The notes beneath the pieces are model-generated. The model searched no databases. It was not told the DNA's origin and saw only the letters and a program-made list of their open reading frames with translations. From assembly GCA_026003195.1 (NCBI GenBank), contig BPGU01000002.1, forward strand, positions 806,001 through 870,000: a DNA stretch of 64,000 bases. The letters are read 5' to 3'. Source of the stretch: Armatimonadota bacterium. GTDB lineage: Bacteria; Armatimonadota; HRBIN16. Shown here piece by piece: positions 1-64,000 of the stretch. The translations under genes and the position numbers were made by a program. Within the stretch, counting starts at the first letter, position 1. Every line of letters starts with the position of its first letter.

Positions 1-15
1 CATACTGTCCCACCG

Positions 16-1047
16 TTAGAGGAGGTCACCAATAGCAATGGCTCTACCCTCCATCGTGCTGCGAATAGCGGCTTCCGTAAACTCCATATATTTCACGCCG
101 TCCTCAAAGGTGGTGAGCCGTATCTTCTCTTTGCCCCGAATGGCGTTCACAAACTCCTCTTCCACGCGCCATCTACCTTCTTCTTCGGGCGGGATGGGGA
201 TTTCGCTCAGGGTACTGTCGCCGCGCCTCCCACCAGTTAACTTGCCATCCGCAAAGCGCAAGGTGCCCTCGCTGCCGAACAGCCACACCTCGGGTCCTCC
301 TGCCAGGCCGGTCACGGCGGAAATCTGGAAGTGTGCGACTGCCCCGCACGCCATTTCCGCTATCACTTCCAGATGGTCGGGGATGCGTACCGCCCGCAGA
401 TTGCCCGAAGCGTCCTTGCGCATCGGCACGAAGGTTTTGCCCATTGCCGTCACACGCTTTGCCTCGCCGACCCAGCGCATGACTGCCTCGTACCAGATGC
501 CCAGCGTCATGGTATTGAAGCCACTCAGGTCAAAGTCCTGACGCCAGTGCAGGGGCGACTCGCGGTCGATGAAGGTGCCTCCCGCCCGCACCTCAATAGC
601 CAGCACCTCTCCCAGGTAACCTTCCGAGAGAAGGCGTTGGATAGTAGGGTCTACCTTCAGTGTAAACGGCGAAGGCACAATCTGCGTGACCAGATGTGGG
701 CGTGCGCGCGCGGCTTCCAGCATCTGTCTCGCCTCCCGCACGTTCATCGCCATGCGCGCTTCGGTCATCACGTGCTTATTCGCCTGCAACGCTGCCAGCG
801 TGACCGGGCAGTGCATGTAGGGCCAGGTTCCGATGACGATGGCGTTGGTGTCGTCAGCTTCCACCAGTTCACGCCAGTTGTCGTACACCTTAGGAATGTG
901 AAACTGCCGGGCAACACGCTCGGAAGATTCGCGCGTGCGGTTGCACACGCTGACGATTTGCACGCCCTCGATAGCCTGCAGGTTGGGGATATGTTGTGTG
1001 ACGGTGTTCGCGCCTGCACCGACTACACCCACACGGATAGTCTCCAT
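16..1047 (-). CDS. Gfo/Idh/MocA-family NAD(P)-dependent oxidoreductase
   Basis: 343 residues, normal for the family. The N-terminal Rossmann fold opens with a dinucleotide-binding loop (GVVGAGANT, residues ~7-15) and the C-terminal half is the usual alpha/beta substrate and dimer domain. Members oxidise or reduce sugars, inositols or related polyols in the cytoplasm; the substrate cannot be read here. Odd: where most members have EKP (with the Lys that assists catalysis) this protein reads TEARMA (~residues 95-100). The ATG has AGGAGG 13 nt upstream. It lies 37 bp behind the transglutaminase gene on the same strand and may be the last gene of that operon. Confidence 0.88.
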   Translation of the reverse strand: METIRVGVVGAGANTVTQHIPNLQAIEGVQIVSVCNRTRESSERVARQFHIPKVYDNWRELVEADDTNAIVIGTWPYMHCPVTLAALQANKHVMTEARMAMNVREARQMLEAARARPHLVTQIVPSPFTLKVDPTIQRLLSEGYLGEVLAIEVRAGGTFIDRESPLHWRQDFDLSGFNTMTLGIWYEAVMRWVGEAKRVTAMGKTFVPMRKDASGNLRAVRIPDHLEVIAEMACGAVAHFQISAVTGLAGGPEVWLFGSEGTLRFADGKLTGGRRGDSTLSEIPIPPEEEGRWRVEEEFVNAIRGKEKIRLTTFEDGVKYMEFTEAAIRSTMEGRAIAIGDLL

Positions 1048-1084
1048 CAGTGTCTGCTCACCTCCTGAGGGAACTATTTCGCCT

Positions 1085-3145
1085 TCAGCGTCGCCACCAC
1101 CTGTATCGGCGTTTCAGCGCGGAACGTATCTGCTGCAGGTGTTTTTCTGCCTGTGCGGCTTCCGCTTCCCCCACGCCGCGTCCATACTCACTGCGTTCCA
1201 GCAAGCGTGTCAGCGCCCACAGCGGCTCCGCCACCTCGGGGACGGCTTTTTGTATCCTCGCCGCATACTCAGAGGGCGTCATCCAATCGCGCCGAGCAAA
1301 GCCTGCTTTTTGCAACATACGCACCGCCTGCAGGTAACAGCGCACGGTACGCGAAGGAGCATAGCCGCCGGTACGACGACCGGAGATCTCGTTCACTATA
1401 GCAAACAATAACAGGCTCGCTGCTGCTACCACCAGCATCCAGGGCAGGTATCCGTAACGTCGGGTAAGCATCTTCCAGAAATGCTCTTTTTTGCCTGTGT
1501 GGCGTGGGGAGCCAGTGACATCGCGTGCGCCCTCGGTGGCATCGAAGATTATCCAGCCGTAGCCGGGGAAGTATATCTCCGTCCACTGGTGACGATGCTT
1601 TTCGCGGGCGATAAACTTGCCGTTGGGCTGGGGGTCCCCCGCCAGAAAACCTGTTGCCACCCGCGATGGGATGCCCGCGTAGCGAGCTAGCACTGCCAGT
1701 GCAGTGGAGAAGAGGTCGCAGTAACCCTCGCGCGAGTCGAAGAGGAAGAACTCCACTGCATCTCTGCCGATGGGCACCGCCGGAGCGTTCAGGTTGTAAT
1801 CGCAGGTGGATTCGATATACTTCTTCAGAGCCATTACCTTGTCGTAGTTATTGTGGTAACGTGCGGTAATCTCTCGCACCAGATTCTGTAGGCGCGGGCT
1901 GGGCTCGGCGGGCAGTTCGAAGTAGATAACCCCCACATCCGCCGGCGTTGCCGGAGGCGCCTGACGCAGCTCATCCGGCGTAGCGTCCGGCACATGCGAA
2001 ATCACCTCGTACTCTGCGCCCGATCGGTAACCATAGAAGGTCTGCAGGCATCCTGTGGCATCCACACGCACCGCCAGGTTGGGGAAGCGTACCAGCACCG
2101 GCTGTGCCGCGGCATAGATGATTTTCGCCGCGCCGTGTACCAACTTGAATCGCTGCTTCACCTCCCGATAGCGCAGGGGTTCGGGAGAGACAGGAGGCAC
2201 TGTCAGCGTATACAGCCCGTCACGGCGTTCGGGGATAGATTGAAATGGCGCTTCCGGGCTGAACAGGTCTCTCGTGAAGAAACCGTATCGGGGGTTCGCC
2301 CAGCCTCGCCCTGTGTAGCGGATGTACACACTGCCACGCCAGTAGAGCGGTTCGCTACTTTGCACTTCCAGCACCGGTTGCTCGCTCAGCGACACTGGTC
2401 CCGACCCCACCAGAATCGCCGGCTGTGTAAAGGAGCTGGAGGCACCCCTGTTGCTCATGGCGGAGGCTAAACCCGGAGGCAGCGAGTTGCCGCTCAGGCG
2501 CAACGTGGTATCTCGCAGGGGCAGGCTGACGATGATGCCCGTCAATGCTGCGAGCGCACCACACACCAGCGCCACCGCTACCTGACCACGCACGAAGAGC
2601 GCATCAGGCTTGGTGGCTCCGTACAAGCGGCGGGCGTTCTCCTGTGCCAGAAGGAAGGCGGTATTCCCCAGGAAAGTGGTCAATAGCCAGAAAGCCTGTT
2701 GTGCACTGAGCGCAGGAGCGGTCACCCCCAGCAAAGCCACTACCGGCACGGCGACAAAGAGTACATGCTCGTCCGAAGCCAGCATAAAGGAAGCAAACAC
2801 CACCAGCCAGCAGAGGAAAGCGATAGCGGTGCCGCCATAGGTAGTCTCCACGTCGAAGGGCAATACCCATCCCTGCATCCAGAAGTTCAGCACAGCATAG
2901 ACGATGAGACCCGCGAACAACCAGCGGATGAAAAGCCCGGTCGACAGGTCGAACCATCCCATCTGCCTCGCGATGAAGCTGAATACAAAGCCCAACACCA
3001 CGAATGCCATCATCATATTCGTGAAGCGTTGGTCTTCTATCACGATGCGTGCCGCCAGCAAGCCGCAGAATGCGACCACCAGTCCGGACAGGTACATCCA
3101 GATGCTGGGTGCTTGCCCCGATGATGCTGTGCCTGTGACCTTCAT
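1085..3145 (-). CDS. Transglutaminase-like membrane protein (TgpA type, DUF4129 tail)
   Basis: 686 residues. About seven hydrophobic helices fill residues ~15-210, followed by a large extracytoplasmic part with a transglutaminase-core triad: Cys in GYCDLFSTA, His in HQWTEIYF and Asp in FDATEG. Another membrane helix (around YLPWMLVVAAASLLLF) precedes a C-terminal DUF4129-like domain. Family members are membrane-bound Cys proteases or transglutaminases, but the substrate is unknown. The start codon overlaps the stop of the DUF58 gene by 4 bp (ATGA), so MoxR, DUF58 and this gene are translationally coupled, the standard arrangement for this trio. Confidence 0.9.
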   Translation of the reverse strand: MKVTGTASSGQAPSIWMYLSGLVVAFCGLLAARIVIEDQRFTNMMMAFVVLGFVFSFIARQMGWFDLSTGLFIRWLFAGLIVYAVLNFWMQGWVLPFDVETTYGGTAIAFLCWLVVFASFMLASDEHVLFVAVPVVALLGVTAPALSAQQAFWLLTTFLGNTAFLLAQENARRLYGATKPDALFVRGQVAVALVCGALAALTGIIVSLPLRDTTLRLSGNSLPPGLASAMSNRGASSSFTQPAILVGSGPVSLSEQPVLEVQSSEPLYWRGSVYIRYTGRGWANPRYGFFTRDLFSPEAPFQSIPERRDGLYTLTVPPVSPEPLRYREVKQRFKLVHGAAKIIYAAAQPVLVRFPNLAVRVDATGCLQTFYGYRSGAEYEVISHVPDATPDELRQAPPATPADVGVIYFELPAEPSPRLQNLVREITARYHNNYDKVMALKKYIESTCDYNLNAPAVPIGRDAVEFFLFDSREGYCDLFSTALAVLARYAGIPSRVATGFLAGDPQPNGKFIAREKHRHQWTEIYFPGYGWIIFDATEGARDVTGSPRHTGKKEHFWKMLTRRYGYLPWMLVVAAASLLLFAIVNEISGRRTGGYAPSRTVRCYLQAVRMLQKAGFARRDWMTPSEYAARIQKAVPEVAEPLWALTRLLERSEYGRGVGEAEAAQAEKHLQQIRSALKRRYRWWRR

Positions 3146-4374
3146 GAGTCCCCTCCCGGATGCAGCGGTATCACCATGGCGTTCTGGGCAGCGAGCAGTC
3201 GCAAGAACTCGCCATCATGGAGCGCGTCCAGAAAACCGCTCTGCCTGTCCAGTGCGGGCACGTTCGGCAGCACTACGACCACCTGTATCTGTTTGCGGGC
3301 AGACTTCTCCAGTAGAGACAACAGGCGCAACTCTGGGCTGGCTGTGATGCACACCAGCAACGCTCCGGGTGCCACATCCGCTACCGCTTTTGTCACCACA
3401 TCCAGCCACATGAAACCGGGCTGGGGCATCACTTCTGCCAGCACATACAGATAGCCGTACAGCTGCTCTGAAGACCACTGTGCGGGCAAGTTATCCATCT
3501 CGGCAATGCCAGTGACCAGCTTAAATGGTAGCCCGCTCCTGTATGCCATGTGCAACGCACCGCTTGCTGCTTTCACCATCGTTTCAAAGCTGTTGGGTAT
3601 CCGTCTCATTGCTGGAGAGCGGTCCAGCACCACGCATATTTCGGTTTGAGTAAACCGCTCGAAGTCACGTACGAACAGGTCTCCGTAGCGAGCAGAGTGC
3701 TTCCAGTCCACCCGGCGCAACGGGTCGCCAGGCGCATACTCGCGAATACCGAGGAACTCCACACTATCCCCTCGCACGGGTGCAGAGTGGACGCCTGCAG
3801 CAGCGTAAAGCGCACCGCGCGTACTATCCATAGCAGGGAGAGGCAGGGGAGCAGGCAGCACCAGCACCTCCGTTTGCTCACGCAGCTGGTGGTAGAAGAA
3901 AAACATCCCCAGAGGGTCGGTAGCGTGAAGACTCAGGGGTCCCAGAAGGTACCTGCCTCGCCGTGAGAACACCACGCGGTATTCTGCCTGCTGGCTGCCC
4001 CGGGCAGGGATCGCCAGAGGTATGACGCCGTCGCCTTCGGCAAACCGGGCTCCTTCGGGCAGGGTATCCTGCGCCTGCACAAAATATCTGGGCAGGTTGC
4101 TGCGGTTATGGATGTGTATCTTTACCGACACCAATTGACCGTCCCACGCCACATCCGCCACCTCGCGCTGCACCGATAGCCCTGCCAGCATCCTTTTGCC
4201 TACGAAGTACGACACCAGAGGCACCACCGCAATCGCCACTGCCATCATGTACAGATGCCCCAAACCAAGCGTCATGGCTACGGTGAGGATGCACAAGCTG
4301 GACAGCACGGCGGCAAGCACTTTCACCCCGTGATAGTTGGGTTTTGCTGATACATCCTCTGTGTGTGTCGTCAT
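3142..4374 (-). CDS. DUF58 domain protein (membrane-anchored, vWA-like)
   Basis: 410 residues. Two adjacent hydrophobic segments (~residues 17-65) are followed by a beta-rich domain and the DUF58 signature (FLGIREYAPGDPLRRVDWKH, ~residues 210-230). DUF58 proteins have a vWA-like fold and work with MoxR ATPases, which are thought to act as chaperones inserting or maturing a partner. Here the gene sits exactly between MoxR (4-bp overlap upstream) and the transglutaminase (4-bp overlap downstream). The cellular role is not established for most members. Confidence 0.9.
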   Translation of the reverse strand: MTTHTEDVSAKPNYHGVKVLAAVLSSLCILTVAMTLGLGHLYMMAVAIAVVPLVSYFVGKRMLAGLSVQREVADVAWDGQLVSVKIHIHNRSNLPRYFVQAQDTLPEGARFAEGDGVIPLAIPARGSQQAEYRVVFSRRGRYLLGPLSLHATDPLGMFFFYHQLREQTEVLVLPAPLPLPAMDSTRGALYAAAGVHSAPVRGDSVEFLGIREYAPGDPLRRVDWKHSARYGDLFVRDFERFTQTEICVVLDRSPAMRRIPNSFETMVKAASGALHMAYRSGLPFKLVTGIAEMDNLPAQWSSEQLYGYLYVLAEVMPQPGFMWLDVVTKAVADVAPGALLVCITASPELRLLSLLEKSARKQIQVVVVLPNVPALDRQSGFLDALHDGEFLRLLAAQNAMVIPLHPGGDS

Positions 4375-5333
4375 GGACGAGCTCCTGCCCCGATGGGCAC
4401 CGCGACCTGCCCCAGTACCTCCGCCACCACTTGCTCTGCATCGATGCCGCGTACTCGCGCCTCCGGCTTGAGAATCAGCCGATGTGCCAGCACCGCCTGA
4501 GCAACCGCCTTCACATCATCTGGCAAGACGTAGTCGCGTTCCTGCAGTACGGCGTATGCCTGCGCGGCGTGCATCAGGTTCAGCGAACCGCGCGGGCTTG
4601 CCCCCAGCTGCACGTGTGGGTGACGGCGTGTCGCGTTCACGATGTTCACGATGTAGTTGCGCATGGCGTCATGCACGTACACTGCACGCACATCCTGCTG
4701 CGCCTGCACAATCTGCTCCGGCTCGGTGACCTGCTGTACGTGTTGCAAGGGCTGCTCTTGCTGTTGGCGACTGAGTATCATCACCTCATCATGTGGAGAG
4801 GGATACCCTAAGGACAGCCGAATGAAGAACCTGTCCATTTGTGCTTCCGGCAGCGGATACGTGCCTAACATCTCCACGTTGTTCTGCGTGGCAATCACGA
4901 AGTAAGGTCTTGGTAACGGGTGCGACACGCCGTCAATGGTCACCTGCCTCTCCTCCATACACTCCAGCAGGCTGGATTGTGTTTTGGGAGTTGCCCTGTT
5001 GATTTCGTCTGCCAGAACCACGTTGGCGAACACCGGTCCAGGGTGCAGCTCGAAGCCCAGCGTTTTCGGGTTAAACACGTTGGTGCCGGTCACATCCGCA
5101 GGCAGCAGGTCGGGGGTGAACTGAATGCGTCGGAACTTACCGCCGATAGCACGCGCCAGCGCTTTAGCGAGGGTAGTTTTGCCCACACCGGGGATATCCT
5201 CAATAAGCAGGTGTCCATCGCACAGCAGGGTGAGCACCGCAAGCTCCACCATGTTGCGCTTGCCAACGATGGCTTTCTCCACCTCGTCCACGATGCGGTG
5301 GAGCAGTTCGGCGGTTGGCGTTGGTTCTGGCAT
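4371..5333 (-). CDS. MoxR-family AAA+ ATPase
   Basis: 320 residues, the usual MoxR length. Walker A is GVGKTTLAKALAR (~residues 45-57) and Walker B/sensor region is VVLADEINRATPKTQ (~105-119). Sensor 1 reads IATQN and the C-terminal lid domain follows. MoxR ATPases act as chaperones for metal insertion or complex assembly together with vWA-type partners. It is the first gene of the operon with the DUF58 and transglutaminase genes. A GGAGGGAGG ribosome-binding site precedes the ATG. Confidence 0.93.
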   Translation of the reverse strand: MPEPTPTAELLHRIVDEVEKAIVGKRNMVELAVLTLLCDGHLLIEDIPGVGKTTLAKALARAIGGKFRRIQFTPDLLPADVTGTNVFNPKTLGFELHPGPVFANVVLADEINRATPKTQSSLLECMEERQVTIDGVSHPLPRPYFVIATQNNVEMLGTYPLPEAQMDRFFIRLSLGYPSPHDEVMILSRQQQEQPLQHVQQVTEPEQIVQAQQDVRAVYVHDAMRNYIVNIVNATRRHPHVQLGASPRGSLNLMHAAQAYAVLQERDYVLPDDVKAVAQAVLAHRLILKPEARVRGIDAEQVVAEVLGQVAVPIGAGARP

Positions 5334-5567
5334 GACGAAAACCTCCCTCCGGTCGGATGAGCCGGATGTAGATTGTATCTCTCTATACTGAGAAGACGCG
5401 CTCCGATGTTCCCCCGTTACGCTTACCAGTATACCCGTTTCGGTGTTCTCCCTGTAGCAATGCGAGGTTTTCGTACTACCCGTAACCTCCGCAGGTACGG
5501 CGGAGAAGCGAACATGGAAAATTCTCTACAGAAGGTGGCATCCCACCAGCCAAGGGGAGGAATGCAC

Positions 5568-5783
5568 ATGGGAGTGCACGATGCCAAGGCTTACGTGGGT
5601 TCGCTGTGCGAAATCGTCTGGAAGGACCGCTTAGGCAACACCCACGTGACGCTGGCTACCGTTGAAGATGCCAGATATGTGCCGCTCTACGGTGCATACC
5701 TGATTACAGACGCAGAGGATATCCGTCTCGACCAGGTGGTCGCCATTCAGGTTGCCGAAGTCGCGATGCAGAAGGCAGCATGA
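5568..5783 (+). CDS. Small conserved-looking protein, function unknown
   Basis: 71 residues from the ATG at 5568, chosen because AGGGGAGG ends 7 nt upstream; an in-frame ATG at 5562 is too close to that site. The protein has no signal peptide or membrane segment and reads as a small all-beta domain (CEIVWKDRLGNTHVTLATVED, then VPLYGAYLITDAEDI). It faces the response-regulator gene convergently. I do not recognise the family. The open frame extends upstream to 5373 without another good start. Confidence 0.6.
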   Translation: MGVHDAKAYVGSLCEIVWKDRLGNTHVTLATVEDARYVPLYGAYLITDAEDIRLDQVVAIQVAEVAMQKAA

Positions 5784-5819
5784 CACGGAGCACCACTTCC
5801 TCATACGGGCACCCACCCA

Positions 5820-5841
5820 GGGCAGAGGTTACCCTCTGCCC
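5820..5841. terminator. GC-rich hairpin between convergent genes
   Basis: A 9-bp perfect stem (GGGCAGAGG / CCTCTGCCC) with a 4-nt loop lies between the small gene (stop 5783) and the convergent response regulator (stop 5851). There is no clear T-run on either side, so it may only weaken or pause transcription. Confidence 0.45.
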
Positions 5842-5850
5842 TCGCATCCT

Positions 5851-6312
5851 CTAGGAGTTGCCACGCCTGGCGGATGAGGTCAACCGACGGGTAATCTCCT
5901 CCATCCGACGCAGGGTATTCACCGCCGAGCGACGCCGTTCGAGAGCCTGCTCGATCTTGAGCACCAGCAGTTCGTATACGTCCACGCCGGGGATGTTCTT
6001 CTCCACATAGTCAAAGGCGCCGCGGCGCATACATTCTACTGCGTTCGCCACGTTGCCGTAAGCGGTCAGCACAATCACCTCGCTGAACAGGTCGTGTGCC
6101 AGTGCGGCTTCCAGAATGCGCACTCCGCTATCCGGGTTCTCCATGGCCATATCGGTGATGACCACGTCATACGCAGGCGAAGCCTGTCGGATTTTCTCGA
6201 TGCCGTCGCTCTCGCCCTCGGCGACGTCTACCTGATAACCTTCGCGCTGCAGGCGTCGCTGTAGCGCGTAGCGTACCTCTTCTTCGTCATCCACAACCAG
6301 TATCCGGTACAT
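5851..6312 (-). CDS. Single-domain response regulator
   Basis: 153 residues: a receiver domain with the acidic pocket VDDEEE (~residues 6-11), phospho-acceptor Asp in VVITDMAMEN (~residue 54), Thr in VLTAYGN and Lys in VEKN. The remaining ~35 residues are Arg-rich with no recognisable output domain, so it probably signals by protein contact. It starts 9 bp after the stop of the sensor kinase gene, so the two form a kinase-regulator operon. Confidence 0.9.
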   Translation of the reverse strand: MYRILVVDDEEEVRYALQRRLQREGYQVDVAEGESDGIEKIRQASPAYDVVITDMAMENPDSGVRILEAALAHDLFSEVIVLTAYGNVANAVECMRRGAFDYVEKNIPGVDVYELLVLKIEQALERRRSAVNTLRRMEEITRRLTSSARRGNS

Positions 6313-6321
6313 ACACCCTCC

Positions 6322-8109
6322 TCACTGTCGCTCCTTGACTTCTGTGTTTTCGCCTGCCGGTTTACCGTTGACCGGCAGCAGGATGTGGAAACACGCGCCC
6401 TCGCCGGGCGTACCATCTTCATAGACGAATCCACGATGTGCCTCTACAATACCTTTGACAATCGACAACCCTAACCCCATCCCCTTCACGCGCGAGCTGA
6501 AGAAGGGCTGGAAAATCTTCTCCTTGATGTCGGCGGGTACCCCCGGTCCTTGATCACAGAAGCGGACGTGGACGAACTGCTTGTTGCGTGCCACGCCCAG
6601 TCTGGTGGGCAAAGATCGCGCGTCCACCAGCTCCGTGCTGATATGCAGCTCGCCGCCTTCCGGCTGGAAGCTGAGCGAGTTCTCTATCATCTCCGCAAAA
6701 CAGCGCTTGAGTTTCACCGCGTCGCAGCGGATGTCCGGGAGCTTCGGGTCCAGACTGAGCCTGAGTTCCACCGGACCGCGCCTTGGGAACGTTTCTGCCA
6801 CCGTCTGTGCGATGATGTTGTTGACGTTATCTACCCCCGTACTGAGGTGCGTCGCCATCACGAAGTCGCGGAACTCATGCAGTATCTCCTCGAGGCGCGA
6901 CACCCCTCGCCGGATACTGCCGATGAGCTCCGTCAACTGCTCGCGGTCTACCTCTGGCTGCTGCAGTAGATATTCCACCTCGTTCAGGTCACCCTTAATG
7001 GCAAAGGTGCGGTTGCCAATCATGTGCGCTGCTTTGGCAGACATCTCGCCCCACGCTGCCATGCGTTCGGTCTGCACCAGTCGCTGGCGCATGTTCAGGC
7101 TCTCTATCGCCGCGCCCAGCTGGCTGCCGATGGCGGAGAGCACTTCCATCTCATCATCCGTGAACCGGTTATCGAACCAGGGGGCGAGACTGCGCCGTCG
7201 TACCACGCGAATCACACCGGTTGTGCGCTCGCGTCCCCACACGGGAACCGCCAGAAACGCGCCGATTTGCTCCACCGGCATCTCGCTGGCGATACCACGC
7301 CATCGGGGGTCTTCACGCGGATTGGCGGTGCGGATGGGTTCGCCATGCTGAGCCACCCAGCCCGTTAGCCCCTCACCCAGCGGGTAGGAGACCTTGCCCA
7401 CCTGTTCGCGAAGAGCGCTGCTAGACGCCACCAGGTTCAACCGCTTGCGGTCGTCGTCTATCAGGAACACCGAACAGTCTTCAAAGCGCAGCACCTTCGC
7501 TGCCACGTCCAGCACCGTCTGCATCAGGTCGTCCAGGTCCTCGGAGGTGCTCAGTTCATTGCCGATTTGCACCAGTGCTTCCTGCCTCATGCGCGACTGG
7601 TACAGATTGAGGGCGGTCAGGCACAGGTCGGCAAGCAGAACGATGGCTTCCACATCCTCTTCGTCATAGGCGTCGGGACGGTTGGACTCGATGTTGATCA
7701 CGCCCCGTGTGCGTCCATAGGCATCCACAATGGGCACTGCCATCTCGCTGACCACATCTTCGAAGAACTGCAGGTAGTGGGGGTCGTGCAGGACGTCGCC
7801 CGTGCAATACGGTTGCTGCGTGGCGGCGACATAGCCGGTGATGCCTTTGCCCTCCTCCTGCGCTACCTGTAGGCGGCTCTGGCGTTTTTGCTCATCCCAG
7901 CCCGGTCCCAGCGCACTGTGGATGACCAGCTCGCCGGCATCCTCGTCTACCAGCGCGACGAAGGCACGAAAGCCCCCTACCAGATTCATGCCCTCTTGTA
8001 GCGCAGTGGTCAGGAACCGGTCGATGTCCGCTTGTGAAACCGCTTGCCTCGCCACTCTGCTGAGCCGTTGCAGGGTCTGTCGATATGTTTGATGCTTACT
8101 CAAAGCCAT
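6322..8109 (-). CDS. GAF-domain sensor histidine kinase
   Basis: 595 residues from the ATG at 8109, which has GGGGAG just upstream; the longer frame to 8166 has no such site. There are two GAF domains (~residues 15-165 and ~180-330), a dimerisation helix with the likely phospho-His in AAHMIGNRTF, and an ATPase domain with N box EMIENSLSFQ, G1 DQGPGVP and G2 GMGLGLSIVKG. No membrane helices are visible, so it is cytosolic and would sense a small ligand or redox/light cue through GAF. The residue after the His is Met rather than the common Glu/Asp. The gene is paired with the downstream response regulator. Confidence 0.92.
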   Translation of the reverse strand: MALSKHQTYRQTLQRLSRVARQAVSQADIDRFLTTALQEGMNLVGGFRAFVALVDEDAGELVIHSALGPGWDEQKRQSRLQVAQEEGKGITGYVAATQQPYCTGDVLHDPHYLQFFEDVVSEMAVPIVDAYGRTRGVINIESNRPDAYDEEDVEAIVLLADLCLTALNLYQSRMRQEALVQIGNELSTSEDLDDLMQTVLDVAAKVLRFEDCSVFLIDDDRKRLNLVASSSALREQVGKVSYPLGEGLTGWVAQHGEPIRTANPREDPRWRGIASEMPVEQIGAFLAVPVWGRERTTGVIRVVRRRSLAPWFDNRFTDDEMEVLSAIGSQLGAAIESLNMRQRLVQTERMAAWGEMSAKAAHMIGNRTFAIKGDLNEVEYLLQQPEVDREQLTELIGSIRRGVSRLEEILHEFRDFVMATHLSTGVDNVNNIIAQTVAETFPRRGPVELRLSLDPKLPDIRCDAVKLKRCFAEMIENSLSFQPEGGELHISTELVDARSLPTRLGVARNKQFVHVRFCDQGPGVPADIKEKIFQPFFSSRVKGMGLGLSIVKGIVEAHRGFVYEDGTPGEGACFHILLPVNGKPAGENTEVKERQ

Positions 8110-8136
8110 AATCTCCCCACAGGAACTGCCGTTAAG

Positions 8137-8166
8137 AGTATATCTGGAAAGAGGGGAGATTGGCAA
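8137..8166 (-). promoter_or_regulatory. Sigma-70-type promoter of the kinase/regulator operon
   Basis: On the minus strand TTGCCA (8161-8166) and TATACT (8137-8142) are separated by 18 bp, and the -10 lies 27 bp from the chosen kinase start codon. It fits the vegetative consensus. Confidence 0.55.
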
Positions 8167-8182
8167 GGTTGGTGTCGGGCTC

Positions 8183-10150
8183 TTACGCTCCCCAGAAGCT
8201 GTAGGTGGGCAGGTCGGTCAGCAGACCCAGCAGGCTCCAGATGCTGCCCACGATGAACTCGCCCAACATCAAGCCCAGGAAGAAGGGTTCCAGTCGGCGG
8301 TAGGTGCGCAGGGAGCCGTAGTGCAGCACCAGCCACTTGACCAGCCACGCGATGAACAGGGGTAACCACACCAGATTCATGCTCCACGAGCCGGAGATGG
8401 CGAAGCCAATGGGATGGAAGGGGAACCACAGCAGCTTCAGGCGCAGAAACATCAGCAGGGAGCAAATGCCGAAGCCGATCGCCATCGCCCAGTTCGCCTG
8501 CGGGTTGGGTTTGCTAGGGCTAGCAATCCAGGTGGCCAGGCGGTTGTACGCCTCGTTGCCGAACCAGATGCCCTGAAAGAACTTGCTCGCTGTGCCCAGC
8601 TGGTAGCCCAGATGCACGAACGCCCAGAAGGAGGATAACCCGCCTACCAGCACCGCTAACATCAGCGCCGCCGCCATCCGCCGCTGTGAGGCGTTCGCCG
8701 AACCCGCGATGCGCTGGCTCTCGATCACAATGGGAGCGGGATGACTGCGGTAGGCACGATTGAACCAGTAGAAGAAGTTCAACACCGCCAGACTGCGCCC
8801 GTCTAACGCCCCCGTGCCGAAGGCGCGGGTAATCACATGGTCGGGACCAGAGAAGTGCAGGTCATGCACGGGGGGACCGAGCTCCGCCCGCATGCGCATC
8901 ACCGCTAACGTGAGCGCGAAGTAAATCGCCACCGCCAGTACCGCCCACACGGGCGACATGCCGTAATACCACAGGAAGCCCACCAGAAACGCCAGTCCCG
9001 CGATCAGCCCGAGGAGCGTGGAGCGGTAGGACATCGCCTCGCCGCTGTCGGAGAGTTCGCCTGTGCCGTGCCATGCCTTTTGCCAGACTGCCTTCAGGTA
9101 GCCTCTTGCCGTCCACGTAAGGAACACCAGTATCGCCATGTAGCCGCCGAACGCCTGCTCGCGGATGAAGGGGAAATCGGGAATGGTATCCCACGCCATG
9201 GCGTTGGAGACCACCAGCTCCGCCTTCCAGAAGATATAGAAGAACCAGCAGGAGAACACCAGGTCCAGCGGCAGCAGATAGCCCAGCCCGATGACGAACG
9301 GGTAGAAGGAGTAAGGCGTCCAGCCGATGGCGTTCCAGGGCTTCTGGGTGATGTAGGGGAGCAGGTCCTGATGCTTCCCGTTGATGGCGGGCAACGAGGG
9401 TATCATGTAGTTCAAGCCGTTCAACACGTTTATCCCGCCCGCCAGCAGGATACCTGCCCACAGCAAGCCGTTGCGCCAGAAGGGGGCACGCTCGTCGGTC
9501 ATCTGCAGGGGCAGGATGACGATGGGAAAGGTGAGGCGTTCCCGCTCCACCCACAGCTTGCGTAACAGGTTGCTGAGGCACAGCATCACAAACAGCAGCG
9601 CGAAGATAAACACCATCCAGCGCAGCACGGGCGGCAGCCATGCCCGCAGGTGTTCCCAGCGGTACAGGGTGTCGTTGCCCTGATAGTATCCGCGCAGGGC
9701 GTCTAAGTCGGTCACCATCAGCTCGCGCGGAAGGTATTTGCCGAAGGTGTTCAGCCAGCCGTTGGAGTCGTTGCTGAACTGGAAGGGATGCCCCATCATC
9801 TGCACGAGCACGGGTATCATGTCCAGTCCTGCCAGCGCAGAACCGACACAGAGCATAGAATAAACGGTGAGCAGTTCGGCACGGTTCAGCGCAATGCGCG
9901 GCAGCCACCGTCTCAACGGCGCATTGACCACCAGCAACACCACCAGTAAGAACACACAGTTCGCGAAGATAGAGATAGTCGTGGGATAGGGACCGGTGCG
10001 CACCTTCTCCATGTACACGACCCAGTAGTTGTTGGGCACGATCAGCACCAGCCCCAGCATCACCGTCCACCAGCGGATGGGAAGCATGGCTGGCTGGGTG
10101 CTGGTCACCATTTCGGCAGGGGCAGGTTTTTCCTGTAAGGCGATGCGCAT
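8183..10150 (-). CDS. Large polytopic membrane protein, DUF6785/DUF6784 type
   Basis: About 655 residues from the ATG at 10150; an upstream in-frame start at 10231 is possible, and no strong ribosome-binding site decides between them. More than ten hydrophobic helices are visible, with Trp- and Pro-rich loops. The length and pattern match the DUF6785 proteins common in Armatimonadota and Planctomycetes, whose function is unknown (family call from memory of the pattern). It is last in a same-strand cluster behind lacI, a prepilin and a small membrane protein, which suggests joint expression under the LacI-type regulator. Confidence 0.7.
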   Translation of the reverse strand: MRIALQEKPAPAEMVTSTQPAMLPIRWWTVMLGLVLIVPNNYWVVYMEKVRTGPYPTTISIFANCVFLLVVLLVVNAPLRRWLPRIALNRAELLTVYSMLCVGSALAGLDMIPVLVQMMGHPFQFSNDSNGWLNTFGKYLPRELMVTDLDALRGYYQGNDTLYRWEHLRAWLPPVLRWMVFIFALLFVMLCLSNLLRKLWVERERLTFPIVILPLQMTDERAPFWRNGLLWAGILLAGGINVLNGLNYMIPSLPAINGKHQDLLPYITQKPWNAIGWTPYSFYPFVIGLGYLLPLDLVFSCWFFYIFWKAELVVSNAMAWDTIPDFPFIREQAFGGYMAILVFLTWTARGYLKAVWQKAWHGTGELSDSGEAMSYRSTLLGLIAGLAFLVGFLWYYGMSPVWAVLAVAIYFALTLAVMRMRAELGPPVHDLHFSGPDHVITRAFGTGALDGRSLAVLNFFYWFNRAYRSHPAPIVIESQRIAGSANASQRRMAAALMLAVLVGGLSSFWAFVHLGYQLGTASKFFQGIWFGNEAYNRLATWIASPSKPNPQANWAMAIGFGICSLLMFLRLKLLWFPFHPIGFAISGSWSMNLVWLPLFIAWLVKWLVLHYGSLRTYRRLEPFFLGLMLGEFIVGSIWSLLGLLTDLPTYSFWGA

Positions 10151-10273
10151 AGAAGCCCCAAAGTACTCTCGGTTGGAGAGGGCACGCTCCGCCTCACCCA
10201 CAGGGCGCGACGGAGCGCATCCTTCCCACACCGATTCGGTCAGCTGCAGGCTTTAGCCTGTGCACCCGCCGGG

Positions 10274-10492
10274 TCAGCGAGGAGACGGAGCGGGTGGAGC
10301 ACCCGCTCCCACACCGCCAGGCATCATCAGGTTGGATGGCGGCTGCAGGGGACGAGCAGGTGGTTTGTTGCGCTCGGAGAGAGCACTGCCGCCAGAGAGG
10401 TACCAGTAGGCTCCCACCACCAGCGCCAGAACCACCACTACAACGATGACCGCCGTCACCAGTGAGATTTCGCGTTTGAGAGGCGATGCCAT
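10274..10492 (-). CDS. Small single-pass membrane protein with proline-rich tail
   Basis: 72 residues from the ATG at 10492, which lies 3 bp past the prepilin stop with AGGGGAT upstream. One hydrophobic helix (TAVIVVVVVLALVVGAYW, ~residues 11-28) is followed by a Pro/Gly/Ala-rich tail. The family is not recognised. Its position directly behind a prepilin gene suggests a role with that secreted or pilin-like protein, but this is inference only. Confidence 0.65.
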   Translation of the reverse strand: MASPLKREISLVTAVIVVVVVLALVVGAYWYLSGGSALSERNKPPARPLQPPSNLMMPGGVGAGAPPAPSPR

Positions 10493-10494
10493 CG

Positions 10495-11223
10495 CTAATC
10501 CCCTGCCTGCACTGTCCACTGCCCCCATCGGGTGGACGCCTTGCGGTAGTACTTGGCATGTCCATCGCCGTGCGTCGCATTGAAGCCGTCAAAGTGGCGA
10601 TAGACGATGGTCGGTGGTCCCCACCAGACGTCCTGATGGTTCCATATCGGGTCGGCGTCGCAGTCCGCCCACGTTTCGGGCCACGAGCCGTCCATGAGCA
10701 GGATGGTGCTGGCTGGTTCGTCCACCGCGCCGTCGGACAGGTAGTGCTTGAAGCCGAATTTCGACCATGTCCAGTCCGAGCGAGGGTCGGTGCAGGGCCA
10801 TGCCCAGATGCTGTTCCACTTGTAGCTGAAGTAGTAGCGCCCGTTGCCCGGCTCGTCCCAGCCGCAAGTGCCCGGAACGTCCATCGTAGAAGGCGCGGCG
10901 AAGGTCGTGTACTCCCTGCCGGAGGGGCACACTTTCAGCTGGCGGTTTTTGACGTAAGGCATGTGCAGGTCGGGGAACCAGACCAGCACGTTGCAGTCAC
11001 CCCACGCTCCCTCGTAGATGAACGGTCCGGAGTAGGTCTCGTCGTAATCCTGCTTGTACATCTGGATGGCGAGACCGAACTGCTTCATGTTGGATAGACA
11101 GCTCGCCGCACGCGCTCGCTCACGCGCCTGGGCGAACACGGGGAACAGGATTGCCGCCAGTATCGCGATAATCGCGATCACGACGAGCAACTCGATGAGA
11201 GTGAAACCGGTTGACTTGCGCAT
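10495..11223 (-). CDS. Prepilin-type protein (DUF1559-like, type II/IV pseudopilin N-terminus)
   Basis: 242 residues. The N-terminus carries a classic prepilin peptidase site ([19 protein letters not shown]) followed by [17 protein letters not shown], typical of the large DUF1559/H-x9-DG-like pseudopilins. The C-terminal part has several Trp and four or more Cys ([16 protein letters not shown]). The start is the ATG at 11223, which has AGGAGG 11 nt upstream lying within the lacI stop region, so translation is probably coupled to lacI. These proteins are exported and processed by a prepilin peptidase; their role is mostly unknown. Confidence 0.9.
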
Positions 11224-11227
11224 GGGG

Positions 11228-12271
11228 TCAGATACCTCCTGTGTGAGATGTGGTTGGATGATGCAAAGGCGGTGCGACCGTGGCGCGCTGCACCAGCGAA
11301 GTATGTACCGTACGGTGTAACTCAACAGGTTCCCTTCGCTCCAGCATCGCCAGCAACATCTCCACCGCCGATTTGCCCAGCTGCTCATAATCCACACGCA
11401 CCGTAGTCAACGGTGGGTCGGTGAACTGTGCGAGCGGCACATCGTCATGCGCCACTACCGAAACGTCCTTCGGGATACACAATCCTGCTTCGCGTATCGC
11501 CTGCATCGCACCTATCGCCAGCACATCGGTTCGCACGAATATCGCTGTGGGGCGAGGAGAGCTCGTCACCAGCTTGCACGCTGCCTGTGCGCCGTCGTCG
11601 GGCGTGCGCCCCGCGTAAAGCACCAGTTCCGGTGGGATACGTCCGCCCCGGCTCTCTATCTCTTTGCGCAGCATGGACAGCACAGGGTCCGGCTCGATAC
11701 TGCCGATATACCCTATCCGGCAGTGCCCCAGCGAACACAACAGATCCGCCACCTGCGCGATACCCCGCGACAGGTCCAGAGTCACGCACCCTACCCCCTG
11801 CAGAGGCGGCGGCGGATGGTGCACAATCACCACGCAGAAGGTTTTCTGGGCGGTGAGCTTGCGCAGCCAGTCCACCGGCACATCGGGGTCACCGACCACA
11901 ATCGCGCCGTCTACCGCCCGTGAACGCGCCCAGCGCCGTAGCAGGCTCTCCTGTTCGTCTGAAACTCCAACGGGGTTCAGCAACAGCGTATAGCCGTGCT
12001 CGGATAGCACATGCTGGATTCCTCGTGCCAGCGCAATCAAGAACATATCCGACAGGACCTCTGTGCGTCCCAGGTACTCCAGCCCGATGGTACGGCTCCG
12101 TCGGTGCGCCAGGCTCTGGGCGTGCAGGTTGGGTGTGAAGCCCAGCTCCTCCATGCGTTGTAGCACCATCTGGCGCGTCTGCGGGCTGATGCGTCCCCTC
12201 CCATGGATCGCTCGCGAGACGGTCGCGCTGGACACTCCGATCTTGCGTGCAAACTCCTCAATGGTCATCAT
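11228..12271 (-). CDS. LacI-family transcriptional regulator
   Basis: 347 residues: N-terminal helix-turn-helix with the LacI signature ([21 protein letters not shown], ~residues 3-24), hinge helix, then a periplasmic-binding-protein-like sensor domain. Such regulators bind a palindromic operator and respond to a sugar or nucleotide. The gene heads the cluster with a prepilin, a small membrane protein and the DUF6785-type protein. An operator-like palindrome lies between its promoter and start codon, so it probably represses itself and the genes behind it. Confidence 0.93.
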
Positions 12272-12286
12272 TGCACTTATTGTTGT

Positions 12287-12298
12287 GTAAGCGTTTAC
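12287..12298. promoter_or_regulatory. LacI-type operator palindrome upstream of lacI
   Basis: GTAAGCG/TTTAC reads GTAAACGCTTAC on the opposite strand, close to the LacI/PurR-family consensus with a central CG. It lies 7 bp downstream of the minus-strand -10 box, over the likely transcription start, which is ideal for autorepression. Confidence 0.7.
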
Positions 12299-12304
12299 GC
12301 ATCT

Positions 12305-12333
12305 ATTATAAATACCCCCTGAAATCTTGTCAA
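12305..12333 (-). promoter_or_regulatory. Consensus promoter of the lacI-prepilin-DUF6785 cluster
   Basis: On the minus strand TTGACA (12328-12333), a 17-bp spacer and TATAAT (12305-12310) match the vegetative consensus perfectly. The operator palindrome follows immediately downstream. Confidence 0.8.
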
Positions 12334-12376
12334 GTCGTTTGGGAAGAACTTTTTGAAAAAATTTCTGAAGAAATCG

Positions 12377-14188
12377 CTAATCGGTGACGCTGGCATCGCC
12401 TCGTGCGTGAGCGTGCTGCATTCCGAAGAAGGTTTCCAGGATATGCCGGGCAATGGGAGCGGCAACCGCCCCACCGTGTCCTCCCTGCTCGACTATCACC
12501 GCCAGCGCAATACGCGGGTTATCCATCGGCGCATAACAGATGAACCACGCATGGGGCTTACGGCGCGGGGGGTCCTCGGCGGTGCCCGTTTTGCCTGCAA
12601 CGGCGATACCGGGAAGGTTTGCCGCATGCGCGGTTCCGCCGGCTCCTGCCACCGCTGCCCGCATTCCGTCGGCAATCCACCGCCAGTAGTCCGGGGGCAG
12701 GGATACCTGTTTGAGTACGGAGGGCTGCGTCTCTACGGGCGTGCCGTTCGGTGGGATAACTCGCCTGACCACAAAAGGCTTCATGATCGTGCCCCGGTTG
12801 GCTACAGCAGCAGCCACCAGAGCCATCTGCAGCGGTGTCGTCTGCACAAACCCCTGCCCGATGGAGGCGTTTACCGTATCGCCATCGTACCAGACCTCTT
12901 TGTACCGTTTCTTCTTCCATTCCGGCGTAGGGATGTTGCCCTTACTCTCGCCCACCAGGTCAATACCGGTTACCTCTCCCAAGCCGAAGGCGTGAGCCAT
13001 CTCCGCCAGAGCACCGATACCCATTCGCAGCCCCATCTGATAGAAATACACATCGCACGATGCGCCGATTGCCTTGACGAAGTCCGTTGCTCCATGCCTG
13101 CGGTGGCAGCGAAATCGCCATCGTCCCAGTTGTAATGCGCCGGGGCAATAGAAGCTGGTGTACGGCGTAATCGCCCCAGAATGCAGCCCTGCCGCCGCCG
13201 TGATAATCTTAAACGTGGAGCCGGGCGGGTAGCGGCTGCCAATCGCGCGGTTTTGCAGAGGGTGCAGCGGGTTGCCGGCTATTTCCCGCCAGACGCTCGG
13301 CTGCACTCCACGGGCAAAAGCGTTGGGGTCAAAACGAGGAAAGCTCGCCAGCAACAACACCTCGCCGGTGCGTGGGTCTAACGCCACTGCTGCTCCCACC
13401 CGGTTGCCGAAAGCCTCTTCGGCGGCACGTTGCAACCGCTTATCGATGGTGAGCATCACCGTCGCACCTTGCTCGGCGGGCACCTCTTCGATCTCACGCC
13501 GCTGGCGTCCGCGTGCGTCCACCTCCACCCACTTGCCTCCTGCCTTGCCATGCAGCCATACTTCCTGCATCCGCTCCACACCCATCTTACCCACGTATTC
13601 TCCGGGCGACACCCCGACTTCGCGCAGCGCTTGCAGCTCCTTCGCGTCCACTTCCCCCAGCATTCCCAGCAGGTGCGATGCCAGCTTCCCTTCGGGGTAC
13701 CAGCGTACCGGCTGTGGGCTGACACTCACACCGGGCAACCATAGCCGGTTCTCCTCGATGCGCGTCACTACCTCCAGAGAGACGCCCGTTGCCAGAGGAA
13801 TAGGATACAGTCGCTGGGCACGCTGTTTCGGACTGCCGACGACCTGCAGAATGTCTTCCAGTGGCATCTCCAGAATCTGGCTCAGGCGACGCAACACCGT
13901 GTCATCGTTCCCTACCTCCGCCGGGATAATGCTGACGACAAACTCCGGGCGGTTCATTGCCAGCGTGCGCCCGGCGCGATCCACAATCATTCCTCTGGGT
14001 GCAAAGAGCCGGATAAAACGTTTGCGGTTGCTCTCCGACTGCGCCAATAACTCTTCGCCCATCGCTATCTGCAGGTACCACAGACGCAGCACCAGCGCAG
14101 CGAAGCCCAGAGCTATCAGCGCCACATACAACTGGAAGTGAGGCACCTGAGGAGGTGCAGGTATCTCCACCCCGAAACGTCCACGCAT
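12377..14188 (-). CDS. mrdA: Penicillin-binding protein 2 (class B transpeptidase, elongasome)
   Basis: 603 residues from the ATG at 14188, which follows the class A PBP stop by 2 bp and has GAGAGGAG upstream. One N-terminal membrane helix, a PBP dimer domain, then a transpeptidase domain with SxxK (STFK, ~residues 324-327), SxD (SCD, ~377) and KTGTAE (~533). The YPPGSTFK and SCDVYFY surroundings are characteristic of MrdA/PBP2, which cross-links peptidoglycan during side-wall growth with RodA. It forms a two-gene operon with the class A PBP. No rodA is nearby. Confidence 0.9.
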   Translation of the reverse strand: MRGRFGVEIPAPPQVPHFQLYVALIALGFAALVLRLWYLQIAMGEELLAQSESNRKRFIRLFAPRGMIVDRAGRTLAMNRPEFVVSIIPAEVGNDDTVLRRLSQILEMPLEDILQVVGSPKQRAQRLYPIPLATGVSLEVVTRIEENRLWLPGVSVSPQPVRWYPEGKLASHLLGMLGEVDAKELQALREVGVSPGEYVGKMGVERMQEVWLHGKAGGKWVEVDARGRQRREIEEVPAEQGATVMLTIDKRLQRAAEEAFGNRVGAAVALDPRTGEVLLLASFPRFDPNAFARGVQPSVWREIAGNPLHPLQNRAIGSRYPPGSTFKIITAAAGLHSGAITPYTSFYCPGALQLGRWRFRCHRRHGATDFVKAIGASCDVYFYQMGLRMGIGALAEMAHAFGLGEVTGIDLVGESKGNIPTPEWKKKRYKEVWYDGDTVNASIGQGFVQTTPLQMALVAAAVANRGTIMKPFVVRRVIPPNGTPVETQPSVLKQVSLPPDYWRWIADGMRAAVAGAGGTAHAANLPGIAVAGKTGTAEDPPRRKPHAWFICYAPMDNPRIALAVIVEQGGHGGAVAAPIARHILETFFGMQHAHARGDASVTD

Positions 14189-14190
14189 GA

Positions 14191-16653
14191 CTACTCCTCT
14201 CCCGGGGGCGGACGGTGCAAAGGACAACGTTTCTTCGGCGCTTTGCCTGCAGGGAAGGTTCTTTCCAGCACTTCAGGACAGTAGCGCGTTGCCAACAGCA
14301 CCGAATCCGCACAAATTCGTACGTTCTCCACCGCAGGGGGCGGAGTCACCCTGGGTTCAGACAGGCGGGGTTGCACAGGAGCAGTTATCGGCGGCGGTTC
14401 GCTGACCCGGGGCTGCAACACTGCAGGTTCACCACCGGAGATATTGCCTGGAGCAGTCATTGCAGGTGGAGGCACCGGTTCCGGCGCTTGTGGGGCAGTG
14501 GTAGCGGGCGGTACGCCCTCCAACGGCGGGCTGGCGGTGCCCTCAGGGGTGGCTGGGCTGGTCGGTGGTGGAGAACCATGCAGCGTGCATCGCTGAGTAG
14601 GCTCTTCGCCACGCTGGAAAGTGTAGCGGTGCGTGTGTGGACAGGCAGGCGTAGCGATCATGCCGGTATCGTCGCACAAGGTGAGCGTGACCGTGTCTAT
14701 GCTCTCCGGTTGTTGAGGCTTCTGTGGCACGTCGCCGGGCTCCAGTTTGCGAAGCCACTCCTTCTGCAGAGGTACCGCCTTGCTCATGAACTCCTTCCAA
14801 ATAGGGGCGCACACTGTGCCTCCGAAGACACGCGGCATCGGCAGATACACCTTCTGTTTCTTGACCGGGTCTTCCACCTCGCGTGCTACCCATACGGCGG
14901 TCACCAGCTCGGGGGTGTAGCCGACGAACCAGGCGTCCCTTCCCTCATCGGTGGTGCCCGTCTTGCCTCGCGCCTCAGGGAAGTCATGCAGAACGCGATA
15001 GGCGGTTCCACCAGGCATCCGTACGGGTCCCTTCAGCAGGTCGTCCATCGTCTTCGCCGTCGATTCCGGAATCACCCCATATGTAATCTCCGGGGCGTTT
15101 TCCTGAACGATTTTGCCCTCGCTATCCCTCACCCGTACGACGGCAACAGGCTCACAGCGATTGCCCCCTGACGCAAACACGCCGTATGCCACCGCCATCT
15201 CGATGGGACGAACCGCCGACGACCCCAGCGCCAGAGAAAGGTTTGGCTCCAGAGGCGACTGGATGCCCAGCTTGCGAGCGTACTCAATCACCGTCTGCGG
15301 TCCTACCATCGCAATGGTCTTCACCGCCGGGATATTGATAGAGTACGCGATCGCCTGTCGCACGGTCACCGAGCCGTGATAGCGTCCATCTGCATTCTTG
15401 GGACGGTAGGGGCGTGGGTAGGAAGGATAGCTGACCGGCGCATCGAGGATACGCGAATCGGGGGTCAATATCCCTTTGTCAATCGCTGCGCAGTAGACGA
15501 TGGGCTTGAACGCCGAACCGGGCTGTCTCCTGCCTTGTGTAGTGGCATTGTACTGTGACTTGCTAAACTCTACCCCACCCACCATCGCCCGGATGAATCC
15601 GGTCTGGGGGTCTATGGCGATAATGGCTCCCTGCGTGGCGTTGCCTCTGCCATACTTTGCCAGTCCCTCACGCAACGCCTGTTCCGCTGCCTGTTGCATC
15701 TGCCAGTTCAGGGTGGTCTCTACCGTCAATCCCGCCTTGTAAATCTGGTCTTCGCCGTAATCCTCCATCAGCTGCTTCAGCACGTGAAACACAAAGTAAG
15801 GAGCCTTGTAACGGATGCCCTGTCTTCGCAAGGGTACCACCCGAATCGGCTCTCGCCTGGCTTCTTCATACTGCTGCTCGTTGATGAAACCTAGCGCGCG
15901 CATCCTTTCCAGCACCCTGTCCCGCCGACGCAACGCCAGGTCGGGGTTTTCATGGGGCGAATAAGCGGAGGGACGACGTATTACCCCTGCCAGCAGAGCG
16001 CACTCGGCAAGGGTGAGCCGGTTCAGCGGTTTATTGAAGTACACCCGGGCGGCTGTCTTGGCGCCGTACGCACCGCTACCGAAATACACCTCGTTGAGAT
16101 ATGTTTCCAGAATCTGCTCTTTAGTGAGGTGTTGCTCCATCTGCAGCGCGAGCAGTGCTTCTTGCAACTTGCGGTGGAAGGTCTTTTGCTGCGTCAGGAA
16201 AGCATTCCGCGCCAGCTGCATGGTAATGGTGCTACCGCCCTGCGCATATCGCCCCGCACGCAGGTTCACCCACACCGCCCGGAACACCGCTCGCGGACTG
16301 ATACCCCTGTGCTGAAAGAACTGGCTGTCTTCGATGGCTACCACCGCATCGATCAGTGGCTTAGGGAACTCCGAGAGTTTCGCCAGCTCGCGCCGTTCGT
16401 TGGTCAGGGTCGCCAGCACCACCCCGTCCTGTGAGAGAATGCGCGTGCCCACATACGGTTTGAGGTTTACAATCTGCTCACTGCTGGGCAGCAACTTCGA
16501 GACCTGCACCAGCAGCACCACCAGATACCCGCCTCCCACCACGATGGCTAGCAGCACCAGCAGTAGCAGATAGATCAGCAGGCGTTGCCACACAGGGCGG
16601 CGTCGCCTGCGTATCGGACGGGTCACCGAACGCTTTCGTGGTCTGGAACGCAT
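14191..16653 (-). CDS. Class A penicillin-binding protein 1A (bifunctional)
   Basis: 820 residues. A basic cytoplasmic N-terminus and one helix (~25-50) precede a GT51 glycosyltransferase domain with catalytic Glu in EDSQFFQHRG (~residue 108) and the QGGSTITMQLARN motif. The transpeptidase domain has SAFK (~380-383), SIN and KTGTTDEGRDAWF. The extracellular tail is Pro-rich and holds two similar Cys/His modules, one around CDDTGMIATPACPHTH...CTLH and one around CADSVLLATRYCPEV...CPLH. The enzyme polymerises and cross-links peptidoglycan. Such Cys-containing tails are known in PBP1A of other phyla. Confidence 0.93.
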   Translation of the reverse strand: MRSRPRKRSVTRPIRRRRRPVWQRLLIYLLLLVLLAIVVGGGYLVVLLVQVSKLLPSSEQIVNLKPYVGTRILSQDGVVLATLTNERRELAKLSEFPKPLIDAVVAIEDSQFFQHRGISPRAVFRAVWVNLRAGRYAQGGSTITMQLARNAFLTQQKTFHRKLQEALLALQMEQHLTKEQILETYLNEVYFGSGAYGAKTAARVYFNKPLNRLTLAECALLAGVIRRPSAYSPHENPDLALRRRDRVLERMRALGFINEQQYEEARREPIRVVPLRRQGIRYKAPYFVFHVLKQLMEDYGEDQIYKAGLTVETTLNWQMQQAAEQALREGLAKYGRGNATQGAIIAIDPQTGFIRAMVGGVEFSKSQYNATTQGRRQPGSAFKPIVYCAAIDKGILTPDSRILDAPVSYPSYPRPYRPKNADGRYHGSVTVRQAIAYSINIPAVKTIAMVGPQTVIEYARKLGIQSPLEPNLSLALGSSAVRPIEMAVAYGVFASGGNRCEPVAVVRVRDSEGKIVQENAPEITYGVIPESTAKTMDDLLKGPVRMPGGTAYRVLHDFPEARGKTGTTDEGRDAWFVGYTPELVTAVWVAREVEDPVKKQKVYLPMPRVFGGTVCAPIWKEFMSKAVPLQKEWLRKLEPGDVPQKPQQPESIDTVTLTLCDDTGMIATPACPHTHRYTFQRGEEPTQRCTLHGSPPPTSPATPEGTASPPLEGVPPATTAPQAPEPVPPPAMTAPGNISGGEPAVLQPRVSEPPPITAPVQPRLSEPRVTPPPAVENVRICADSVLLATRYCPEVLERTFPAGKAPKKRCPLHRPPPGEE

Positions 16654-16784
16654 ACTCTCTCCGTCAGTACAGGAGCAACCTTCTCCCTGTCACATTATAT
16701 CCCAATATCCTGCAGCATCAGGTATATCATCGCACAACCTGCCGGATGTTTGCAAGGCAGCGTGCTGTTTCTGACGGCGGACAC

Positions 16785-16814
16785 TTGACAACAGATACCT
16801 TTTGCCGATACAAT
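16785..16814 (+). promoter_or_regulatory. Promoter of the infC-rpmI-rplT-pheST operon
   Basis: TTGACA (16785-16790), an 18-bp spacer and TACAAT (16809-16814) lie ~45 bp before the infC start. The predicted leader is short (~38 nt), so the long L20-binding leader known from Bacillus is absent here. Confidence 0.75.
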
Positions 16815-16858
16815 TTAATGCGTTGGTTTGCGCAAAACTTGGTCTGAGGTGAGGAAAC

Positions 16859-17377
16859 ATCAGAACGGATCTGCGGATCAACGAGCGCATCCGAGCACGC
16901 GAGGTGCGCGTCGTGGACGAGAACGGCGTGCAACTGGGCATCCTGCCCACCCGCGAGGCACTGCAAATTGCGCAGGAACGCGGACTAGACCTGATCGAGG
17001 TCGCCCCTCAGGCTAACCCTCCCGTGTGTCGCATTATGGACTACGGGAAGTTCAAGTACCAGCAGGCGAAACGGGAGAAGGAAGCCCAGAAAAAGCAGCA
17101 TGTCATGGAAGTGAAAGCCATCCGGGTGCGCCCCGGAACGGACGATCACGACCTGGACTTCAAGCTGAATAATTGCATCAAGTTTCTGAAAGAGGGCGAC
17201 AAGGTGAAAATCACGGTGCTCTTCCGTAGCAGGGAGATCACCCGCCCCGAGATGGGGCAAAAGGTGATGGAGTTCTTCGCAAACGGCGCCGCCGAAGTGG
17301 GCGTTGTGGAAAAACCACCTGCTCTGGAAGGACGCACGATGACGATGGTACTGGCTCCGAAACCGAAAGGCAAGTAG
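16859..17377 (+). CDS. infC: Translation initiation factor IF-3 (ATC start codon)
   Basis: 172 residues if started at ATC 16859. The protein aligns from its first residues with known IF-3 (DLRINERIRAREVRVVDENG, then PPVCRIMDYGKFKY). IF-3 binds the 30S subunit and discriminates against non-standard start codons. Evidence for ATC: an in-frame TGA ends at 16852, GAGGTGAGG lies 5 nt upstream, and no in-frame ATG, GTG or TTG precedes the conserved INERIR segment. A rare start codon in infC (ATT in E. coli) makes IF-3 limit its own synthesis. The GTG at 16904 would delete conserved residues. Confidence 0.95.
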   Translation: MRTDLRINERIRAREVRVVDENGVQLGILPTREALQIAQERGLDLIEVAPQANPPVCRIMDYGKFKYQQAKREKEAQKKQHVMEVKAIRVRPGTDDHDLDFKLNNCIKFLKEGDKVKITVLFRSREITRPEMGQKVMEFFANGAAEVGVVEKPPALEGRTMTMVLAPKPKGK

Positions 17378-17404
17378 CGAGCAGACCGATGAAGTGAAGT
17401 CTAC

Positions 17405-17429
17405 AATGGGGGAGTATTCCCCCATTTTT
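17405..17429 (+). terminator. Intrinsic terminator or attenuator between infC and rpmI
   Basis: A perfect stem (AATGGGGGA / TTCCCCCATT) with a tiny loop runs into a T-stretch. Because rpmI and rplT follow within 35 bp, it probably attenuates rather than ends the operon, perhaps under L20 or growth-rate control (inference). Confidence 0.65.
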
Positions 17430-17461
17430 CGCGCAGCACTCTGGTAAGGAGAGGAGCAAAT

Positions 17462-17662
17462 ATGCCCAAACAGAAGATGAAAACACACAAAACGGCGGCG
17501 AAACGGTTTGCCCTTAGCGGGAAGGGCAGACTGATGTGTCTCAATGCTGCCAATAGCCACATGTTCTTGCACAAGAGTGGCTCTCGCAAACGCCGACTGG
17601 AGATCGAAAAAGAGGTCGATAAAGGCAACCGCTGGCGCATGAAGCGCTTGCTGGGAATCTAA
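17462..17662 (+). CDS. rpmI: Ribosomal protein L35
   Basis: 66 residues, the normal size, strongly basic, with the L35 signature (MPKQKMKTHKTAAKRFALSG). It is part of the 50S subunit. A GGAGAGGAG site lies just upstream. The position between infC and rplT is the standard bacterial order. Residue usage in the middle (RLMCLNAANSHMFLHK) is slightly unusual for L35 but within family variation. Confidence 0.97.
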   Translation: MPKQKMKTHKTAAKRFALSGKGRLMCLNAANSHMFLHKSGSRKRRLEIEKEVDKGNRWRMKRLLGI

Positions 17663-17682
17663 CCGAAGGGGGATAGCCAACC

Positions 17683-18054
17683 ATGCCTCGTGTCAAACGC
17701 GGCACGATAACCCATAAGCGACACAAAAAGATTATCGAGCGGGCGGAAGGTTACTGGGGGCGCAAGAAGAATGTCTTCCGCCGCGCCAACGAGCAGGTGA
17801 TGAAAAGCCTGCAGTACGCCTATCGCGACCGGCGCGTGCGCAAACGGCAGTTCCGCAGACTGTGGATTACGCGCATCTCCGCCGCATGCCGTGCGGAAGG
17901 CTTGCCCTATAACCGCTTTATCGAAGGACTGACGAAGGCAGGCGTGGCGCTGGATCGCAAGGTGATGGCGGACATGGCGGTAAACCAGCCGGATGCCTTC
18001 CGCGAACTGGTGCAGATAGCCCGACAGCACGCCACTTTCGTCACGGTGGGGTAG
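17683..18054 (+). CDS. rplT: Ribosomal protein L20
   Basis: 123 residues, typical length. Signature segments [36 protein letters not shown] and [18 protein letters not shown] are present. L20 is an early 50S assembly protein that binds 23S rRNA and, in many bacteria, represses infC-rpmI-rplT. It starts 20 bp after rpmI and ends 2 bp before pheS. Confidence 0.97.
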
Positions 18055-18056
18055 CC

Positions 18057-19046
18057 TTGGAAGAGCGTATCCGCACGCTGATAGAAGAAGCGACGCAAGC
18101 CATCCTCTCCGCCAGCAACACCGCGGAGCTGGAAAGCGTGGAGGTTCGCTACTTGGGGCGCAAAGGACAGGTGACCGAACTGCTACGCGCCCTCCCTACC
18201 CTGCCCCCGGAGGAACGACCGCGCTTCGGACAGCTGCTCAACTCGGTCAAGGCGCAACTGCAGACGCAGGTAGACCAGCGTCGCGCGGAGCTGCAACGGA
18301 AGGAGCGCGAGGAACGCCTGCGGGCGGAGCGTGTGGACATCACCCTGCCCCCTCGTCCGTTGCGCCTCGGGCTGAAGCATCCGCTCACGCAGACGATGGA
18401 GCGTGTGCGCGCTGCACTCATCGGGCTGGGCTTCGAATTCGTAGACAGCCCCGAACTGGACGACTACCGCTACAACTTCGCCGCGCTCAACTATCCCGAT
18501 GACCACCCTGCAATGGATGAGCAGATGTCCTTCTACATCTCCGACACACGCCTGCTGCGCACGCAGACCACCAGCGTGCAGGGGCGCATTATGGAGAAAC
18601 GCAAGCCACCTTTCCGCATTGCGGTCATCGGTCGGTGCTTCCGCAACGAAACGGTAGACGCCACCCACCACCATACCTTCCATCAGGTAGACGCCTTCAT
18701 GGTGGACAGGGGCATCAGCATGGCGGATTTGAAGGGTGTGCTGGCGGCGTTCGCGCGGCAGATGTTCGGCGAGGATGTGCAGGTGCGCTTCCGCCCCGAC
18801 TTCTTCCCCTTTGTGGAGCCGGGCGTGGACTACGCCATCTACTGGCAGGGCGGCTGGCTGGAGCTGGGCGGCGCAGGGTTGATCCATCCCAATATCCTGC
18901 GTGCACACGGCATCGATCCCGAGCAGTGGACAGGCTTCGCTTTCGGATTGGGTATCGAGCGCATCCCGATGATTCAATATCAAATCGACGACCTGCGCCT
19001 GTTCCTGGAAAACGATTTGCGCTTCCTGCAAAAGTACGGCGCGTAA
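18057..19046 (+). CDS. pheS: Phenylalanyl-tRNA synthetase alpha chain
   Basis: 329 residues. An N-terminal coiled-coil arm (~1-85, rich in Glu/Arg) is followed by the class II catalytic core with motif 2 (GRCFRNETVDATHHHTFHQVD region) and motif 3 (GFAFGLGIERIPMI). With the beta chain it charges tRNA-Phe. Start is TTG, 2 bp after the rplT stop, with a GGTGGGG stretch overlapping the rplT end as ribosome-binding site. Coupled translation with rplT is likely. Confidence 0.96.
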   Translation: MEERIRTLIEEATQAILSASNTAELESVEVRYLGRKGQVTELLRALPTLPPEERPRFGQLLNSVKAQLQTQVDQRRAELQRKEREERLRAERVDITLPPRPLRLGLKHPLTQTMERVRAALIGLGFEFVDSPELDDYRYNFAALNYPDDHPAMDEQMSFYISDTRLLRTQTTSVQGRIMEKRKPPFRIAVIGRCFRNETVDATHHHTFHQVDAFMVDRGISMADLKGVLAAFARQMFGEDVQVRFRPDFFPFVEPGVDYAIYWQGGWLELGGAGLIHPNILRAHGIDPEQWTGFAFGLGIERIPMIQYQIDDLRLFLENDLRFLQKYGA

Positions 19047-19090
19047 GCTTGTTATCCTGAAACCGTCATGAGTGAGAGAGCATTCGAGCC

Positions 19091-21133
19091 ATGCGTGTGC
19101 CGATAGAGTGGTTGAGAGAATATGTGGACGTGACGGCATCGCCGGAGGATCTGGCGTACCGCCTGACGATGGCGGGACTGGAAGTGGAAGCCGTCGAGCA
19201 TGAGGAAGGCGAGCCGGTACTCAACGTCAAAGTCACGCCCAACCGCGGCGACTGTCTGTCGATGGTGGGCGTGGCGCGAGAGGTCGCAGCCATCTACAAC
19301 CTGCCCCTGCGTCACCCGATGCCCTCTGCCCGCACCGCAGAACCCGGTGAAGCGGCGCAGGTGGCTAAAGTGGAGATTTTGGACGAAGACCTGTGTCCAC
19401 GCTACGCCGCGCGGGTAGTGCGCAACGTCCGCATTGCCCCCTCGCCCGACTGGATGCAGCGACGCCTGCTTGCCGCGGGGATGCGCCCCATCAATAACGT
19501 GGTGGATGTGACCAACTACGTGATGCTGGAGATGGGGCAACCCCTGCACGCCTTCGACCTGGACCTGCTGCCCAACGGGCACATCGTGGTACGGCGGGCA
19601 AAGCCGGGCGAAAAGATCACCACGCTGGACGGCATCGAGCGCGACCTGCAACCGGACATGCTGATGATTTGTGATGCAACCCATCCGGTAGCGGTGGCAG
19701 GGGTGATGGGCGGTAGCGAAACCGAAGTGACCCCCGGCACACGTAACGTACTGCTCGAATCGGCGCACTTCAACCCGACCTCCATCCGGCGCACCTCGCA
19801 ACGGCTGCAACTGTCCACCGAAGCCTCCTACCGCTTCGAGCGCGTGGTGGACCCGAGTGGCGTCGTCGCCGCGCTGGACAGGGCGTGCGAATTGCTGTCG
19901 CAAATTGGCGCGGGCGAACCCCTTTCGGGCGTGGTGGATGTGTATCCGCGCCCTGCCAGTGAGCGCATCGTGACTCTACGCCCGGAGCGGTGTAACCTGC
20001 TGCTGGGGCTGAATCTGGACGTACCGACGATGGTGGACTGTCTGCGTCGCCTGCAGCTGAAGGCGGAGCTGCATGATGGGGTGATTCACGTCACCGTGCC
20101 CACCTTCCGCCCCGACCTGAACATCGAGGAGGACCTGGCGGAAGAGGTGGGGCGCGTTTACGGATACGAGAACATCCCGGAACGTCTTCCCTTCGGACAC
20201 ACCCATCGCGGCGGCGACAGCCCCAACACCCGGCTGATTCGTCCCCTGCAGGAGGCTTTCGTGCGGGCAGGGCTGATCGAGGTGCACACGCACACCCTCC
20301 GTGCGCCCGGTCCGCTAGATGACCCGAACCGCACCCCAGTGCGCGTGCGCAACGCTGCCAGCGAGGAACTCAGCACCCTGCGCAACTCGCTCATCCCCTC
20401 GCTGGTGGATGTGGTGGTGCACAATCTGGCGCGGCGACAGACGGAGATATTCCTGTTCGAAGTGGGCGCGGTGTTCGCCCAGCTGCCCAACGGGGAGTAC
20501 GAGGAGATGTTGAAAGCGGGCTTCGCCCTCACCGGCTCCGTGTTCCCTCCCGGCTGGGATGCCCGCTACCCCGCTGCCGATTTCTTCAGCGCAAAGGGCG
20601 TGGTGCAGACCCTGCTGGAGGCGGTGGGTGTGGCAGAGGCAGAATACCAACTCCTTACTGACCCTCGCTTCCACCCCGGACGCAGCGCGCGCGTGCTGGT
20701 GGGTGGACGCGAAGTGGGCATTTTCGGTGAGCTGCATCCCGACGTGCTGGAGCAGCTGGACATCATGCGGCGCACAGTGCTGGCTGGCGAGTTCGATGTG
20801 CACACTCTGTGGTCGCTGGCAACGCGGCGCGTGCGCTATGTGCCCCTGCCGAAGTACCCGGCGGTGTTACGCGACCTGTCCCTCATCACGCCCGAAGATG
20901 TGCCCTACCAGACGGTGGAGCGGACGGTGAAACAGGCGGGTGGCACCCTGCTGGAGAGCGTGAAGTTGTTCGACGTGTATCGCGGCGAGCGCATCCCCGA
21001 AGGCACACGCAGCCTGGCGCTTTCGCTCACCTTCCGCAGCCCCGAACGCACCCTCACCGATGAGGAAGTGGACGCGGTGGTAGCGCACATCGTTCGCGCG
21101 CTGGAGGAGATAGGGGCACGGCTCAGGGCGTAG
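19091..21133 (+). CDS. pheT: Phenylalanyl-tRNA synthetase beta chain, short form lacking the B2 OB-fold domain
   Basis: 680 residues against ~780-800 in most bacteria. The N-terminal B1 segment (MRVPIEWLREYVDV...MAGLEVEAVE) runs within ~10 residues straight into the B3/4 segment (LNVKVTPNRGDCLSMVGVAREVA), so the ~100-residue EMAP-like tRNA-binding B2 domain is missing. The B5 domains, the catalytic-like core and the C-terminal B8 anticodon-binding domain (PKYPAVLRDLSLI...SLTFRSPERTLTDEEV) are intact. It is 44 bp behind pheS. The shortening is clean, with no sign of frameshift. Confidence 0.95.
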   Translation: MRVPIEWLREYVDVTASPEDLAYRLTMAGLEVEAVEHEEGEPVLNVKVTPNRGDCLSMVGVAREVAAIYNLPLRHPMPSARTAEPGEAAQVAKVEILDEDLCPRYAARVVRNVRIAPSPDWMQRRLLAAGMRPINNVVDVTNYVMLEMGQPLHAFDLDLLPNGHIVVRRAKPGEKITTLDGIERDLQPDMLMICDATHPVAVAGVMGGSETEVTPGTRNVLLESAHFNPTSIRRTSQRLQLSTEASYRFERVVDPSGVVAALDRACELLSQIGAGEPLSGVVDVYPRPASERIVTLRPERCNLLLGLNLDVPTMVDCLRRLQLKAELHDGVIHVTVPTFRPDLNIEEDLAEEVGRVYGYENIPERLPFGHTHRGGDSPNTRLIRPLQEAFVRAGLIEVHTHTLRAPGPLDDPNRTPVRVRNAASEELSTLRNSLIPSLVDVVVHNLARRQTEIFLFEVGAVFAQLPNGEYEEMLKAGFALTGSVFPPGWDARYPAADFFSAKGVVQTLLEAVGVAEAEYQLLTDPRFHPGRSARVLVGGREVGIFGELHPDVLEQLDIMRRTVLAGEFDVHTLWSLATRRVRYVPLPKYPAVLRDLSLITPEDVPYQTVERTVKQAGGTLLESVKLFDVYRGERIPEGTRSLALSLTFRSPERTLTDEEVDAVVAHIVRALEEIGARLRA

Positions 21134-21211
21134 CCCCTCCTGGGTGATGACAGGTGCATCCACCTGTCACTGCAGCCAAGTTCGATAGAGACAACCCCTT
21201 CGCTTGCCCGC

Positions 21212-21241
21212 TTGACATACCTCTTTTGCTGACAATATAAT
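21212..21241 (+). promoter_or_regulatory. Consensus promoter of the ECF sigma gene
   Basis: TTGACA (21212-21217), an 18-bp spacer and TATAAT (21236-21241) lie ~60 bp before the sigma-factor start. This is a strong vegetative promoter. Confidence 0.75.
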
Positions 21242-21301
21242 GAGCGCACAGGTGTTCCCTTGGATGCGCAGTGCGCCAGTATGTCCCGAGGAGAGATGAT
21301 C

Positions 21302-21763
21302 ATGTATCGTCGTGAGGCGACTATACGATACTTCCTTCGGCGCGGCTTTGCCCTGCGCGAGGCGGAGGACCTGACGCAAGAAGTACAGATACGTCTCTGG
21401 CAGGCACAACAGCAAGGCACGGAAAGCAGTGATGCCCTGTGGCGTTGTACGTGTCGCTCGGTGTTGTGCGACCATCTGCGTCGCCTGCGTAGGGAACGAC
21501 AGCTGCTCGTGCCGCTGGAAACGGCTATCGATCACCCCGCCCCCGCTCAGGACAACGACCTCGTCATCTGCATACACGAGAGCCTGTCCCTTCTTCCAGA
21601 TACACAACGAACGATCGTACACCTGCACGTTGTGGAGGGGATGACCTTCGAACAGATTGCCGTCGAACTGGGCAAAACGCCCTGCGCGGTGCAGAAGCAG
21701 TATCAGCGCGCCATCCAGAAGTTAAGGAAATACTTTGATTTGCCAGACAATGGGGGGGGGTAG
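21302..21763 (+). CDS. ECF-type RNA polymerase sigma factor
   Basis: 153 residues from the ATG at 21302 (GAGGAGAG ends 7 nt upstream). Region 2 reads RRGFALREAEDLTQEVQIRLW (~residues 13-33) and region 4 contains LPDTQRTIVHLHVVEGMTFEQIA and the helix-turn-helix GKTPCAVQKQYQRAIQKLRKYF. No anti-sigma gene follows. The last codons are formed by a run of nine G (21752-21760) reading GGG just before TAG, so gain or loss of one G would add 10-20 foreign residues. A sequence repeated before two downstream genes could be its target promoter. Confidence 0.88.
   Translation: MYRREATIRYFLRRGFALREAEDLTQEVQIRLWQAQQQGTESSDALWRCTCRSVLCDHLRRLRRERQLLVPLETAIDHPAPAQDNDLVICIHESLSLLPDTQRTIVHLHVVEGMTFEQIAVELGKTPCAVQKQYQRAIQKLRKYFDLPDNGGG
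21752..21760 (+). repeat. G9 homopolymer at the 3' end of the sigma gene
   Basis: Nine consecutive G encode the final three Gly codons. Tract-length change would alter only the tail of the protein beyond region 4. Confidence 0.9.
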
Positions 21764-21824
21764 AACCGCTTATCTTGTGGTTGGGATAATAAGCCAAGAG
21801 ATTTTTTGTGCAACAGTATAGAAC

Positions 21825-21853
21825 ATGTCCTGTTTTGGCTCGTTCGAACGTCT
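21825..21853 (+). promoter_or_regulatory. 29-bp repeated upstream element, copy 1 (candidate ECF promoter)
   Basis: 27 of 29 bases match 23596-23624. It ends in CGTCT, typical of ECF -10 elements, and has GTCCTG ~17 bp before it. It lies 37 bp before a secreted-protein gene and about 60 bp behind the ECF sigma gene. Here CGTCT overlaps a TATAAT (21853-21858). Confidence 0.45.
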
Positions 21854-21890
21854 ATAATAGCAGTAGAACAGCACACCACGGAGGCGTACA

Positions 21891-22353
21891 ATGTTAGCAA
21901 GAATGGCAACGCTATCCATACTAGCGGGATTGGTAATCTGGACATCTCTCAAAGCGGAGGCGCAGTACTCTGGCTACCTACCTTTGCAGACAGGAGGTTG
22001 CGAACAGACGACGGTTACTGTCCGAAGCGGAAGTTGGTTTACCTACATAATCCGCCAGCGCGATATGGATACTGTGTTAGTCGGTTATCCCCCCCCAGCA
22101 AATGCAAGCTGCAGATCCTACCTGTGCTATCGAGTGTACCGCCTGGCAGAGCGGTAGGCAACGTATTGAAATCACGCTTTCTGAGGTGACGCAAGACAAC
22201 ACTATACGATGGCAAGTTGAGACACGTGCTAAAAACGTGAGCACTCGCACAACGTTCTACGATACTTTCGTATTATACAACGCGCGTCTCGACACCGACG
22301 TATACAAGGATCCCTGGCTTGAAGTTAGTCAAAGGGTAGTAGTAGAGCCCTAG
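21891..22353 (+). pseudogene. Secreted protein gene interrupted by a frameshift at a C8 tract
   Basis: Frame 1 begins at ATG 21891 with a signal peptide (MLARMATLSILAGLVIWTSLKAEA) and reads to a stop at 22157. From the C-run at 22089-22096 a second frame reads on without a stop (QQMQAADPTCAIECTAWQSG ... WLEVSQRVVVEP) to 22353. Removing one C joins them into ~153 residues with one signal peptide and one continuous C-terminal domain. The protein family is not recognised. The tract is either a contingency site, a true mutation or an assembly error. Confidence 0.65.
22089..22096 (+). repeat. C8 homopolymer at the frameshift point
   Basis: Eight C in a row. Seven or ten C would put the two halves of the flanking secreted-protein gene in frame. 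Confidence 0.9.
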
Positions 22354-22494
22354 CTATTACTTTGGGTATTATAGAGCCTTGATGCTGACCTGCTGCTGTG
22401 GGTTGCCAAGTTGCTCTTCTCGCTAGGTTGTGGGTTCGTCATTCACACGATTTTGAGCATTGATGCACCAATAAGCACTCTAAGGAGGTTCACA

Positions 22495-23556
22495 ATGTTC
22501 ACACGGCGATACGGCTTGCTATGCATCTTGGCTTCGGTTATTATGCTGATGCTCATCACGAATGGCTGGACTCAGAGGAACGGCAACTCCTCATCTCAAG
22601 ATGCCTCCGTGCCTGTTCGCTTTGTACAGATACTTCAGCAACTGAGTAGCAAGATGTCGGATGGCTTGCTTGCGGAATGTTACTACTCTGACGAACTACT
22701 GATGCCCCCGAATGCAATGGCTCTACGCAGCAGTGTGGACATCCAAAGCGTTGCCGCAGCTTACCATCGCGAGATTGTACGCACAGGCAACACATATATC
22801 GTGCGTCCCAGTCCACAGGCACCCCCAACATTCGGTACAACCTTCAAGCGAAAGCAGGAGCAAAGGAACGCCTCGCTATTTCCGTCAGCGTGGTGGAGGG
22901 GAACAGGATACGACCAGATGGAAATTCGCGCGAGGAAGAGTGAAGAGGGCGTAGTGCGGGTTTTCGTCAAAGCGATAGCAGTACCTCTGTCCACATTCTG
23001 CGAACGGTTCTCCAAAGAGACGGGTTGGCAACTGCAAGTGGAGCCAGAGTTGCAGGCAGTGCGCATCTTTGCCAAATGGCAATCTGTGTCGCCAGGGGAG
23101 GTAGTAGAAGCTATCTCGCTGTTGCTGCGCAGTGAGGTACAGGTATCTTTCTCGCGCAGTGCGGAACAGAAGCAGGCAGAACAACGTGCCCTGGAAGAAG
23201 AGGCATCTTTGGCAGAACAGGCAAAGGCGACATACACACGTGCAAAGTATACCGAACAGCTGCTACCAGAGTTGCTGAGCGAGCTGACGCCAGAGGAGCT
23301 GGAACGGTTTCAACAGGGACAAGAGGTAGAGGTGCCCGTTTCGCGTTTGTCGTCAGGTCTGCAAGATCGCGCTCTGCGTTTCGCAGCAGACTTATGGGAT
23401 GCGCTGTTTGCGACAATGGAACCTCAGTCGGGAGAGATATTCGTGAGAGAGCATCTGCGTGAATGCGAACCCGTACTCCTGCTACCTACGCTGCAGCGGA
23501 GTAACCTGGGTATTCGTTTCAGGAACCCTTCTAGTGGGGAGGAATATGTGCTGTGA
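22495..23556 (+). CDS. Secreted protein with secretin/TonB N-terminal (STN)-like segment
   Basis: 353 residues from the ATG at 22495, which has AGGAGG 6 nt upstream. There is a signal peptide (RRYGLLCILASVIMLMLITNGWTQ). The middle part (VRVFVKAIAVPLSTFCERFS ... SVSPGEVVEAISLLL) resembles an STN/secretin short domain: a beta strand, a helix, then a second helix. A Glu/Gln-rich helical stretch and a C-terminal domain follow. Its last ~43 codons are duplicated at 27727-27864. The function is unknown. Confidence 0.7.
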   Translation: MFTRRYGLLCILASVIMLMLITNGWTQRNGNSSSQDASVPVRFVQILQQLSSKMSDGLLAECYYSDELLMPPNAMALRSSVDIQSVAAAYHREIVRTGNTYIVRPSPQAPPTFGTTFKRKQEQRNASLFPSAWWRGTGYDQMEIRARKSEEGVVRVFVKAIAVPLSTFCERFSKETGWQLQVEPELQAVRIFAKWQSVSPGEVVEAISLLLRSEVQVSFSRSAEQKQAEQRALEEEASLAEQAKATYTRAKYTEQLLPELLSELTPEELERFQQGQEVEVPVSRLSSGLQDRALRFAADLWDALFATMEPQSGEIFVREHLRECEPVLLLPTLQRSNLGIRFRNPSSGEEYVL

Positions 23557-23563
23557 AGGCAAG
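23426..23563 (+). repeat. 138-bp direct repeat, copy 1 (3' end of the STN-like gene)
   Basis: About 93% identical to 27727-27864. Copy 1 includes the last 43 codons and stop of the STN-like gene. The two copies bracket 4.2 kb containing six genes and a prepilin. Confidence 0.9.
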
Positions 23564-23595
23564 TATCCGGGCTTCTCTATCATGAAAGCCGATGG

Positions 23596-23624
23596 ATGTC
23601 CTGTTTTGGCTCGTTCAAGCGTCT
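23596..23624 (+). promoter_or_regulatory. 29-bp repeated upstream element, copy 2 (candidate ECF promoter)
   Basis: This copy also ends in CGTCT and lies 34 bp before the likely start of the thioredoxin-fold protein gene. The sharing of this element by two genes next to an ECF sigma gene is the basis for the promoter call. Confidence 0.45.
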
Positions 23625-23658
23625 TTTATATATGGAAGGCAATCGGCAAGGTGGTGTT

Positions 23659-24300
23659 ATGTCCCAAACCTCGTTGCGTCAAGGAAAATCCAGCAAGTGG
23701 TACGAGTGGGTTCGCGACCCGGAGCGGCGGGAGTTGGTTGCTATCGCATTCCTTGCTTTTATTCTGGGCTATCTGCTGGCGTCGCGCTACGGACTGAGCG
23801 CATACTCCTTATGGACGCGCTGGCAACTTGCCTCCGGCGTGGAACCGTGGAGACAAAAGGCTCTGCGTGCCGACCCGCCCATCGGTGAGCGTATCGGCCT
23901 ACCGCCGCTCCAAAGTATCGATGGCAAACAGATGTCGTTACCTCTGCCGCAGGGATACACTGCCCTGATATTTATGACTGACCCACGCAGCTGCCAGGCG
24001 AACAGCACGTTGCGGGGTATCCGCGAGCGTCAAGCCACAGGACGTTTTCGGAACCTCCATCTATTTATCGTTGTTCCCACTTTTCGTCCTGCTCAGGCAA
24101 GGCAACTGTGGCAGGCGTGGAAAGTAGATTTCCCTGTGCTGCTGGATCCCGAAGCCCGATTAACAAGAAAGCTCAACGTGGTGTTTGAAAATCGGGCATA
24201 TCTCTTTGACCCACAGAGCAGACTGCTCTATCGCACGAACTACTTACAGAAGGGCGAAGAGATTGAGCGAGACGTCTTGCGTATCATCGGAGAGCGATGA
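23659..24300 (+). CDS. Membrane-anchored thioredoxin-fold-like protein without CxxC
   Basis: 213 residues from the ATG at 23659, which has AAGGTGG close upstream; an alternative ATG is at 23632. A helix at ~24-45 (ELVAIAFLAFILGYLLASRYG) anchors a periplasmic domain whose pattern (LPPLQSIDGKQMSLPLPQGY, ALIFMTDPRSCQANS, VDFPVLLDPEARLTRKLNV) matches AhpC/TSA or TlpA-like folds. Only one Cys is present at the active-site position, so classical disulfide exchange is unlikely. The downstream gene overlaps its stop by 4 bp. Confidence 0.7.
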   Translation: MSQTSLRQGKSSKWYEWVRDPERRELVAIAFLAFILGYLLASRYGLSAYSLWTRWQLASGVEPWRQKALRADPPIGERIGLPPLQSIDGKQMSLPLPQGYTALIFMTDPRSCQANSTLRGIRERQATGRFRNLHLFIVVPTFRPAQARQLWQAWKVDFPVLLDPEARLTRKLNVVFENRAYLFDPQSRLLYRTNYLQKGEEIERDVLRIIGER

Positions 24301-24791
24301 GGAACAGTACCATGCGCCAGAAGATGTGGGTGATGACCGTTGCTTTCCTTGGGGGATGGACAAGCGTCTCCTTGCAGCAATGGTGGCAGGCGCGCGACTC
24401 TGCCAGACAAGCCTGTGAAGTCAACCTGCGCATCTTGTACGCGACAGTGCAGACACTTGCCCAGCAGGGGAACATACGGGATGTCACGGTGGAACAAATA
24501 GCCATTGCCCTGCGCGATGGTATACGCCTCTCACCGAAATTAGAGGCTTATATAGCCGGATCGCCCGAAGCTTCGGATGACCAACATGCAAGAGGCACGC
24601 TCTTGATGGGCGCACAAACTGCCCTAGTGTGTCCTTCCGACCCCGACTTTGCCGTCAAGGCAATGTTGAGCCGTTCCCCCGCGCTGGGTTTTGAGAGCAG
24701 TTATCGTCTGTTCCCTGACCTGCACACGGTTGCTGTCTGTCCCTACCACCGGCACGCTGTGTGGTCGGACGGCACTCTCCACAGGGAGTAG
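24297..24791 (+). CDS. Pseudopilin-like exported protein
   Basis: 164 residues. ATGA overlap with the previous gene shows coupling. One N-terminal hydrophobic stretch (MWVMTVAFLGGWTSVSL) is followed by a helix (ARQACEVNLRILYATVQTL) and a C-terminal part with CPSDPD and CPYHRHAVWSDGT. These resemble the conserved positions of DUF1559-like pseudopilins (NLRQL..., CP..., DGH), but the prepilin G|FTLIE site is missing. Probably an accessory pilin-like protein (inference). Confidence 0.6.
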   Translation: MRNSTMRQKMWVMTVAFLGGWTSVSLQQWWQARDSARQACEVNLRILYATVQTLAQQGNIRDVTVEQIAIALRDGIRLSPKLEAYIAGSPEASDDQHARGTLLMGAQTALVCPSDPDFAVKAMLSRSPALGFESSYRLFPDLHTVAVCPYHRHAVWSDGTLHRE

Positions 24792-24796
24792 TGGTG

Positions 24797-25216
24797 ATGA
24801 GGAGACGTTGGGAATACCTATTGTGGTCGGCGGTTGCAGGGGCGGTGTGGAACGTCGGTTTGTGTTCTCTGGTAGACCTTGTCACCTGGCAGTTTCGCTA
24901 CTTCAGCCATCCGCTGGGCATTGTGTGGACAGGTAGCGTCGAGACCCTTCTATGGCGAGGAGCTCTCGTAGGAGCGGTTGCAGGATGGTGGGGAATGAAG
25001 CGTCTTACCCTGCTTGTGGCATCTGTGGCTGCAGGAGTATTGCTTGCAGGCATACATCTGGTATCGCTGGTCAGTATGGGTACATACTTGCGGTATGCCC
25101 TGGACATGCGTGTAGCGATCAACTTTGCGCTGAACGGCTTATTGGTTGGTACTGTTTCTGGCTGGCTGGTACGTCATGCGATGGGAAAACCGCGTGGGGA
25201 GGAGACAGCGCAATGA
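24797..25216 (+). CDS. Polytopic membrane protein, unknown function
   Basis: 139 residues from ATG 24797, 5 bp after the previous stop. Four hydrophobic helices (around WSAVAGAVWNVGLCSLV, LLWRGALVGAVAGWW, LLVASVAAGVLLAGIHLV and FALNGLLVGTVSGWLV) are visible. The family is not recognised. It is in the same operon and overlaps the next gene by 4 bp. Confidence 0.65.
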   Translation: MRRRWEYLLWSAVAGAVWNVGLCSLVDLVTWQFRYFSHPLGIVWTGSVETLLWRGALVGAVAGWWGMKRLTLLVASVAAGVLLAGIHLVSLVSMGTYLRYALDMRVAINFALNGLLVGTVSGWLVRHAMGKPRGEETAQ

Positions 25217-25650
25217 GTCTTCTACGACGTGTCATGGCAAGAGGCAATGTTCCAGCGACTACGCAAGGGGGTCCGGAGACATCCTTGCCGCCGCTTGACT
25301 CGTTAGCTATCCGCTTAAGCGCACTTTCTCTGGTAACTCAAACGGGGAACGGTTCGCCGGCGCAGTTAACCCCCCTTGTTAGTAGAGACCGCAATGCCCG
25401 CCTGGTGGACCTGTTCGACAAAACCGTTGTGGTCTCCGTACGAGATACGGTGCGCGCCTTGCCAGTGTTTGAAGTCATCGCAGAGTGGCAAATGTCGCTG
25501 TGTTTCGCGGACAGCGTAAGCAAGGAACAGGTGATTCTTCCTCACAACTGGCAGTGGATCGTGCGCCATATTGAGCCGTATACGGCGGAGCTGGTCGCTC
25601 AGCTAACGTTTCGTGGTGGGTTCTCCCCTGTAATCCTGCAAATCTCGTGA
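25213..25650 (+). CDS. Conserved-looking cytosolic protein, unknown function
   Basis: 145 residues starting at ATG 25213, overlapping the preceding stop (ATGA) with GGGGAGGA upstream. There is no signal peptide or membrane helix. The middle is hydrophobic beta-like (KTVVVSVRDTVRALPVFEVIAEW). No family is recognised. It stops 7 bp before the glycosyltransferase gene and is therefore part of the same transcript. Confidence 0.6.
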   Translation: MSLLRRVMARGNVPATTQGGPETSLPPLDSLAIRLSALSLVTQTGNGSPAQLTPLVSRDRNARLVDLFDKTVVVSVRDTVRALPVFEVIAEWQMSLCFADSVSKEQVILPHNWQWIVRHIEPYTAELVAQLTFRGGFSPVILQIS

Positions 25651-25657
25651 GGCTACT

Positions 25658-26716
25658 ATGTTCACGGTGTTGTTTCTAACACGTGGTTCAGGGATGGGAC
25701 ATGCTGCGCGAGACATGTTGATAGCGCAGGAGTTAAAAAGATTGTGTCCCGAAGCAGAGATACGCTTTGCGTCTTATGCCGACGGCGCGAAGGCTTTACG
25801 GATGCATGGCATAGATGCTATTGACCTGATGCTTCCCCCGATGGGCAATATTCACGAGCGCATCCCGCGCATAGGCAAACTGTTGCGTGAGCATGCTCCT
25901 GCTCTGGTAGTATCGGACGAGGAGCTGTTTGCCCTACCGCTCTGCCATGTATTCGATATCCCAGCTGTTTTTATCACAAACTGGCTCGCCACAGAGGAAA
26001 CCGTTTCGTACATCTCATTACTACTGAACGCAGAGCGCATCATCGTTACCGACATAGAAGACTCTTTCATGCCTCCAGTATGGCTTGAAAAGTTGGTAGA
26101 GTTCGTGGGACCTGTTTGTCGCTTAGAGGCGATTACAGAAGACAAACGCTCCCTGCGCCAACAGCTTGGCCTTGACCCGAATAGAAGGCTTGTGCTCATT
26201 ACCGCAGGTGGTAGCGATGTCTCCGATGTGGTGTATTTTGGAATGTGCGCATATGCGCTCGCTCGCATCAAGGAACCATTACAGGTCATTGCCGTTGCGG
26301 GGCCTTGGTACAAGATGCTTGAGCCCATGCAGTACGCTTGGACAACGTCCATTCAGTTTACTGATTATATTCCTCAACTCACGCGATATATCGCTGCGAG
26401 CGATTTCGTGCTGACACGCGGAGGACACTCCACGCTTTGGGAGCTCGCCCTGCATGGCATCCCATCGATTTGCATTCCGCATCCTCGTCTCGTCGACCCA
26501 CTGAACGAATACTACGCTTTCACCATGCAGAGGCGTGGCACTACCATAGTCCTCCCGGAGCGAGAGTTGAACGTAGAAATGCTATTAGCTAAGTGTGAAA
26601 ACTTGCTGCAAAATAAGGCGATATACCAATCGATGTCTCAGGCGGGTTTAACGTATCGAGAACGTGTCGGTACACGCAAAGCTGCTGAAGCGATTGCCTC
26701 ATACCTACCATCCTGA
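25658..26716 (+). CDS. GT28/MurG-like glycosyltransferase
   Basis: 352 residues with the GT-B layout: N-terminal glycine-rich loop (TRGSGMGHAARDMLIAQEL, residues 8-26), a central linker, and the C-terminal nucleotide-sugar domain with ITAGGSDVSD and RGGHSTLWELALHGIPSICIP, the donor-binding signature of the MurG/GT28 group. It likely transfers a sugar from a nucleotide donor. The length matches. It is followed 14 bp later by a prepilin gene, which makes pilin or envelope glycosylation a possibility (inference). Confidence 0.8.
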   Translation: MFTVLFLTRGSGMGHAARDMLIAQELKRLCPEAEIRFASYADGAKALRMHGIDAIDLMLPPMGNIHERIPRIGKLLREHAPALVVSDEELFALPLCHVFDIPAVFITNWLATEETVSYISLLLNAERIIVTDIEDSFMPPVWLEKLVEFVGPVCRLEAITEDKRSLRQQLGLDPNRRLVLITAGGSDVSDVVYFGMCAYALARIKEPLQVIAVAGPWYKMLEPMQYAWTTSIQFTDYIPQLTRYIAASDFVLTRGGHSTLWELALHGIPSICIPHPRLVDPLNEYYAFTMQRRGTTIVLPERELNVEMLLAKCENLLQNKAIYQSMSQAGLTYRERVGTRKAAEAIASYLPS

Positions 26717-26730
26717 GGAGGGAAAAAGCC

Positions 26731-27324
26731 ATGTCATCGCAACACCATAGCAGGTGCTTCACTCAAGGGTTCACGCTGATAGAGATGCTCACCGTACTGG
26801 TGATTATTGCCATACTGGCGCAGTATCTCGTGTCGGTCTCTATGCAGGCACGGGAAAAGGCGTACCGTGCCAACTGCATCTCCAACCTGCGCCAACTGCT
26901 CCAGGCGTGCAAGATGTACGAGAGCGATTACGGTCAGCTGCCCGTACATTGTCACGGGGTATATCAGGGCATAGACTTCGGGGAAGGATGGTGGCAACAG
27001 ACCACATTCCCTTACGTGCGCAACAGAGACATCTATCTCTGTCCCTTAGACCCGGAAAGAGGGCTGTTTCCTGGAAGTACGGGAGGAGGTCCTCCGGTTA
27101 GCTATGATTATACTTTGACATGTCCGTATCTAGGCGAACACGGTGAGTACCGTGAGCCAACAGTGCGCTCGCCTCTTATTTTGGACATGCACCACATGAG
27201 CGTTCGCATTGTTCTCATCGCCAGGTATGACGGCTCTGTAGAGAACGCCCCCTTAAGCAGGTACGAAGAGATTCGATATGAACCTGCGGATGGAAGAGGA
27301 GTGCTATTTCCCCCACCACGGTAG
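26731..27324 (+). CDS. Prepilin-type protein
   Basis: 197 residues. Prepilin peptidase site FTQG|FTLIEMLTVLVIIAILA (G at ~residue 13) is followed by QAREKAYRANCISNLRQLLQ, the standard DUF1559-like start. Contains CPLDPE and a C-terminal beta part. GAGGAGGG precedes the ATG. It is smaller than the other two prepilins in the window and has no obvious C-terminal DGH motif. Confidence 0.85.
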   Translation: MSSQHHSRCFTQGFTLIEMLTVLVIIAILAQYLVSVSMQAREKAYRANCISNLRQLLQACKMYESDYGQLPVHCHGVYQGIDFGEGWWQQTTFPYVRNRDIYLCPLDPERGLFPGSTGGGPPVSYDYTLTCPYLGEHGEYREPTVRSPLILDMHHMSVRIVLIARYDGSVENAPLSRYEEIRYEPADGRGVLFPPPR

Positions 27325-27353
27325 AGACCCTGACCGGAAAGGAGGTGAAGCCA

Positions 27354-27644
27354 GTGTATCGGATCGCATGGCGAAAAGTGCGTCTCGTAGCAGCCGGGCT
27401 GTTCACCCTGACTGTAGTCCCTGCTGTCTGGGCGGGCAACACCTGTAGGGATACCATTCGGCCAACGTGTCAGTACATCGGTACGGTTCGTATTCGGTGT
27501 TGCCAGATATTGAGCAACCACTACAATTATGGACCTTGCCTCTGTAAGCAATACCGAGACAGTCAGGGCTACACACACTATCTGAGTGGTGGAATTGAAG
27601 ACACCGGCCCCAGCTGCGAGCCGCAGGATGATGTATGTTGCTGA
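27354..27644 (+). CDS. Small exported Cys-rich protein
   Basis: 96 residues from GTG 27354, which has AGGAGG 8 nt upstream; GTG 27345 overlaps that site. A signal peptide (RLVAAGLFTLTVVPAVWAG) leaves a ~67-residue mature protein with nine Cys, including two CC pairs and a C-terminal VCC. No family is recognised. The pattern suggests a disulfide-stabilised secreted peptide. It is followed by a strong terminator, so it is the last gene of the operon. Confidence 0.7.
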   Translation: MYRIAWRKVRLVAAGLFTLTVVPAVWAGNTCRDTIRPTCQYIGTVRIRCCQILSNHYNYGPCLCKQYRDSQGYTHYLSGGIEDTGPSCEPQDDVCC

Positions 27645-27668
27645 TATTGGTTTGACCCGGCACGTGGT

Positions 27669-27722
27669 GCGTTTGGAAGCCAGCGAATGGAAAATCCCGA
27701 TGTGCGCTTCCAAACGCTTTTT
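27669..27722 (+). terminator. Intrinsic terminator after the Cys-rich protein gene
   Basis: A 12-bp perfect stem (GCGTTTGGAAGC / GCTTCCAAACGC) with a 25-nt loop is followed by TTTTT. Confidence 0.8.
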
Positions 27723-27726
27723 CGTT

Positions 27727-27864
27727 AGTCGGGAGAGATATTCGTGAGAGAGCATCTGCGTGAATGCGAACCCGTACTCCTGCTACCTACGCCGCAGCGG
27801 AGTAACCTGGGTATCCGTCTCAGAAATCCTTCCAGTGGAGAGGAGTATGTGCTTTGAAGGCAAG
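27727..27864 (+). repeat. 138-bp direct repeat, copy 2 (fragment of the STN-like gene)
   Basis: It carries only the last 43 codons and stop of the gene ending at 23556, with about nine substitutions, and begins directly after a terminator. No promoter or start accompanies it, so it is a gene remnant left by duplication or recombination. From 27865 to 28088 I see no convincing gene. Confidence 0.9.
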
Positions 27865-28088
27865 CGTCTGGTCGTTACTGCTTCGTTGATGCATCTGGAT
27901 TGCCCCTGTCAACCTGGAGTGGCAGTGCGCATTGCGTCGGTTGCGAAACTATCCCGAAGTTGCCTGCCGGACGATTTCTATCAACTGGTAGACTTCAACC
28001 ACCTGACGTGCCCCGAAGAGTAAGCATCCCAGACCGTCACGGTACCTGTACGGGAACTTTCTGACCCGCATTTATCGTTACTAGAAGC

Positions 28089-30083
28089 ATGAACCGCGTC
28101 AGCGCGATCAGCTACAAGCCGCTGTTCTGGCTATCCGTTGCTGCAGGCTTGAGCCTGCTGGCACTCACACAACGACACCATCAGACGCCACAGGAGAACG
28201 CATCGATGCCCGTCTATCAGCCGTCCGTCCACGCCCCGGAGTTCCCCGAAGGGCTCGAATGGTTGAACACCGACCGCCCCCTGCGCCTGAAAGACCTGCG
28301 GGGCAAAATCGTGATGCTGGACTTCTGGACCTACTGCTGCATCAACTGTATGCACATCATCCCCGACCTGAAACGGCTGGAGAAGAAATACCCCAACGAG
28401 CTGGTGGTGATCGGTGTACACTCCGCCAAGTTCACCACCGAGAAGGAGAGCGAGAACATCCGTCAGGCTATCCTGCGCTACCGCATCGAGCACCCGGTGG
28501 TAAACGACCGCGATATGGTGGTCTGGACACTGTACGGCGCGAGCGCGTGGCCCACGGTGGTGCTGATAGACCCCAACGGCAAGGTGGTGGGCGCGATGTC
28601 GGGCGAGGGCATCTATGAACCCTTTGACCGCGCCATTCAAGAGCTGATTGCCAAACACGACCCGCGCGGTGAGATAGACCGCACGCCCCTGAACCTCAAG
28701 CTGGAGCGGGAAAAAGCGCCGCGCGGTATCCTCGAGTTCCCCGGCAAGGTGCTGGCGGACGAGCGTAGCGGGCAACTGTTCATCGCCGACTCGGGCAATA
28801 ACCGCATCGCCGTGGTGTCGTTGAAGGATAACACCCTGCAAGAGGTCATCGGCAGCGGCGAGGAGGGTTTCCAGGACGGCAAGTTCGAGGAGGCGCGGTT
28901 CCGCCATCCGCAGGGCATGGCATACGACGGCAAAAGGCTGTACGTCGCCGACACCGAGAACCATGCTATTCGGGTGATAGATTTTGCGAAACGCACGGTG
29001 AGCACCATCGCGGGCACGGGCAGGCAGGCTCGCTTCTGGCCCGAGGGCGGCAACGCGCGGGAGACCGACCTCAGCTCGCCGTGGGACGTGGTGCTGGTTG
29101 ACGCTACCCTGTATATCGCGATGGCGGGCATCCACCAGCTGTGGAAGCTGGATATGCGAAAGAACGTGGTGGAACCCTATGCAGGCAGTGGGCGCGAGGC
29201 GCGATTCGACAGCTATCTCCCGCAGGCAGCGCTGGCGCAACCCTCAGGCATTACCACCGACGGCAAACGCCTCTATTTTGCCGATAGTGAAAGCAGCTCC
29301 CTGCGTGCTGCCGACCTGAACCCCAGCGGGATGGTGGAGACACTGGTGGGCGGCGACCTGTTCGATTTCGGCGATATCGACGGCGAGGGCAGACGTGCTC
29401 GCTTGCAGCATCCACTCGGCGTGGTGTACCATAGCGGCTCCATCTACGTCGCCGATACCTACAACAACAAGATCAAACGCTACGACCTGGCTACCAGGCG
29501 CATCGAGACCTTCCTTGGCGACGGTACGGCAGGCTTGCGCGACGGCGACCGCCCCACCTTCGACGAGCCGGGCGGATTGAGCATCGCGGGGGGCAAACTG
29601 TACATCGCCGACACCAACAACCATGCCATCCGCGTCGCAGACCTGAAGACGAAGCGCGTGGAGACGCTGGTCCTTCGCGGACTGGAAAAGTTACGTCCGC
29701 CACAGGCGTTACTGCGCCCTAGCGTGATGCCGCTACCGCCACAGTCCGTCTCCGCAGGCGAGGTGGAGTTGCTTCTGAATCTCGCCCTGCCTGCAGGCTA
29801 TAAACTCAACCCGCTGGCGAACTCGCGCCTGAAGGTGCAAGCTGTGCCCACTGCATCGGTCAGCGACCTGCCCTCGGAGGGTTTTGCTCTGAACAACTTG
29901 CCCGTGCGTGTTCCGTTGAAGGTGCGCTCCGACGGTGAACTGCAGATGACCGCTGAAATATACTACTGCCAGAGCGGGAAGGAGGCGCTGTGCTATTTCA
30001 AGGAGCTGCGGTGGCGCGTGCCGCTGAAGGTGCAGGCAGGCGGGGCGAAGCAGGTGAAGGTGGAGCATGCGGTTGGGCAGTAA
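28089..30083 (+). CDS. NHLRC2-like protein: thioredoxin domain plus NHL-repeat propeller
   Basis: 664 residues. An N-terminal signal/anchor (residues ~12-26) precedes a thioredoxin domain with FWTYCCINCMHIIPDL (~residues 81-96), the CCINC motif found in animal NHLRC2. Then come five to six NHL repeats (LFIADSGNNRIAVV, LYVADTENHAIRVID, IYVADTYNNKIKRYD, LYIADTNNHAIRVAD), forming a beta-propeller, and a C-terminal beta domain. Probably a periplasmic redox-linked protein. The partner is unknown and it stands alone. Confidence 0.88.
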   Translation: MNRVSAISYKPLFWLSVAAGLSLLALTQRHHQTPQENASMPVYQPSVHAPEFPEGLEWLNTDRPLRLKDLRGKIVMLDFWTYCCINCMHIIPDLKRLEKKYPNELVVIGVHSAKFTTEKESENIRQAILRYRIEHPVVNDRDMVVWTLYGASAWPTVVLIDPNGKVVGAMSGEGIYEPFDRAIQELIAKHDPRGEIDRTPLNLKLEREKAPRGILEFPGKVLADERSGQLFIADSGNNRIAVVSLKDNTLQEVIGSGEEGFQDGKFEEARFRHPQGMAYDGKRLYVADTENHAIRVIDFAKRTVSTIAGTGRQARFWPEGGNARETDLSSPWDVVLVDATLYIAMAGIHQLWKLDMRKNVVEPYAGSGREARFDSYLPQAALAQPSGITTDGKRLYFADSESSSLRAADLNPSGMVETLVGGDLFDFGDIDGEGRRARLQHPLGVVYHSGSIYVADTYNNKIKRYDLATRRIETFLGDGTAGLRDGDRPTFDEPGGLSIAGGKLYIADTNNHAIRVADLKTKRVETLVLRGLEKLRPPQALLRPSVMPLPPQSVSAGEVELLLNLALPAGYKLNPLANSRLKVQAVPTASVSDLPSEGFALNNLPVRVPLKVRSDGELQMTAEIYYCQSGKEALCYFKELRWRVPLKVQAGGAKQVKVEHAVGQ

Positions 30084-30104
30084 CAGGAGATGTTCACAAC
30101 CTGA

Positions 30105-30110
30105 TATAAT
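30105..30110 (+). promoter_or_regulatory. -10 box before the Phd/VapC pair
   Basis: TATAAT lies 36 bp before the antitoxin start with no good -35 hexamer at 16-18 bp, suggesting an activated or autoregulated promoter. Confidence 0.45.
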
Positions 30111-30145
30111 GGAGACACAAATAGAATCGAGGGGGTAGGCACCAC

Positions 30146-30418
30146 ATGGCAGAACGAGCGATTTCCGTTCATGAACTCAAGGAGCGGCTTAGCCATTATC
30201 TGCAGATAGTGCGTGCGGGTGAAACAGTTGTGGTTACCCATCGCGGAACACCTGTTGCCCGCCTCGTGCCAACCGGAAGAACCCTGCAACAACAGCTATC
30301 CAGCCTGCGGGAGGCCGGTCTGATAGAGTGGAACGAGCAGAAACTGTATCCCTCCATGCCCCCCGTCAAAGTGAGGCAGGGAAGCATCTCGGAGATACTG
30401 GTGGAGGAGCGTCGTTGA
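30146..30418 (+). CDS. Phd/YefM-family antitoxin
   Basis: 90 residues. The N-terminal Phd fold (ISVHELKERLSHYLQIVRAG, then VVTHRGTPVARLVP) binds DNA as a dimer, and the disordered C-terminal half would wrap the toxin. GAGGGGGTAG precedes the ATG. It overlaps the toxin start by 4 bp, the usual type II toxin-antitoxin order. It is likely to repress its own promoter. Confidence 0.9.
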   Translation: MAERAISVHELKERLSHYLQIVRAGETVVVTHRGTPVARLVPTGRTLQQQLSSLREAGLIEWNEQKLYPSMPPVKVRQGSISEILVEERR

Positions 30419-30849
30419 TTCTTTATCTGGACGCAAGTGCACTGGTGAAGTGCTATGTAGAGGAGGCAGGCTCACTGGACGTTATCCGTCTTGTCCAGGA
30501 GTCAGAATTTGCTGGCACTGCCATCCTGAGTCGTGCCGAGGTAGTTGCTGCGATAGCCAGGGCAGCTCGTATGGGAAACATATCTCGCGAGGAGGGCGAA
30601 CTGGCTATAGAAACGTTTGAGGCAGACTGGGCAAATGTAGTGCGTATCCAGATGACAGAGGCGATTGTCGCACAATCTGCCAGAATCGCATGGCAAAAAG
30701 GCTTGCGAGGTTATGATGCTATGCACCTGGCCTGCGCAGTTGCCTGGCGTGATGCTCTGCAAAGACCGATAGTGATGGTCACCTATGACCGCGAGCTCTG
30801 GCAAGGTGCACAGCAGGAGGGTTTCGAGCTTTTTCCCCAGTTCCGGTAA
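30415..30849 (+). CDS. VapC-like PIN-domain ribonuclease toxin
   Basis: 144 residues from TTG 30415, which overlaps the antitoxin stop (TTGA) and has GGAGGAG upstream. PIN acidic residues: Asp in LYLDASALVK (~6), Glu in SRAEVVAAI (~43), Asp in GYDAMHLACA (~101) and Asp in TYDREL. VapC enzymes cut RNA in a Mg-dependent way, often initiator tRNA or rRNA. It pairs with the Phd-type antitoxin. The catalytic set is complete, so it is probably active. Confidence 0.9.
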   Translation: MILYLDASALVKCYVEEAGSLDVIRLVQESEFAGTAILSRAEVVAAIARAARMGNISREEGELAIETFEADWANVVRIQMTEAIVAQSARIAWQKGLRGYDAMHLACAVAWRDALQRPIVMVTYDRELWQGAQQEGFELFPQFR

Positions 30850-30862
30850 CTTCCCTGGCTGC

Positions 30863-32692
30863 CTACTCCACCGTTACGCTCTTCGCCAGGTTGCGTGGCT
30901 GGTCTATCTCGCAGCCCCGCTCGCGGGCAATGTAGTATGCCAGCAACTGCATGGGCACGATGCTGACCACCGGAGCGAAGGCTGGGTGCACCGCCGGAAT
31001 ACGGATCACATCATCCGCCACCTGATGCAGAATATGCTCTTCCCCCTCCGGCGCGACCGCCAGCACGAATCCCTCGCGTGCCTTCACCTCCTTCATGTTG
31101 CTCACCATCTTCTCGAAGGTGTTTGGCTGGGTCGCGAAGGCGACCACGGTCACACCCGGCTCCACCAGAGCCAGCGGTCCGTGCTTCATCTCGCCGGCGG
31201 GATACGCCTCGGCGTGTATGTAGCTGATTTCCTTCAGCTTCAGCGCAGCCTCCAGGGACACCGCGTAGTCGTAACCGCGCCCCAGATAGAAGAAACAGGT
31301 GGATGGAGCCAATCGCCTCGCCAGTTCGATAATCTGCTCCTCACCCTGCAGCACCTGTTCCACCTTGTCGGAGAGCGATTGCACTTCGCGCACCATCTGG
31401 CGCGCTTCACTATCGCTCACCCGCCCTTCCAGCTGCGCGAGGTAGATGCCCAGCAGATACAGCACCGCCAGCTGGGTGATGTACGCTTTGGTGGACGCCA
31501 CGCAGATTTCGGGTCCGGCGTAGGTGTACAGCACATGGTGTGCCTCGCGGGCGATGCTACTGCCCACCACGTTCACAATGCCCAGTGTGGTCGCGCCGTG
31601 CTCCTTGCACGCTCGCAGGGCGGCGAGGGTATCCGCCGTCTCGCCTGACTGGCTGATGATGATAGCCAGCGTCTCCTCGTCCACGATGGGATCTCCATAG
31701 CGGAACTCGGAAGCGAACCAGATATCCACCGGTCGGCGCAGCAGTCGCTCGTAGAAAATCTTACCCACCATGCCCGCGTGTAGGGCGGTTCCGCAGGCGG
31801 TAATCAGGATGCGCTTGAAGCCGCGCAGCTCCTCCGGTGACAGGCTCAGGTCGGAGAACGCCACCAGACCGTCCTGCGAAATCCTTCCGCGCAGGGTGTC
31901 ACGCAGAGTGCGAGGCTCTTCGTGGATTTCCTTCAACATGAAATGCGGGTAGCCGCCCTTCTCCGCCAATGAATCGTCCCAGGTCACCTCCATCGGCTCG
32001 CGGGTGACAGGCGTACCGTCCATCCGCATGACCTGCACGCCTTCGCGCGTGACCACTGCCATCTCGCCATCTTCCAGCACGATCACGCGGCGCGTGTAGC
32101 GCATGACCGCCGGGATGTCCGACGCCACGAAGTTCTCGCCATCACCCAGCCCAATAATGAGCGGGGAGTCCTTGCGCGCTACCACAATCTTGTCGCGGTC
32201 TACCGTAGAGAGCACCGCGATGGCGTAGGAGCCGCGCAGCTGCGGCAGTACCTTCCGCACCGCTTCGGGCAGGTCGTGCTCCAACTGCTCCTCGATGAGA
32301 TGGGCAATGACCTCCGTATCGGTTTCGGAGGAAAAGGCATGCCCACGCGATTGCAGTGCATGACGCAGCTCCAGATAGTTCTCGATGATGCCGTTATGTA
32401 CCACTGCTACCCTGCCCGTGCAATCGGTGTGGGGATGGGCGTTGTCGTGCGACGGTTTGCCGTGCGTTGCCCAGCGGGTGTGTGCGACGGCGGTAAAGGC
32501 GGCGGTCTTCTCGCCTTCTAACAGGCTCTCCAGCCGCGCGATTTTGCCCTCGCTCTTGATGACGCGCAGGCTTCCGTTCTGCGGGAAGGCGATGCCCGCG
32601 CTGTCGTAACCGCGATACTCCAGCCGATGCAGCTGGTCTATCGCCAGTTCGATACCGTTACGCGGACCAATATACCCTGTAATGCCACACAT
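30863..32692 (-). CDS. glmS: Glucosamine-6-phosphate synthase (isomerizing)
   Basis: 609 residues from the ATG at 32692, so that Cys1 of the glutaminase (MCGITGYIG) follows the Met directly; AGGAGG lies 10 nt upstream. N-terminal class II glutamine amidotransferase (~1-220), then two SIS domains with ACGTALHAGMVGK and SQSGETADTLAALR, and the conserved C-terminal end (CEIDQPRNLAKSVTVE). It makes glucosamine-6-phosphate from fructose-6-phosphate and glutamine for peptidoglycan. No glmS ribozyme is visible upstream. Confidence 0.96.
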   Translation of the reverse strand: MCGITGYIGPRNGIELAIDQLHRLEYRGYDSAGIAFPQNGSLRVIKSEGKIARLESLLEGEKTAAFTAVAHTRWATHGKPSHDNAHPHTDCTGRVAVVHNGIIENYLELRHALQSRGHAFSSETDTEVIAHLIEEQLEHDLPEAVRKVLPQLRGSYAIAVLSTVDRDKIVVARKDSPLIIGLGDGENFVASDIPAVMRYTRRVIVLEDGEMAVVTREGVQVMRMDGTPVTREPMEVTWDDSLAEKGGYPHFMLKEIHEEPRTLRDTLRGRISQDGLVAFSDLSLSPEELRGFKRILITACGTALHAGMVGKIFYERLLRRPVDIWFASEFRYGDPIVDEETLAIIISQSGETADTLAALRACKEHGATTLGIVNVVGSSIAREAHHVLYTYAGPEICVASTKAYITQLAVLYLLGIYLAQLEGRVSDSEARQMVREVQSLSDKVEQVLQGEEQIIELARRLAPSTCFFYLGRGYDYAVSLEAALKLKEISYIHAEAYPAGEMKHGPLALVEPGVTVVAFATQPNTFEKMVSNMKEVKAREGFVLAVAPEGEEHILHQVADDVIRIPAVHPAFAPVVSIVPMQLLAYYIARERGCEIDQPRNLAKSVTVE

Positions 32693-32841
32693 AAAGGTGC
32701 GCACCTCCTCATGAACTCTCTCCCTTTCTATTTTCGGCAAATGCCAGCCTATTCTATGATGGTTTTTTGCGAAAAATAAGGGAATCGGCTTACACTTCCA
32801 TCCGTCTTATCTCCTGAAAGCCCAACGAGGAGGTGTCAACG

Positions 32842-33345
32842 ATGAAACGAGCATGGACGATAGTCGCAGCGACCACACTGGTTGCCGCGCTGGTAGTGAG
32901 CCCCGTCTTCGCACAGGGGCGCGGTGCGGGTAGAGGAAACGCCTACGGTGCAAAGGGACAGCCCTGCCCCTACGGATACACCCAGCCCAACCCGAACGCA
33001 GGGGGATGGTGGACGCGCGTGACCCCCACCGACCCGCAACAGAAGCAGTTTGTGGAGCAGGTGAAGGCGTTGCACGATCAGATTCGGCAGAAGCAGTGGG
33101 AGCTGGCGCAGATGCAGGCGAACAAAGCGGATGCGGCGGCGATCGAGGCGAAGCAGGCGGAGGTGAACGCCCTGCGTGACCAGCTGCACCAGCTGCAAAT
33201 CAGCAACCGCGACCTGAAGCAGGGCATGATGCAGCAGAATCGCGGGGGCAGAGGCTTCGGCGGCGGGGGCAACGGTCAGGGCATGCGCCAGCGGGCGCAG
33301 ATGCGCGGTGGCAACCCGAATTGCCCCTTCTTGAATACGCGGTAG
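32842..33345 (+). CDS. Spy/ZraP-like periplasmic protein
   Basis: 167 residues from ATG 32842 (AGGAGG 8 nt upstream). Signal peptide TIVAATTLVAALVVSPVFAQG, then a helical hairpin with heptad-like Gln/Glu/Lys (FVEQVKALHDQIRQKQWELA ... IEAKQAEVNALRDQLHQLQI) and a Gly/Arg/Gln-rich tail, the layout of Spy/CpxP/ZraP chaperone or metal-response proteins. It stands alone and ends at a strong terminator. Confidence 0.75.
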   Translation: MKRAWTIVAATTLVAALVVSPVFAQGRGAGRGNAYGAKGQPCPYGYTQPNPNAGGWWTRVTPTDPQQKQFVEQVKALHDQIRQKQWELAQMQANKADAAAIEAKQAEVNALRDQLHQLQISNRDLKQGMMQQNRGGRGFGGGGNGQGMRQRAQMRGGNPNCPFLNTR

Positions 33346-33367
33346 ATGAGTACCCCTCATCCCCCAG

Positions 33368-33398
33368 CCCCCTTCTCCCAACAGGAGAAGGGGGTTTT
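33368..33398 (+). terminator. Intrinsic terminator after the Spy-like gene
   Basis: An 11-bp perfect stem (CCCCCTTCTCC / GGAGAAGGGGG) with a 5-nt loop is followed by TTTT. The sequence also resembles one arm of the hairpin element found in the RHS cassettes. Confidence 0.8.
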
Positions 33399-33529
33399 GG
33401 ATTACGGTTGGTAGTTCGTCAAGCACGATTCTTGCCCTCCCCTTGTGGAGGGCGGGGCTCCCGCCGAGCTGTTGGGGAGCGAGGTGGAATCTTCCGAAAA
33501 AATCTTTCCCCCCACCCCCGCCAAAACGC

Positions 33530-33558
33530 TTGACAACCACGCAAGGATGTGATATAGT
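33530..33558 (+). promoter_or_regulatory. Promoter upstream of the G13-tract secreted protein
   Basis: TTGACA (33530-33535), a 17-bp spacer and TATAGT (33553-33558) lie 84 bp before the ATG at 33642. Confidence 0.7.
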
Positions 33559-33641
33559 GTCACCAGTAGCGCAGCTCCCGCAGTGTGGCGAAAATCTCCA
33601 GAGGGCTTTTCATCACAACACAAAGGAGGGGGCTTACCAAA

Positions 33642-35808
33642 ATGTTACGACGATTTCCGTCTCTGCGCACACTGGCTACCGTGTGCATCCTGAGCCTCAG
33701 CGTGCAGGTGGCGGCTCCGCTCTTCGCCTCCTCCGACATGAGGGGGGGGGGGGGTAGAAAGGACAGTTTCCTCCCTTTCCACTGACAACAACCCCTCTTC
33801 TAGCAAACTGCTCGCCTGGACAAACGGGCTATGGAACCTCATCCTCTCCCATTTGCAATCGGGTGCACCACCCCTGCAACCTGCTCCGGGTTCCCCACAG
33901 CCCTGGCAACCTGCCTACCCCGTCTACAGCGGAGTGGTGAACATGACCATGACTAAGACTGAATCGCCCGTTGACTCTGCTATTAAGACAACGACAACAG
34001 ATGGGTTTACCGAGACTAGCGTGTTGTTACATCCGCGAGTTGTCACCACAGGTCAGGAAGTCAATATTCAGGCAATCTTTGCCAACGCTCCTACCGGATT
34101 TTTGACCGTCTCCTTCTCGTGCAGTGAAGGATACTTCCTCAATCCCGACGGAAGCATTACTTCGAGCGTCACTACCGGCACTTCTGGTCATACACTGCGC
34201 GGGTTCACTTTCTGGAGAAGCGCAGAGGCAACCTGGATAGCGCCTAAAGATCCGACAAAGGCAATTATTGTGGCAACTCTGCGATCTCCTGATGGAAATG
34301 AATGGTCCGTGAGGGGCTTAGTGGATGTCAGGGAGAAAGTTTCCCCATCCATACGCTGTGAAGCTGATCAGCCAGTGTGGGTAGCTTACCTGAGCAATGA
34401 GGAGAGGGTAAGGATAAGTATACGGCTTTACGACGAACACGGATTTCCATCTAAGAACGCAAAGGTACATATTACCACCGACCGCGGAGCGTTGGTGACA
34501 AAGCACTCTGTGCTTGGAAAGCGGGTAGTGTCTCGCTGGGAAGCAGTTGGTGAAACAGAAGGTCTACAGGACTACCGCCCAGTTGCTCGTGAAGAAACGG
34601 TTCTGAGGCAAGAGGAGAGGTACACTACTGCTCTAGATTGTCTTACTGACGAACAGGGAAACGTGATTCTGTATCTCGATCCACGTGGTCAATTCGGCGT
34701 AGCACATGTATCCGTACAGGCTGGTAGTACGGTGGAGACGTTACCCGTTATTCTCCTGTCTCCCGCTGGGCTACGCATGATGTTTTCCGGTGGCGAGCTG
34801 GCGTTTGCAGAACAACCTGAACTGATTAAGGTCATTCTGCTGGACGAATACGGCAGTCCGATAGCAAATGAACGTGTCACATTCCATGCCAGCATAGGGC
34901 TGGTAGAACCCGCCCAGCAACTAACAAATGTCAGCGGTGAGTGCACAGTTGCGCTTTATTCAGCTGGTGTCGATGGATATGCGACAGTCACCGCTAAGGC
35001 GATGGGGTACGTTGCAAAACACTACACCCGTGTGCGCGACCAGGTGTTCCTAACAAATCTACGAACGCTCAGCCTGCCGACCATCCGTATCGACGTATAT
35101 GCTCCCGCCGAGGTGCGACCAGCTGGAGCCGGTTTTCCAAGTTCGGAAACGCGTGGTACGGTGTTCGTAGTTGCTGATAATTCGCCAGCGATGCCACTAA
35201 GCATCTACGTGAGCGTCCAACCATTGCAGTACTCAGGGGGGCATCAACATCATTCTTCGCGACCTGCAGGTACTTGCACGCCTTGGCAAGGTATTCTTGT
35301 AGGAGGGTGGTCAACGACTTATGTCGCATCCACTATCTCTGGAGAGGAACAAATAAGGGTTATTCCGTCCGCTTCATTCCCTTTTAACCCGCAGCCCCAG
35401 ACTCCCGCTGGGAGGGTTCGAGTGCGGGTTCCGAACCTTCAAGATTTATCCCCTGGAGAGGGCTACACGCTGGTAGGGATAACAGCTACCCATCAAAGCA
35501 ACCACTGGGCTGCTTCAGATGTCATCACTAATCTGCAAAGCATCGCCCGAGACTTTCGGATAGAGTGTGGCTCTCAAAGCGGATACCTTGCTTTGAACTA
35601 CAACGACATTAGTCTGATTTGGGGTGGGTTGTTCGATATCCGGGCGGACTGGACGCCACCCCACCATGAGCATCGGCGTGGTAGAGAGATGGATTTCAGT
35701 AATGCAGATGACCTACCGCCTGCTTTACAGACCACACTGAGAAACATCATCCAGCGATATAGTGGGAGGGTACTCAATGAAGGCAATCACTGGCATGTAC
35801 GTTTTTAG
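33642..35808 (+). pseudogene. Secreted Ig-like/M15-type peptidase protein, frame broken at a G13 tract
   Basis: ATG 33642 (AGGAGGGGG upstream) begins a signal peptide (LRTLATVCILSLSVQVAAPLFA) that runs into 13 G and stops at 33785. One frame over, an open frame runs from the tract to 35808. With 12 or 15 G the two give one ~720-residue protein: two Big_1/invasin-like domains (e.g. VILLDEYGSPIANERVTF ... VDGYATVTAKAMG) and a C-terminal domain with HxxGxxxD (HRRGREMD) and EGNHWH, the zinc-binding pattern of M15 DD-peptidases. Either a phase-variable gene, a decayed one or an assembly error. Confidence 0.7.
33742..33754 (+). repeat. G13 homopolymer after a signal peptide
   Basis: Thirteen consecutive G, the longest homopolymer I see in the window, located about 34 codons into the reading frame, just after the predicted signal peptide. 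Confidence 0.92.
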
Positions 35809-36721
35809 CGCGATAGTTATCGTTTCTCTCGCCAACAGCCAACCGACAGCAGATGTCAACGTGGATCTGAAACGTCTACTGCAGCCCGCATCAACAATCC
35901 GCACAGGGGTAGTAGATAGGGTTGGTCGTATAGACTACGTGGCGCAAACGGGAGAGTACCGGATTACCTGGCGGGGAAACGATGGGCGCCTTTTGCAAAC
36001 AACCTATACGCCTGAGTGGAGAGCCAAGGTGACGCTCATTGCATCTGTAGAAAGGCTCCAAGATAGCACGTGGCGCTATACCTACACCATACACAACCTC
36101 CCTCGCAGCCCCCATAACATTGTTGCCATTTACGTGACCACCGATGACGCTGAGCCTGTGCGGACACTGGCGCAGAAAGGTTGGAGATTTACCGGGGTAC
36201 CTCAGACTCACAAGGGGCAAGCCTTTAGTTTTTGCGTAGACCCTGCTTCAGAGCCATACGCTCCGCTGGCAGCGGGGCAGCAAGTATGTTTCCAGCTGAT
36301 TAGCAAGCATCCACCAGCGGTTGGAACCTGCTTTGTGAGCTCAGATGCTCCATTGATACGTGTTCCAGAAGAGATGCCGTCTGTTTTGGCGGACAGACTA
36401 CCGCTTGGCTTGGATGGTGGATTGCGAGGTTACACATTGTCACCATCCCGGAGGTTATCGGCGGAGAGTTTCAGGACACACTGGCGCGCTGCAATAGACG
36501 CCGGGTGGGTTGGAGATAAGCAACTGGCGAGTCGTCTCACCATGTACGTAGAGCGAACAGTGGCGGCGTTGCAGAGTGGGCACAGGTTACGAGCGCAGAA
36601 CGCTCTCGCGACTATCCAGCAGCTAGCCCTGGAGTACAACGAAAAGTTAGAACCTGAAGCGAAAGTGCTGTTGTTACAAAGCCTTCCGTACCTGGTGCAC
36701 CGTGCAGGCAGTACACACTGA
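35777..36721 (+). CDS. Secreted protein with FIMAH-like C-terminal helical domain
   Basis: 314 residues from ATG 35777 (GGAGGG 8 nt upstream), overlapping the end of the preceding gene by 32 bp. Signal peptide GMYVFSAIVIVSLANS. The central part is beta-rich (TWRYTYTIHNLPRSPHNIVA, CFQLISKHPPAVGTC). The C-terminal ~70 residues (LASRLTMYVERTVAALQSGH, then NALATIQQLALEYNEK) resemble the FIMAH helical domain seen in secreted proteins. Function unknown. The overlap suggests co-translation with the M15-type protein. Confidence 0.7.
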   Translation: MKAITGMYVFSAIVIVSLANSQPTADVNVDLKRLLQPASTIRTGVVDRVGRIDYVAQTGEYRITWRGNDGRLLQTTYTPEWRAKVTLIASVERLQDSTWRYTYTIHNLPRSPHNIVAIYVTTDDAEPVRTLAQKGWRFTGVPQTHKGQAFSFCVDPASEPYAPLAAGQQVCFQLISKHPPAVGTCFVSSDAPLIRVPEEMPSVLADRLPLGLDGGLRGYTLSPSRRLSAESFRTHWRAAIDAGWVGDKQLASRLTMYVERTVAALQSGHRLRAQNALATIQQLALEYNEKLEPEAKVLLLQSLPYLVHRAGSTH

Positions 36722-36771
36722 CCAGGTTGCGAAAGAATACCTGAAAAATAGTATCAAACTTGCCTGTCTTC

Positions 36772-37572
36772 TGCGGTGCTGGTGATCTGGCAGAGCAGCA
36801 GAAGCCGCTGGAAGGTGGCAGCTGGACGACGAGTGCCTTGTATCTGCAGGGCATCTCTCTGGTACGTCGAAACAGTGAGTGGCATCACTTTGACCCGTTA
36901 GGCAGAGAAACCTAACCCCCCTGCCCCCCTTCCCTACAAGGGAAGGGGGCGTCCGACGTGCGGCTCCCCTCTCCTTGTAGGAGAGGGGATGGGGGAGAGG
37001 TTGACCAACCAGGCATCGCGGAAGTGATGAGGAACATGTCGGCATCAGTGGTCAGCCACAACCTGTACGACGTGTTTGGGGTGTTGCGGTATGGGCAGGG
37101 CAGTGCGGAAACGCCGTGGAGGTGGGAGGATGTACAGCTCGCGGAGGAAGGGTTAAGGCACCTTTCAAGCGGTCTATATACCGTGCCCGGAGTCGGCGTC
37201 CCCACGCTTTGGTTACCAGCTGTGCACACAAAGGATCCTTGTGAGGTGTTCTTAGACGCGTGCTTACAGGCGGCGGCTGCTGCTCTTGCAACATGCTTAG
37301 CCACGGTTGCGACGCTATGGCTGGACTGTATGAAAGGCTGGCTGCGATATATCCTGCCGCCCCTAGTCGAGGCTTGTCTGAAACGCTGCACGTTTTTGGC
37401 TGCTATGTCGGCAGCGATGTGTCTAGTAATCCACGCCGGTTCTGTGGGTATATGCTGGATGCTGTATCGGGAGTGCGTAAGTCAACGAGGCTCGTCAAGG
37501 GTATCGCTCCTCCTAGCATCAACAGTGCCAATCCGCCCCGATTTGCGGTACCGCTTGTCATGCCGCAACTGA
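36772..37572 (+). pseudogene. RHS core/tip cassette A, split by a hairpin element
   Basis: The RHS core reads LAEQQKPLEGGSW ... LYLQGISLVRR ... WHHFDPLG to 36904. It is then interrupted by a 106-bp element with a stop (RET*) and resumes as GIAEVMRNMSASVVSHNLYD and VFGVLRYGQGSAETPWRW, followed by a unique tip. The tip (EDVQLAEEGLRHLSSGLYTV, then a Cys- and Ala-rich membrane-seeking part with FLDACLQAAAAALATCLA and ACLKRCTF) ends at 37572. The core fragment has no start, so this looks like a displaced orphan toxin tip. A frame change near 37450 cannot be excluded. Confidence 0.6.
36905..37010 (+). mobile_element. 106-bp hairpin (MITE-like) element in cassette A
   Basis: Two back-to-back hairpins (CCCCTTCCCT/AGGGAAGGGG and CCCCTCTCCT/AGGAGAGGGG) sit inside imperfect outer inverted repeats (AACCTAACCCCC against GGGGGAGAGGTT). 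It is flanked by AGGCA on both sides, which appears once in uninterrupted cassette B, so a 5-bp target duplication is likely. Confidence 0.65.
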
Positions 37573-37758
37573 TGGGTGGTTCGGGCAAGCTAGGCACGGA
37601 GCATTTACGAAGGACAAGCGCCCGTTGGTGGTAAAGGGCGGCGATATTTTGACACTGGGCAGAAGTGCTGGATTAATCTGTCGCTACTAACGACAAGAAA
37701 TCCATCAATTCCGGCACTTCTGTCACAGCTAGTGTTTTTGGTATAGGAGGTAAACGCG

Positions 37759-38493
37759 ATGTTCAAAAATGATGCACCTTCTAGTCAGGTCAGTCAAGTG
37801 GGCACTCGTGCTTCTAGAGCGAGGAGATTTGTGTGGATGTCTCGGCTAACCATCTTGTCGATACTGCTGTTTCTGCTGGCTTCCTATTTTGCCGTAAATG
37901 CCATCAGTGCGATATTGAGCGCTACGGTTGTATGGTACTTCGCATCAGGCGGATACGACCAGGCTGTAATCAACGCAGACAGGACCTACTGGTGGTGTAC
38001 ACTGTGGAAAGCGCCCTTCGCTTGGGTAGGGCGGAAGGAGAAGTATGCAGACCCGAAATGGCAAGCGATAGCATTGAAGGGGATGGCACTGTTCCGCAAA
38101 GGAAGCATTAAAGAAGCATATCCTTATCTGTCGTATGCTGCGGTGCATGGTTCTCCGTATATGTCCAACTATCCTCTATTAGGAGACCTCTTCTTGGAAG
38201 CAGGGGTTGCTGGTATCCATCTAGGCTACTATGAAGAAGCGGTTATATACCTTCGCCGAGCAGTCCAGCAAAGCAGTCGCACTGCGGAAGCGTATTTTTA
38301 CCTTGGTGAAGCGCTGATACGCGTGGATGCTGTCAAAGGTGCGAAGGAGGCTTGGCGTAAGGCTATCGAGGAGGGAAAAGAGCCTTGGAAGAGTAAAGCT
38401 TCCAATCGTCTACGCCTGTTAGGAAAACCCCGGCGAGTCGTTAATGGCGTGTTGCACAGTGAACAGTTGAAGCCCCAATCTTCTAGGGATTGA
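37759..38493 (+). CDS. Membrane-anchored TPR-like protein (candidate cassette A partner)
   Basis: 244 residues. ATG 37759 follows AGGAGG. An N-terminal basic region and one hydrophobic segment (LTILSILLFLLASYFAVNA) precede helical repeats (WQAIALKGMALFRKGSIKEA, then EAVIYLRRAVQQSS and AEAYFYLGEALIRVDAVKGA) of tetratricopeptide type. It follows the cassette A tip by 186 bp and its stop overlaps the first codon of cassette B (TTGA). By position it could be an immunity or adaptor protein (inference). Confidence 0.65.
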   Translation: MFKNDAPSSQVSQVGTRASRARRFVWMSRLTILSILLFLLASYFAVNAISAILSATVVWYFASGGYDQAVINADRTYWWCTLWKAPFAWVGRKEKYADPKWQAIALKGMALFRKGSIKEAYPYLSYAAVHGSPYMSNYPLLGDLFLEAGVAGIHLGYYEEAVIYLRRAVQQSSRTAEAYFYLGEALIRVDAVKGAKEAWRKAIEEGKEPWKSKASNRLRLLGKPRRVVNGVLHSEQLKPQSSRD

Positions 38494-39182
38494 AAGCCCT
38501 GTATCTGCAGGGCATCTCTCTGGTACGTCGAAACAGTGAATGGCATCACTTTGACCCATTAGGCACAGCGGGGGTGATCACGAACGGCAGCGCAACGGTC
38601 ATCAGCAACAATCTGTATGATGTGTTCGGGGTGTTACGGTATCAGCAGGGCAGTGCGGAAACGCCGTGGAGGATGGAAGTAGCCTACACAGATGTGGAAT
38701 CTTTACTCAGCGCAAACGGGGGGATGTTCATACTCACGAGGTCATTCCAGACAACGAGGTGGTTTCGATGGAGCTGGAAGTGGCCTCCGTTCAGAATGCG
38801 AACGCCTCGGTGGTTATATCCGCCACGAGGGTTCTGGTATGGGGTTTGCCTTGCATCGTGCGGCGTGGTTATTTGGGATCTGTTAGCGAATTACCGAAGC
38901 TCATGTGCCGGGCTCGAAAATTTCACTGCCCGCCTTCACTGTGCACTGTGTACCACGTGGCGAAGAGGAGGCGGCATGCAAGTCGCCATACAAGGCTGCG
39001 GAGGATGTTTGTGCGGGCTTTTCGGCGGTGGCTTGGTTGGTGGTTTTCTATGCGGTTGGATAACAGCTGGGTTGATGGAGGTACTGTGCGCTACATATCC
39101 TCAACCAGAGCCACCCCCTGTACCACATTACCCGCAGCCGTACCCGGGTCCTGTGCCCATGCCACCTTACGGCCCGATTTAG
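38490..39182 (+). CDS. RHS core/tip cassette B (uninterrupted core, Gly/Cys-rich tip, Pro-rich end)
   Basis: 230 residues in one frame. The core ALYLQGISLVRRNSEWHHFD, PLGTAGVITNGS and NNLYDVFGVLRYQQGSAETP is intact. The tip contains CGGCLCGLFGGGLVGGFLCG and ends in a Pro-rich tail (YPQPYPGPVPMPPYGP). Other frames are also open across 38666-39283, so the exact reading in 38690-38880 is uncertain. The only start is TTG 38490, overlapping the upstream stop, with no good ribosome-binding site, so independent translation is doubtful. Confidence 0.5.
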   Translation: MKALYLQGISLVRRNSEWHHFDPLGTAGVITNGSATVISNNLYDVFGVLRYQQGSAETPWRMEVAYTDVESLLSANGGMFILTRSFQTTRWFRWSWKWPPFRMRTPRWLYPPRGFWYGVCLASCGVVIWDLLANYRSSCAGLENFTARLHCALCTTWRRGGGMQVAIQGCGGCLCGLFGGGLVGGFLCGWITAGLMEVLCATYPQPEPPPVPHYPQPYPGPVPMPPYGPI

Positions 39183-39374
39183 AGACATGTGAGACACTAA
39201 ACTGCAGGACAGGAGGCTGTGCAATCTGTAGAGGTTCTTGGATGCGGATGACCTTCTGGTACTTCTCCTGTCCTGCGCACTAGAATACGGCTAGCGAAAC
39301 GGTAAACGTCTTTGCCGGGTCGCATAGCACGTGGTTCAAGTACCAGTTTGGTAGATGCGGAGGAGGTGCCCCGT

Positions 39375-39806
39375 ATGAGGCGAGTTATGCGCCTTATTGT
39401 CGAAACCGCAGGAGCACTTGCCCTGGTGAATTATCAGTCTCACGTGCTCTTGACAGTCCTGAACTCGCCATCGATACCATGTGAGTATGTTCGTAGCTAT
39501 AGCACAGGGTCTATGGTAGCAGCTGTCTTAGGCTACTTGATGTGGGGAGAGGAATCGCGCAGGCGTGAGGCTTTAGGGGGATGCGCAGATGAAAGGCCTG
39601 TATGGCTGTTCTTATGTGTATTTTTGTTGGGTCTGGTCATCTCTGTTGCTTGCATGTTAGCGCCGGGCACCTCACTCAATTCTCTGTGGCTCAAGGGGGT
39701 TTGTGCGCTATCCATTTTGGGACATCAGTTATGTGTCTGGATACTGTGGTGCATATGTGCAATTGTATTCCAATGGAGGCAAAAACCGTCCGGTGAACCA
39801 GTATAA
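39375..39806 (+). CDS. Small polytopic membrane protein (candidate cassette B partner)
   Basis: 143 residues from ATG 39375, chosen because GGAGGAGGTG ends 6 nt upstream. About four hydrophobic helices (around VETAGALALVNYQ, STGSMVAAVLGYLMW, PVWLFLCVFLLGLVISVACML and CVWILWCICAIVFQW). No family is recognised. It follows the cassette B tip and precedes cassette C, which fits an immunity gene against a membrane-acting tip, but this is inference. Confidence 0.65.
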   Translation: MRRVMRLIVETAGALALVNYQSHVLLTVLNSPSIPCEYVRSYSTGSMVAAVLGYLMWGEESRRREALGGCADERPVWLFLCVFLLGLVISVACMLAPGTSLNSLWLKGVCALSILGHQLCVWILWCICAIVFQWRQKPSGEPV

Positions 39807-39871
39807 AAAGCCTTCGTGTTTGGTCTCTTTTGTGCTGAAACGGCTTCAGCTGTAGACACGGCTGGATAGAC

Positions 39872-40619
39872 GGCAGCTGGACGACGAGTGCCCTGTATTT
39901 GCAGGGCATCTCTCTGGTACGTCGAAACAGTGAGTGGCATCACTTTGACCCGTTAGGCAGAGAAACCTAACCCCCCTGCCCCCTTCCCTACAAGGGAAGG
40001 GGGCGTCCGACGTGCGGCTCCCCTCTCCTCGCAGGAGAGGGGACGGGGGAGAGGTTGACCAACCAGGCATCGCGGAAGTGATGAGGACATGTCGGCATCA
40101 GTGGTCAGCCACAACCTGTACGACCTGTTCGGGGTGTTACGGCATCAGCAGGGCAGTGCGCAGACGCCGTGGAGACTATTTGGGTACGCGCAAGTGGAGG
40201 AGGAGATGCTCTATGTCGGGACTTTTCTCCTCCAAAGAGACCGTCCCGTCCTGCGTCCGATGTCCGTGCTCACCTGGCTTATAGGCTGCGCAGCAATATG
40301 TGGCTTGCTTCTGTGGCGACTGCTGAAATTCTGGGATGCGTGCAAGGTGGAATGCTTCGGGCAGGACGGAGCAAACTGGATATACTGCATGGCAAGCTGC
40401 CTTCTGAGAAAGGTTTGCAAAGAGGGGCTGGATGGTCCGATATCGCAGGCACTGTGTATGGCGTGTGGAGGTTGCATAGTTGCTTCGTTACCTGTCCTCA
40501 AACCGGCGCCTGTACCTATACCAGTGCCTGTACCAATACCTGGACCTGTTCCTATACCGATACCTCCTTGTTTTGCGTATGGAGGTGTTGTCCCTGCGAG
40601 GGCATGTGCTATGAGGTAA
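39872..40619 (+). pseudogene. RHS core/tip cassette C, split by a hairpin element and a 1-nt deletion
   Basis: The core begins at GSWTTSALYLQG (39872), is cut by the same 105-bp element (39960-40064) with stop, and resumes with one A fewer than cassette A (ATGAGGACATG against ATGAGGAACATG), causing a frameshift. A frame opening at ATG 40089 reads NNLYD-like core (SHNLYDLFGVLRHQQGSAQT) and a tip with a hydrophobic helix (LIGCAAICGLLLWRLLKFW), several Cys, CMACGGC and a Pro-rich stretch (PIPVPVPIPGPVPIPIPP) to 40619. Confidence 0.6.
39960..40064 (+). mobile_element. 105-bp hairpin element in cassette C
   Basis: Nearly identical to the element in cassette A, at the same RHS codon, with AGGCA on both sides (39955-39959 and 40065-40069). 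Confidence 0.65.
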
Positions 40620-40689
40620 GCTGTTTTCTCATCGCCACGAAACGGAGGGGGCTCCCCTCCGCGTGAAAGCTCACGCTAGGAGGTGAATG

Positions 40690-41091
40690 ATGTCCTTCCT
40701 GCTCGACATACTGATATGGACAGTCAGTTTCGCCGTGTTGCTTATGGTCATCGCATTCTTTATCTCGTGGGCAAACTATAACGCCTCTGTTGAAGCACGC
40801 TCCAACAGGGAGCTGCTTATGAAAATCCTGAACCTTTCTGTACTACCTCTTGGGGTCCTGCTGTTTTCTGCACTGTTCACGGCTGATTTTCGACGTGTGT
40901 ATTACCCCCCTGGAACACCTAAGTGGATTGCTATATGGCCAGCCTTTCAAGTGACAGCTTTTATCACAGTGCACCATTACCTGCTCCCGCTCATGTTGTA
41001 TCTATGGTGCATTGGTATGCTTTTTTGGAAACTTCGCCGAACGAATGGACGAGTACAGCATGGTGGCAATGAGACAAGCCAGCAAAGCTGA
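40690..41091 (+). CDS. Small membrane protein (candidate cassette C partner)
   Basis: 133 residues from ATG 40690 (AGGAGG ends 6 nt upstream; ATG 40687 is too close). Three hydrophobic helices (ILIWTVSFAVLLMVIAFFI, LSVLPLGVLLFSALF, LLPLMLYLWCIGMLFW). No family is recognised. It lies 70 bp behind the tip of cassette C and 28 bp before the core of cassette D. Its shape is that expected of an immunity protein against a membrane-targeting tip. Confidence 0.65.
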   Translation: MSFLLDILIWTVSFAVLLMVIAFFISWANYNASVEARSNRELLMKILNLSVLPLGVLLFSALFTADFRRVYYPPGTPKWIAIWPAFQVTAFITVHHYLLPLMLYLWCIGMLFWKLRRTNGRVQHGGNETSQQS

Positions 41092-41119
41092 TCACGAGCT
41101 GCGTATTGGTGCCAACGCC

Positions 41120-41386
41120 TGGCATCACTCTGACCCGCTGGGCACGGCAGGGGTGATCACGAACGGCAGTGCACAGGTGGTGAGCAACAACCTGTATGAC
41201 CTGTTCGGGGTGTTGCGGTATCAGCAGGGCAGTGCGCAAACGCCGAGGAGGTGGAGAAGTACGAACTTGGCGGAGGAGTGGCTTGTCTCCTTACATGGTT
41301 CGTTCGCCTTACCTAAGGTCGGACTAACTGCTGGAGGTTTTCTACTGCGGGGTATTCCCAGAGGTGTTGCTATCTGCTTGATCTAA
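41120..41386 (+). pseudogene. RHS core/tip cassette D, short
   Basis: A clean core begins at WHHSDPLGTAGVITNGS and continues NNLYDLFGVLRYQQGSAQTP to a tip of ~45 residues (STNLAEEWLVSLHGSFALPK, GLTAGGFLLRGIPRGVAIC) that ends at 41386. No hairpin element is present. The missing N-terminal core and very short tip suggest a truncated remnant. The open frame extends upstream through the previous gene without a usable start. Confidence 0.55.
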
Positions 41387-41481
41387 GCATGGCGAGAGGT
41401 CAATCGCCCGGACTGTGGCAGGGGATTTCCTGAGGATATAGTGGGTGATAGGCACTTACAGTTCGTGAACTGGCTCCAGGC

Positions 41482-41691
41482 ATGAGCGAGCATGAGGTCG
41501 TGCAGGCAATCGGTCCACCCGATGCGGTCTACGAACCTTCACAGGAGAAGGAAGTCTATCGAACATACGTCACGAAGCCGCTTATACCCTCCAAAGGGCA
41601 GATGTGGACATACGATATATGGATGTACCGACTGGTAGTCCATTTCGGCAAGGACCACCGGGTAGCTTATGTAGTGCTGACGTATACATAA
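41482..41691 (+). pseudogene. BamE/SmpA-OmlA-like fragment
   Basis: 69 residues: LAPGMSEHEVVQAIGPPDAV followed by YRTYVT and YRLVVHFGKDHRVAYVVLTY, the helix-turn and beta strands of the SmpA/OmlA fold found in outer-membrane lipoproteins. The usual signal peptide and lipobox are absent and an in-frame TAG lies 13 codons upstream, so the N-terminus is lost. No ribosome-binding site precedes the ATG. Confidence 0.5.
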
Positions 41692-41787
41692 GATGAAGGA
41701 TATTGTCGGGACATCCTTCCTAGTGTTTTGTCAAGGCTTAAAATGGTGATAGGGATTTCGCTGTCCCAGGTGGCTCAACCTTCCTTT

Positions 41788-42060
41788 CGTCATGCCGAGC
41801 GTCAGCGAAGCATCTCACGGTATCCCTGTCATGCTGAACGGAGTGAAGCATCTCGGAGATTCTTCAAGAACGACACGGGTGCCAGACCAACCCCTCCGTC
41901 CCCTCTCCGACGAGGAGAGGGCGGTCGTAGTTCCCCCGTCCCGCGCAGGGAAGGGGGCAGGGGGTTCGGAAGGACACCAACGGCTCGGAGGGAGCCTGGC
42001 CCTCCAGAGCGTTGATAGCCAGCGCAGGCTGGCTTCGTTTGAAAGGAAACGGCTTGAGCT
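41788..42060. repeat. Intergenic repeat patch: GTCATGCTGAAC-type repeat and reversed hairpin element
   Basis: Two tandem GTCATGC[CT]GA-CG-AG-GAAGCATCTC units (41789-41865) belong to a dispersed repeat type seen in many bacterial genomes. At 41884-41970 lies a diverged, inverted copy of the RHS hairpin element (CCCCTCTCC GACG GGAGAGGG, then CCC-GCGCAGGGAAGGGGG). A GGCTCGGAGGGAGCCTGGCCCTCC repeat (41979-42005) follows. I see no gene between 41692 and 42135. Confidence 0.6.
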
Positions 42061-42135
42061 GTGAGCAGGAGAATGGTTGCCTTTGCGACGTGGCGACAGT
42101 TGTGATATAGTTCCATAGTGAGGAGGCTTCACGCA

Positions 42136-42607
42136 ATGATCCCTGTACGGGTGTACGCTGATAGCTCCGTGTTTGGCGGCTGCTTTGACGAAGAGTTTCA
42201 GGAGCCCTCAGAGCGCTTCTTCGCCGGTGTGCGGGCTGGCAGGTTCGTGCTCGTCACGTCCCCGCTGGTGAGTCAGGAACTCACCTTCGCCCCTGACCCG
42301 GTACAGGCTCTGTATGACAGCCTGTTGGAGCAAATGGAGATTGTGCCTGTTACCGAAGAGGCGGAGTCTCTACAGCAAGCGTATCTTCAGGCTGGGGTAG
42401 TTCCCGCTTCGGCTCAGATGGATGCGTTGCACGTAGCACTGGCTACGGTGTCGGGGTGTGCTCTCATCGTCAGCTTGGAACTTTCGCCATATCGTGCACT
42501 TTCGACGCATGGCGCAATATAATCTGGTAAACCTCAGCCGGGGTTATCCCCAGGTGGGCATCTTCTCGCCTCTGGAGGTGATTGAGTATGAAGACGAAGA
42601 GCTTTGA
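42136..42607 (+). pseudogene. PIN-domain toxin gene with a 1-nt frameshift
   Basis: ATG 42136 (AGGAGG 10 nt upstream) reads MIPVRVYADSSVFGG through DALHVALATVSGCALIVS. At 42475-42476 (CTTGG instead of CTGG) the frame slips. In the next frame the typical PIN ending continues (NFRHIVHFRRMAQYNLVNLS, YPQVGIFSPLEVIEYEDEEL) to 42607. Removing one T restores a ~156-residue protein. It is followed, with 20-bp overlap, by its likely partner. Inactivated toxin or sequencing error. Confidence 0.75.
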
Positions 42608-42764
42608 TTGTGTTCGCATGAAGAGAGAGGGGGCAGAGCGGCTGCGACGGCAGCTGGAGTCTTTGACGCCAGAGGAACGGCGTGTTTTTTGGGAGGAACG
42701 GTATCAACGGCTACGGGAACGACAGCAGCAACGCAAACAGAACAAGGTTTCACAAAGCGGGTAG
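42588..42764 (+). CDS. Partner of the PIN toxin (antitoxin-like, DCVxMKxxGAE type)
   Basis: 58 residues from ATG 42588, overlapping the restored PIN frame by 20 bp. The pattern (SFDCVRMKREGAERLRRQLE then LTPEERRVFWEERYQRLRER) matches small helical proteins found behind this PIN group in many genomes, probably the antitoxin. It is charged and has no membrane segment. Confidence 0.65.
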   Translation: MKTKSFDCVRMKREGAERLRRQLESLTPEERRVFWEERYQRLRERQQQRKQNKVSQSG

Positions 42765-42805
42765 TGCAGGGAATAGCGCAAAGACTACCTGAACGGGGTG
42801 CGGCG

Positions 42806-43609
42806 TGCGGAGCGGGTGAGCTGGTAGAGCAGCAGAAACCGCTGGAGGGTGGCAGTTGGACGACGAGTGCCCTGTATCTGCAGGGCATTTCGCTGGTACT
42901 TCGAAACAGTGAATGGCATCACTTTGACCTGTTGGGCAGAGAAACCTAACCCCCCCTGCCCCCCTTCCCTACAAAGGAAGGGGGCGTCCGACGCGCGACT
43001 CCCCTCTCCTCGCAGGAGAGGGGACGGGGGAGAGGTTGACCAACCAGGCATTGCGGAAGTGATGAGGAACATGCCGGCATCAGTGGTGAGCCACAACCTG
43101 TATGACCTATTCGGGGTGTTGCGGTATCAACAGGGCAGTGCCGAGACGCCGTGGAGGTGGAAGCATCAGTTGGGCGATGTAGAGGGGTTGGTAGTCTCCC
43201 AGCAGATGTGTGTCGTCCTGCCTTTTAGTAGTATCAGTATGCAGAGAGCAAAATGTGACCCAAAGGAGGTGGTCAATGCATTCAGAATTGTGCGGGAAAG
43301 CAAGGGGAAGATTTTTTCAAGTGCGTTGTGCTCTGCTTGGGAAAGTCTGCAGGCTATGATTGGTGCGTGGATAATTTCTGCCTATTTCTACCTGGAATGT
43401 ATGAGTGCACCAAGGGTAACCCCTGCAAAATCAAGAATCCAACTGTTACAGATTGCCAGCACTGTTGTAACATCAAGTACTATTGCTGCTTGGTTTTTAA
43501 CCCACTGGGTACGAGTGGGGCAGCTCGTTGCTACTCGAGCGCACGGGATTGTCATGTGGGCTGTGATCTACAAACCGACAACTGCGTCTTAGGAGGTGGC
43601 TCTCAATGA
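42806..43609 (+). pseudogene. RHS core/tip cassette E with a Cys-rich tip, split and frameshifted
   Basis: Core CGAGELVEQQKPLEGGSWTT ... HHFDLLG is cut by the hairpin element at 42939-43045, then resumes (NLYDLFGVLRYQQGSAETPW). In frame 0 the tip runs into CDPKEVVNAF and stops at 43592. One base out of frame from ~43260, a Cys-dense sequence (GGGQCIQNCAGKQG, DWCVDNFCLFLPGMYECTKG, NPTVTDCQHCCNIKYYCC) reads to a TGA at 43607-43609 that overlaps the next ATG. That overlap and the regular Cys spacing argue that the Cys-rich frame is the genuine tip; one added C near 43260 would join it. Confidence 0.6.
42939..43045 (+). mobile_element. 107-bp hairpin element in cassette E
   Basis: Same element as in cassettes A and C, same codon, with GGGCA on the left and AGGCA (43046-43050) on the right. 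Confidence 0.65.
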
Positions 43610-44244
43610 GCGGCCGACGCGTGATGGCGCTAAGTGTTATCGGCTTCTGTGTTGTGGTGCTAGCCGCGAACTGTTTTGCCAGCAGCCCAGAAGAGATGCT
43701 TCGGGATGCACTGGCAGATTTCAAGCAAGGGCGTTATGAGCGCTTCACAAAGCGGGTACGCGAGTCACTTCAGGTCGAATGGCATCCGTCGATTTATGGA
43801 CCGAACTTCACCTTAGTCGCGGTACCCTCCGGCGAGTTGGGTAACGTCAGCTTCGCTTTGCTAAGGGAGATAGCCAGCTCCTTCCACGACTGGCTTGCGC
43901 AGCGCCCCGTAGAAAAGGAACAAGCTCGGCTGTTGGTCGGCTACCTGCTCAAGCTCGTACGTTCTCGCTCGCCTCACCCCGACACCTACTTCCTTGTCAT
44001 CCGAGCTTGCTGGGTGATGTTGGAACACCCATTAGCGCGATATGTTGAGCAGCATGGCACTGCCAAGATGCGCAAAGCCTTCGCAGGGGTGCGACAGCTT
44101 TACAACGAGGACTATGAATACCTCCACGCCAGTCGCCAGCAACATCACAGCGACCAGAAGAGCAGCCAAATAGCCAATTATGCAGCGAAACGGTTATCTC
44201 TTTGGGAGAACCGTCTGCAGAGGCTACAACAGCTACTGGAGTAG
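43606..44244 (+). CDS. Secreted alpha-helical protein (candidate cassette E partner)
   Basis: 212 residues. The ATG overlaps the stop of the Cys-rich tip frame (ATGA) and AGGAGG lies at 43591-43596 inside it, so translation is coupled to the tip. Signal peptide MALSVIGFCVVVLAANCFASS, then mostly helical (LLREIASSFHDWLAQ ... ARLLVGYLLKLVR). No family is recognised. By position a periplasmic immunity or carrier protein (inference). Confidence 0.7.
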   Translation: MSGRRVMALSVIGFCVVVLAANCFASSPEEMLRDALADFKQGRYERFTKRVRESLQVEWHPSIYGPNFTLVAVPSGELGNVSFALLREIASSFHDWLAQRPVEKEQARLLVGYLLKLVRSRSPHPDTYFLVIRACWVMLEHPLARYVEQHGTAKMRKAFAGVRQLYNEDYEYLHASRQQHHSDQKSSQIANYAAKRLSLWENRLQRLQQLLE

Positions 44245-44630
44245 CAAACAGATATGCACTTTGGGTGCAATATCTTATAGCACGTGATAGTATGCAGATG
44301 CGAGGGGCACGGGTATTTGCCAACCGCTCTGTATGGTGCTCGCTCCTCAGTGAGATAAACGGGAGGGCTATCTCAGGCTTGTATCAACTTTGTCATAGTC
44401 ATCTGCTTCGTCCTGCGTGTCCTTGCGAGCGTTCGTGAGGCAATCCCCCACCTGTCGTTGCAGGAGATTGCTTCGGCACTGCGTGCCTCCCAATGACACG
44501 AGAAAATGGCTCGGCAGGAGCCTTGCCCTCCTAGAAGGGTCATACCGCGTCGTTCACATCGGCTCTGCAGGAACTCCCTTCCCCACCGAGAAAAGCTCTA
44601 CATACCATCCCTGAAGGAGTTGCAACCACC
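44245..44630. repeat. Intergenic stretch with dispersed repeat motifs
   Basis: No gene is seen. Motifs like GAGGCAATCCCCC / GGAGATTGCTTCGGCACTG (44442-44488) and GGCTCGGCAGGAGCCTTGCCCTCC (44508-44531) belong to dispersed palindromic repeat types also seen at 41979-42005. The last 60 bp lead into the metalloprotease start. Confidence 0.5.
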
Positions 44631-46691
44631 ATGAAACGTCTCTTCTCAGCCTTTGTGCTGCTGGTTTTCGCTCTCATCGCCAGCGCGGATACGCTGGAGC
44701 TAACCGACGGCACGGTCATCCGGGGATGCTTTGTGCGAGATGAGGGTGTGCGACTGCTGGTCTGGGAGAACATGGAGCAGGTGGGCGGACCCGCCAAAGA
44801 GTACCCGCGCAGCATGGTTAAGAGCTTCAAGGTAGAACGAGACGACTCGTGGGACGCCCGCCCTAACCTGCCCGACCTGAGCGTCACCTTCATCGAGCTG
44901 AACCCCAAGCTGGCGGGACTGCACGGCAGGGTGCAATACGACCAGTGGGGGCGCCCCAAAATCGCGGGCGCGCCGGTACTGCCCGACCTGGGCGAGGACA
45001 GCTACCTGAAGCCTGAAGAGATTGTCGAAGGGTTGAAGCTGAAATACCAGCCTGGGGAACCGGTGACCCTCACCGCGCATGTGAAGAACGTCGGTTTCGC
45101 CACCGCGCAACCTTTTGACTACATCTGGCTGATAGACGGCAAAGAGGTGAGCCGGGGCAGACATCGCGGCAGGCTGCGCGAGATGGAGGAAGCCACCTTT
45201 ACCCTCCGGTGGAACTGGCAGGAGGGCTTCCATCACGTCACCTTCCGCATCGTCACGAATCAGAAGGAGATTGCCACCATCAACAACGAAGCCACCGACC
45301 CGTTGTGGGGCTGGGGGTTCTTCTACATCGTCAGCAACAAGCGGGTGCAGATGTGGCATACGTTCCGCAGCGCGGTGGGAACCTTCTGCTTCGAAGATTA
45401 CTACCGCTGGCACATCCACATCATGAACCTGCTGTTTGCCCACAGCATCTTCCCCGCTGCACCCGAAGGCATCAAGGCGCGCGTGCGTCTCGACCGTATC
45501 ATCTACACCGATGACGTAGACAAAGCAGTGCAGAACCTTGTCGCGCAGGACGGTATCGCCTACCATCAGGGCGGCTGGATATGGCACGACAGCCCGGAGG
45601 AGAAGGCGGGTAAGTGGGAACCGCCCACGAAGGAGTGGCGACAGAACACCGAATGGTCGCTGCCTCATGAGCTGGGGCACCAGTTGGGCTTGACCGACTG
45701 GTACGCGCTGGACTACGCCGGGCACGAATACCACAAGATGCCCGACAACGGCGACCCAGTGGCGCACTTCATGACCCATCCGGTGACCATGATGCACTGG
45801 CACGGGCCGCAGGTATACTCGGAGGCGGACGCAGGCTACCTGAACATGACGTGGGACAAGCCGCGTGGACACTTCGGCGACCACTACTTCGCTATCCCCG
45901 CCGAGAACTTCCTGCGCGTGGTGGACGTGAACGGCAAGCCTGTGCCCGGCGCGAGGGTGGAGATTTTCCAGCGCGGTTGCGTGGTAGACCCGAACGGCAC
46001 GCCGGGCGAAGAGGCGGGCGTGAAGTACTTCCCTGTGATAGAGGACGGCAACTTCGACTACCCCGTCTCCAAAGAGCCTGTCATCGTGGGCGAGACCGAC
46101 GCGGAGGGTATCCTGCGCCTGCCCAACCGACCGGTGAAAGAGGTGCGCACTCTCAACGGCTTCCACCGCCGCCCGAACCCCTTCGGTAACATCAATGTAG
46201 TGGGCGGACGCGGGCTGATGCTGGCGAAGGTGACCAAACACGATCGCCCCTGCTACTACTGGCTGGAGATTACCGATTTCATCACCGCGTGGTTCCGGGG
46301 GCAGAAAGACCGCTTCACCCTCACGCTGAAGACGCCATACGGTTCGGTGGACTCGCCCCTGCCCCCGCGCCACGTGAAGGTGGAGTACATCGACGAGCAC
46401 CACGTGAAGGTAACCTGGCAGAAGCCCGCGGTGATACACGAACAGCAGTATCTGCATCGTGCCATCGGCTATCGGGTGCATCGTCGCGTCTCCAGCGATG
46501 GGCTGAACGATCGCCCGTGGTTCCCCATCGCCACGGTCGGTCCCGACACCTTCGAGTGCATTGTTGACCTGCGCCAGCGTCCTGAAGATGTGTACTGGTT
46601 CTCGCAGGTCAACCGTTTCGCCGTCTCCACCATCGGCGAGCTGTCGGTAGAGAGCGAACTGGTGGAGACTCTACTGCCACAGAAACCATAG
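44631..46691 (+). CDS. Secreted HExxH metalloprotease-like protein with CARDB-like domain
   Basis: 686 residues. Signal peptide LFSAFVLLVFALIASA, a CARDB-like beta domain (~140-215, YQPGEPVTLTAHVKNVGF), a catalytic region with HELGHQLGLTD (His346, Glu347, His350 and Asp356), and a C-terminal fibronectin-III-like domain (LPPRHVKVEYIDEHHVKVTW). The metzincin-type motif lacks the usual third His and has Asp instead. Likely a surface or secreted endopeptidase. A GAAGGAGT site precedes the ATG. It ends 21 bp inside the convergent subtilisin gene. Confidence 0.8.
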   Translation: MKRLFSAFVLLVFALIASADTLELTDGTVIRGCFVRDEGVRLLVWENMEQVGGPAKEYPRSMVKSFKVERDDSWDARPNLPDLSVTFIELNPKLAGLHGRVQYDQWGRPKIAGAPVLPDLGEDSYLKPEEIVEGLKLKYQPGEPVTLTAHVKNVGFATAQPFDYIWLIDGKEVSRGRHRGRLREMEEATFTLRWNWQEGFHHVTFRIVTNQKEIATINNEATDPLWGWGFFYIVSNKRVQMWHTFRSAVGTFCFEDYYRWHIHIMNLLFAHSIFPAAPEGIKARVRLDRIIYTDDVDKAVQNLVAQDGIAYHQGGWIWHDSPEEKAGKWEPPTKEWRQNTEWSLPHELGHQLGLTDWYALDYAGHEYHKMPDNGDPVAHFMTHPVTMMHWHGPQVYSEADAGYLNMTWDKPRGHFGDHYFAIPAENFLRVVDVNGKPVPGARVEIFQRGCVVDPNGTPGEEAGVKYFPVIEDGNFDYPVSKEPVIVGETDAEGILRLPNRPVKEVRTLNGFHRRPNPFGNINVVGGRGLMLAKVTKHDRPCYYWLEITDFITAWFRGQKDRFTLTLKTPYGSVDSPLPPRHVKVEYIDEHHVKVTWQKPAVIHEQQYLHRAIGYRVHRRVSSDGLNDRPWFPIATVGPDTFECIVDLRQRPEDVYWFSQVNRFAVSTIGELSVESELVETLLPQKP

Positions 46692-48725
46692 TTTGTCGAT
46701 GAGTAGCCGCGCGTCCGCGCTGCCGGTATTGACCACGATGCGCACGAACAGGTCGCCTTCGTAGGAAACCCACCGGCTCGCGGGCGCGGGCAGGCTGAAC
46801 TGCAGCGTTTCGCCCGCGTGAGCATCCGCTCGGGCGCTGAACACCTCTACCCAGTTGCCATAGGGGTAACTACCGGAGCTGAAATCGTACAGCTGGATGC
46901 TCTCTACCGGCGAGTTCACCACCCCTTCATAGCGGCGCAGGTATTCACAGGCAATGGCGGAAACGGTATCCTTGTCCAGACCACGCACCAGCAGTTTCAA
47001 ATCTATCGCCTTGCTGTTGTCGGTGCGCGGGCGCGCAACCAGCGTCTTGCCGTCCGCCTCCAGCAACTCCACGTATCCCCCGCTGAGCTGCGCCCCCTGC
47101 CCATATCGCCCCACGATGCCCACGTCGCTCGGCGCGGTGGCGAGGGGGGAGTTGGAAGAGGCAACAGTCAGCCAGCGACGGTTGGACGTTCTGCCGTGCA
47201 CCTGTACCTGCAGCCAGCCAGACGCCATACCACCGGGAACACGCACCACAATGCGCGAATCGCTCCACTCCAGCACCTGTAGCGCGGGCTGCGGGCGGGG
47301 GACAGGCCGCAGGGAAGAAGAACCCGTTTGCGACAGGGCGACAACCTGCCTCGCCTGCAACAGCACCTTGCCCACGCCAGCATCCCAGCCGAAGCCACGC
47401 CCAAAGAGGGTCACCGTGCCGCCTGTGGAGGGGATACGATGCGGGCTGATCCAGTGGATATACGGCGTGGTGGGGTACCACGGCTCCAGCAAAGGCAACA
47501 GGTTCAACGCCCGCCAGGCGTCTACCCTGCCGTAATTGGTGAAGGTCCCCACCACCGGGTCGTTGAGCGGTATGGAGGAGTACTCCAGCGCAGCGCGGAC
47601 GTGTTCGATCGGTGCGTTGGGCTGAAGGGACCAGAGCAGAGCGGCAACCCCCGCAGCGTTCGGCGTGGCAGCAGAAGTGCCTGCGAAACGCTCTGTGTAT
47701 CCACCTCCCCACGTGGTGGCGACAATGCCCACACCGGGCGCGCTCACATCCACCCACGTGCCGAGATTGGAGAAACTCGCTTTGCGGTCGGAGGAGGTAG
47801 TCGCCGCGACAGCCACCGCCTTATCATAACCGGCAGGGTAGATGGGGAACGGCTCGTCGAAGTTACCCGCCGCCGCAACCACCAGACAGCCTTTGCGCCA
47901 GGCGTAGTCGACGGCAGCCCGCAGGAGCGGCGTGAGGTCGTCGCTGAAGTAACTGATGCTCTGCACCTTCGCGCCCATATCGGCTGCGTATACCACGCCT
48001 GGCGCGAACATCGAATCGTAAGAATAGCCATTGGACAGCCCGATTTTGACGCACATCACCCGGCAGCGGTAGGCGATACCTGTCATCTGAAAACCGTTAT
48101 CCCCAGCTGCGGCGATGATGCCTGCGCAGGCGGTGCCGTGTCCGTGGTCGTCCATCGGGTCGCGGTCGCCGTAGGCGAAATCCCAGCCGAGATCGTCGTC
48201 TACAAACCCATTGCCGTCGTCATCGATGCCGTTGTCGGGCATTTCGCCCAGATTACGCCAGATATTGGGTGCCAGTTCGGGGTGGTTGTAGTCCACGCCC
48301 GTATCCAGTACTGCCACCACCACTTCGGGGCTACCCTGTGTGATGTCCCATGCGGCAGGTACGTTCATCTTGAACAGGTTCCACTGATTGGGCAGGAGCG
48401 GGTCGTTGGGGATATACGCCATGCGGTAGGCGCGGTCGGGAAAAGCCTCTCGCACCAGCCCTTTCGCTTTCAGCTGAGCAATGGTTTCGTCCACCTGCCC
48501 GTATGGTATTTTCAACACCACGTAGCCCAGTTGCGGGATGTTGCGGACGACCTGGTAACCCATCTGCACGGCAGCGCGTTGCGCCGCGATGTGAGAGAAG
48601 CGTACAATGACGCGGTCTGGTGCAGCCAGTACCCGGCTGTGCGAGGTAAGAACCGGCTCTACAGACTGGTCTGCCCAGGACAGGGCGCAGAGTAGAAAAA
48701 GAATCCATCCCCAAAGGCGTCTCAT
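46671..48725 (-). CDS. Subtilisin-like serine protease (S8) with IPT/TIG-like domain
   Basis: 684 residues. Signal peptide, an I9-like propeptide region (~30-110), then the catalytic Asp (AVLDTGVDYNHPEL), His (DDHGHGTACAGIIAA) and Ser (FAGTSAATPNAAGVAALLW). A C-terminal IPT/TIG-type domain (WISPHRIPSTGGTVTLFGRG) and beta-rich tail follow. Secreted endopeptidase. Oriented head-on to the metalloprotease gene, with the two ends overlapping by 21 bp. Confidence 0.9.
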   Translation of the reverse strand: MRRLWGWILFLLCALSWADQSVEPVLTSHSRVLAAPDRVIVRFSHIAAQRAAVQMGYQVVRNIPQLGYVVLKIPYGQVDETIAQLKAKGLVREAFPDRAYRMAYIPNDPLLPNQWNLFKMNVPAAWDITQGSPEVVVAVLDTGVDYNHPELAPNIWRNLGEMPDNGIDDDGNGFVDDDLGWDFAYGDRDPMDDHGHGTACAGIIAAAGDNGFQMTGIAYRCRVMCVKIGLSNGYSYDSMFAPGVVYAADMGAKVQSISYFSDDLTPLLRAAVDYAWRKGCLVVAAAGNFDEPFPIYPAGYDKAVAVAATTSSDRKASFSNLGTWVDVSAPGVGIVATTWGGGYTERFAGTSAATPNAAGVAALLWSLQPNAPIEHVRAALEYSSIPLNDPVVGTFTNYGRVDAWRALNLLPLLEPWYPTTPYIHWISPHRIPSTGGTVTLFGRGFGWDAGVGKVLLQARQVVALSQTGSSSLRPVPRPQPALQVLEWSDSRIVVRVPGGMASGWLQVQVHGRTSNRRWLTVASSNSPLATAPSDVGIVGRYGQGAQLSGGYVELLEADGKTLVARPRTDNSKAIDLKLLVRGLDKDTVSAIACEYLRRYEGVVNSPVESIQLYDFSSGSYPYGNWVEVFSARADAHAGETLQFSLPAPASRWVSYEGDLFVRIVVNTGSADARLLIDKLWFLWQ

Positions 48726-48828
48726 CGTGTCTCTCCTTCCTTCAAAACGAAAAACAGGTAACCCGAACCTATCTTACGCGATTGGAACACAGACGTCAAG
48801 CTTGCGCGGAGATTGGACGCAAAAATGC

Positions 48829-48857
48829 TTGACAACTGCAACCGCCCGTGATATACT
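48829..48857 (+). promoter_or_regulatory. Promoter of the riboswitch-prepilin transcript
   Basis: TTGACA (48829-48834), a 17-bp spacer and TATACT (48852-48857). Transcription would begin ~48864, about 16 nt before the riboswitch P1 stem. Confidence 0.8.
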
Positions 48858-48879
48858 ATCCCCAAATCCCATCAGGGTA

Positions 48880-49002
48880 AGCCGTCTGCGCCTCAATCGC
48901 ATTGAGGCTGAAATATCGGGGGAAGTCCGGTGAGAATCCGGCGCAGGCCCGCTGCGGTGTGTCTCCCTATCGGGAGACGAGCCCGAATGCCCGGCGACGG
49001 CT
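48880..49002 (+). ncRNA. Cobalamin riboswitch
   Basis: The core GGGGGAAGTCCGGTGAGAAT-CCGGCGCAGGCCCGC-TGCGGTG matches the conserved cobalamin-riboswitch core, and GAGCCCGAATGCCCGGC fits the B12-box region. P1 is AGCCGTC (48880-48886) paired with GACGGCT (48996-49002). Two further perfect hairpins lie inside (CCTCAATCGCATTGAGG at 48891-48907; GTCTCCC/GGGAGAC at 48961-48977). It sits in the leader of a prepilin gene, not of a B12 gene. Confidence 0.88.
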
Positions 49003-49086
49003 GGTCACGCCCTGCATACTGGCAGGGCACCCCTTCGCGGAGGGAGGGGGGACGTGACCCGAAGGTGAATCGGGCGCGTTGGAACC

Positions 49087-49116
49087 AACCTGGTGCGGAA
49101 GGGCATCAGGTTTTTT
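49087..49116 (+). terminator. Terminator (expression platform) of the riboswitch
   Basis: A 10-bp stem (AACCTGGTGC / GCATCAGGTT, one G-T pair) is followed by TTTT, 80 bp before the prepilin start. Between 49003 and 49059 GGTCACG and CGTGACC can also pair around two small hairpins. Control by transcription termination is likely. Confidence 0.75.
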
Positions 49117-49198
49117 GTTCACGCGCCGAAAGCACACACCGCTTCCGACGTTCCCTCCGCGCGTCGCGAGCGGTGAATTTTTTGGTAAGGAGGGAAAC

Positions 49199-49948
49199 AT
49201 GTTCCGTGCACGCAACGCTTTCACGCTGATCGAGCTGCTGGTGGTTATCGCGATTATCGCGATACTGGCAGCCATTCTCTTCCCCGTCTTCGCACAGGCG
49301 CGCGAGAAAGCTCGCCAGGCAAGCTGCCAGAGCAACATGAAGCAGTTGGGGCTGGCAACGCTGATGTACCTTCAGGACTACGATGAAACCTATCCCGTCG
49401 CCCAGTACGCCTACAACGGTTCTCTGCGGCAGTGCTGGTTTGGTAGAGAGACGCAGGCAAACGTGTGGGACAAGACACAGAGCCTGCTCTATCCCTACAT
49501 GAAGAACGGGCAGATCCAGCGGTGTCCCAGCTGGGGCGGACGCACCCGTTTCGGCGATGGCAACGGTTACGGTTACAACTGGGGCTACATCGGCTCGGAT
49601 ATCTATATCCGCTTCGACTGGAGCACCTGGCCCAACCTGCGCAACCCCGCCTCAGAGTCCGCACTTTCGCGTCCTGCCGAAAAGGTGATGTTTGCCGATA
49701 GCGGTTTCTACAATGTGCCGTGGTACGGCGGCGACGGCACGATGTGGGAAACGCCCTACATTGACCCGCCATCCATGTGGTGGGGCAACCCCACCGTGGA
49801 CTTCCGCCATATCGACAACCGGAAAGATGTGGACGCCAGCAATCAGGTGGTGAAACATCGCGGGTTCGCGAACATCGTCTTCTGCGATGGTCATGTGAAG
49901 CCCATGAGCCAGACGCAGATGACCGATGCTCACTTTACCCGCGATTAA
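49199..49948 (+). CDS. Prepilin-type protein (DUF1559-like) under a cobalamin riboswitch
   Basis: 249 residues from ATG 49199 (AAGGAGGG upstream). Prepilin peptidase site [21 protein letters not shown] (the residue before F is Ala, not Gly), then [18 protein letters not shown]. The C-terminal end has [17 protein letters not shown], the DGH motif of DUF1559-like proteins. Exported pseudopilin-like protein. No neighbours share its strand. The expression is probably switched by B12. Confidence 0.88.
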
Positions 49949-49991
49949 GCCTGACGAGTTCCTCCTGCATAACGTGCGTTGAAATGTGATA

Positions 49992-50016
49992 CCCCCTTCT
50001 GCGGAAGGGGGCTTTT
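49992..50016 (+). terminator. Intrinsic terminator after the prepilin gene
   Basis: CCCCCTTC / GAAGGGGG stem with 4-nt loop, then CTTTTT. It also ends transcripts near the convergent gene. Confidence 0.8.
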
Positions 50017-50018
50017 TA

Positions 50019-50774
50019 CTACATACCTTGCCTGGCGGGCGGGCGATACTGTCCTGTGGGATGCACCTCAGCAGTCGCTCCTGCCTCGCGCAGCATCCGT
50101 CGGTAGGAGTCTGCTTTGCGTCGTGGCAAGTCTACCAGAATCACCATCGGCAGGTCTTTCAGGATACCCCGACAATGGTCACGCGGTGCCGCCAGAATGG
50201 TGCAGAGTATCTCCAGCACCTCCTCCGTGTCATGTCCGGCATCTACCAGCACCAGGTCGTAGGTGGTGTATTCCAGGCTCTCCTCTGCCGCGCCGACAGG
50301 AGTCGCTGCGACACCGGGCTTTGCAGGCTTCAAGTCGTTCTGACCATTGCAGTTCTCGCAGATGAACATCTTCGCACGAGGCGAAACTTTCTGCGGCGTT
50401 CCACAATGCCGACACACCAGCACCAGAGGCGGTACCACTTGCCCGCCCTCTATCGCCACTATCCGATGGCAGTGCTCGCACGTGTAATCCTCCGTGGGCG
50501 GAGCAAGAAACAGCGTCGGCTTCTCGCAGTAGGGACAGATTGCACGATACGTGGGCAAATGGTTCAGCTGCATGTACTGCCATCCGCCGTATCCCGCAAT
50601 GCCCACGCCCGCCAGGGTCACAATGACCCCGATGACAAACGGCATCCACGTCGCGATTGTGGACAGGTACAGCAAAAACAGCCCCACAAAGAGCACCACA
50701 ATCCCCACGATAACGATGGGGATGATGCGCTGCAACTCCGCTTCAATCACTTCAGCACGGGTCGGCTGTGCCAT
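50019..50774 (-). CDS. Membrane protein with zinc ribbons and an L7/L12-C-terminal-like domain
   Basis: 251 residues from ATG 50774 (GGAAGGGGG upstream). Two hydrophobic helices (VIVGIVVLFVGLFLLYL and MPFVIGVIVTLAGVGIAGY) are followed by two four-Cys zinc ribbons (CPYCEKP...CEHC and CRHCGTP...CENC) and a C-terminal alpha/beta part (TYDLVLVDAGHDTEEVLEIL, PMVILVDLPRRKADSYRRML) resembling the ribosomal L7/L12 C-terminal/ClpS-like fold. Function unknown. Confidence 0.7.
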   Translation of the reverse strand: MAQPTRAEVIEAELQRIIPIVIVGIVVLFVGLFLLYLSTIATWMPFVIGVIVTLAGVGIAGYGGWQYMQLNHLPTYRAICPYCEKPTLFLAPPTEDYTCEHCHRIVAIEGGQVVPPLVLVCRHCGTPQKVSPRAKMFICENCNGQNDLKPAKPGVAATPVGAAEESLEYTTYDLVLVDAGHDTEEVLEILCTILAAPRDHCRGILKDLPMVILVDLPRRKADSYRRMLREAGATAEVHPTGQYRPPARQGM

Positions 50775-50845
50775 GGCAAGACCCCCTTCCAAGCATGATG
50801 CGTGTTTAAGATAACACGCCGAACGCACGACTGTCAACCTTTCCG

Positions 50846-50874
50846 AAAAAAAGACGCTGGTTTTTTCCAGCGTC
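50846..50874 (-). terminator. Intrinsic terminator of the DUF4097 operon
   Basis: On the minus strand a perfect 8-bp stem GACGCTGG/CCAGCGTC is followed by TTTTTTT. It ends the DUF2089-DUF4097 transcript. Confidence 0.8.
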
Positions 50875-50916
50875 CAAGGTCAGGGGGTATGTTGTTGTTT
50901 GTTGTTGCGATAAAGG

Positions 50917-52095
50917 CTACAGAGCGCGCAGAATCACGTCGCCACGAATCGTGCGAGCGACCAGCGTGCCGACCTCCGCGCCGGCGCCGAATGTACCTTC
51001 CCATTCGCCGCGCTCGTTGCGAGTCAGATCTACCCCGAGCTGGTTCTGCACATCGCCGTCGGTAGAGAGCACGCGCACGGTGCACACCGAGCCCCGTAGC
51101 AAGCCTACCATCACATCACCGCTGGCGGTTTGCAGATTCGCTTCTCCGCTGAACGGCTCGCCGAACTCCAGGCGGATGTCGCCACTGGCAGAAGTCAGGG
51201 ACACCTGCTTCGCTCGCAGCTGCTGCACCGTGATATCGCCGCTGGCGGTACGAGCACGCAAGCCCTCCGCTCCCGTGCAGGCACACTCTGCGCAGCGAAT
51301 ATCTCCGCTTTGAGCCTCGAGGTGCACGCTCTCTGTGTCGCTCCTCTCCAGTGTGACGTCGCCGCTGGCGGAGATCAGGCGCACCTTGCCTGTCACTTCC
51401 CGAACGGTGATGTCACCGCTGGCGCTTTCCACGCTGACAGGCGACCTCGTCCCTTCCACCACCACATCACCCGCCGTAGACTGTATCTCTAATGAGACGC
51501 CCGTCGGCACGGTAATATCCACATCGGCAGAGGCAAACTTGCCTGCCCGCGCCAGGCGGACGAAAACCACATCGCCACGTTGCTCGATCACCGGCGCCCA
51601 TGCGCCAGCACCCTGTTCGGCTTGTTCGGTACCTTCGGCGCGAATGGCACCTTCGGCGTGCACCCGCATCTGCGTAGCGCCCTCTTGTCCACGCACGCGC
51701 ACGTCACCCAGCACGTTTTGCACGATGAGGCGCGCGCCCGCAGGAATATCCACCGTCTGCTCAAATTCTATGTCCTGCACGGTGCCCAGTCGCAGGTCAA
51801 TATCCCAGCGCCCCATACCGCGAAAGGCACGTTGCGCCTCTTCCCAACCGCGACGGGTCTGCTCGCGGATTTCCTCGCTGATCCGACGCCATTCCTGCTG
51901 AATACGTTTCCAGTCCACTCCCTGAAAGGCTTTGCGCAGCTGCTCCATCGCCTCCTCGAAGGCGACTTCTTCCTTGCGCTTTGCCTTCTCAGCACCCGGT
52001 TTTGCCATCAGCGCCTCGATGAGCATCTGCGCCTGCTCGGGGGTCAACTTACCCTCGCGCACCATGCGCAAGATTCGCTGCAGTTCCTCGTTCAT
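50917..52095 (-). CDS. DUF4097-type beta-helix/repeat protein with SHOCT-like N-terminus
   Basis: 392 residues from ATG 52095 (AGGAGGTG upstream). The N-terminal helix pair (EELQRILRMVREGKLTPEQA) is SHOCT-like, then a helical linker, then many short beta repeats with ASGDITV/ASGDVTL (typical DUF4097) from ~residue 130. No signal peptide or membrane segment. Function unknown, often found beside DUF2089 regulators, as here (12-bp gap). Confidence 0.85.
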   Translation of the reverse strand: MNEELQRILRMVREGKLTPEQAQMLIEALMAKPGAEKAKRKEEVAFEEAMEQLRKAFQGVDWKRIQQEWRRISEEIREQTRRGWEEAQRAFRGMGRWDIDLRLGTVQDIEFEQTVDIPAGARLIVQNVLGDVRVRGQEGATQMRVHAEGAIRAEGTEQAEQGAGAWAPVIEQRGDVVFVRLARAGKFASADVDITVPTGVSLEIQSTAGDVVVEGTRSPVSVESASGDITVREVTGKVRLISASGDVTLERSDTESVHLEAQSGDIRCAECACTGAEGLRARTASGDITVQQLRAKQVSLTSASGDIRLEFGEPFSGEANLQTASGDVMVGLLRGSVCTVRVLSTDGDVQNQLGVDLTRNERGEWEGTFGAGAEVGTLVARTIRGDVILRAL

Positions 52096-52107
52096 GGGAT
52101 ACACCTC

Positions 52108-52500
52108 CTACCGCAACTGGCGCAACGCATCCGCCGCCTCTTCGGCAGTGATTTCGCCACGCTCCAGCGCATCCAGAATCGCCTTCCGCCGTTCTTGTAT
52201 ATCCACCTCTTCCGCCTTCTCCTCGCCCACCGCCGACAGACCCAGTGCCTGCAGCAGCGCTTCCAGACGTGCTTTCACCGTTGGATAGGAGATATTCAGC
52301 TCGCGCTCCACGCAGTTATACACACCGCGACAGCGCAGGAACACCTCTAAAAACTGCTGTTGCTCTGGTTCCAGTCCGCAATATCGGCAGGTAGACGCCG
52401 AGAATTCGCCGCGCATCTGCACTCCACAGTTCTCACAGACAACCTCGCGTATCCGCAGGTTGCCACCGCATACCGGACACCTTGCAGGAACGGAGTACAT
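52108..52500 (-). CDS. DUF2089-family regulator-like protein
   Basis: 130 residues from ATG 52500 (GGAGGTG upstream). A zinc ribbon (CPVCGGNLRIREVVCENCG, ~residues 8-26) and a helix-turn-helix-like part (CRGVYNCVERELNISYPTVKARLEALLQAL) match DUF2089, thought to regulate the gene behind it. The C-terminal ILDALERGEITAEEAADALR resembles the SHOCT-like N-terminus of its neighbour. First gene of the operon. Confidence 0.85.
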   Translation of the reverse strand: MYSVPARCPVCGGNLRIREVVCENCGVQMRGEFSASTCRYCGLEPEQQQFLEVFLRCRGVYNCVERELNISYPTVKARLEALLQALGLSAVGEEKAEEVDIQERRKAILDALERGEITAEEAADALRQLR

Positions 52501-52676
52501 TGTTCTCACCTCCATCTTTTTAGATTATACACTCTGATATTAAAAAAATCAAGTGATTCTTATGAAATATTCAAATTTTTATAAAAATAGCGGAATGTTG
52601 CGGCAGGAAACGAGGGATCCATTCCCGAAAAAGGTATCGGGTATACTGATACCGTCTCAAAGGATACACCCGCACT

Positions 52677-53441
52677 ATGGAAAGCATGCACAGCAAGAGA
52701 AGAGAAGCGCTGTTGGTGCTCACTCTGATTGTCGCGACAGCGGTGAGCGGCTGCGGCGTGAGCCCGCGTCGGCTGGCGGAAAAGCGCGTGGAGGCGCAGC
52801 TGCCCCGACTCATTGCTCCGGCGAAACGATACCGCGTATACCTTCTGGGGAGGCACGAGAAAATGTTTCAGGGAAGAGTGCAGGCAGCCCGCATCGTCGG
52901 CGAGGGGGTGGAGATTCAACCGGGGTTTACCTTACGCGAACTGGTCGTGGAGCTGGAAGAGATCGAATTTCGCAAGGATGCCCCTCTGCGGGCAAAACGG
53001 GGTACCTTCCACGGCAGCATCGAAGACGAGGTGCTGCAATCTTACCTGAGCAGCTTCTTACCGCCCGTGCGCTCGCCGTGGAATCTGGTGGTGTCGCGTC
53101 TGGACAACCTGCGCCTGCGCAGCCGCGCGGGTGAGATACGATTATCTCTCGATGTCTACACCCGCCTCGGTGTCAAACTGTCGGCGGAGCTAAGCGGCAA
53201 ACTGCGTCTGCAGGAGGGTACGCAGATATGGTTCGAGGACACCGAGATGAAAGTCGTAGGGATCTCCGTGCCAGAGAAGGTGCGAGAGCTTCTTTCGGAA
53301 CTGTTCCTGAACCGCCCTCTGATAGACCTGTCGGGTATCCGGGCGCCTGTTCGCATCGAACGGGTGGCTATTGGCGAAGGAACGCTGATGTTTGAAGGAA
53401 CGGTTCTGGTGGAGAAGCTGGCAGAGCTGACACAGACCTGA
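52677..53441 (+). CDS. Lipoprotein with DUF2993 (LmeA-like) fold
   Basis: 254 residues. The N-terminus has a lipobox (ATAVSGCG, Cys ~25), so it is lipid-anchored. The body is an alternating beta fold with GLL-type segments (VRAARIVGEGVEIQPGF-like, FRKDAPLRAKRGTFHGSIED) as in DUF2993/LmeA phospholipid-binding proteins. ATG 52686 is an alternative start. It is opposite in direction to the PilZ genes behind it, with which it shares only its end. Confidence 0.7.
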   Translation: MESMHSKRREALLVLTLIVATAVSGCGVSPRRLAEKRVEAQLPRLIAPAKRYRVYLLGRHEKMFQGRVQAARIVGEGVEIQPGFTLRELVVELEEIEFRKDAPLRAKRGTFHGSIEDEVLQSYLSSFLPPVRSPWNLVVSRLDNLRLRSRAGEIRLSLDVYTRLGVKLSAELSGKLRLQEGTQIWFEDTEMKVVGISVPEKVRELLSELFLNRPLIDLSGIRAPVRIERVAIGEGTLMFEGTVLVEKLAELTQT

Positions 53442-54095
53442 TCAGGGCTGCACCGGCTCGCGTTGCTGGGCGCCTGCCCAGTGCTGCAGCAAGCGCGCGA
53501 ACTGGATTTTCTCCATGCGGCTCATCTCGGCAAAACGGATACCGATTTCCCATCCCTCTTCTTCCAGCAGTTTACCGGTTCGCACGATTTCCGCTACCGC
53601 GCGTACCGCCTGCTGGCTGGTCGGAGAGATGAAGACCACTTCCAGAGTGCTAGAGGGCAGAACGATCTCCTGCGGCACGTGGATGCGAGCACCGCCCGCC
53701 GAGATGTCACAACATTCTCCGTTTATCCACTCTGCGCCGCCAACCACACGCAGGCGTACCTGCATGTTGCAAGGGTAACGCTCATGCTGGCGTCTCTGCT
53801 GGAAGCGAAAGGATCCGTTCACACAAACTACAATCTGACCGCTCGCAGGATGGTACTGCTGAACAACAGCCTCGGCAGTGTAAACGCCTGTGCCTCCGCT
53901 GATAACTACCAGTACATTGAGGCCCGACCGGACCAAGCCTTCGTGAAGCGGCTGTTCATTCAGATGGATCCCTATCAGGGAACGTACCATCTGCGCCAGC
54001 CTTCCATGCAACGCCACCGGAGTGTTTGCTGCCTTGAAATGTATCTCTACCGGGTCGCCCACCTGAAACACGGACGTATCGCCCCCCGCTGTCAC
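53442..54095 (-). CDS. PilZ-domain c-di-GMP-binding protein
   Basis: 217 residues from GTG 54095; the frame is open to 54134 without a standard start, so the N-terminus is uncertain. A YcgR-like N-terminal beta domain (~1-90) precedes a PilZ domain with RRQHERYP (~100) and DISAGGARI (~135), the RxxxR and D/NxSxxG c-di-GMP motifs. Last gene of the group behind the second PilZ gene. Confidence 0.85.
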   Translation of the reverse strand: MTAGGDTSVFQVGDPVEIHFKAANTPVALHGRLAQMVRSLIGIHLNEQPLHEGLVRSGLNVLVVISGGTGVYTAEAVVQQYHPASGQIVVCVNGSFRFQQRRQHERYPCNMQVRLRVVGGAEWINGECCDISAGGARIHVPQEIVLPSSTLEVVFISPTSQQAVRAVAEIVRTGKLLEEEGWEIGIRFAEMSRMEKIQFARLLQHWAGAQQREPVQP

Positions 54096-54139
54096 TCTAT
54101 CTACATCTATTATCGGCTGAAACGGCAGCAGAGTTCATC

Positions 54140-55033
54140 TCAAGAGTAGTGCCGTGTCCCCACCTTTTGCGGTACGCGCCATCTTCGCTCGGCAGCTGCC
54201 TCGTGCTGCTTTCGATGCACGAAGCGAGCAACACGCTCGTGCTGGTCCGCGTTCAGGTCACCAAAGGCGCAATGCAGGCGATACTCTAGATGCCCGTCCA
54301 CCACCGCTTCCGACACCCCCACTACCGTCAAACGGATGGGCTCGGGCAAAACCTCCGACAACTCCGGCGCCTCCAGGCACACCGTGCTTCCCACCACCGG
54401 AGCTACCGGCGCCTGCAAGCACACCCCGCCTCCGCCGATGTCCAGAACCATGCCGGCGTATCGACCGATGCTCTTCCCACCGACTACCTCAACGGTAGCG
54501 GGTACCATGAGCTCTACCCGCGCAAACTGCCTTCTCTGGAGGCGATGCAGCAGAGGCTGCCGGCGTAATCGCAAAACGCACGGTTCACCGCTTTCCACTT
54601 CGACAACATCGGTTTCCATCACGTACAGGCTGTCTATCGCGTTCACCGCCAGGGCAACTCGCGCACCGGGCACGAACTGTTCATCCTCCGCCGACACGGG
54701 CAGATCCACCTCTATGGTATCGGGGTGAACGCAACGCACCATCGTACGCCACCGACGCAGACGCTCCTCTTCGGAACCATCGAGCAGCTGCAGGTAAGCA
54801 CACTGCCCTCTCCGCAACTCCGAAGACGATATCAACCCCTGTCCGCGCAGAAGGCGAATACGATGTAGCCACCAGAGGTACCACAGGTAGCGCAAAGCGA
54901 GGATAGTAATCAGCACGAGGCTAATAACCAGCGTGCCCACCCATATCCAGGACTGTCCATCGGCTACCAGAGCACGCTGCCACCACGCCGAGGGGCGGCT
55001 CATTACAGCGCTCTCCGCCAAAACAACAACCAT
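54140..55033 (-). CDS. Membrane-anchored PilZ-domain protein
   Basis: 297 residues from ATG 55033 (GGGAGAGGA 6 nt upstream). One helix (WIWVGTLVISLVLITILALRY, ~32-52) precedes a cytosolic YcgR-like domain and a PilZ domain with RRQFARVE (~170) and LDIGGGGVCL (~200). It likely reports c-di-GMP to the envelope. It lies between cdsA (70-bp gap) and the soluble PilZ gene (45-bp gap). Confidence 0.85.
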   Translation of the reverse strand: MVVVLAESAVMSRPSAWWQRALVADGQSWIWVGTLVISLVLITILALRYLWYLWWLHRIRLLRGQGLISSSELRRGQCAYLQLLDGSEEERLRRWRTMVRCVHPDTIEVDLPVSAEDEQFVPGARVALAVNAIDSLYVMETDVVEVESGEPCVLRLRRQPLLHRLQRRQFARVELMVPATVEVVGGKSIGRYAGMVLDIGGGGVCLQAPVAPVVGSTVCLEAPELSEVLPEPIRLTVVGVSEAVVDGHLEYRLHCAFGDLNADQHERVARFVHRKQHEAAAERRWRVPQKVGTRHYS

Positions 55034-55103
55034 GAGCAATCCTCTCCCTGTTTGTCCTCAACGAGTTCCTTCCACATTGCGGAGGGGTCGTGCTCTGGTA
55101 GAG

Positions 55104-55988
55104 CTACGAGCAAATCGGCAAGAAGTGGCTGAGGAGGTAAACAACTGGTAAAGCGAACAGCAAGCTATCCAACCGGTCCATCACTCCGCCGTGCCCCGGC
55201 AGGAAACCGCCAAAGTCTTTGATTTCCAGCTCGCGCTTCAGTGCGCTTTCAAACAGGTCACCTATCTGTCCCAGACATACCGCTACCAGCCCCAACAAAA
55301 TTGCTGAAACGGGCGATAAGCCTGTCCACACAGCGGTCACGCCTGCGGCAACGGTCCCGAACAGTGTGCCAGCCGCTGCTCCCTCCCAGCTCTTGCGCGG
55401 ACTGAGCAGAGGAGACATCCGCCGCCTGCCGAAGCGTTTACCCACGAAGTATGCCGCCGAGTCACACACCCACACCGAAACGCAGGTCAGCAGGATCAAA
55501 CGCACCCCGTCGGACAACCATGCCACCGGCTGGGCGCAGCCTGCGTCTATCAAGCGCAGTTTCACCCACAGGCTCAACAACAAGCCGGGGTACAAAACCA
55601 CGAGCGCGGCAGTGCTCACATTTCGCCATACACACAGTCTGCCCAGATTCTCTGCCCGCCACACCTCCCACGCCAGAGCGACCAGCACGATGGCAACCAC
55701 AAACAAACGAGCGCTCTGCAAAAAGGACGCCTGTGGGTGTGAACTTAGCCATGCATCCAGGGGCAGGTATACCGATAGCATCGCCAGCAGGCGGTTCGCC
55801 CGCACTTCCGGGTACTTTCTCTCCACCGCCGACAACATTTCCACCACGCCCATCAGGGCTATCAGCATCACCAGCACTGTCCAGGTACTCCCCGTGGGCA
55901 TCAGGGACGCCGGCGGTCCCACCAGTGCCAGCAGAAACACAGGTATGCCGAGCATTGCAGTCAGCACGCGCTTAGCCAGCTCCGTCAT
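55104..55988 (-). CDS. cdsA: Phosphatidate cytidylyltransferase
   Basis: 294 residues from ATG 55988 (GGAGG upstream), overlapping the previous gene by 17 bp. About eight hydrophobic helices, and the CdsA signature near the end (DFGGFLPGHGGVMDRLDSLLF, with SPRKSWEGAAAG earlier). It makes CDP-diacylglycerol from CTP and phosphatidic acid at the membrane, the branch point of phospholipid synthesis. Usually next to uppS or dxr, here next to a nucleotidyltransferase. Confidence 0.92.
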   Translation of the reverse strand: MTELAKRVLTAMLGIPVFLLALVGPPASLMPTGSTWTVLVMLIALMGVVEMLSAVERKYPEVRANRLLAMLSVYLPLDAWLSSHPQASFLQSARLFVVAIVLVALAWEVWRAENLGRLCVWRNVSTAALVVLYPGLLLSLWVKLRLIDAGCAQPVAWLSDGVRLILLTCVSVWVCDSAAYFVGKRFGRRRMSPLLSPRKSWEGAAAGTLFGTVAAGVTAVWTGLSPVSAILLGLVAVCLGQIGDLFESALKRELEIKDFGGFLPGHGGVMDRLDSLLFALPVVYLLSHFLPICS

Positions 55989-56781
55989 GGATGAGCCTCC
56001 ACGCGTACTCATACTCCTGCGGAGTGTCTATATCGTAAGCCAGTTCCGGGTCGCACTCTATTGCCCGACAACGCATTCCCAGCAACTGTTCGGCACGACG
56101 CTCCACATCCGCCACCGTCAACTGGCGAGTAGCGTACTTCCAGAGCACGTTGAAACCCGCCAGCATCGCCAGCCGCCAGAGACTCTTGCGCCGCTGGGCA
56201 ACCTGGCGTATCCATTCTGCTCGTTTTAGTAGAGTGCCAGGTTCCACCATCATCGCACATCCCGCCACAAACTCGCCATCCTTCAAACGGGCGTACGTAC
56301 TGGGAGAACCGGGGAAACGCGCATCGAAGACCTCCCGCCTGACGATGGCATAACTGAGCTGAACGCCACGAGGACAGGCATCGAGAAAGCGTTGGATAGA
56401 TTCCGCCGTCACAAAGGGCAGGTCGGAAGTGAGGTACAGCGCTCTCGGATAGTGCGCTACCGCCTGCAAACCTGCAATCAGGTTCTCGTGTGCCTCTTCT
56501 TGCTTGGGAATGACCACCTCGTGGGGTTCCTTCACCCAGTGACGCATCACGGAGCTGCCGACAATCACCGTGTGATGCGCTCGCCCGGTCGCCCTGACCG
56601 CTTCCAGCACCGCCTCCAGCAGAGTCCGACCACCCACCTGGATTAAAGCCTTCAGCAGGGTGCCTTCCCCTTTGCTATACTCATCCGGGGTGTCGTCACC
56701 TTCTGGCAATCCGGCAAAGGGAAACTCCGCTCTGGGTATTCTCCCGCCCGCAGTGATGACTACTGCCAGAGGTTCCCTCAC
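55972..56781 (-). CDS. MobA/GlmU-like nucleotidyltransferase
   Basis: 269 residues, Rossmann-type NTP-transferase: AVVITAGGRIPR (N-terminal nucleotide loop; the usual GGxSxRMG is altered), RTLLEAVLEAV, and the metal-binding LTSDLPFVTAES (~residues 115-126). Such enzymes transfer nucleotides to sugars, polyols or cofactors; the substrate is not clear. The ATG overlaps the diguanylate cyclase stop by 4 bp and its end overlaps cdsA. Confidence 0.8.
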   Translation of the reverse strand: MREPLAVVITAGGRIPRAEFPFAGLPEGDDTPDEYSKGEGTLLKALIQVGGRTLLEAVLEAVRATGRAHHTVIVGSSVMRHWVKEPHEVVIPKQEEAHENLIAGLQAVAHYPRALYLTSDLPFVTAESIQRFLDACPRGVQLSYAIVRREVFDARFPGSPSTYARLKDGEFVAGCAMMVEPGTLLKRAEWIRQVAQRRKSLWRLAMLAGFNVLWKYATRQLTVADVERRAEQLLGMRCRAIECDPELAYDIDTPQEYEYAWRLIHDGAG

Positions 56782-58442
56782 GGCGCTACCACCACCCGGT
56801 TTTTGCCAAACCGCTTCGCTCGGTAGAGGGCGGCATCTGCGGCTGCCACCAAATCGGAGGCGGTGAGTGCATCCTCGGGGTAACTCGCCACACCGATGCT
56901 CACGGTACAGCGCACCGGCGAACCACCCGGGTACCCCGGAAAAGGCGTGTGTGCCACCACTTCGCAGAGCCTCTGCGCCAGAAAGACGGCGGATTCCTTG
57001 TCGGTTTCGGGCAGGATCACCACAAACTCCTCACCGCCATACCTGCCCACGATGTCGCTTTGACGGACGTTCTGCCGAAGTATCTCCGCCAGCAGACGCA
57101 ACAGCTCATCGCCCTGCTGGTGACCGTAGGTATCGTTGTACCTTTTGAAGTAGTCTACGTCGATCATCAGCAGAGTCAAAGGATGATGATAGCGCAGCGA
57201 GCGGGACAACTCCTCCTGCAGCCGCTCCTGCAGCCGGCGGTGGTTGAGCAACCCCGTCAAACCGTCGCGCACCGCCAGGTCTGCCGTCTCGCGGTAAAGC
57301 CGTATGTTTTCCAGCAGCATCGCCAGATGGTCTATCACCACCTGTATCGCCTCATAATCCGCACGCACAAAGGGCTCTCGCTGCGCGTTGCGCTCAAGTA
57401 CCAGCAAACCCCAGGGGTACTCATGCACTGCCAGCGGGATAATCAGCACAGACCCCTCGAAGTGCTCAGTGATTTCGTGCAGGCGAACACGCAGGTCATG
57501 GGGAAGCACCAGCGGCTTCCGGCGGTCTAACGCTTTGCCCAGCACACCATCCACCGGCAAATAGGCAGGGAAAGCCGCCCGTTCCTGCTGGGGATATACC
57601 CCTGCATTCTGCAAGTGCGCTTCCTGCCGGGCGTAATTCCACAGGCTCAGACGGTCAAAAAACAGCAGACGGCGCATCCCCTCACCGAGGTCCTGGAGCA
57701 ACCGGTCGGGATGCAGGTGTGCCACCAGACGACGATGAAGCATTCGCAGAACGTGCATCTGTCGCCGCGCCTGGTGGGCACTGATGAGCGATCGGGCTGC
57801 CAGCACGCCCATCGCCGCCACTGAGCACACCAGCAGTACCGACCACCCGCCCCACTCTTTGAGCATCAGCAGCGCAGCCAGCACGGTGGGCAGCGTGACG
57901 CCTTCCACCAGTCCCTCTACGCGCGCAATTTGTCGCCAATGCACCTGGCGCACCCCCTCACACCACCCCAGCGAAACCACGCGCACCGAGAGGAACAGCG
58001 CAATCGTTGCAAGCAAACGCAACCAGTCCGACCAGCTGACGGGGATAGCAGGAGGCATCGGCCTCCCGTAGTGGTAGACAATACCGCCGAGCAGAGCGGA
58101 CAGGGCAAGCACAGGAGCATAGCAGTACACATCACTTCGCCCCCGGCGCAACCTCTGCGCGATGGCACCTGCCAGCAAGCTGATCGCCGCCCCCGCACCT
58201 GCGCCGTACAACAGCGTGGTGTACAATACCACTGCACTGCCGAAGCGTACTTGGCGCGTGCCCAACCGCCCGACCGGCACGGCGATGGTCCACACGGTTA
58301 GCAGCAGGAACAACAACAGGGGTACAGGGTGAAACACTGGAGGAGGCTGCAACCACCAGCACAGAGGCAATGCCAGCAGAGCAGTGAGACCTATTGCCCA
58401 TCCCCTCGGATGTTGGAGAGCGCGCACCGATGTGTACCCCAC
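56778..58442 (-). CDS. Membrane diguanylate cyclase (MASE-like, GAF, GGDEF)
   Basis: 554 residues from GTG 58442 (AGGAG 6 nt upstream). Six to seven helices (~15-215), a GAF domain (~235-385, VDGVLGKALDRRKPLVLP), then GGDEF with the active-site motif RYGGEEFVVILPE (~residue 475). RxxD (RQSD) lies five residues upstream, an intact product-inhibition I-site. It makes c-di-GMP from GTP. First gene of the operon that also holds two PilZ effectors. Confidence 0.93.
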   Translation of the reverse strand: MGYTSVRALQHPRGWAIGLTALLALPLCWWLQPPPVFHPVPLLLFLLLTVWTIAVPVGRLGTRQVRFGSAVVLYTTLLYGAGAGAAISLLAGAIAQRLRRGRSDVYCYAPVLALSALLGGIVYHYGRPMPPAIPVSWSDWLRLLATIALFLSVRVVSLGWCEGVRQVHWRQIARVEGLVEGVTLPTVLAALLMLKEWGGWSVLLVCSVAAMGVLAARSLISAHQARRQMHVLRMLHRRLVAHLHPDRLLQDLGEGMRRLLFFDRLSLWNYARQEAHLQNAGVYPQQERAAFPAYLPVDGVLGKALDRRKPLVLPHDLRVRLHEITEHFEGSVLIIPLAVHEYPWGLLVLERNAQREPFVRADYEAIQVVIDHLAMLLENIRLYRETADLAVRDGLTGLLNHRRLQERLQEELSRSLRYHHPLTLLMIDVDYFKRYNDTYGHQQGDELLRLLAEILRQNVRQSDIVGRYGGEEFVVILPETDKESAVFLAQRLCEVVAHTPFPGYPGGSPVRCTVSIGVASYPEDALTASDLVAAADAALYRAKRFGKNRVVVAP

Positions 58443-58493
58443 TTCAAGCTCCTGTGGATATTATAAAGTGAAAGCCCCAAAAGTGCAAACAGG

Positions 58494-58763
58494 GTGAAGG
58501 TTGCGGTATACTGTGCCGCGGTGGACGGAGGTCGGTCCGATGCAAACCTGGTCTGCAAGGGAAAGATTGTGGACAACACAATAGTTCTCGACTGGGAAAT
58601 CGGCTTGCTCTTTCAGCAGTATGCGCCACAGGGCGTACGATCGCGAGATGTTATTCACGCCGCAGTGATGCTCAACAACGGCATCAGCGAGATGATATCC
58701 ACAGACAAACACTTTGACGTTATCATAGGTATTCGAAGGATAGACCCTCTGGATAGAATATAA
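58494..58763 (+). pseudogene. PIN-domain (VapC) C-terminal fragment
   Basis: From ~58617 the frame reads YAPQGVRSRDVIHAAVMLNN, then ISTDKHFDVIIGIRRIDPLD, the usual C-terminal part of VapC toxins. The N-terminal part with the first catalytic Asp is absent and the preceding codons are unrelated. No antitoxin or ribosome-binding site is seen. A gene remnant. The rest of 58443-58849 holds only the argG promoter. Confidence 0.7.
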
Positions 58764-58788
58764 GTGCTTCTGCGGCCAGCCCCTGTTC

Positions 58789-58818
58789 TTGCCAATATCC
58801 CCCTCCTTCCCGTATAAT
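58789..58818 (+). promoter_or_regulatory. Promoter of the argG-argH operon
   Basis: TTGCCA (58789-58794), an 18-bp spacer and TATAAT (58813-58818), 31 bp before the argG start. Confidence 0.7.
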
Positions 58819-58849
58819 CTAACCGTTACCCCATAGAGGAGTGCAGGCA

Positions 58850-60046
58850 ATGAAAAAGGTGGTTCTGGTCTATTCGGGGGGACTGGATACGTCTGTATGC
58901 ATCCCCTTGATGCGTGAAGAGTACGGCTACGATCACGTGATTACCGTCACGGTGGACGTGGGGCAGCCAGAGGAGGACATTCAGGAGGCGGCGCAGAAAG
59001 CGCGCGCACTGGGCACCGAGCACTATACTGTGCCCGCCAAAGAGGAGTTCGCCCGGGATTACTGCTTTGCAGCGGTACGCGCCAACGCCAGTTACGAGGG
59101 CTATCCGGTCAGTACTTCCATCGCGCGTCCTATCATCGCCGCGAAGGCAGTGGAGGTCGCGAAACAGGTGGGCGCGACCGCTTTCGCGCATGGATGTACG
59201 GGCAAAGGCAACGACCAGTTTCGCATCGAGTTCACCATCCGTGCGTTGATGCCAGATGCCACTATCCATGCCCCCATCCGTGAGCGCAACATGACCCGCT
59301 CGTGGGAGATTGAGTACGCCAGGTCGCGCGGTGTGCCCATTACCCAGAGCGTGGAGAAAATCTGGAGCATCGACGAAAACCTGTGGGGACGTTCTGTCGA
59401 GGGCGGTCGTCTGGAGGAACCCGACTATGCTCCACCCGAGGAGATTTATCGCTGGACGCGCAACCCGCTGGAGGCTCCTGATGCCCCGCGCGAGCTGAAA
59501 CTGGACTTTGAAGAGGGCGTGCCGGTTGCAGTGGATGGCGAGTTGCTCTCTCCTGCCGAACTGATTGCCAAACTGAACCGCATCGCGGGCGAAAACGGCG
59601 TGGGACGCATTGACATTATGGAAGACCGTATGCTGGGGCTGAAGGTGCGCGAGAACTACGAATGCCCTGCAGCGGTGACCATCCTGACCGCGCACCACGC
59701 ACTGGAAGCGCTGGTGCTCACCCGCGAGGAATTGCGTTTTAAGGCGCTGGTGGATGCCGAGTGGTCACAGCTGGCATACTACGGGCTGTGGTTTGACCCC
59801 TTCAAGGAAGACCTGGAGGCGTTCATTGCCAGTACGCAGAAGCGTGTGACGGGTACCGTCTGGCTGCGCCTGTACAAGGGCAGTCTACAGGTCGTCGGGC
59901 GACGCAGTCCGTGGGCGCTCTACTCCGAGGAATTGGCGTCGTTCGACACCACGACCTTTGACCAGCGCGAGAGCACCGGCATGGTGAAGATTTTTGGATT
60001 GCAATCGCGCATGTACCACGCGCTGAAGCAGAAGCACGGCATGTAA
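58850..60046 (+). CDS. argG: Argininosuccinate synthase
   Basis: 398 residues from ATG 58850 (AGAGGAG upstream). The N-terminal ATP PP-loop (VLVYSGGLDTSVCIPL, residues ~5-20) and the citrulline/aspartate segments (GCTGKGNDQFRIE, SIDENLWGRSVEGG) are intact. It joins citrulline and aspartate with ATP in arginine synthesis. Followed 16 bp later by argH. Confidence 0.96.
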   Translation: MKKVVLVYSGGLDTSVCIPLMREEYGYDHVITVTVDVGQPEEDIQEAAQKARALGTEHYTVPAKEEFARDYCFAAVRANASYEGYPVSTSIARPIIAAKAVEVAKQVGATAFAHGCTGKGNDQFRIEFTIRALMPDATIHAPIRERNMTRSWEIEYARSRGVPITQSVEKIWSIDENLWGRSVEGGRLEEPDYAPPEEIYRWTRNPLEAPDAPRELKLDFEEGVPVAVDGELLSPAELIAKLNRIAGENGVGRIDIMEDRMLGLKVRENYECPAAVTILTAHHALEALVLTREELRFKALVDAEWSQLAYYGLWFDPFKEDLEAFIASTQKRVTGTVWLRLYKGSLQVVGRRSPWALYSEELASFDTTTFDQRESTGMVKIFGLQSRMYHALKQKHGM

Positions 60047-60062
60047 ACGCTGCCAGAGCCAT

Positions 60063-61469
60063 ATGACGGACGCCCAAAGAGCGATGAGCAAACTGTGGGG
60101 AGGACGCTTCGAAAAGCAGACCGATAAAGCAGTAGAGGCTTTCACCGCCTCTATCGGCGTGGACGCGCGGCTATGGGAGGTGGACATCCGCGGCAGCATC
60201 GCACATGCGCGAATGCTGGGCAAAATCGGCGTGCTGACGCCGGAAGAGGCGGACGTCATCATCGCTGGGCTACACACGCTCCGCGAGGATATCTCAGAGG
60301 GCAGGATAACCTTTGCCCCTGAAGCGGAGGATATCCACTCCGAAATAGAACGCCTGCTTACCGAACGCATCGGCGCAGTGGCGGGCAAACTGCACACCGC
60401 CCGTAGCCGCAACGACCAGGTCGCCACCGATACGCGCCTCTACCTGCGCGAAGGCATTGACGCCCTGCGAGAAGAGATCAGGCTTCTGCAGGAGTGGATC
60501 GTGCACACCGCAGAAAGGCACCTGCATACCATCCTGCCCGGTTGGACGCATCTTCAACATGCGCAACCGGTAAGCCTCGCCCATCACCTGATGGCGTATT
60601 TCTGGATGCTTCAGCGCGACCGTGAACGGTTGAGAGACTGTCGGAAGAGGGTGAACCAGCTGCCTCTGGGTAGCGCTGCGCTGGCAGGCACGTCCTTTCC
60701 GCTAGACCGACAGATGGTGGCACAGGAGCTGGGCTTCGAAGGGCTTTGCGAGAACAGCATGGACGCTGTTTCCGACCGCGACTTCGTGGTGGAGTTCCTT
60801 GCCTGCGCTGCACTGGTCATGACACACCTCTCGCGCCTCGCGGAGGAACTGATCCTGTGGAGCACGCCCGAATTCGGCTTTGTGGAACTGGACGACAGCG
60901 TGACCACGGGCAGCAGCATCATGCCGCAGAAGAAGAACCCTGATGTGGCGGAGCTGATACGCGGTCGCACCGGGCGCCTGGTGGCAGACCTGACGGGCGT
61001 GCTGGTAATGTTGAAAGCGCTTCCCCTCTCCTACAACCGCGACCTGCAGGAGGACAAGGGTTTCCTGTTCGATGCTCTGGATATCACCCTCTCCAGTGTT
61101 ACGCTCATGCACCTGATGCTATCACGGGCGCAGTTCCGTACCGAACGGATGCGCCAGGCGGTTCGCGGCGATTTCTCCAACGCCACCGACCTCGCCGACT
61201 ACCTGGTGCGCCGGGGAATGCCCTTCCGCCAGGCGCATGAGGTGGTGGGTCGCGTGGTGCAGTACTGCCTGAAGCAGGGTTTGGCGCTGGAGGATTTGAA
61301 CATCGAACAGCTACGGACGTTCAGCGAACTGTTTGAGGCAGACGCCTTGCAGATACTGCAACCGGAGGCAGTGATGGGCGCAAGACGCTCTCGCGGAGGC
61401 ACTGCCCCCGAGGCGGTGCAGGAGCAAATCACACTCGCTCGAAAACTGCTGGGAGGTGATGAGCACTGA
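60063..61469 (+). CDS. argH: Argininosuccinate lyase
   Basis: 468 residues from ATG 60063; ATG 60084 (MSKLWGGRFE) is the start most homologues would suggest, and the ribosome-binding sites of both are weak. The signatures ARSRNDQVATD (~residue 120) and GSSIMPQKKNPDV (~residue 285) of the fumarase/aspartase superfamily are complete. It splits argininosuccinate into arginine and fumarate, the last step of the pathway. Its stop overlaps the next gene. Confidence 0.96.
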   Translation: MTDAQRAMSKLWGGRFEKQTDKAVEAFTASIGVDARLWEVDIRGSIAHARMLGKIGVLTPEEADVIIAGLHTLREDISEGRITFAPEAEDIHSEIERLLTERIGAVAGKLHTARSRNDQVATDTRLYLREGIDALREEIRLLQEWIVHTAERHLHTILPGWTHLQHAQPVSLAHHLMAYFWMLQRDRERLRDCRKRVNQLPLGSAALAGTSFPLDRQMVAQELGFEGLCENSMDAVSDRDFVVEFLACAALVMTHLSRLAEELILWSTPEFGFVELDDSVTTGSSIMPQKKNPDVAELIRGRTGRLVADLTGVLVMLKALPLSYNRDLQEDKGFLFDALDITLSSVTLMHLMLSRAQFRTERMRQAVRGDFSNATDLADYLVRRGMPFRQAHEVVGRVVQYCLKQGLALEDLNIEQLRTFSELFEADALQILQPEAVMGARRSRGGTAPEAVQEQITLARKLLGGDEH

Positions 61470-62152
61470 GCAACCGCTCCTACCGGTACCTGGACATAAT
61501 CACGGTGAGCTTTGTGGTGGTGCTGCTACTGTCTAACATTGTGGCGGTAAAGCCCGTACGCATCCTGGACCTCCTGCGGCTGGACCTGGACAGCGGCACG
61601 TTATTGTTCCCCATTTCTTACATCTTTGGCGACGTGCTGGTAGAGGTATACGGCTACGCCCGCTCGCGGCGGGTCATCTGGATGGGTTTCGGCTTTAACC
61701 TGCTGGCGGCTTTGCTCTTCTGGGTGGTCGTGATGCTTCCGCCATCTCCCGAATGGAAGATGCAGGACGCCTTCGCTACTATTTTGGGACAGACGCCGCG
61801 TATCGTAGCGGGTAGCCTGATTGCCTTCTGGTGTGGCGAGTTCGTCAACTCCTATGTCATGGCGAAGATGAAAATCTGGACAGGTGGGCAGTACCTGTGG
61901 ACGCGCACCATTGGCAGCACCATGGTGGGACAGGCAGTAGACACCGTGCTCTTCCAGACCATCGCTTTCGCTGGCGTTTGGGACACCGGTTTGCTATGGC
62001 GCGTCATCGTATGGAACTACACCGCGAAGGTGCTCTACGAGGCTCTGGCGACCCCGCTGACCTACGCAGTGGTCGGCTTTCTGAAGAGGGCGGAGCAGGA
62101 AGACTACTACGACTACGACACCGATTTCAACCCGTTTGCATTGAAGGCGTAG
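61466..62152 (+). CDS. Queuosine precursor transporter-like (VUT/YhhQ family) with a probable CTG start
   Basis: 228 residues if started at CTG 61466 (LSNRSYRYLDIITVSFVVVL), or 215 from GTG 61505. About five to six helices (VVLLLSNIVAVKPVRI, FGFNLLAALLFWVVVMLP, IVAGSLIAFWCGEFVNSYVMAK), and the conserved WTRTIGSTMVGQAVDTVLF segment of the family, which imports queuine or preQ1. GGAGG lies 9 nt before CTG, and the first codons after it match the family start; an in-frame TGA at 61460-61462 excludes an earlier start. CTG overlaps the argH stop (CTGA). Confidence 0.8.
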   Translation: MSNRSYRYLDIITVSFVVVLLLSNIVAVKPVRILDLLRLDLDSGTLLFPISYIFGDVLVEVYGYARSRRVIWMGFGFNLLAALLFWVVVMLPPSPEWKMQDAFATILGQTPRIVAGSLIAFWCGEFVNSYVMAKMKIWTGGQYLWTRTIGSTMVGQAVDTVLFQTIAFAGVWDTGLLWRVIVWNYTAKVLYEALATPLTYAVVGFLKRAEQEDYYDYDTDFNPFALKA

Positions 62153-62187
62153 GGGCAACCCGGAGGTTGCCCCTGCGGACTGTTTCG

Positions 62188-63156
62188 CTACCCTTGCGAA
62201 GCATACGCCTCGTACACAATTTCCACCGCTCGCAAGCCGTCGTAGCCGGTTACTTGCAGCTCGGTCCTGCCCAAGCAGGCGTCCACGAAGTGCTGTATCT
62301 CCCCAACGAACCGGTCAGGACCGACCTCTTCCAGCGGCTGCCAGTCATCCATTCGGTTCGTCTTGTATCGGCTCTTAAAGCCGTCCCAGTAGTGCACCAT
62401 CGCTGCGCCTTCCGTGCCGTATACTTCCACCACATTGAACCCAGCAGCAAGCACCCAGCTGGCTTCCACCACGCCCATCCTTTTATCGCTGGTGGACAGC
62501 AACACGATGGCGGTGTCTTCCACCTCACCGATGGCGGGGTTCGTCTGGCGAGTCACCGCCTGCACGCGGGCGACCTCTCCCACCAGAAAGCGGAACAGGT
62601 CAATGCTATGCACGCTGGTATCCATCAGCACGCCGCCCCCAGCCACCTCCTTGTCCGAGAACCACCGCTCCTCTACCCCTTTGAAAGGACCAGCAAAGCG
62701 GTTACGGAACATCACGATGTCGCCGAGTTCGCCCGCATCGATCAACCGTTTGAGAGCCACTATGGGGGGATGGAAACGGTGGCAGAAAGCGGTCATGAGT
62801 TTGACCCCCCTGGCTTCCGCTGCCTGCACCATCCTTCGGGCAGCGTCGGGATGATGCGCCAGGGGTTTCTCACACAGCACATGCAACCCCTTTTCTATCG
62901 CCAGCAATGCCGCCTCCAGATGGGCAACCGGAGGCGTGCAGATGTCTACGGCATCCAGTTCGCTCCGCTCCAGCATCTCCTGCGCACTGCGAAATACCTC
63001 TGCCCCTACCTGCTGAGCAGCTGCACGTGCCGTCTCCTCATGGATATCGGTGACCGCCACAATCTGCGCCTCACGAACGCGCTCGTAACTGGCGAGGTGC
63101 GTCCGTCCAATACCTCCTGCACCGATCAAGCCAACGCGAAGTATTTGGTTACTCAC
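62188..63156 (-). CDS. Gfo/Idh/MocA-family oxidoreductase
   Basis: 322 residues. Rossmann loop LIGAGGIGRTHLASY (~9-23), the catalytic CEKPLAHHPDAARRM (EKP present, Lys ~98) and the C-terminal domain with AFCHRFHPP and GGGVLMDTSVHSIDLF. It acts on an unidentified sugar or polyol. It is oriented head-to-head with a PfkB-type sugar kinase 247 bp away, which suggests a carbohydrate catabolic pair (inference). Confidence 0.92.
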   Translation of the reverse strand: MSNQILRVGLIGAGGIGRTHLASYERVREAQIVAVTDIHEETARAAAQQVGAEVFRSAQEMLERSELDAVDICTPPVAHLEAALLAIEKGLHVLCEKPLAHHPDAARRMVQAAEARGVKLMTAFCHRFHPPIVALKRLIDAGELGDIVMFRNRFAGPFKGVEERWFSDKEVAGGGVLMDTSVHSIDLFRFLVGEVARVQAVTRQTNPAIGEVEDTAIVLLSTSDKRMGVVEASWVLAAGFNVVEVYGTEGAAMVHYWDGFKSRYKTNRMDDWQPLEEVGPDRFVGEIQHFVDACLGRTELQVTGYDGLRAVEIVYEAYASQG

Positions 63157-63403
63157 CGCGAACTACCTCCTGTCTCTTTCGTGTTGTACAGGCTTGCTGA
63201 CACATCCTCTCAGGTTGAGGATGTCGCCGAAACCCGCGCAAAATCAGGTGTTGATGTATCGACTCTTTATCTATTTCACCACTGCCTCCCTTCGTTCCCA
63301 CCTCCCGATGTGAAATGCGGCTCGTGCGCCGGAGAGCAGTCCTCGCGGAACGACGACAGGAATGCCGGCATCCGCCCACGAACTGGGAAATGGGAGAAGA
63401 AAG

Positions 63404-64000
63404 ATGCGCGTGGTCACTTTTGGAGAGACGATGCTTCGCCTGTCCCCGCCTGGTTATCAACGTCTGACTCAGGCGGAACGTTTGGAAATCGCCATCGCAG
63501 GCACCGAAAGCAACATGGCAGCGGTGCTGGCGCAGCTGGGCGTACAGGTCGTCTGGTTATCCCGTCTGCCCGATAACCCGCCAGGACATCTGGTAGCACA
63601 ACGGCTCAGGGCGCTCGGGGTGGATGTGGAACACATCTCGTGGGACAGCGACAGCCGATTGGGGCTATACTTCGTCGAGCCCGGCGTGACCCCGCGTCCT
63701 ACCCGTGTGTATTACGACCGTAAAGGCTCTGCCATGAGTCGCTGGCGCCCCGGCGAATGGGACTGGCACACTCTGCTTCAGGGTGCCAACCTGCTTCACG
63801 CCACAGGTATCACTCCCGCATTGAGTGCGAGCTGCCTAGAAGCCACCCGTGAGGCGCTGCAAATCGCCCGCGAGATGGGCGTACCTGTCTCGTTGGACCT
63901 GAACTACCGCTCCCTGCTCTGGTCGCCCCAGCAGGCGCGTCAGGCACTGGAGCCTCTGCTTTCGATGGTGCAGGTGCTCATCGTTTCTCCTGCCGATGCT
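63404..64000 (+). CDS. PfkB-family sugar kinase, 2-keto-3-deoxygluconate kinase-like (partial)
   Basis: The first 199 residues are in the window; the right edge cuts the gene. ATG 63404 has GGGAGAAG upstream. The N-terminal ribokinase fold (TFGETMLRLSPPG, then AGTESNMAAVLAQLGV) is present and the VYYDRKGSAMSR segment resembles KdgK enzymes, which phosphorylate 2-keto-3-deoxygluconate. The C-terminal GAGD motif lies outside the window. Confidence 0.85.
   Translation, partial: MRVVTFGETMLRLSPPGYQRLTQAERLEIAIAGTESNMAAVLAQLGVQVVWLSRLPDNPPGHLVAQRLRALGVDVEHISWDSDSRLGLYFVEPGVTPRPTRVYYDRKGSAMSRWRPGEWDWHTLLQGANLLHATGITPALSASCLEATREALQIAREMGVPVSLDLNYRSLLWSPQQARQALEPLLSMVQVLIVSPADA

Follow-up and report, generated by a model that had tools for sequence, protein, structure and literature searches.

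A 4.2-kb stretch of the genome G000 is a small, non-autonomous genomic island with repeats. It is located in the 64-kb window, by which we denote the whole stretch of DNA that was analysed, at the 3′ end of a gene coding for an STN-like protein, and it apparently constitutes one transcription unit comprising a promoter-like site, seven genes and a terminator (Table 1). The block containing the unit and both repeats seems, on comparison of the sequences, to have passed very recently between the lineages of G000 and of a separate genome, G005. We consider it fairly likely that the island was derived from another copy of the adjacent sigma/hyp167/STN module, joined the STN-like gene at its 3′ end and was then spread via the island's flanks, with its expression driven by the sigma factor of the module. 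The locus would clearly exemplify how a short set of genes lacking recognizable mobility functions can move between lineages ~15% apart, and in it a whole transcription unit carries a promoter-like site fitted to the neighbouring sigma module. The literature searched, mostly open access, contained no report on this locus.

Table 1. Positions of the sigma/hyp167/STN module, the 4.2-kb unit, the direct repeats and the exchanged block in the window.
Feature	Position	Strand	Basis or remark
Sigma-70-type promoter-like site of sigma-factor gene, TTGACA-18-TATAAT	21212..21241	+	12/12 consensus letters
ECF-type RNA polymerase sigma factor, 167 aa	21260..21763	+	Pfam Sigma70_r4_2, E = 1.3e-12
Promoter-like site P1, TGTCCTG-N16-CGTC	21826..21852	+	also precedes the same gene in G009
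hyp167 gene, split here into overlapping orf88 + orf83	21891..22353	+	ORFs
STN-like gene, intact; repeat copy 1 at 3′ end	22411..23556	+	ORF, family alignment
Recently exchanged block (putative), unit + both repeats	23314..28390	.	0 differences from G005 over 5,077 bp
Direct repeat copy 1	23426-23570	+	3′ end of STN-like gene 22411-23556
Promoter-like site P2, TGTCCTG-N16-CGTC, head of 4.2-kb unit	23597..23623	+	89% identical to P1, 35 nt
Weakly thioredoxin/AhpC-TSA-like protein	23659..24300	+	Pfam AhpC-TSA, E = 0.0058, below cut-off
Small protein, 'pseudopilin-like' of the initial annotation	24297..24791	+	ORF; no fitting family
Membrane protein (by eye)	24761..25216	+	ORF; no family
145-aa protein, seventh gene	25213..25650	+	frame with ATG; missing from the initial annotation
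Glycosyltransferase, family 28 C-terminal domain	25658..26716	+	Pfam Glyco_tran_28_C, E = 1.6e-17
Prepilin with DUF1559 domain	26731..27324	+	SBP_bac_10 (DUF1559), E = 1e-8; N_methyl, E = 1.6e-5; TIGR02532
Small Cys-rich protein of 99 aa; start resembles a signal peptide (by eye)	27345..27644	+	ORF; no family
Terminator-like hairpin, 12-bp outer stem then five T	27669..27722	+	fold z = -3.65
Direct repeat copy 2	27727-27871	+	probable 3′ end of second STN allele

The sigma/hyp167/STN module is located between pheT and a thioredoxin/NHL gene. The region contains five sigma-70-type sites, as compared to 4.8 in shuffled sequence, and apart from that of the sigma-factor gene these score 9-10 letters; in L019 and L020 TTGACA and the downstream stretch likewise precede the sigma gene. 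Region 4 of the sigma factor is matched in Pfam, with region 2 falling below the cut-off, and its gene, open in the window, is split over two frames in G005 and G009. The hyp167 gene is split in the window near a run of C, which has another length in G005, where the gene is intact (153-aa open frame); it is also open in the paralogues. The STN-like gene perhaps truly begins with the ATG at position 22495; the fold predicted for its product was too poor for searching (mean pLDDT: 50.9). Viral contigs scanned with the STN family yielded no module relatives, while no transposase families were found among the scanned module and unit proteins (Pfam, NCBIfam). The module edges display no clear mobile-element ends or inverted repeat, the best local match comprising 16 columns and containing a single gap.

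P1 and P2 are the sole matches in G000 to a longer promoter pattern with up to two mismatches, for which the reversed control pattern gave 0 matches. When the source of the duplicated promoter was sought, nothing like the P1 region was found upstream of P2 beyond the 35-nt match. The sigma factor of the module may drive both operons, from P1 and P2. For ECF41, the available text of PMC3426412 describes the promoter TGTCACA-N16-CGTC, adjacent targets and a large C-terminal extension. The present locus is similar in that the sigma gene adjoins genes with a predicted TGTC..-N16-CGTC promoter, but the protein has no large C-terminal extension and the -35 element reads TGTCCTG rather than TGTCACA. 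In G005 such sigma control would fail as stated, unless a sequencing error is involved, since the sigma gene is frame-broken there.

Among the gene labels of the initial annotation, glycosyltransferase and prepilin agree with family matches, whereas no fitting family was found in Pfam or NCBIfam for the 'STN-like' protein, the STN family included, nor for the 'pseudopilin-like' protein, and 'thioredoxin-like' corresponds to a weak AhpC/TSA match below the Pfam cut-off. The thioredoxin-like protein has a membrane-anchor-like start (by eye), and its listed ORF start (23596) falls inside P2. For the 145-aa protein, no Pfam family was found in the longer frame 24952-25647, and none in PADLOC. G019 encodes a relative of the glycosyltransferase as a fusion with a radical SAM/SPASM domain. 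The hairpin at the end of the unit is absent from a simple terminator scan, the loops of which are limited to 3-8. The genes of the module and unit have GC3 values of 0.47-0.67, as compared to 0.79-0.80 for pheS, pheT and the NHL genes. The products of the unit may be an exported, perhaps glycosylated, Cys-rich protein and its pilin-like partners. A defence function was rejected, PADLOC having given two weak, partial matches and nothing more.

As claimed in the initial annotation, direct repeats of ~93% identity bracket the 4.2-kb gene group. The two copies (145 nt; 92% identity; spacing: 4301) are aligned by BLAST over 138 nt at 93% identity (E = 1.1e-54), and the pair is therefore not due to chance. 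Both are in frame with a common stop codon and are without any difference over repeat nt 1-66, while they differ at repeat positions 67, 89, 93, 98, 101, 107, 113, 119 and 128 and, past the stop codon, at 139, 140 and 143. Copy 2 starts 4 nt past the T run ending the terminator-like hairpin of the Cys-rich gene. Occurrence of the repeat at many unrelated sites, which had been named as counting against this claim, was not observed: the 4.58-Mb genome of the window harbors two copies in total, and a general element is thus ruled out. The same two-copy arrangement, likewise 4301 bp apart, is found in G005. The unit's own promoter-like site, its rarity in the genus and the recent move past both repeats are points that go beyond the initial annotation.

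Past the identical stretch, the copies differ from each other at 9/72 positions (repeat nt 67-138) and each differs from the paralogues at 9-13/72. Seven of the nine changes between the copies are synonymous (probability of this small a number of amino-acid changes in the absence of constraint: P = 0.0016). The paralogue-like divergence and the synonymous changes suggest that copy 2 probably derives from another, once functional STN allele, which lends support to the earlier proposal that it is the remnant of another STN-like gene. Site patterns in the repeat join copy 1 with L019 and copy 2 with L020 at three sites, the reverse at one and the two copies together at four, the two-allele signal thus depending on few sites. 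The flank after copy 2 matches that of the module of the relative G009 at 18/19 nt, a match to this module's own downstream flank that runs to 27876, whereas the flank of copy 1 does not match; copy 2 therefore seems to represent the original end of the sigma/STN module. We propose that the unit came from another module copy by recombination in the STN 3′ end, whereby the STN gene would have remained complete, with copy 1 as its end, while the original module end would have been displaced to the far side as copy 2, an order of events that draws on two genomes. Alternatively, though with clearly lower probability, the STN gene may have been tandem-duplicated, as read in the initial annotation, with the segment lying between the two copies, the second gene losing its 5′ part and conversion keeping the first 66 nt alike. 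The shared frame and stop codon agree with such a duplication, the synonymous bias is as expected if the copy had formerly been a complete gene, and gene conversion would account for the 66-nt identical run, which given nine differences has a chance probability of P = 0.022. However, copy 2 bears the downstream flank of the module, its paralogue-like distance from copy 1 past nt 66 renders a recent local duplication alone insufficient, and the 77 nt to its left contain no remains of the 5′ portion that a second STN gene would have had.

The unit was found in two of the ten genomes of the genus, namely G000 and G005, with three of the eight without it being just 77-89% complete. According to the initial annotation, recombination between the copies would delete or amplify the segment; both carriers keep the segment with the same two repeat copies, and neither an excised or duplicated form nor a donor of the unit was found among the genomes searched. 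No single hybrid repeat was found in the ten genomes of the genus, the locus itself being limited to G000 and G005 among them. The first unit gene has a match in 29 of the 291 genomes searched; identity is 100% for G000 and G005, and in the other 27 it never exceeds 39%. Similarly, among the glycosyltransferase matches listed in the phylum none but those of G000 and G005 exceed 35%, and a scan of genome contigs with this protein, from which records very near the genome of the window were possibly excluded, yielded no close unit relatives. In four of four relatives (L021, L022, L025 and L031) the pheT-NHL gap measures 347-914 bp and contains no module or unit gene match; the count refers to fetched relatives with both genes on one contig and excludes G004 and G008 (NHL contigs without pheT) as well as G006 and G007. 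Relatives carrying the module without the segment have it at another chromosomal site. The mannosidase and heparinase genes of the old module site lie on different contigs in G000, with no clear module sequence beside them.

Full identity to G005 continues past both repeats, over 112 bp on the side of copy 1 and 519 bp on that of copy 2, and divergence rises only further out, changing stepwise across the locus (5.5%, 0.6%, 0%, 1.0% and 6.8%). Elsewhere in the window, 1,833/20,361 positions (9.0%) aligned outside 21437-29323 differ from G005, and between 800 kb of each genome 38,023 of 251,714 aligned bases differ (median: 15.2%; 209 one-kb windows). The lack of differences over the 5,077-bp block against this median suggests a recent exchange. 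Since the sequence beyond both repeats has moved too, the repeats would not be the edges of the recent move, which is most simply explained by homologous recombination in the flanks rather than excision at the repeats; the whole locus may have spread between lineages in this manner after the island was joined to it. Other identical runs of 1,463, 819 and 628 bp are shared by G000 and G005 outside the locus, suggesting that inter-lineage recombination is not limited to it. Gain of an island by transformation through homologous flanks is reported for pneumococci (PMC5850275, in the text available). The likeness lies in recombination in homologous arms on both sides, which was tested in pneumococci but is here deduced from the divergence profile.

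It is rather unlikely that the island is a non-autonomous integrative element, in which the repeats would act as attL and attR within a gene's 3′ end, with the integrase encoded elsewhere. As putative att sites, the repeats would provide the flanking direct repeats of a classical island; insertion would leave the target gene whole, and the repeats are extensive and imperfect with an identical core, no integrase being found inside. The microcin H47 island of Escherichia coli (13 kb), which encodes a known antibacterial peptide and also excises without homologous recombination, is reported with extensive imperfect repeats and no recombinase genes in the available part of PMC3191183. That island and the present one are both small, with extensive imperfect direct repeats and no mobility genes found; however, the present island measures 4.2 kb, its repeats are formed by a gene's 3′ end, and it would have moved recently via its flanks, whereas excision was observed for H47. 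Further arguments against an integrative element are the lack of any integrase or other recombinase family among the unit genes (Pfam, NCBIfam) and of tRNA genes, which are frequent though not universal targets of such elements, within the 64-kb window, the occurrence of the repeat sequence at one locus only in the genome, and the identity past both repeats, which is unlike the outcome of excision at the repeats. An assembly artefact or cross-contamination, the block being chimeric between two related genomes from a single sample, would also give 0 differences over 5 kb between distant genomes, and the contamination of G000 is given as 4.82%, but this is very improbable given that two assemblies agree on the arrangement, inside contigs of 1.2 and 1.6 Mb, and that divergence is graded rather than confined to one sharp chimeric piece.

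For an island that joined the STN 3′ end and spread via its flanks, the reading we prefer, deletion of the unit across the 66-nt identical stretch is plausible, and a RecA-type crossover there could leave an intact STN frame. Reversible excision is reported for Salmonella Typhimurium wzy, a 2.6-kb deletion between 113-bp identical intergenic repeats, for which the authors raise RecA-dependent recombination as one possibility; the minimal length for RecA recombination, quoted in the available text of the same source as 23-27 or 44-90 bp by pathway, is exceeded by the 66 identical nt in the former case, while in the latter they fall within the range (PMC12074656). In both systems a short gene segment lies between direct repeats of similar length. 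Unlike at wzy, where the deletion was observed, the repeats here are 92% identical, with 66 identical nt, and lie within a gene end (PMC12074656).

Kilobase windows with <1% difference occur at three spots in the 251,714 aligned bases of G000 and G005, two of which are on STN loci. These are the clear STN loci of G000, the first being that described here; a further weak match, interrupted by a stop and located on a different contig, was excluded. At the second, the divergence of the hyp167-STN pair is 0.13% relative to G005, where the flanks diverge by 10%, and 4.65% relative to G002, where they diverge by 20%; relative to G009, whose flanks also diverge by 20%, it is 32% within the 45% that can be aligned. 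We tentatively suggest, as a possibility of modest weight, that the pair is a polymorphic locus with alleles swapped between species, the 4.2-kb unit being cargo that docks at the STN 3′ end. If this wider pattern is true, an uncharacterised gene pair marks places at which alleles have been exchanged repeatedly within a bacterial group that has received little study, and its loci offer a concrete place to seek the function of the pair. No such exchange is observed for the pair at two other sites, which counts against the allele-swap reading. Selection for variety, for example of a surface, pilus or competition determinant, would be expected to give the pattern observed at the first two sites.

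The unit, a 4.2-kb set of seven genes, lies alongside a module consisting of a sigma-factor gene and a hyp167-STN gene pair, between pheT and a thioredoxin/NHL gene. Among the genomes searched, it is present only in the genome of the window (G000) and the genus relative G005. Outside these two, matches to its first gene in 291 phylum genomes do not exceed 39% identity, and those to its glycosyltransferase do not exceed 35% among the matches listed. Four relatives (G009, G003, G001 and G002) have pheT on one contig with the NHL gene, at a distance of 347-914 bp and with no match to module or unit genes between them; no pheT is seen on the NHL contigs fetched for G004 and G008, and G006 and G007 were left out of this comparison. 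These intervals harbor different short genes, as judged by eye, and are variable, as would be expected of a site of frequent DNA acquisition. Elsewhere, the module occurs without the unit, adjoining mannosidase and heparinase genes (labels by eye) in G009; at this mannosidase/heparinase site it is also present, decayed, in G005, and remnants are found in G004.

Positions of the features discussed, with bases differing between G000 and G005 where compared
Feature	Location	Positions	Differences
Sigma gene, open	window	21260-21763	
Sigma gene, two frames	G005, C1	1364551-1365052	
Sigma gene, two frames	G009, C54	57279-57739	
Promoter-like site P1	window	21826-21852	
Promoter-like site P2	window	23597-23623	
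Direct repeat copy 1	window	23426-23570	
Direct repeat copy 2	window	27727-27871	
5′ near-identical stretch	window	21437-23313	12/1,877
Identical block	window	23314-28390	0/5,077
3′ near-identical stretch	window	28391-29323	9/933
pheT-NHL interval (compared with L021, L022, L025, L031)	window	21134-28088	
Two small genes 3′ of NHL gene	window	30146-30849	
Second hyp167-STN pair	L030:6742-9043	G000:C2:787742-790043	
Third near-identical spot (leucine-rich-repeat-like gene)	L117:9684-11153	G000:C2:729684-731153	
Glycosyltransferase fusion locus of G019	L106, C33	4165-10540	
Interspersed repeat	L020	12845-13094	

The unit is bracketed by the direct repeat described in the initial annotation, the copies of which are 92% identical over 145 nt (BLAST: 138 nt; 93%; E = 1.1e-54). 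Rather than recurring at many sites, the repeat is found in two copies only in the 4.58-Mb genome. Each corresponds to the 3′-terminal part of the STN-like gene, read in frame and including the stop codon. Their identity is uneven, with no differences in nt 1-66, nine in nt 67-138 and three more 3′ of the stop codon. Beyond that codon, copy 2 runs into a stretch in which 18 of 19 nt agree with the sequence flanking this gene in G009; copy 1 lacks such agreement. Counted over the 72 sites of nt 67-138, there are 9 differences between the copies and 9 to 13 between either copy and the paralogues in G005 (L019, C3) and G009 (L020, C54). Seven of the nine differences between the copies are synonymous (P = 0.0016 for at most two amino-acid changes in the absence of constraint). 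Four site patterns group the copies together, three group copy 1 with L019 and copy 2 with L020, and one shows the reverse grouping. The predominance of synonymous differences fits copy 2 being, as had been proposed, the remnant of another STN-like gene. Copy 2 is likely the end of another, once working allele and the old end of the module, although the informative sites are few. If so, the 66-nt identical stretch would mark the crossover place or a later gene conversion. Deletion or amplification of the unit through the repeats, the main proposal of that annotation, is possible, and no such event was observed. The repeat length recalls the wzy segment of Salmonella (PMC12074656), whose authors quote minimal lengths for RecA recombination of 23-27 or 44-90 bp, depending on the pathway. 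A separate, short interspersed repeat family occurs in L020 and at many places in G003, G006, G008 and G009; a 5-kb query containing it gave at least 34-55 matches per genome in these four and at least 18 in G000, most among the matches listed falling on the interspersed-repeat stretch.

When 800 kb of each genome were compared, G000 and G005 differed at 38,023 of 251,714 aligned bases (median 15.2% over 209 one-kb windows), and at 9.0% of 20,361 aligned bases in the window outside 21437-29323. The block without differences is the longest identical run in this comparison, the runner-up being 1,463 bp, and comprises the unit, both repeats, 112 bp 5′ of copy 1 and 519 bp 3′ of copy 2. Had the unit been excised and re-inserted through the repeats, identity should stop there, yet it continues beyond both, which makes such movement less likely. 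The simplest cause of the pattern is homologous recombination in flanking sequence that took place recently between the two lineages. The unit lacks the marks of a classical integrative element, as no integrase was found and the 64-kb window has no tRNA. PMC5850275 models how islands are gained via homologous flanks, and in anatomy the unit resembles the island of microcin H47 (PMC3191183), which is small, non-autonomous and bordered by imperfect repeats. Relatives of two small genes 3′ of the NHL gene, toxin-antitoxin-like by eye, were found in G009 and G003, but the G005 alignment has a gap there.

G000 has just one further clear STN locus, a hyp167-STN pair at 788 kb, which carries the 1,463-bp identical run and an adjacent one of 819 bp. 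This pair differs from that of G005 by 0.13% (flanks: 10%) and from that of G002 by 4.65% (flanks: 20%), while only 695/1,549 nt align with G009 (flanks: 20%), which has a quite different allele in the same place. Among G005, G009 and G001, no exchange was found at the suf-like locus (label by eye), where the pair is more divergent than its flanks, and at the mannosidase locus pair and flanks are equally divergent between G009 and G005. Of the four sites examined, two thus show exchange, one of them being the locus of the unit itself. G000 and G005 are also near-identical at a third spot, 729.7-731.2 kb, which contains another gene; its product is leucine-rich-repeat-like, as judged by eye.

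Copy 1 is followed by P2, the seven genes, all in the same orientation, and a terminator-like hairpin (outer stem: 12 bp), whose T run ends four nt 5′ of copy 2. P2 shares the pattern TGTCCTG-N16-CGTC with P1, which precedes the hyp167-STN operon. With up to two mismatches, a longer form of this pattern matches only P1 and P2 in G000, twice in G005, once in G009 and nowhere in the seven other genus genomes, while a reversed control has no match in all ten. As an ECF-type sigma gene heads the module, the unit looks, from these motifs, adapted to the sigma factor of its own locus, although the disruption of the sigma gene in G005 and G009 speaks against this. The length of a C run near window position 22089 differs between G000, where hyp167 is split, and G005, where it is open (153 aa), which could reflect sequencing error, decay or a switch.

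The likeliest product of the unit would be a Cys-rich protein that is exported and perhaps glycosylated, together with pilin-like partners. None of the unit's genes in G000 matched a radical SAM family. A full-length relative of its glycosyltransferase (25% identity) in G019, another genome of the phylum, forms the C-terminal end of a larger protein whose first part is a radical SAM/SPASM domain (PapB-type as the best model, with E = 7.7e-76, below the model's cut-off). Genes adjoining the fusion encode a prepilin-like protein, a second radical SAM protein and, as judged by eye, a Cys-rich protein and an ECF-like sigma factor. With some labels assigned by eye, this locus looks like a modified-peptide cluster. 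A second glycosyltransferase relative, in G251, is preceded by a SPASM-like end, as judged by eye.
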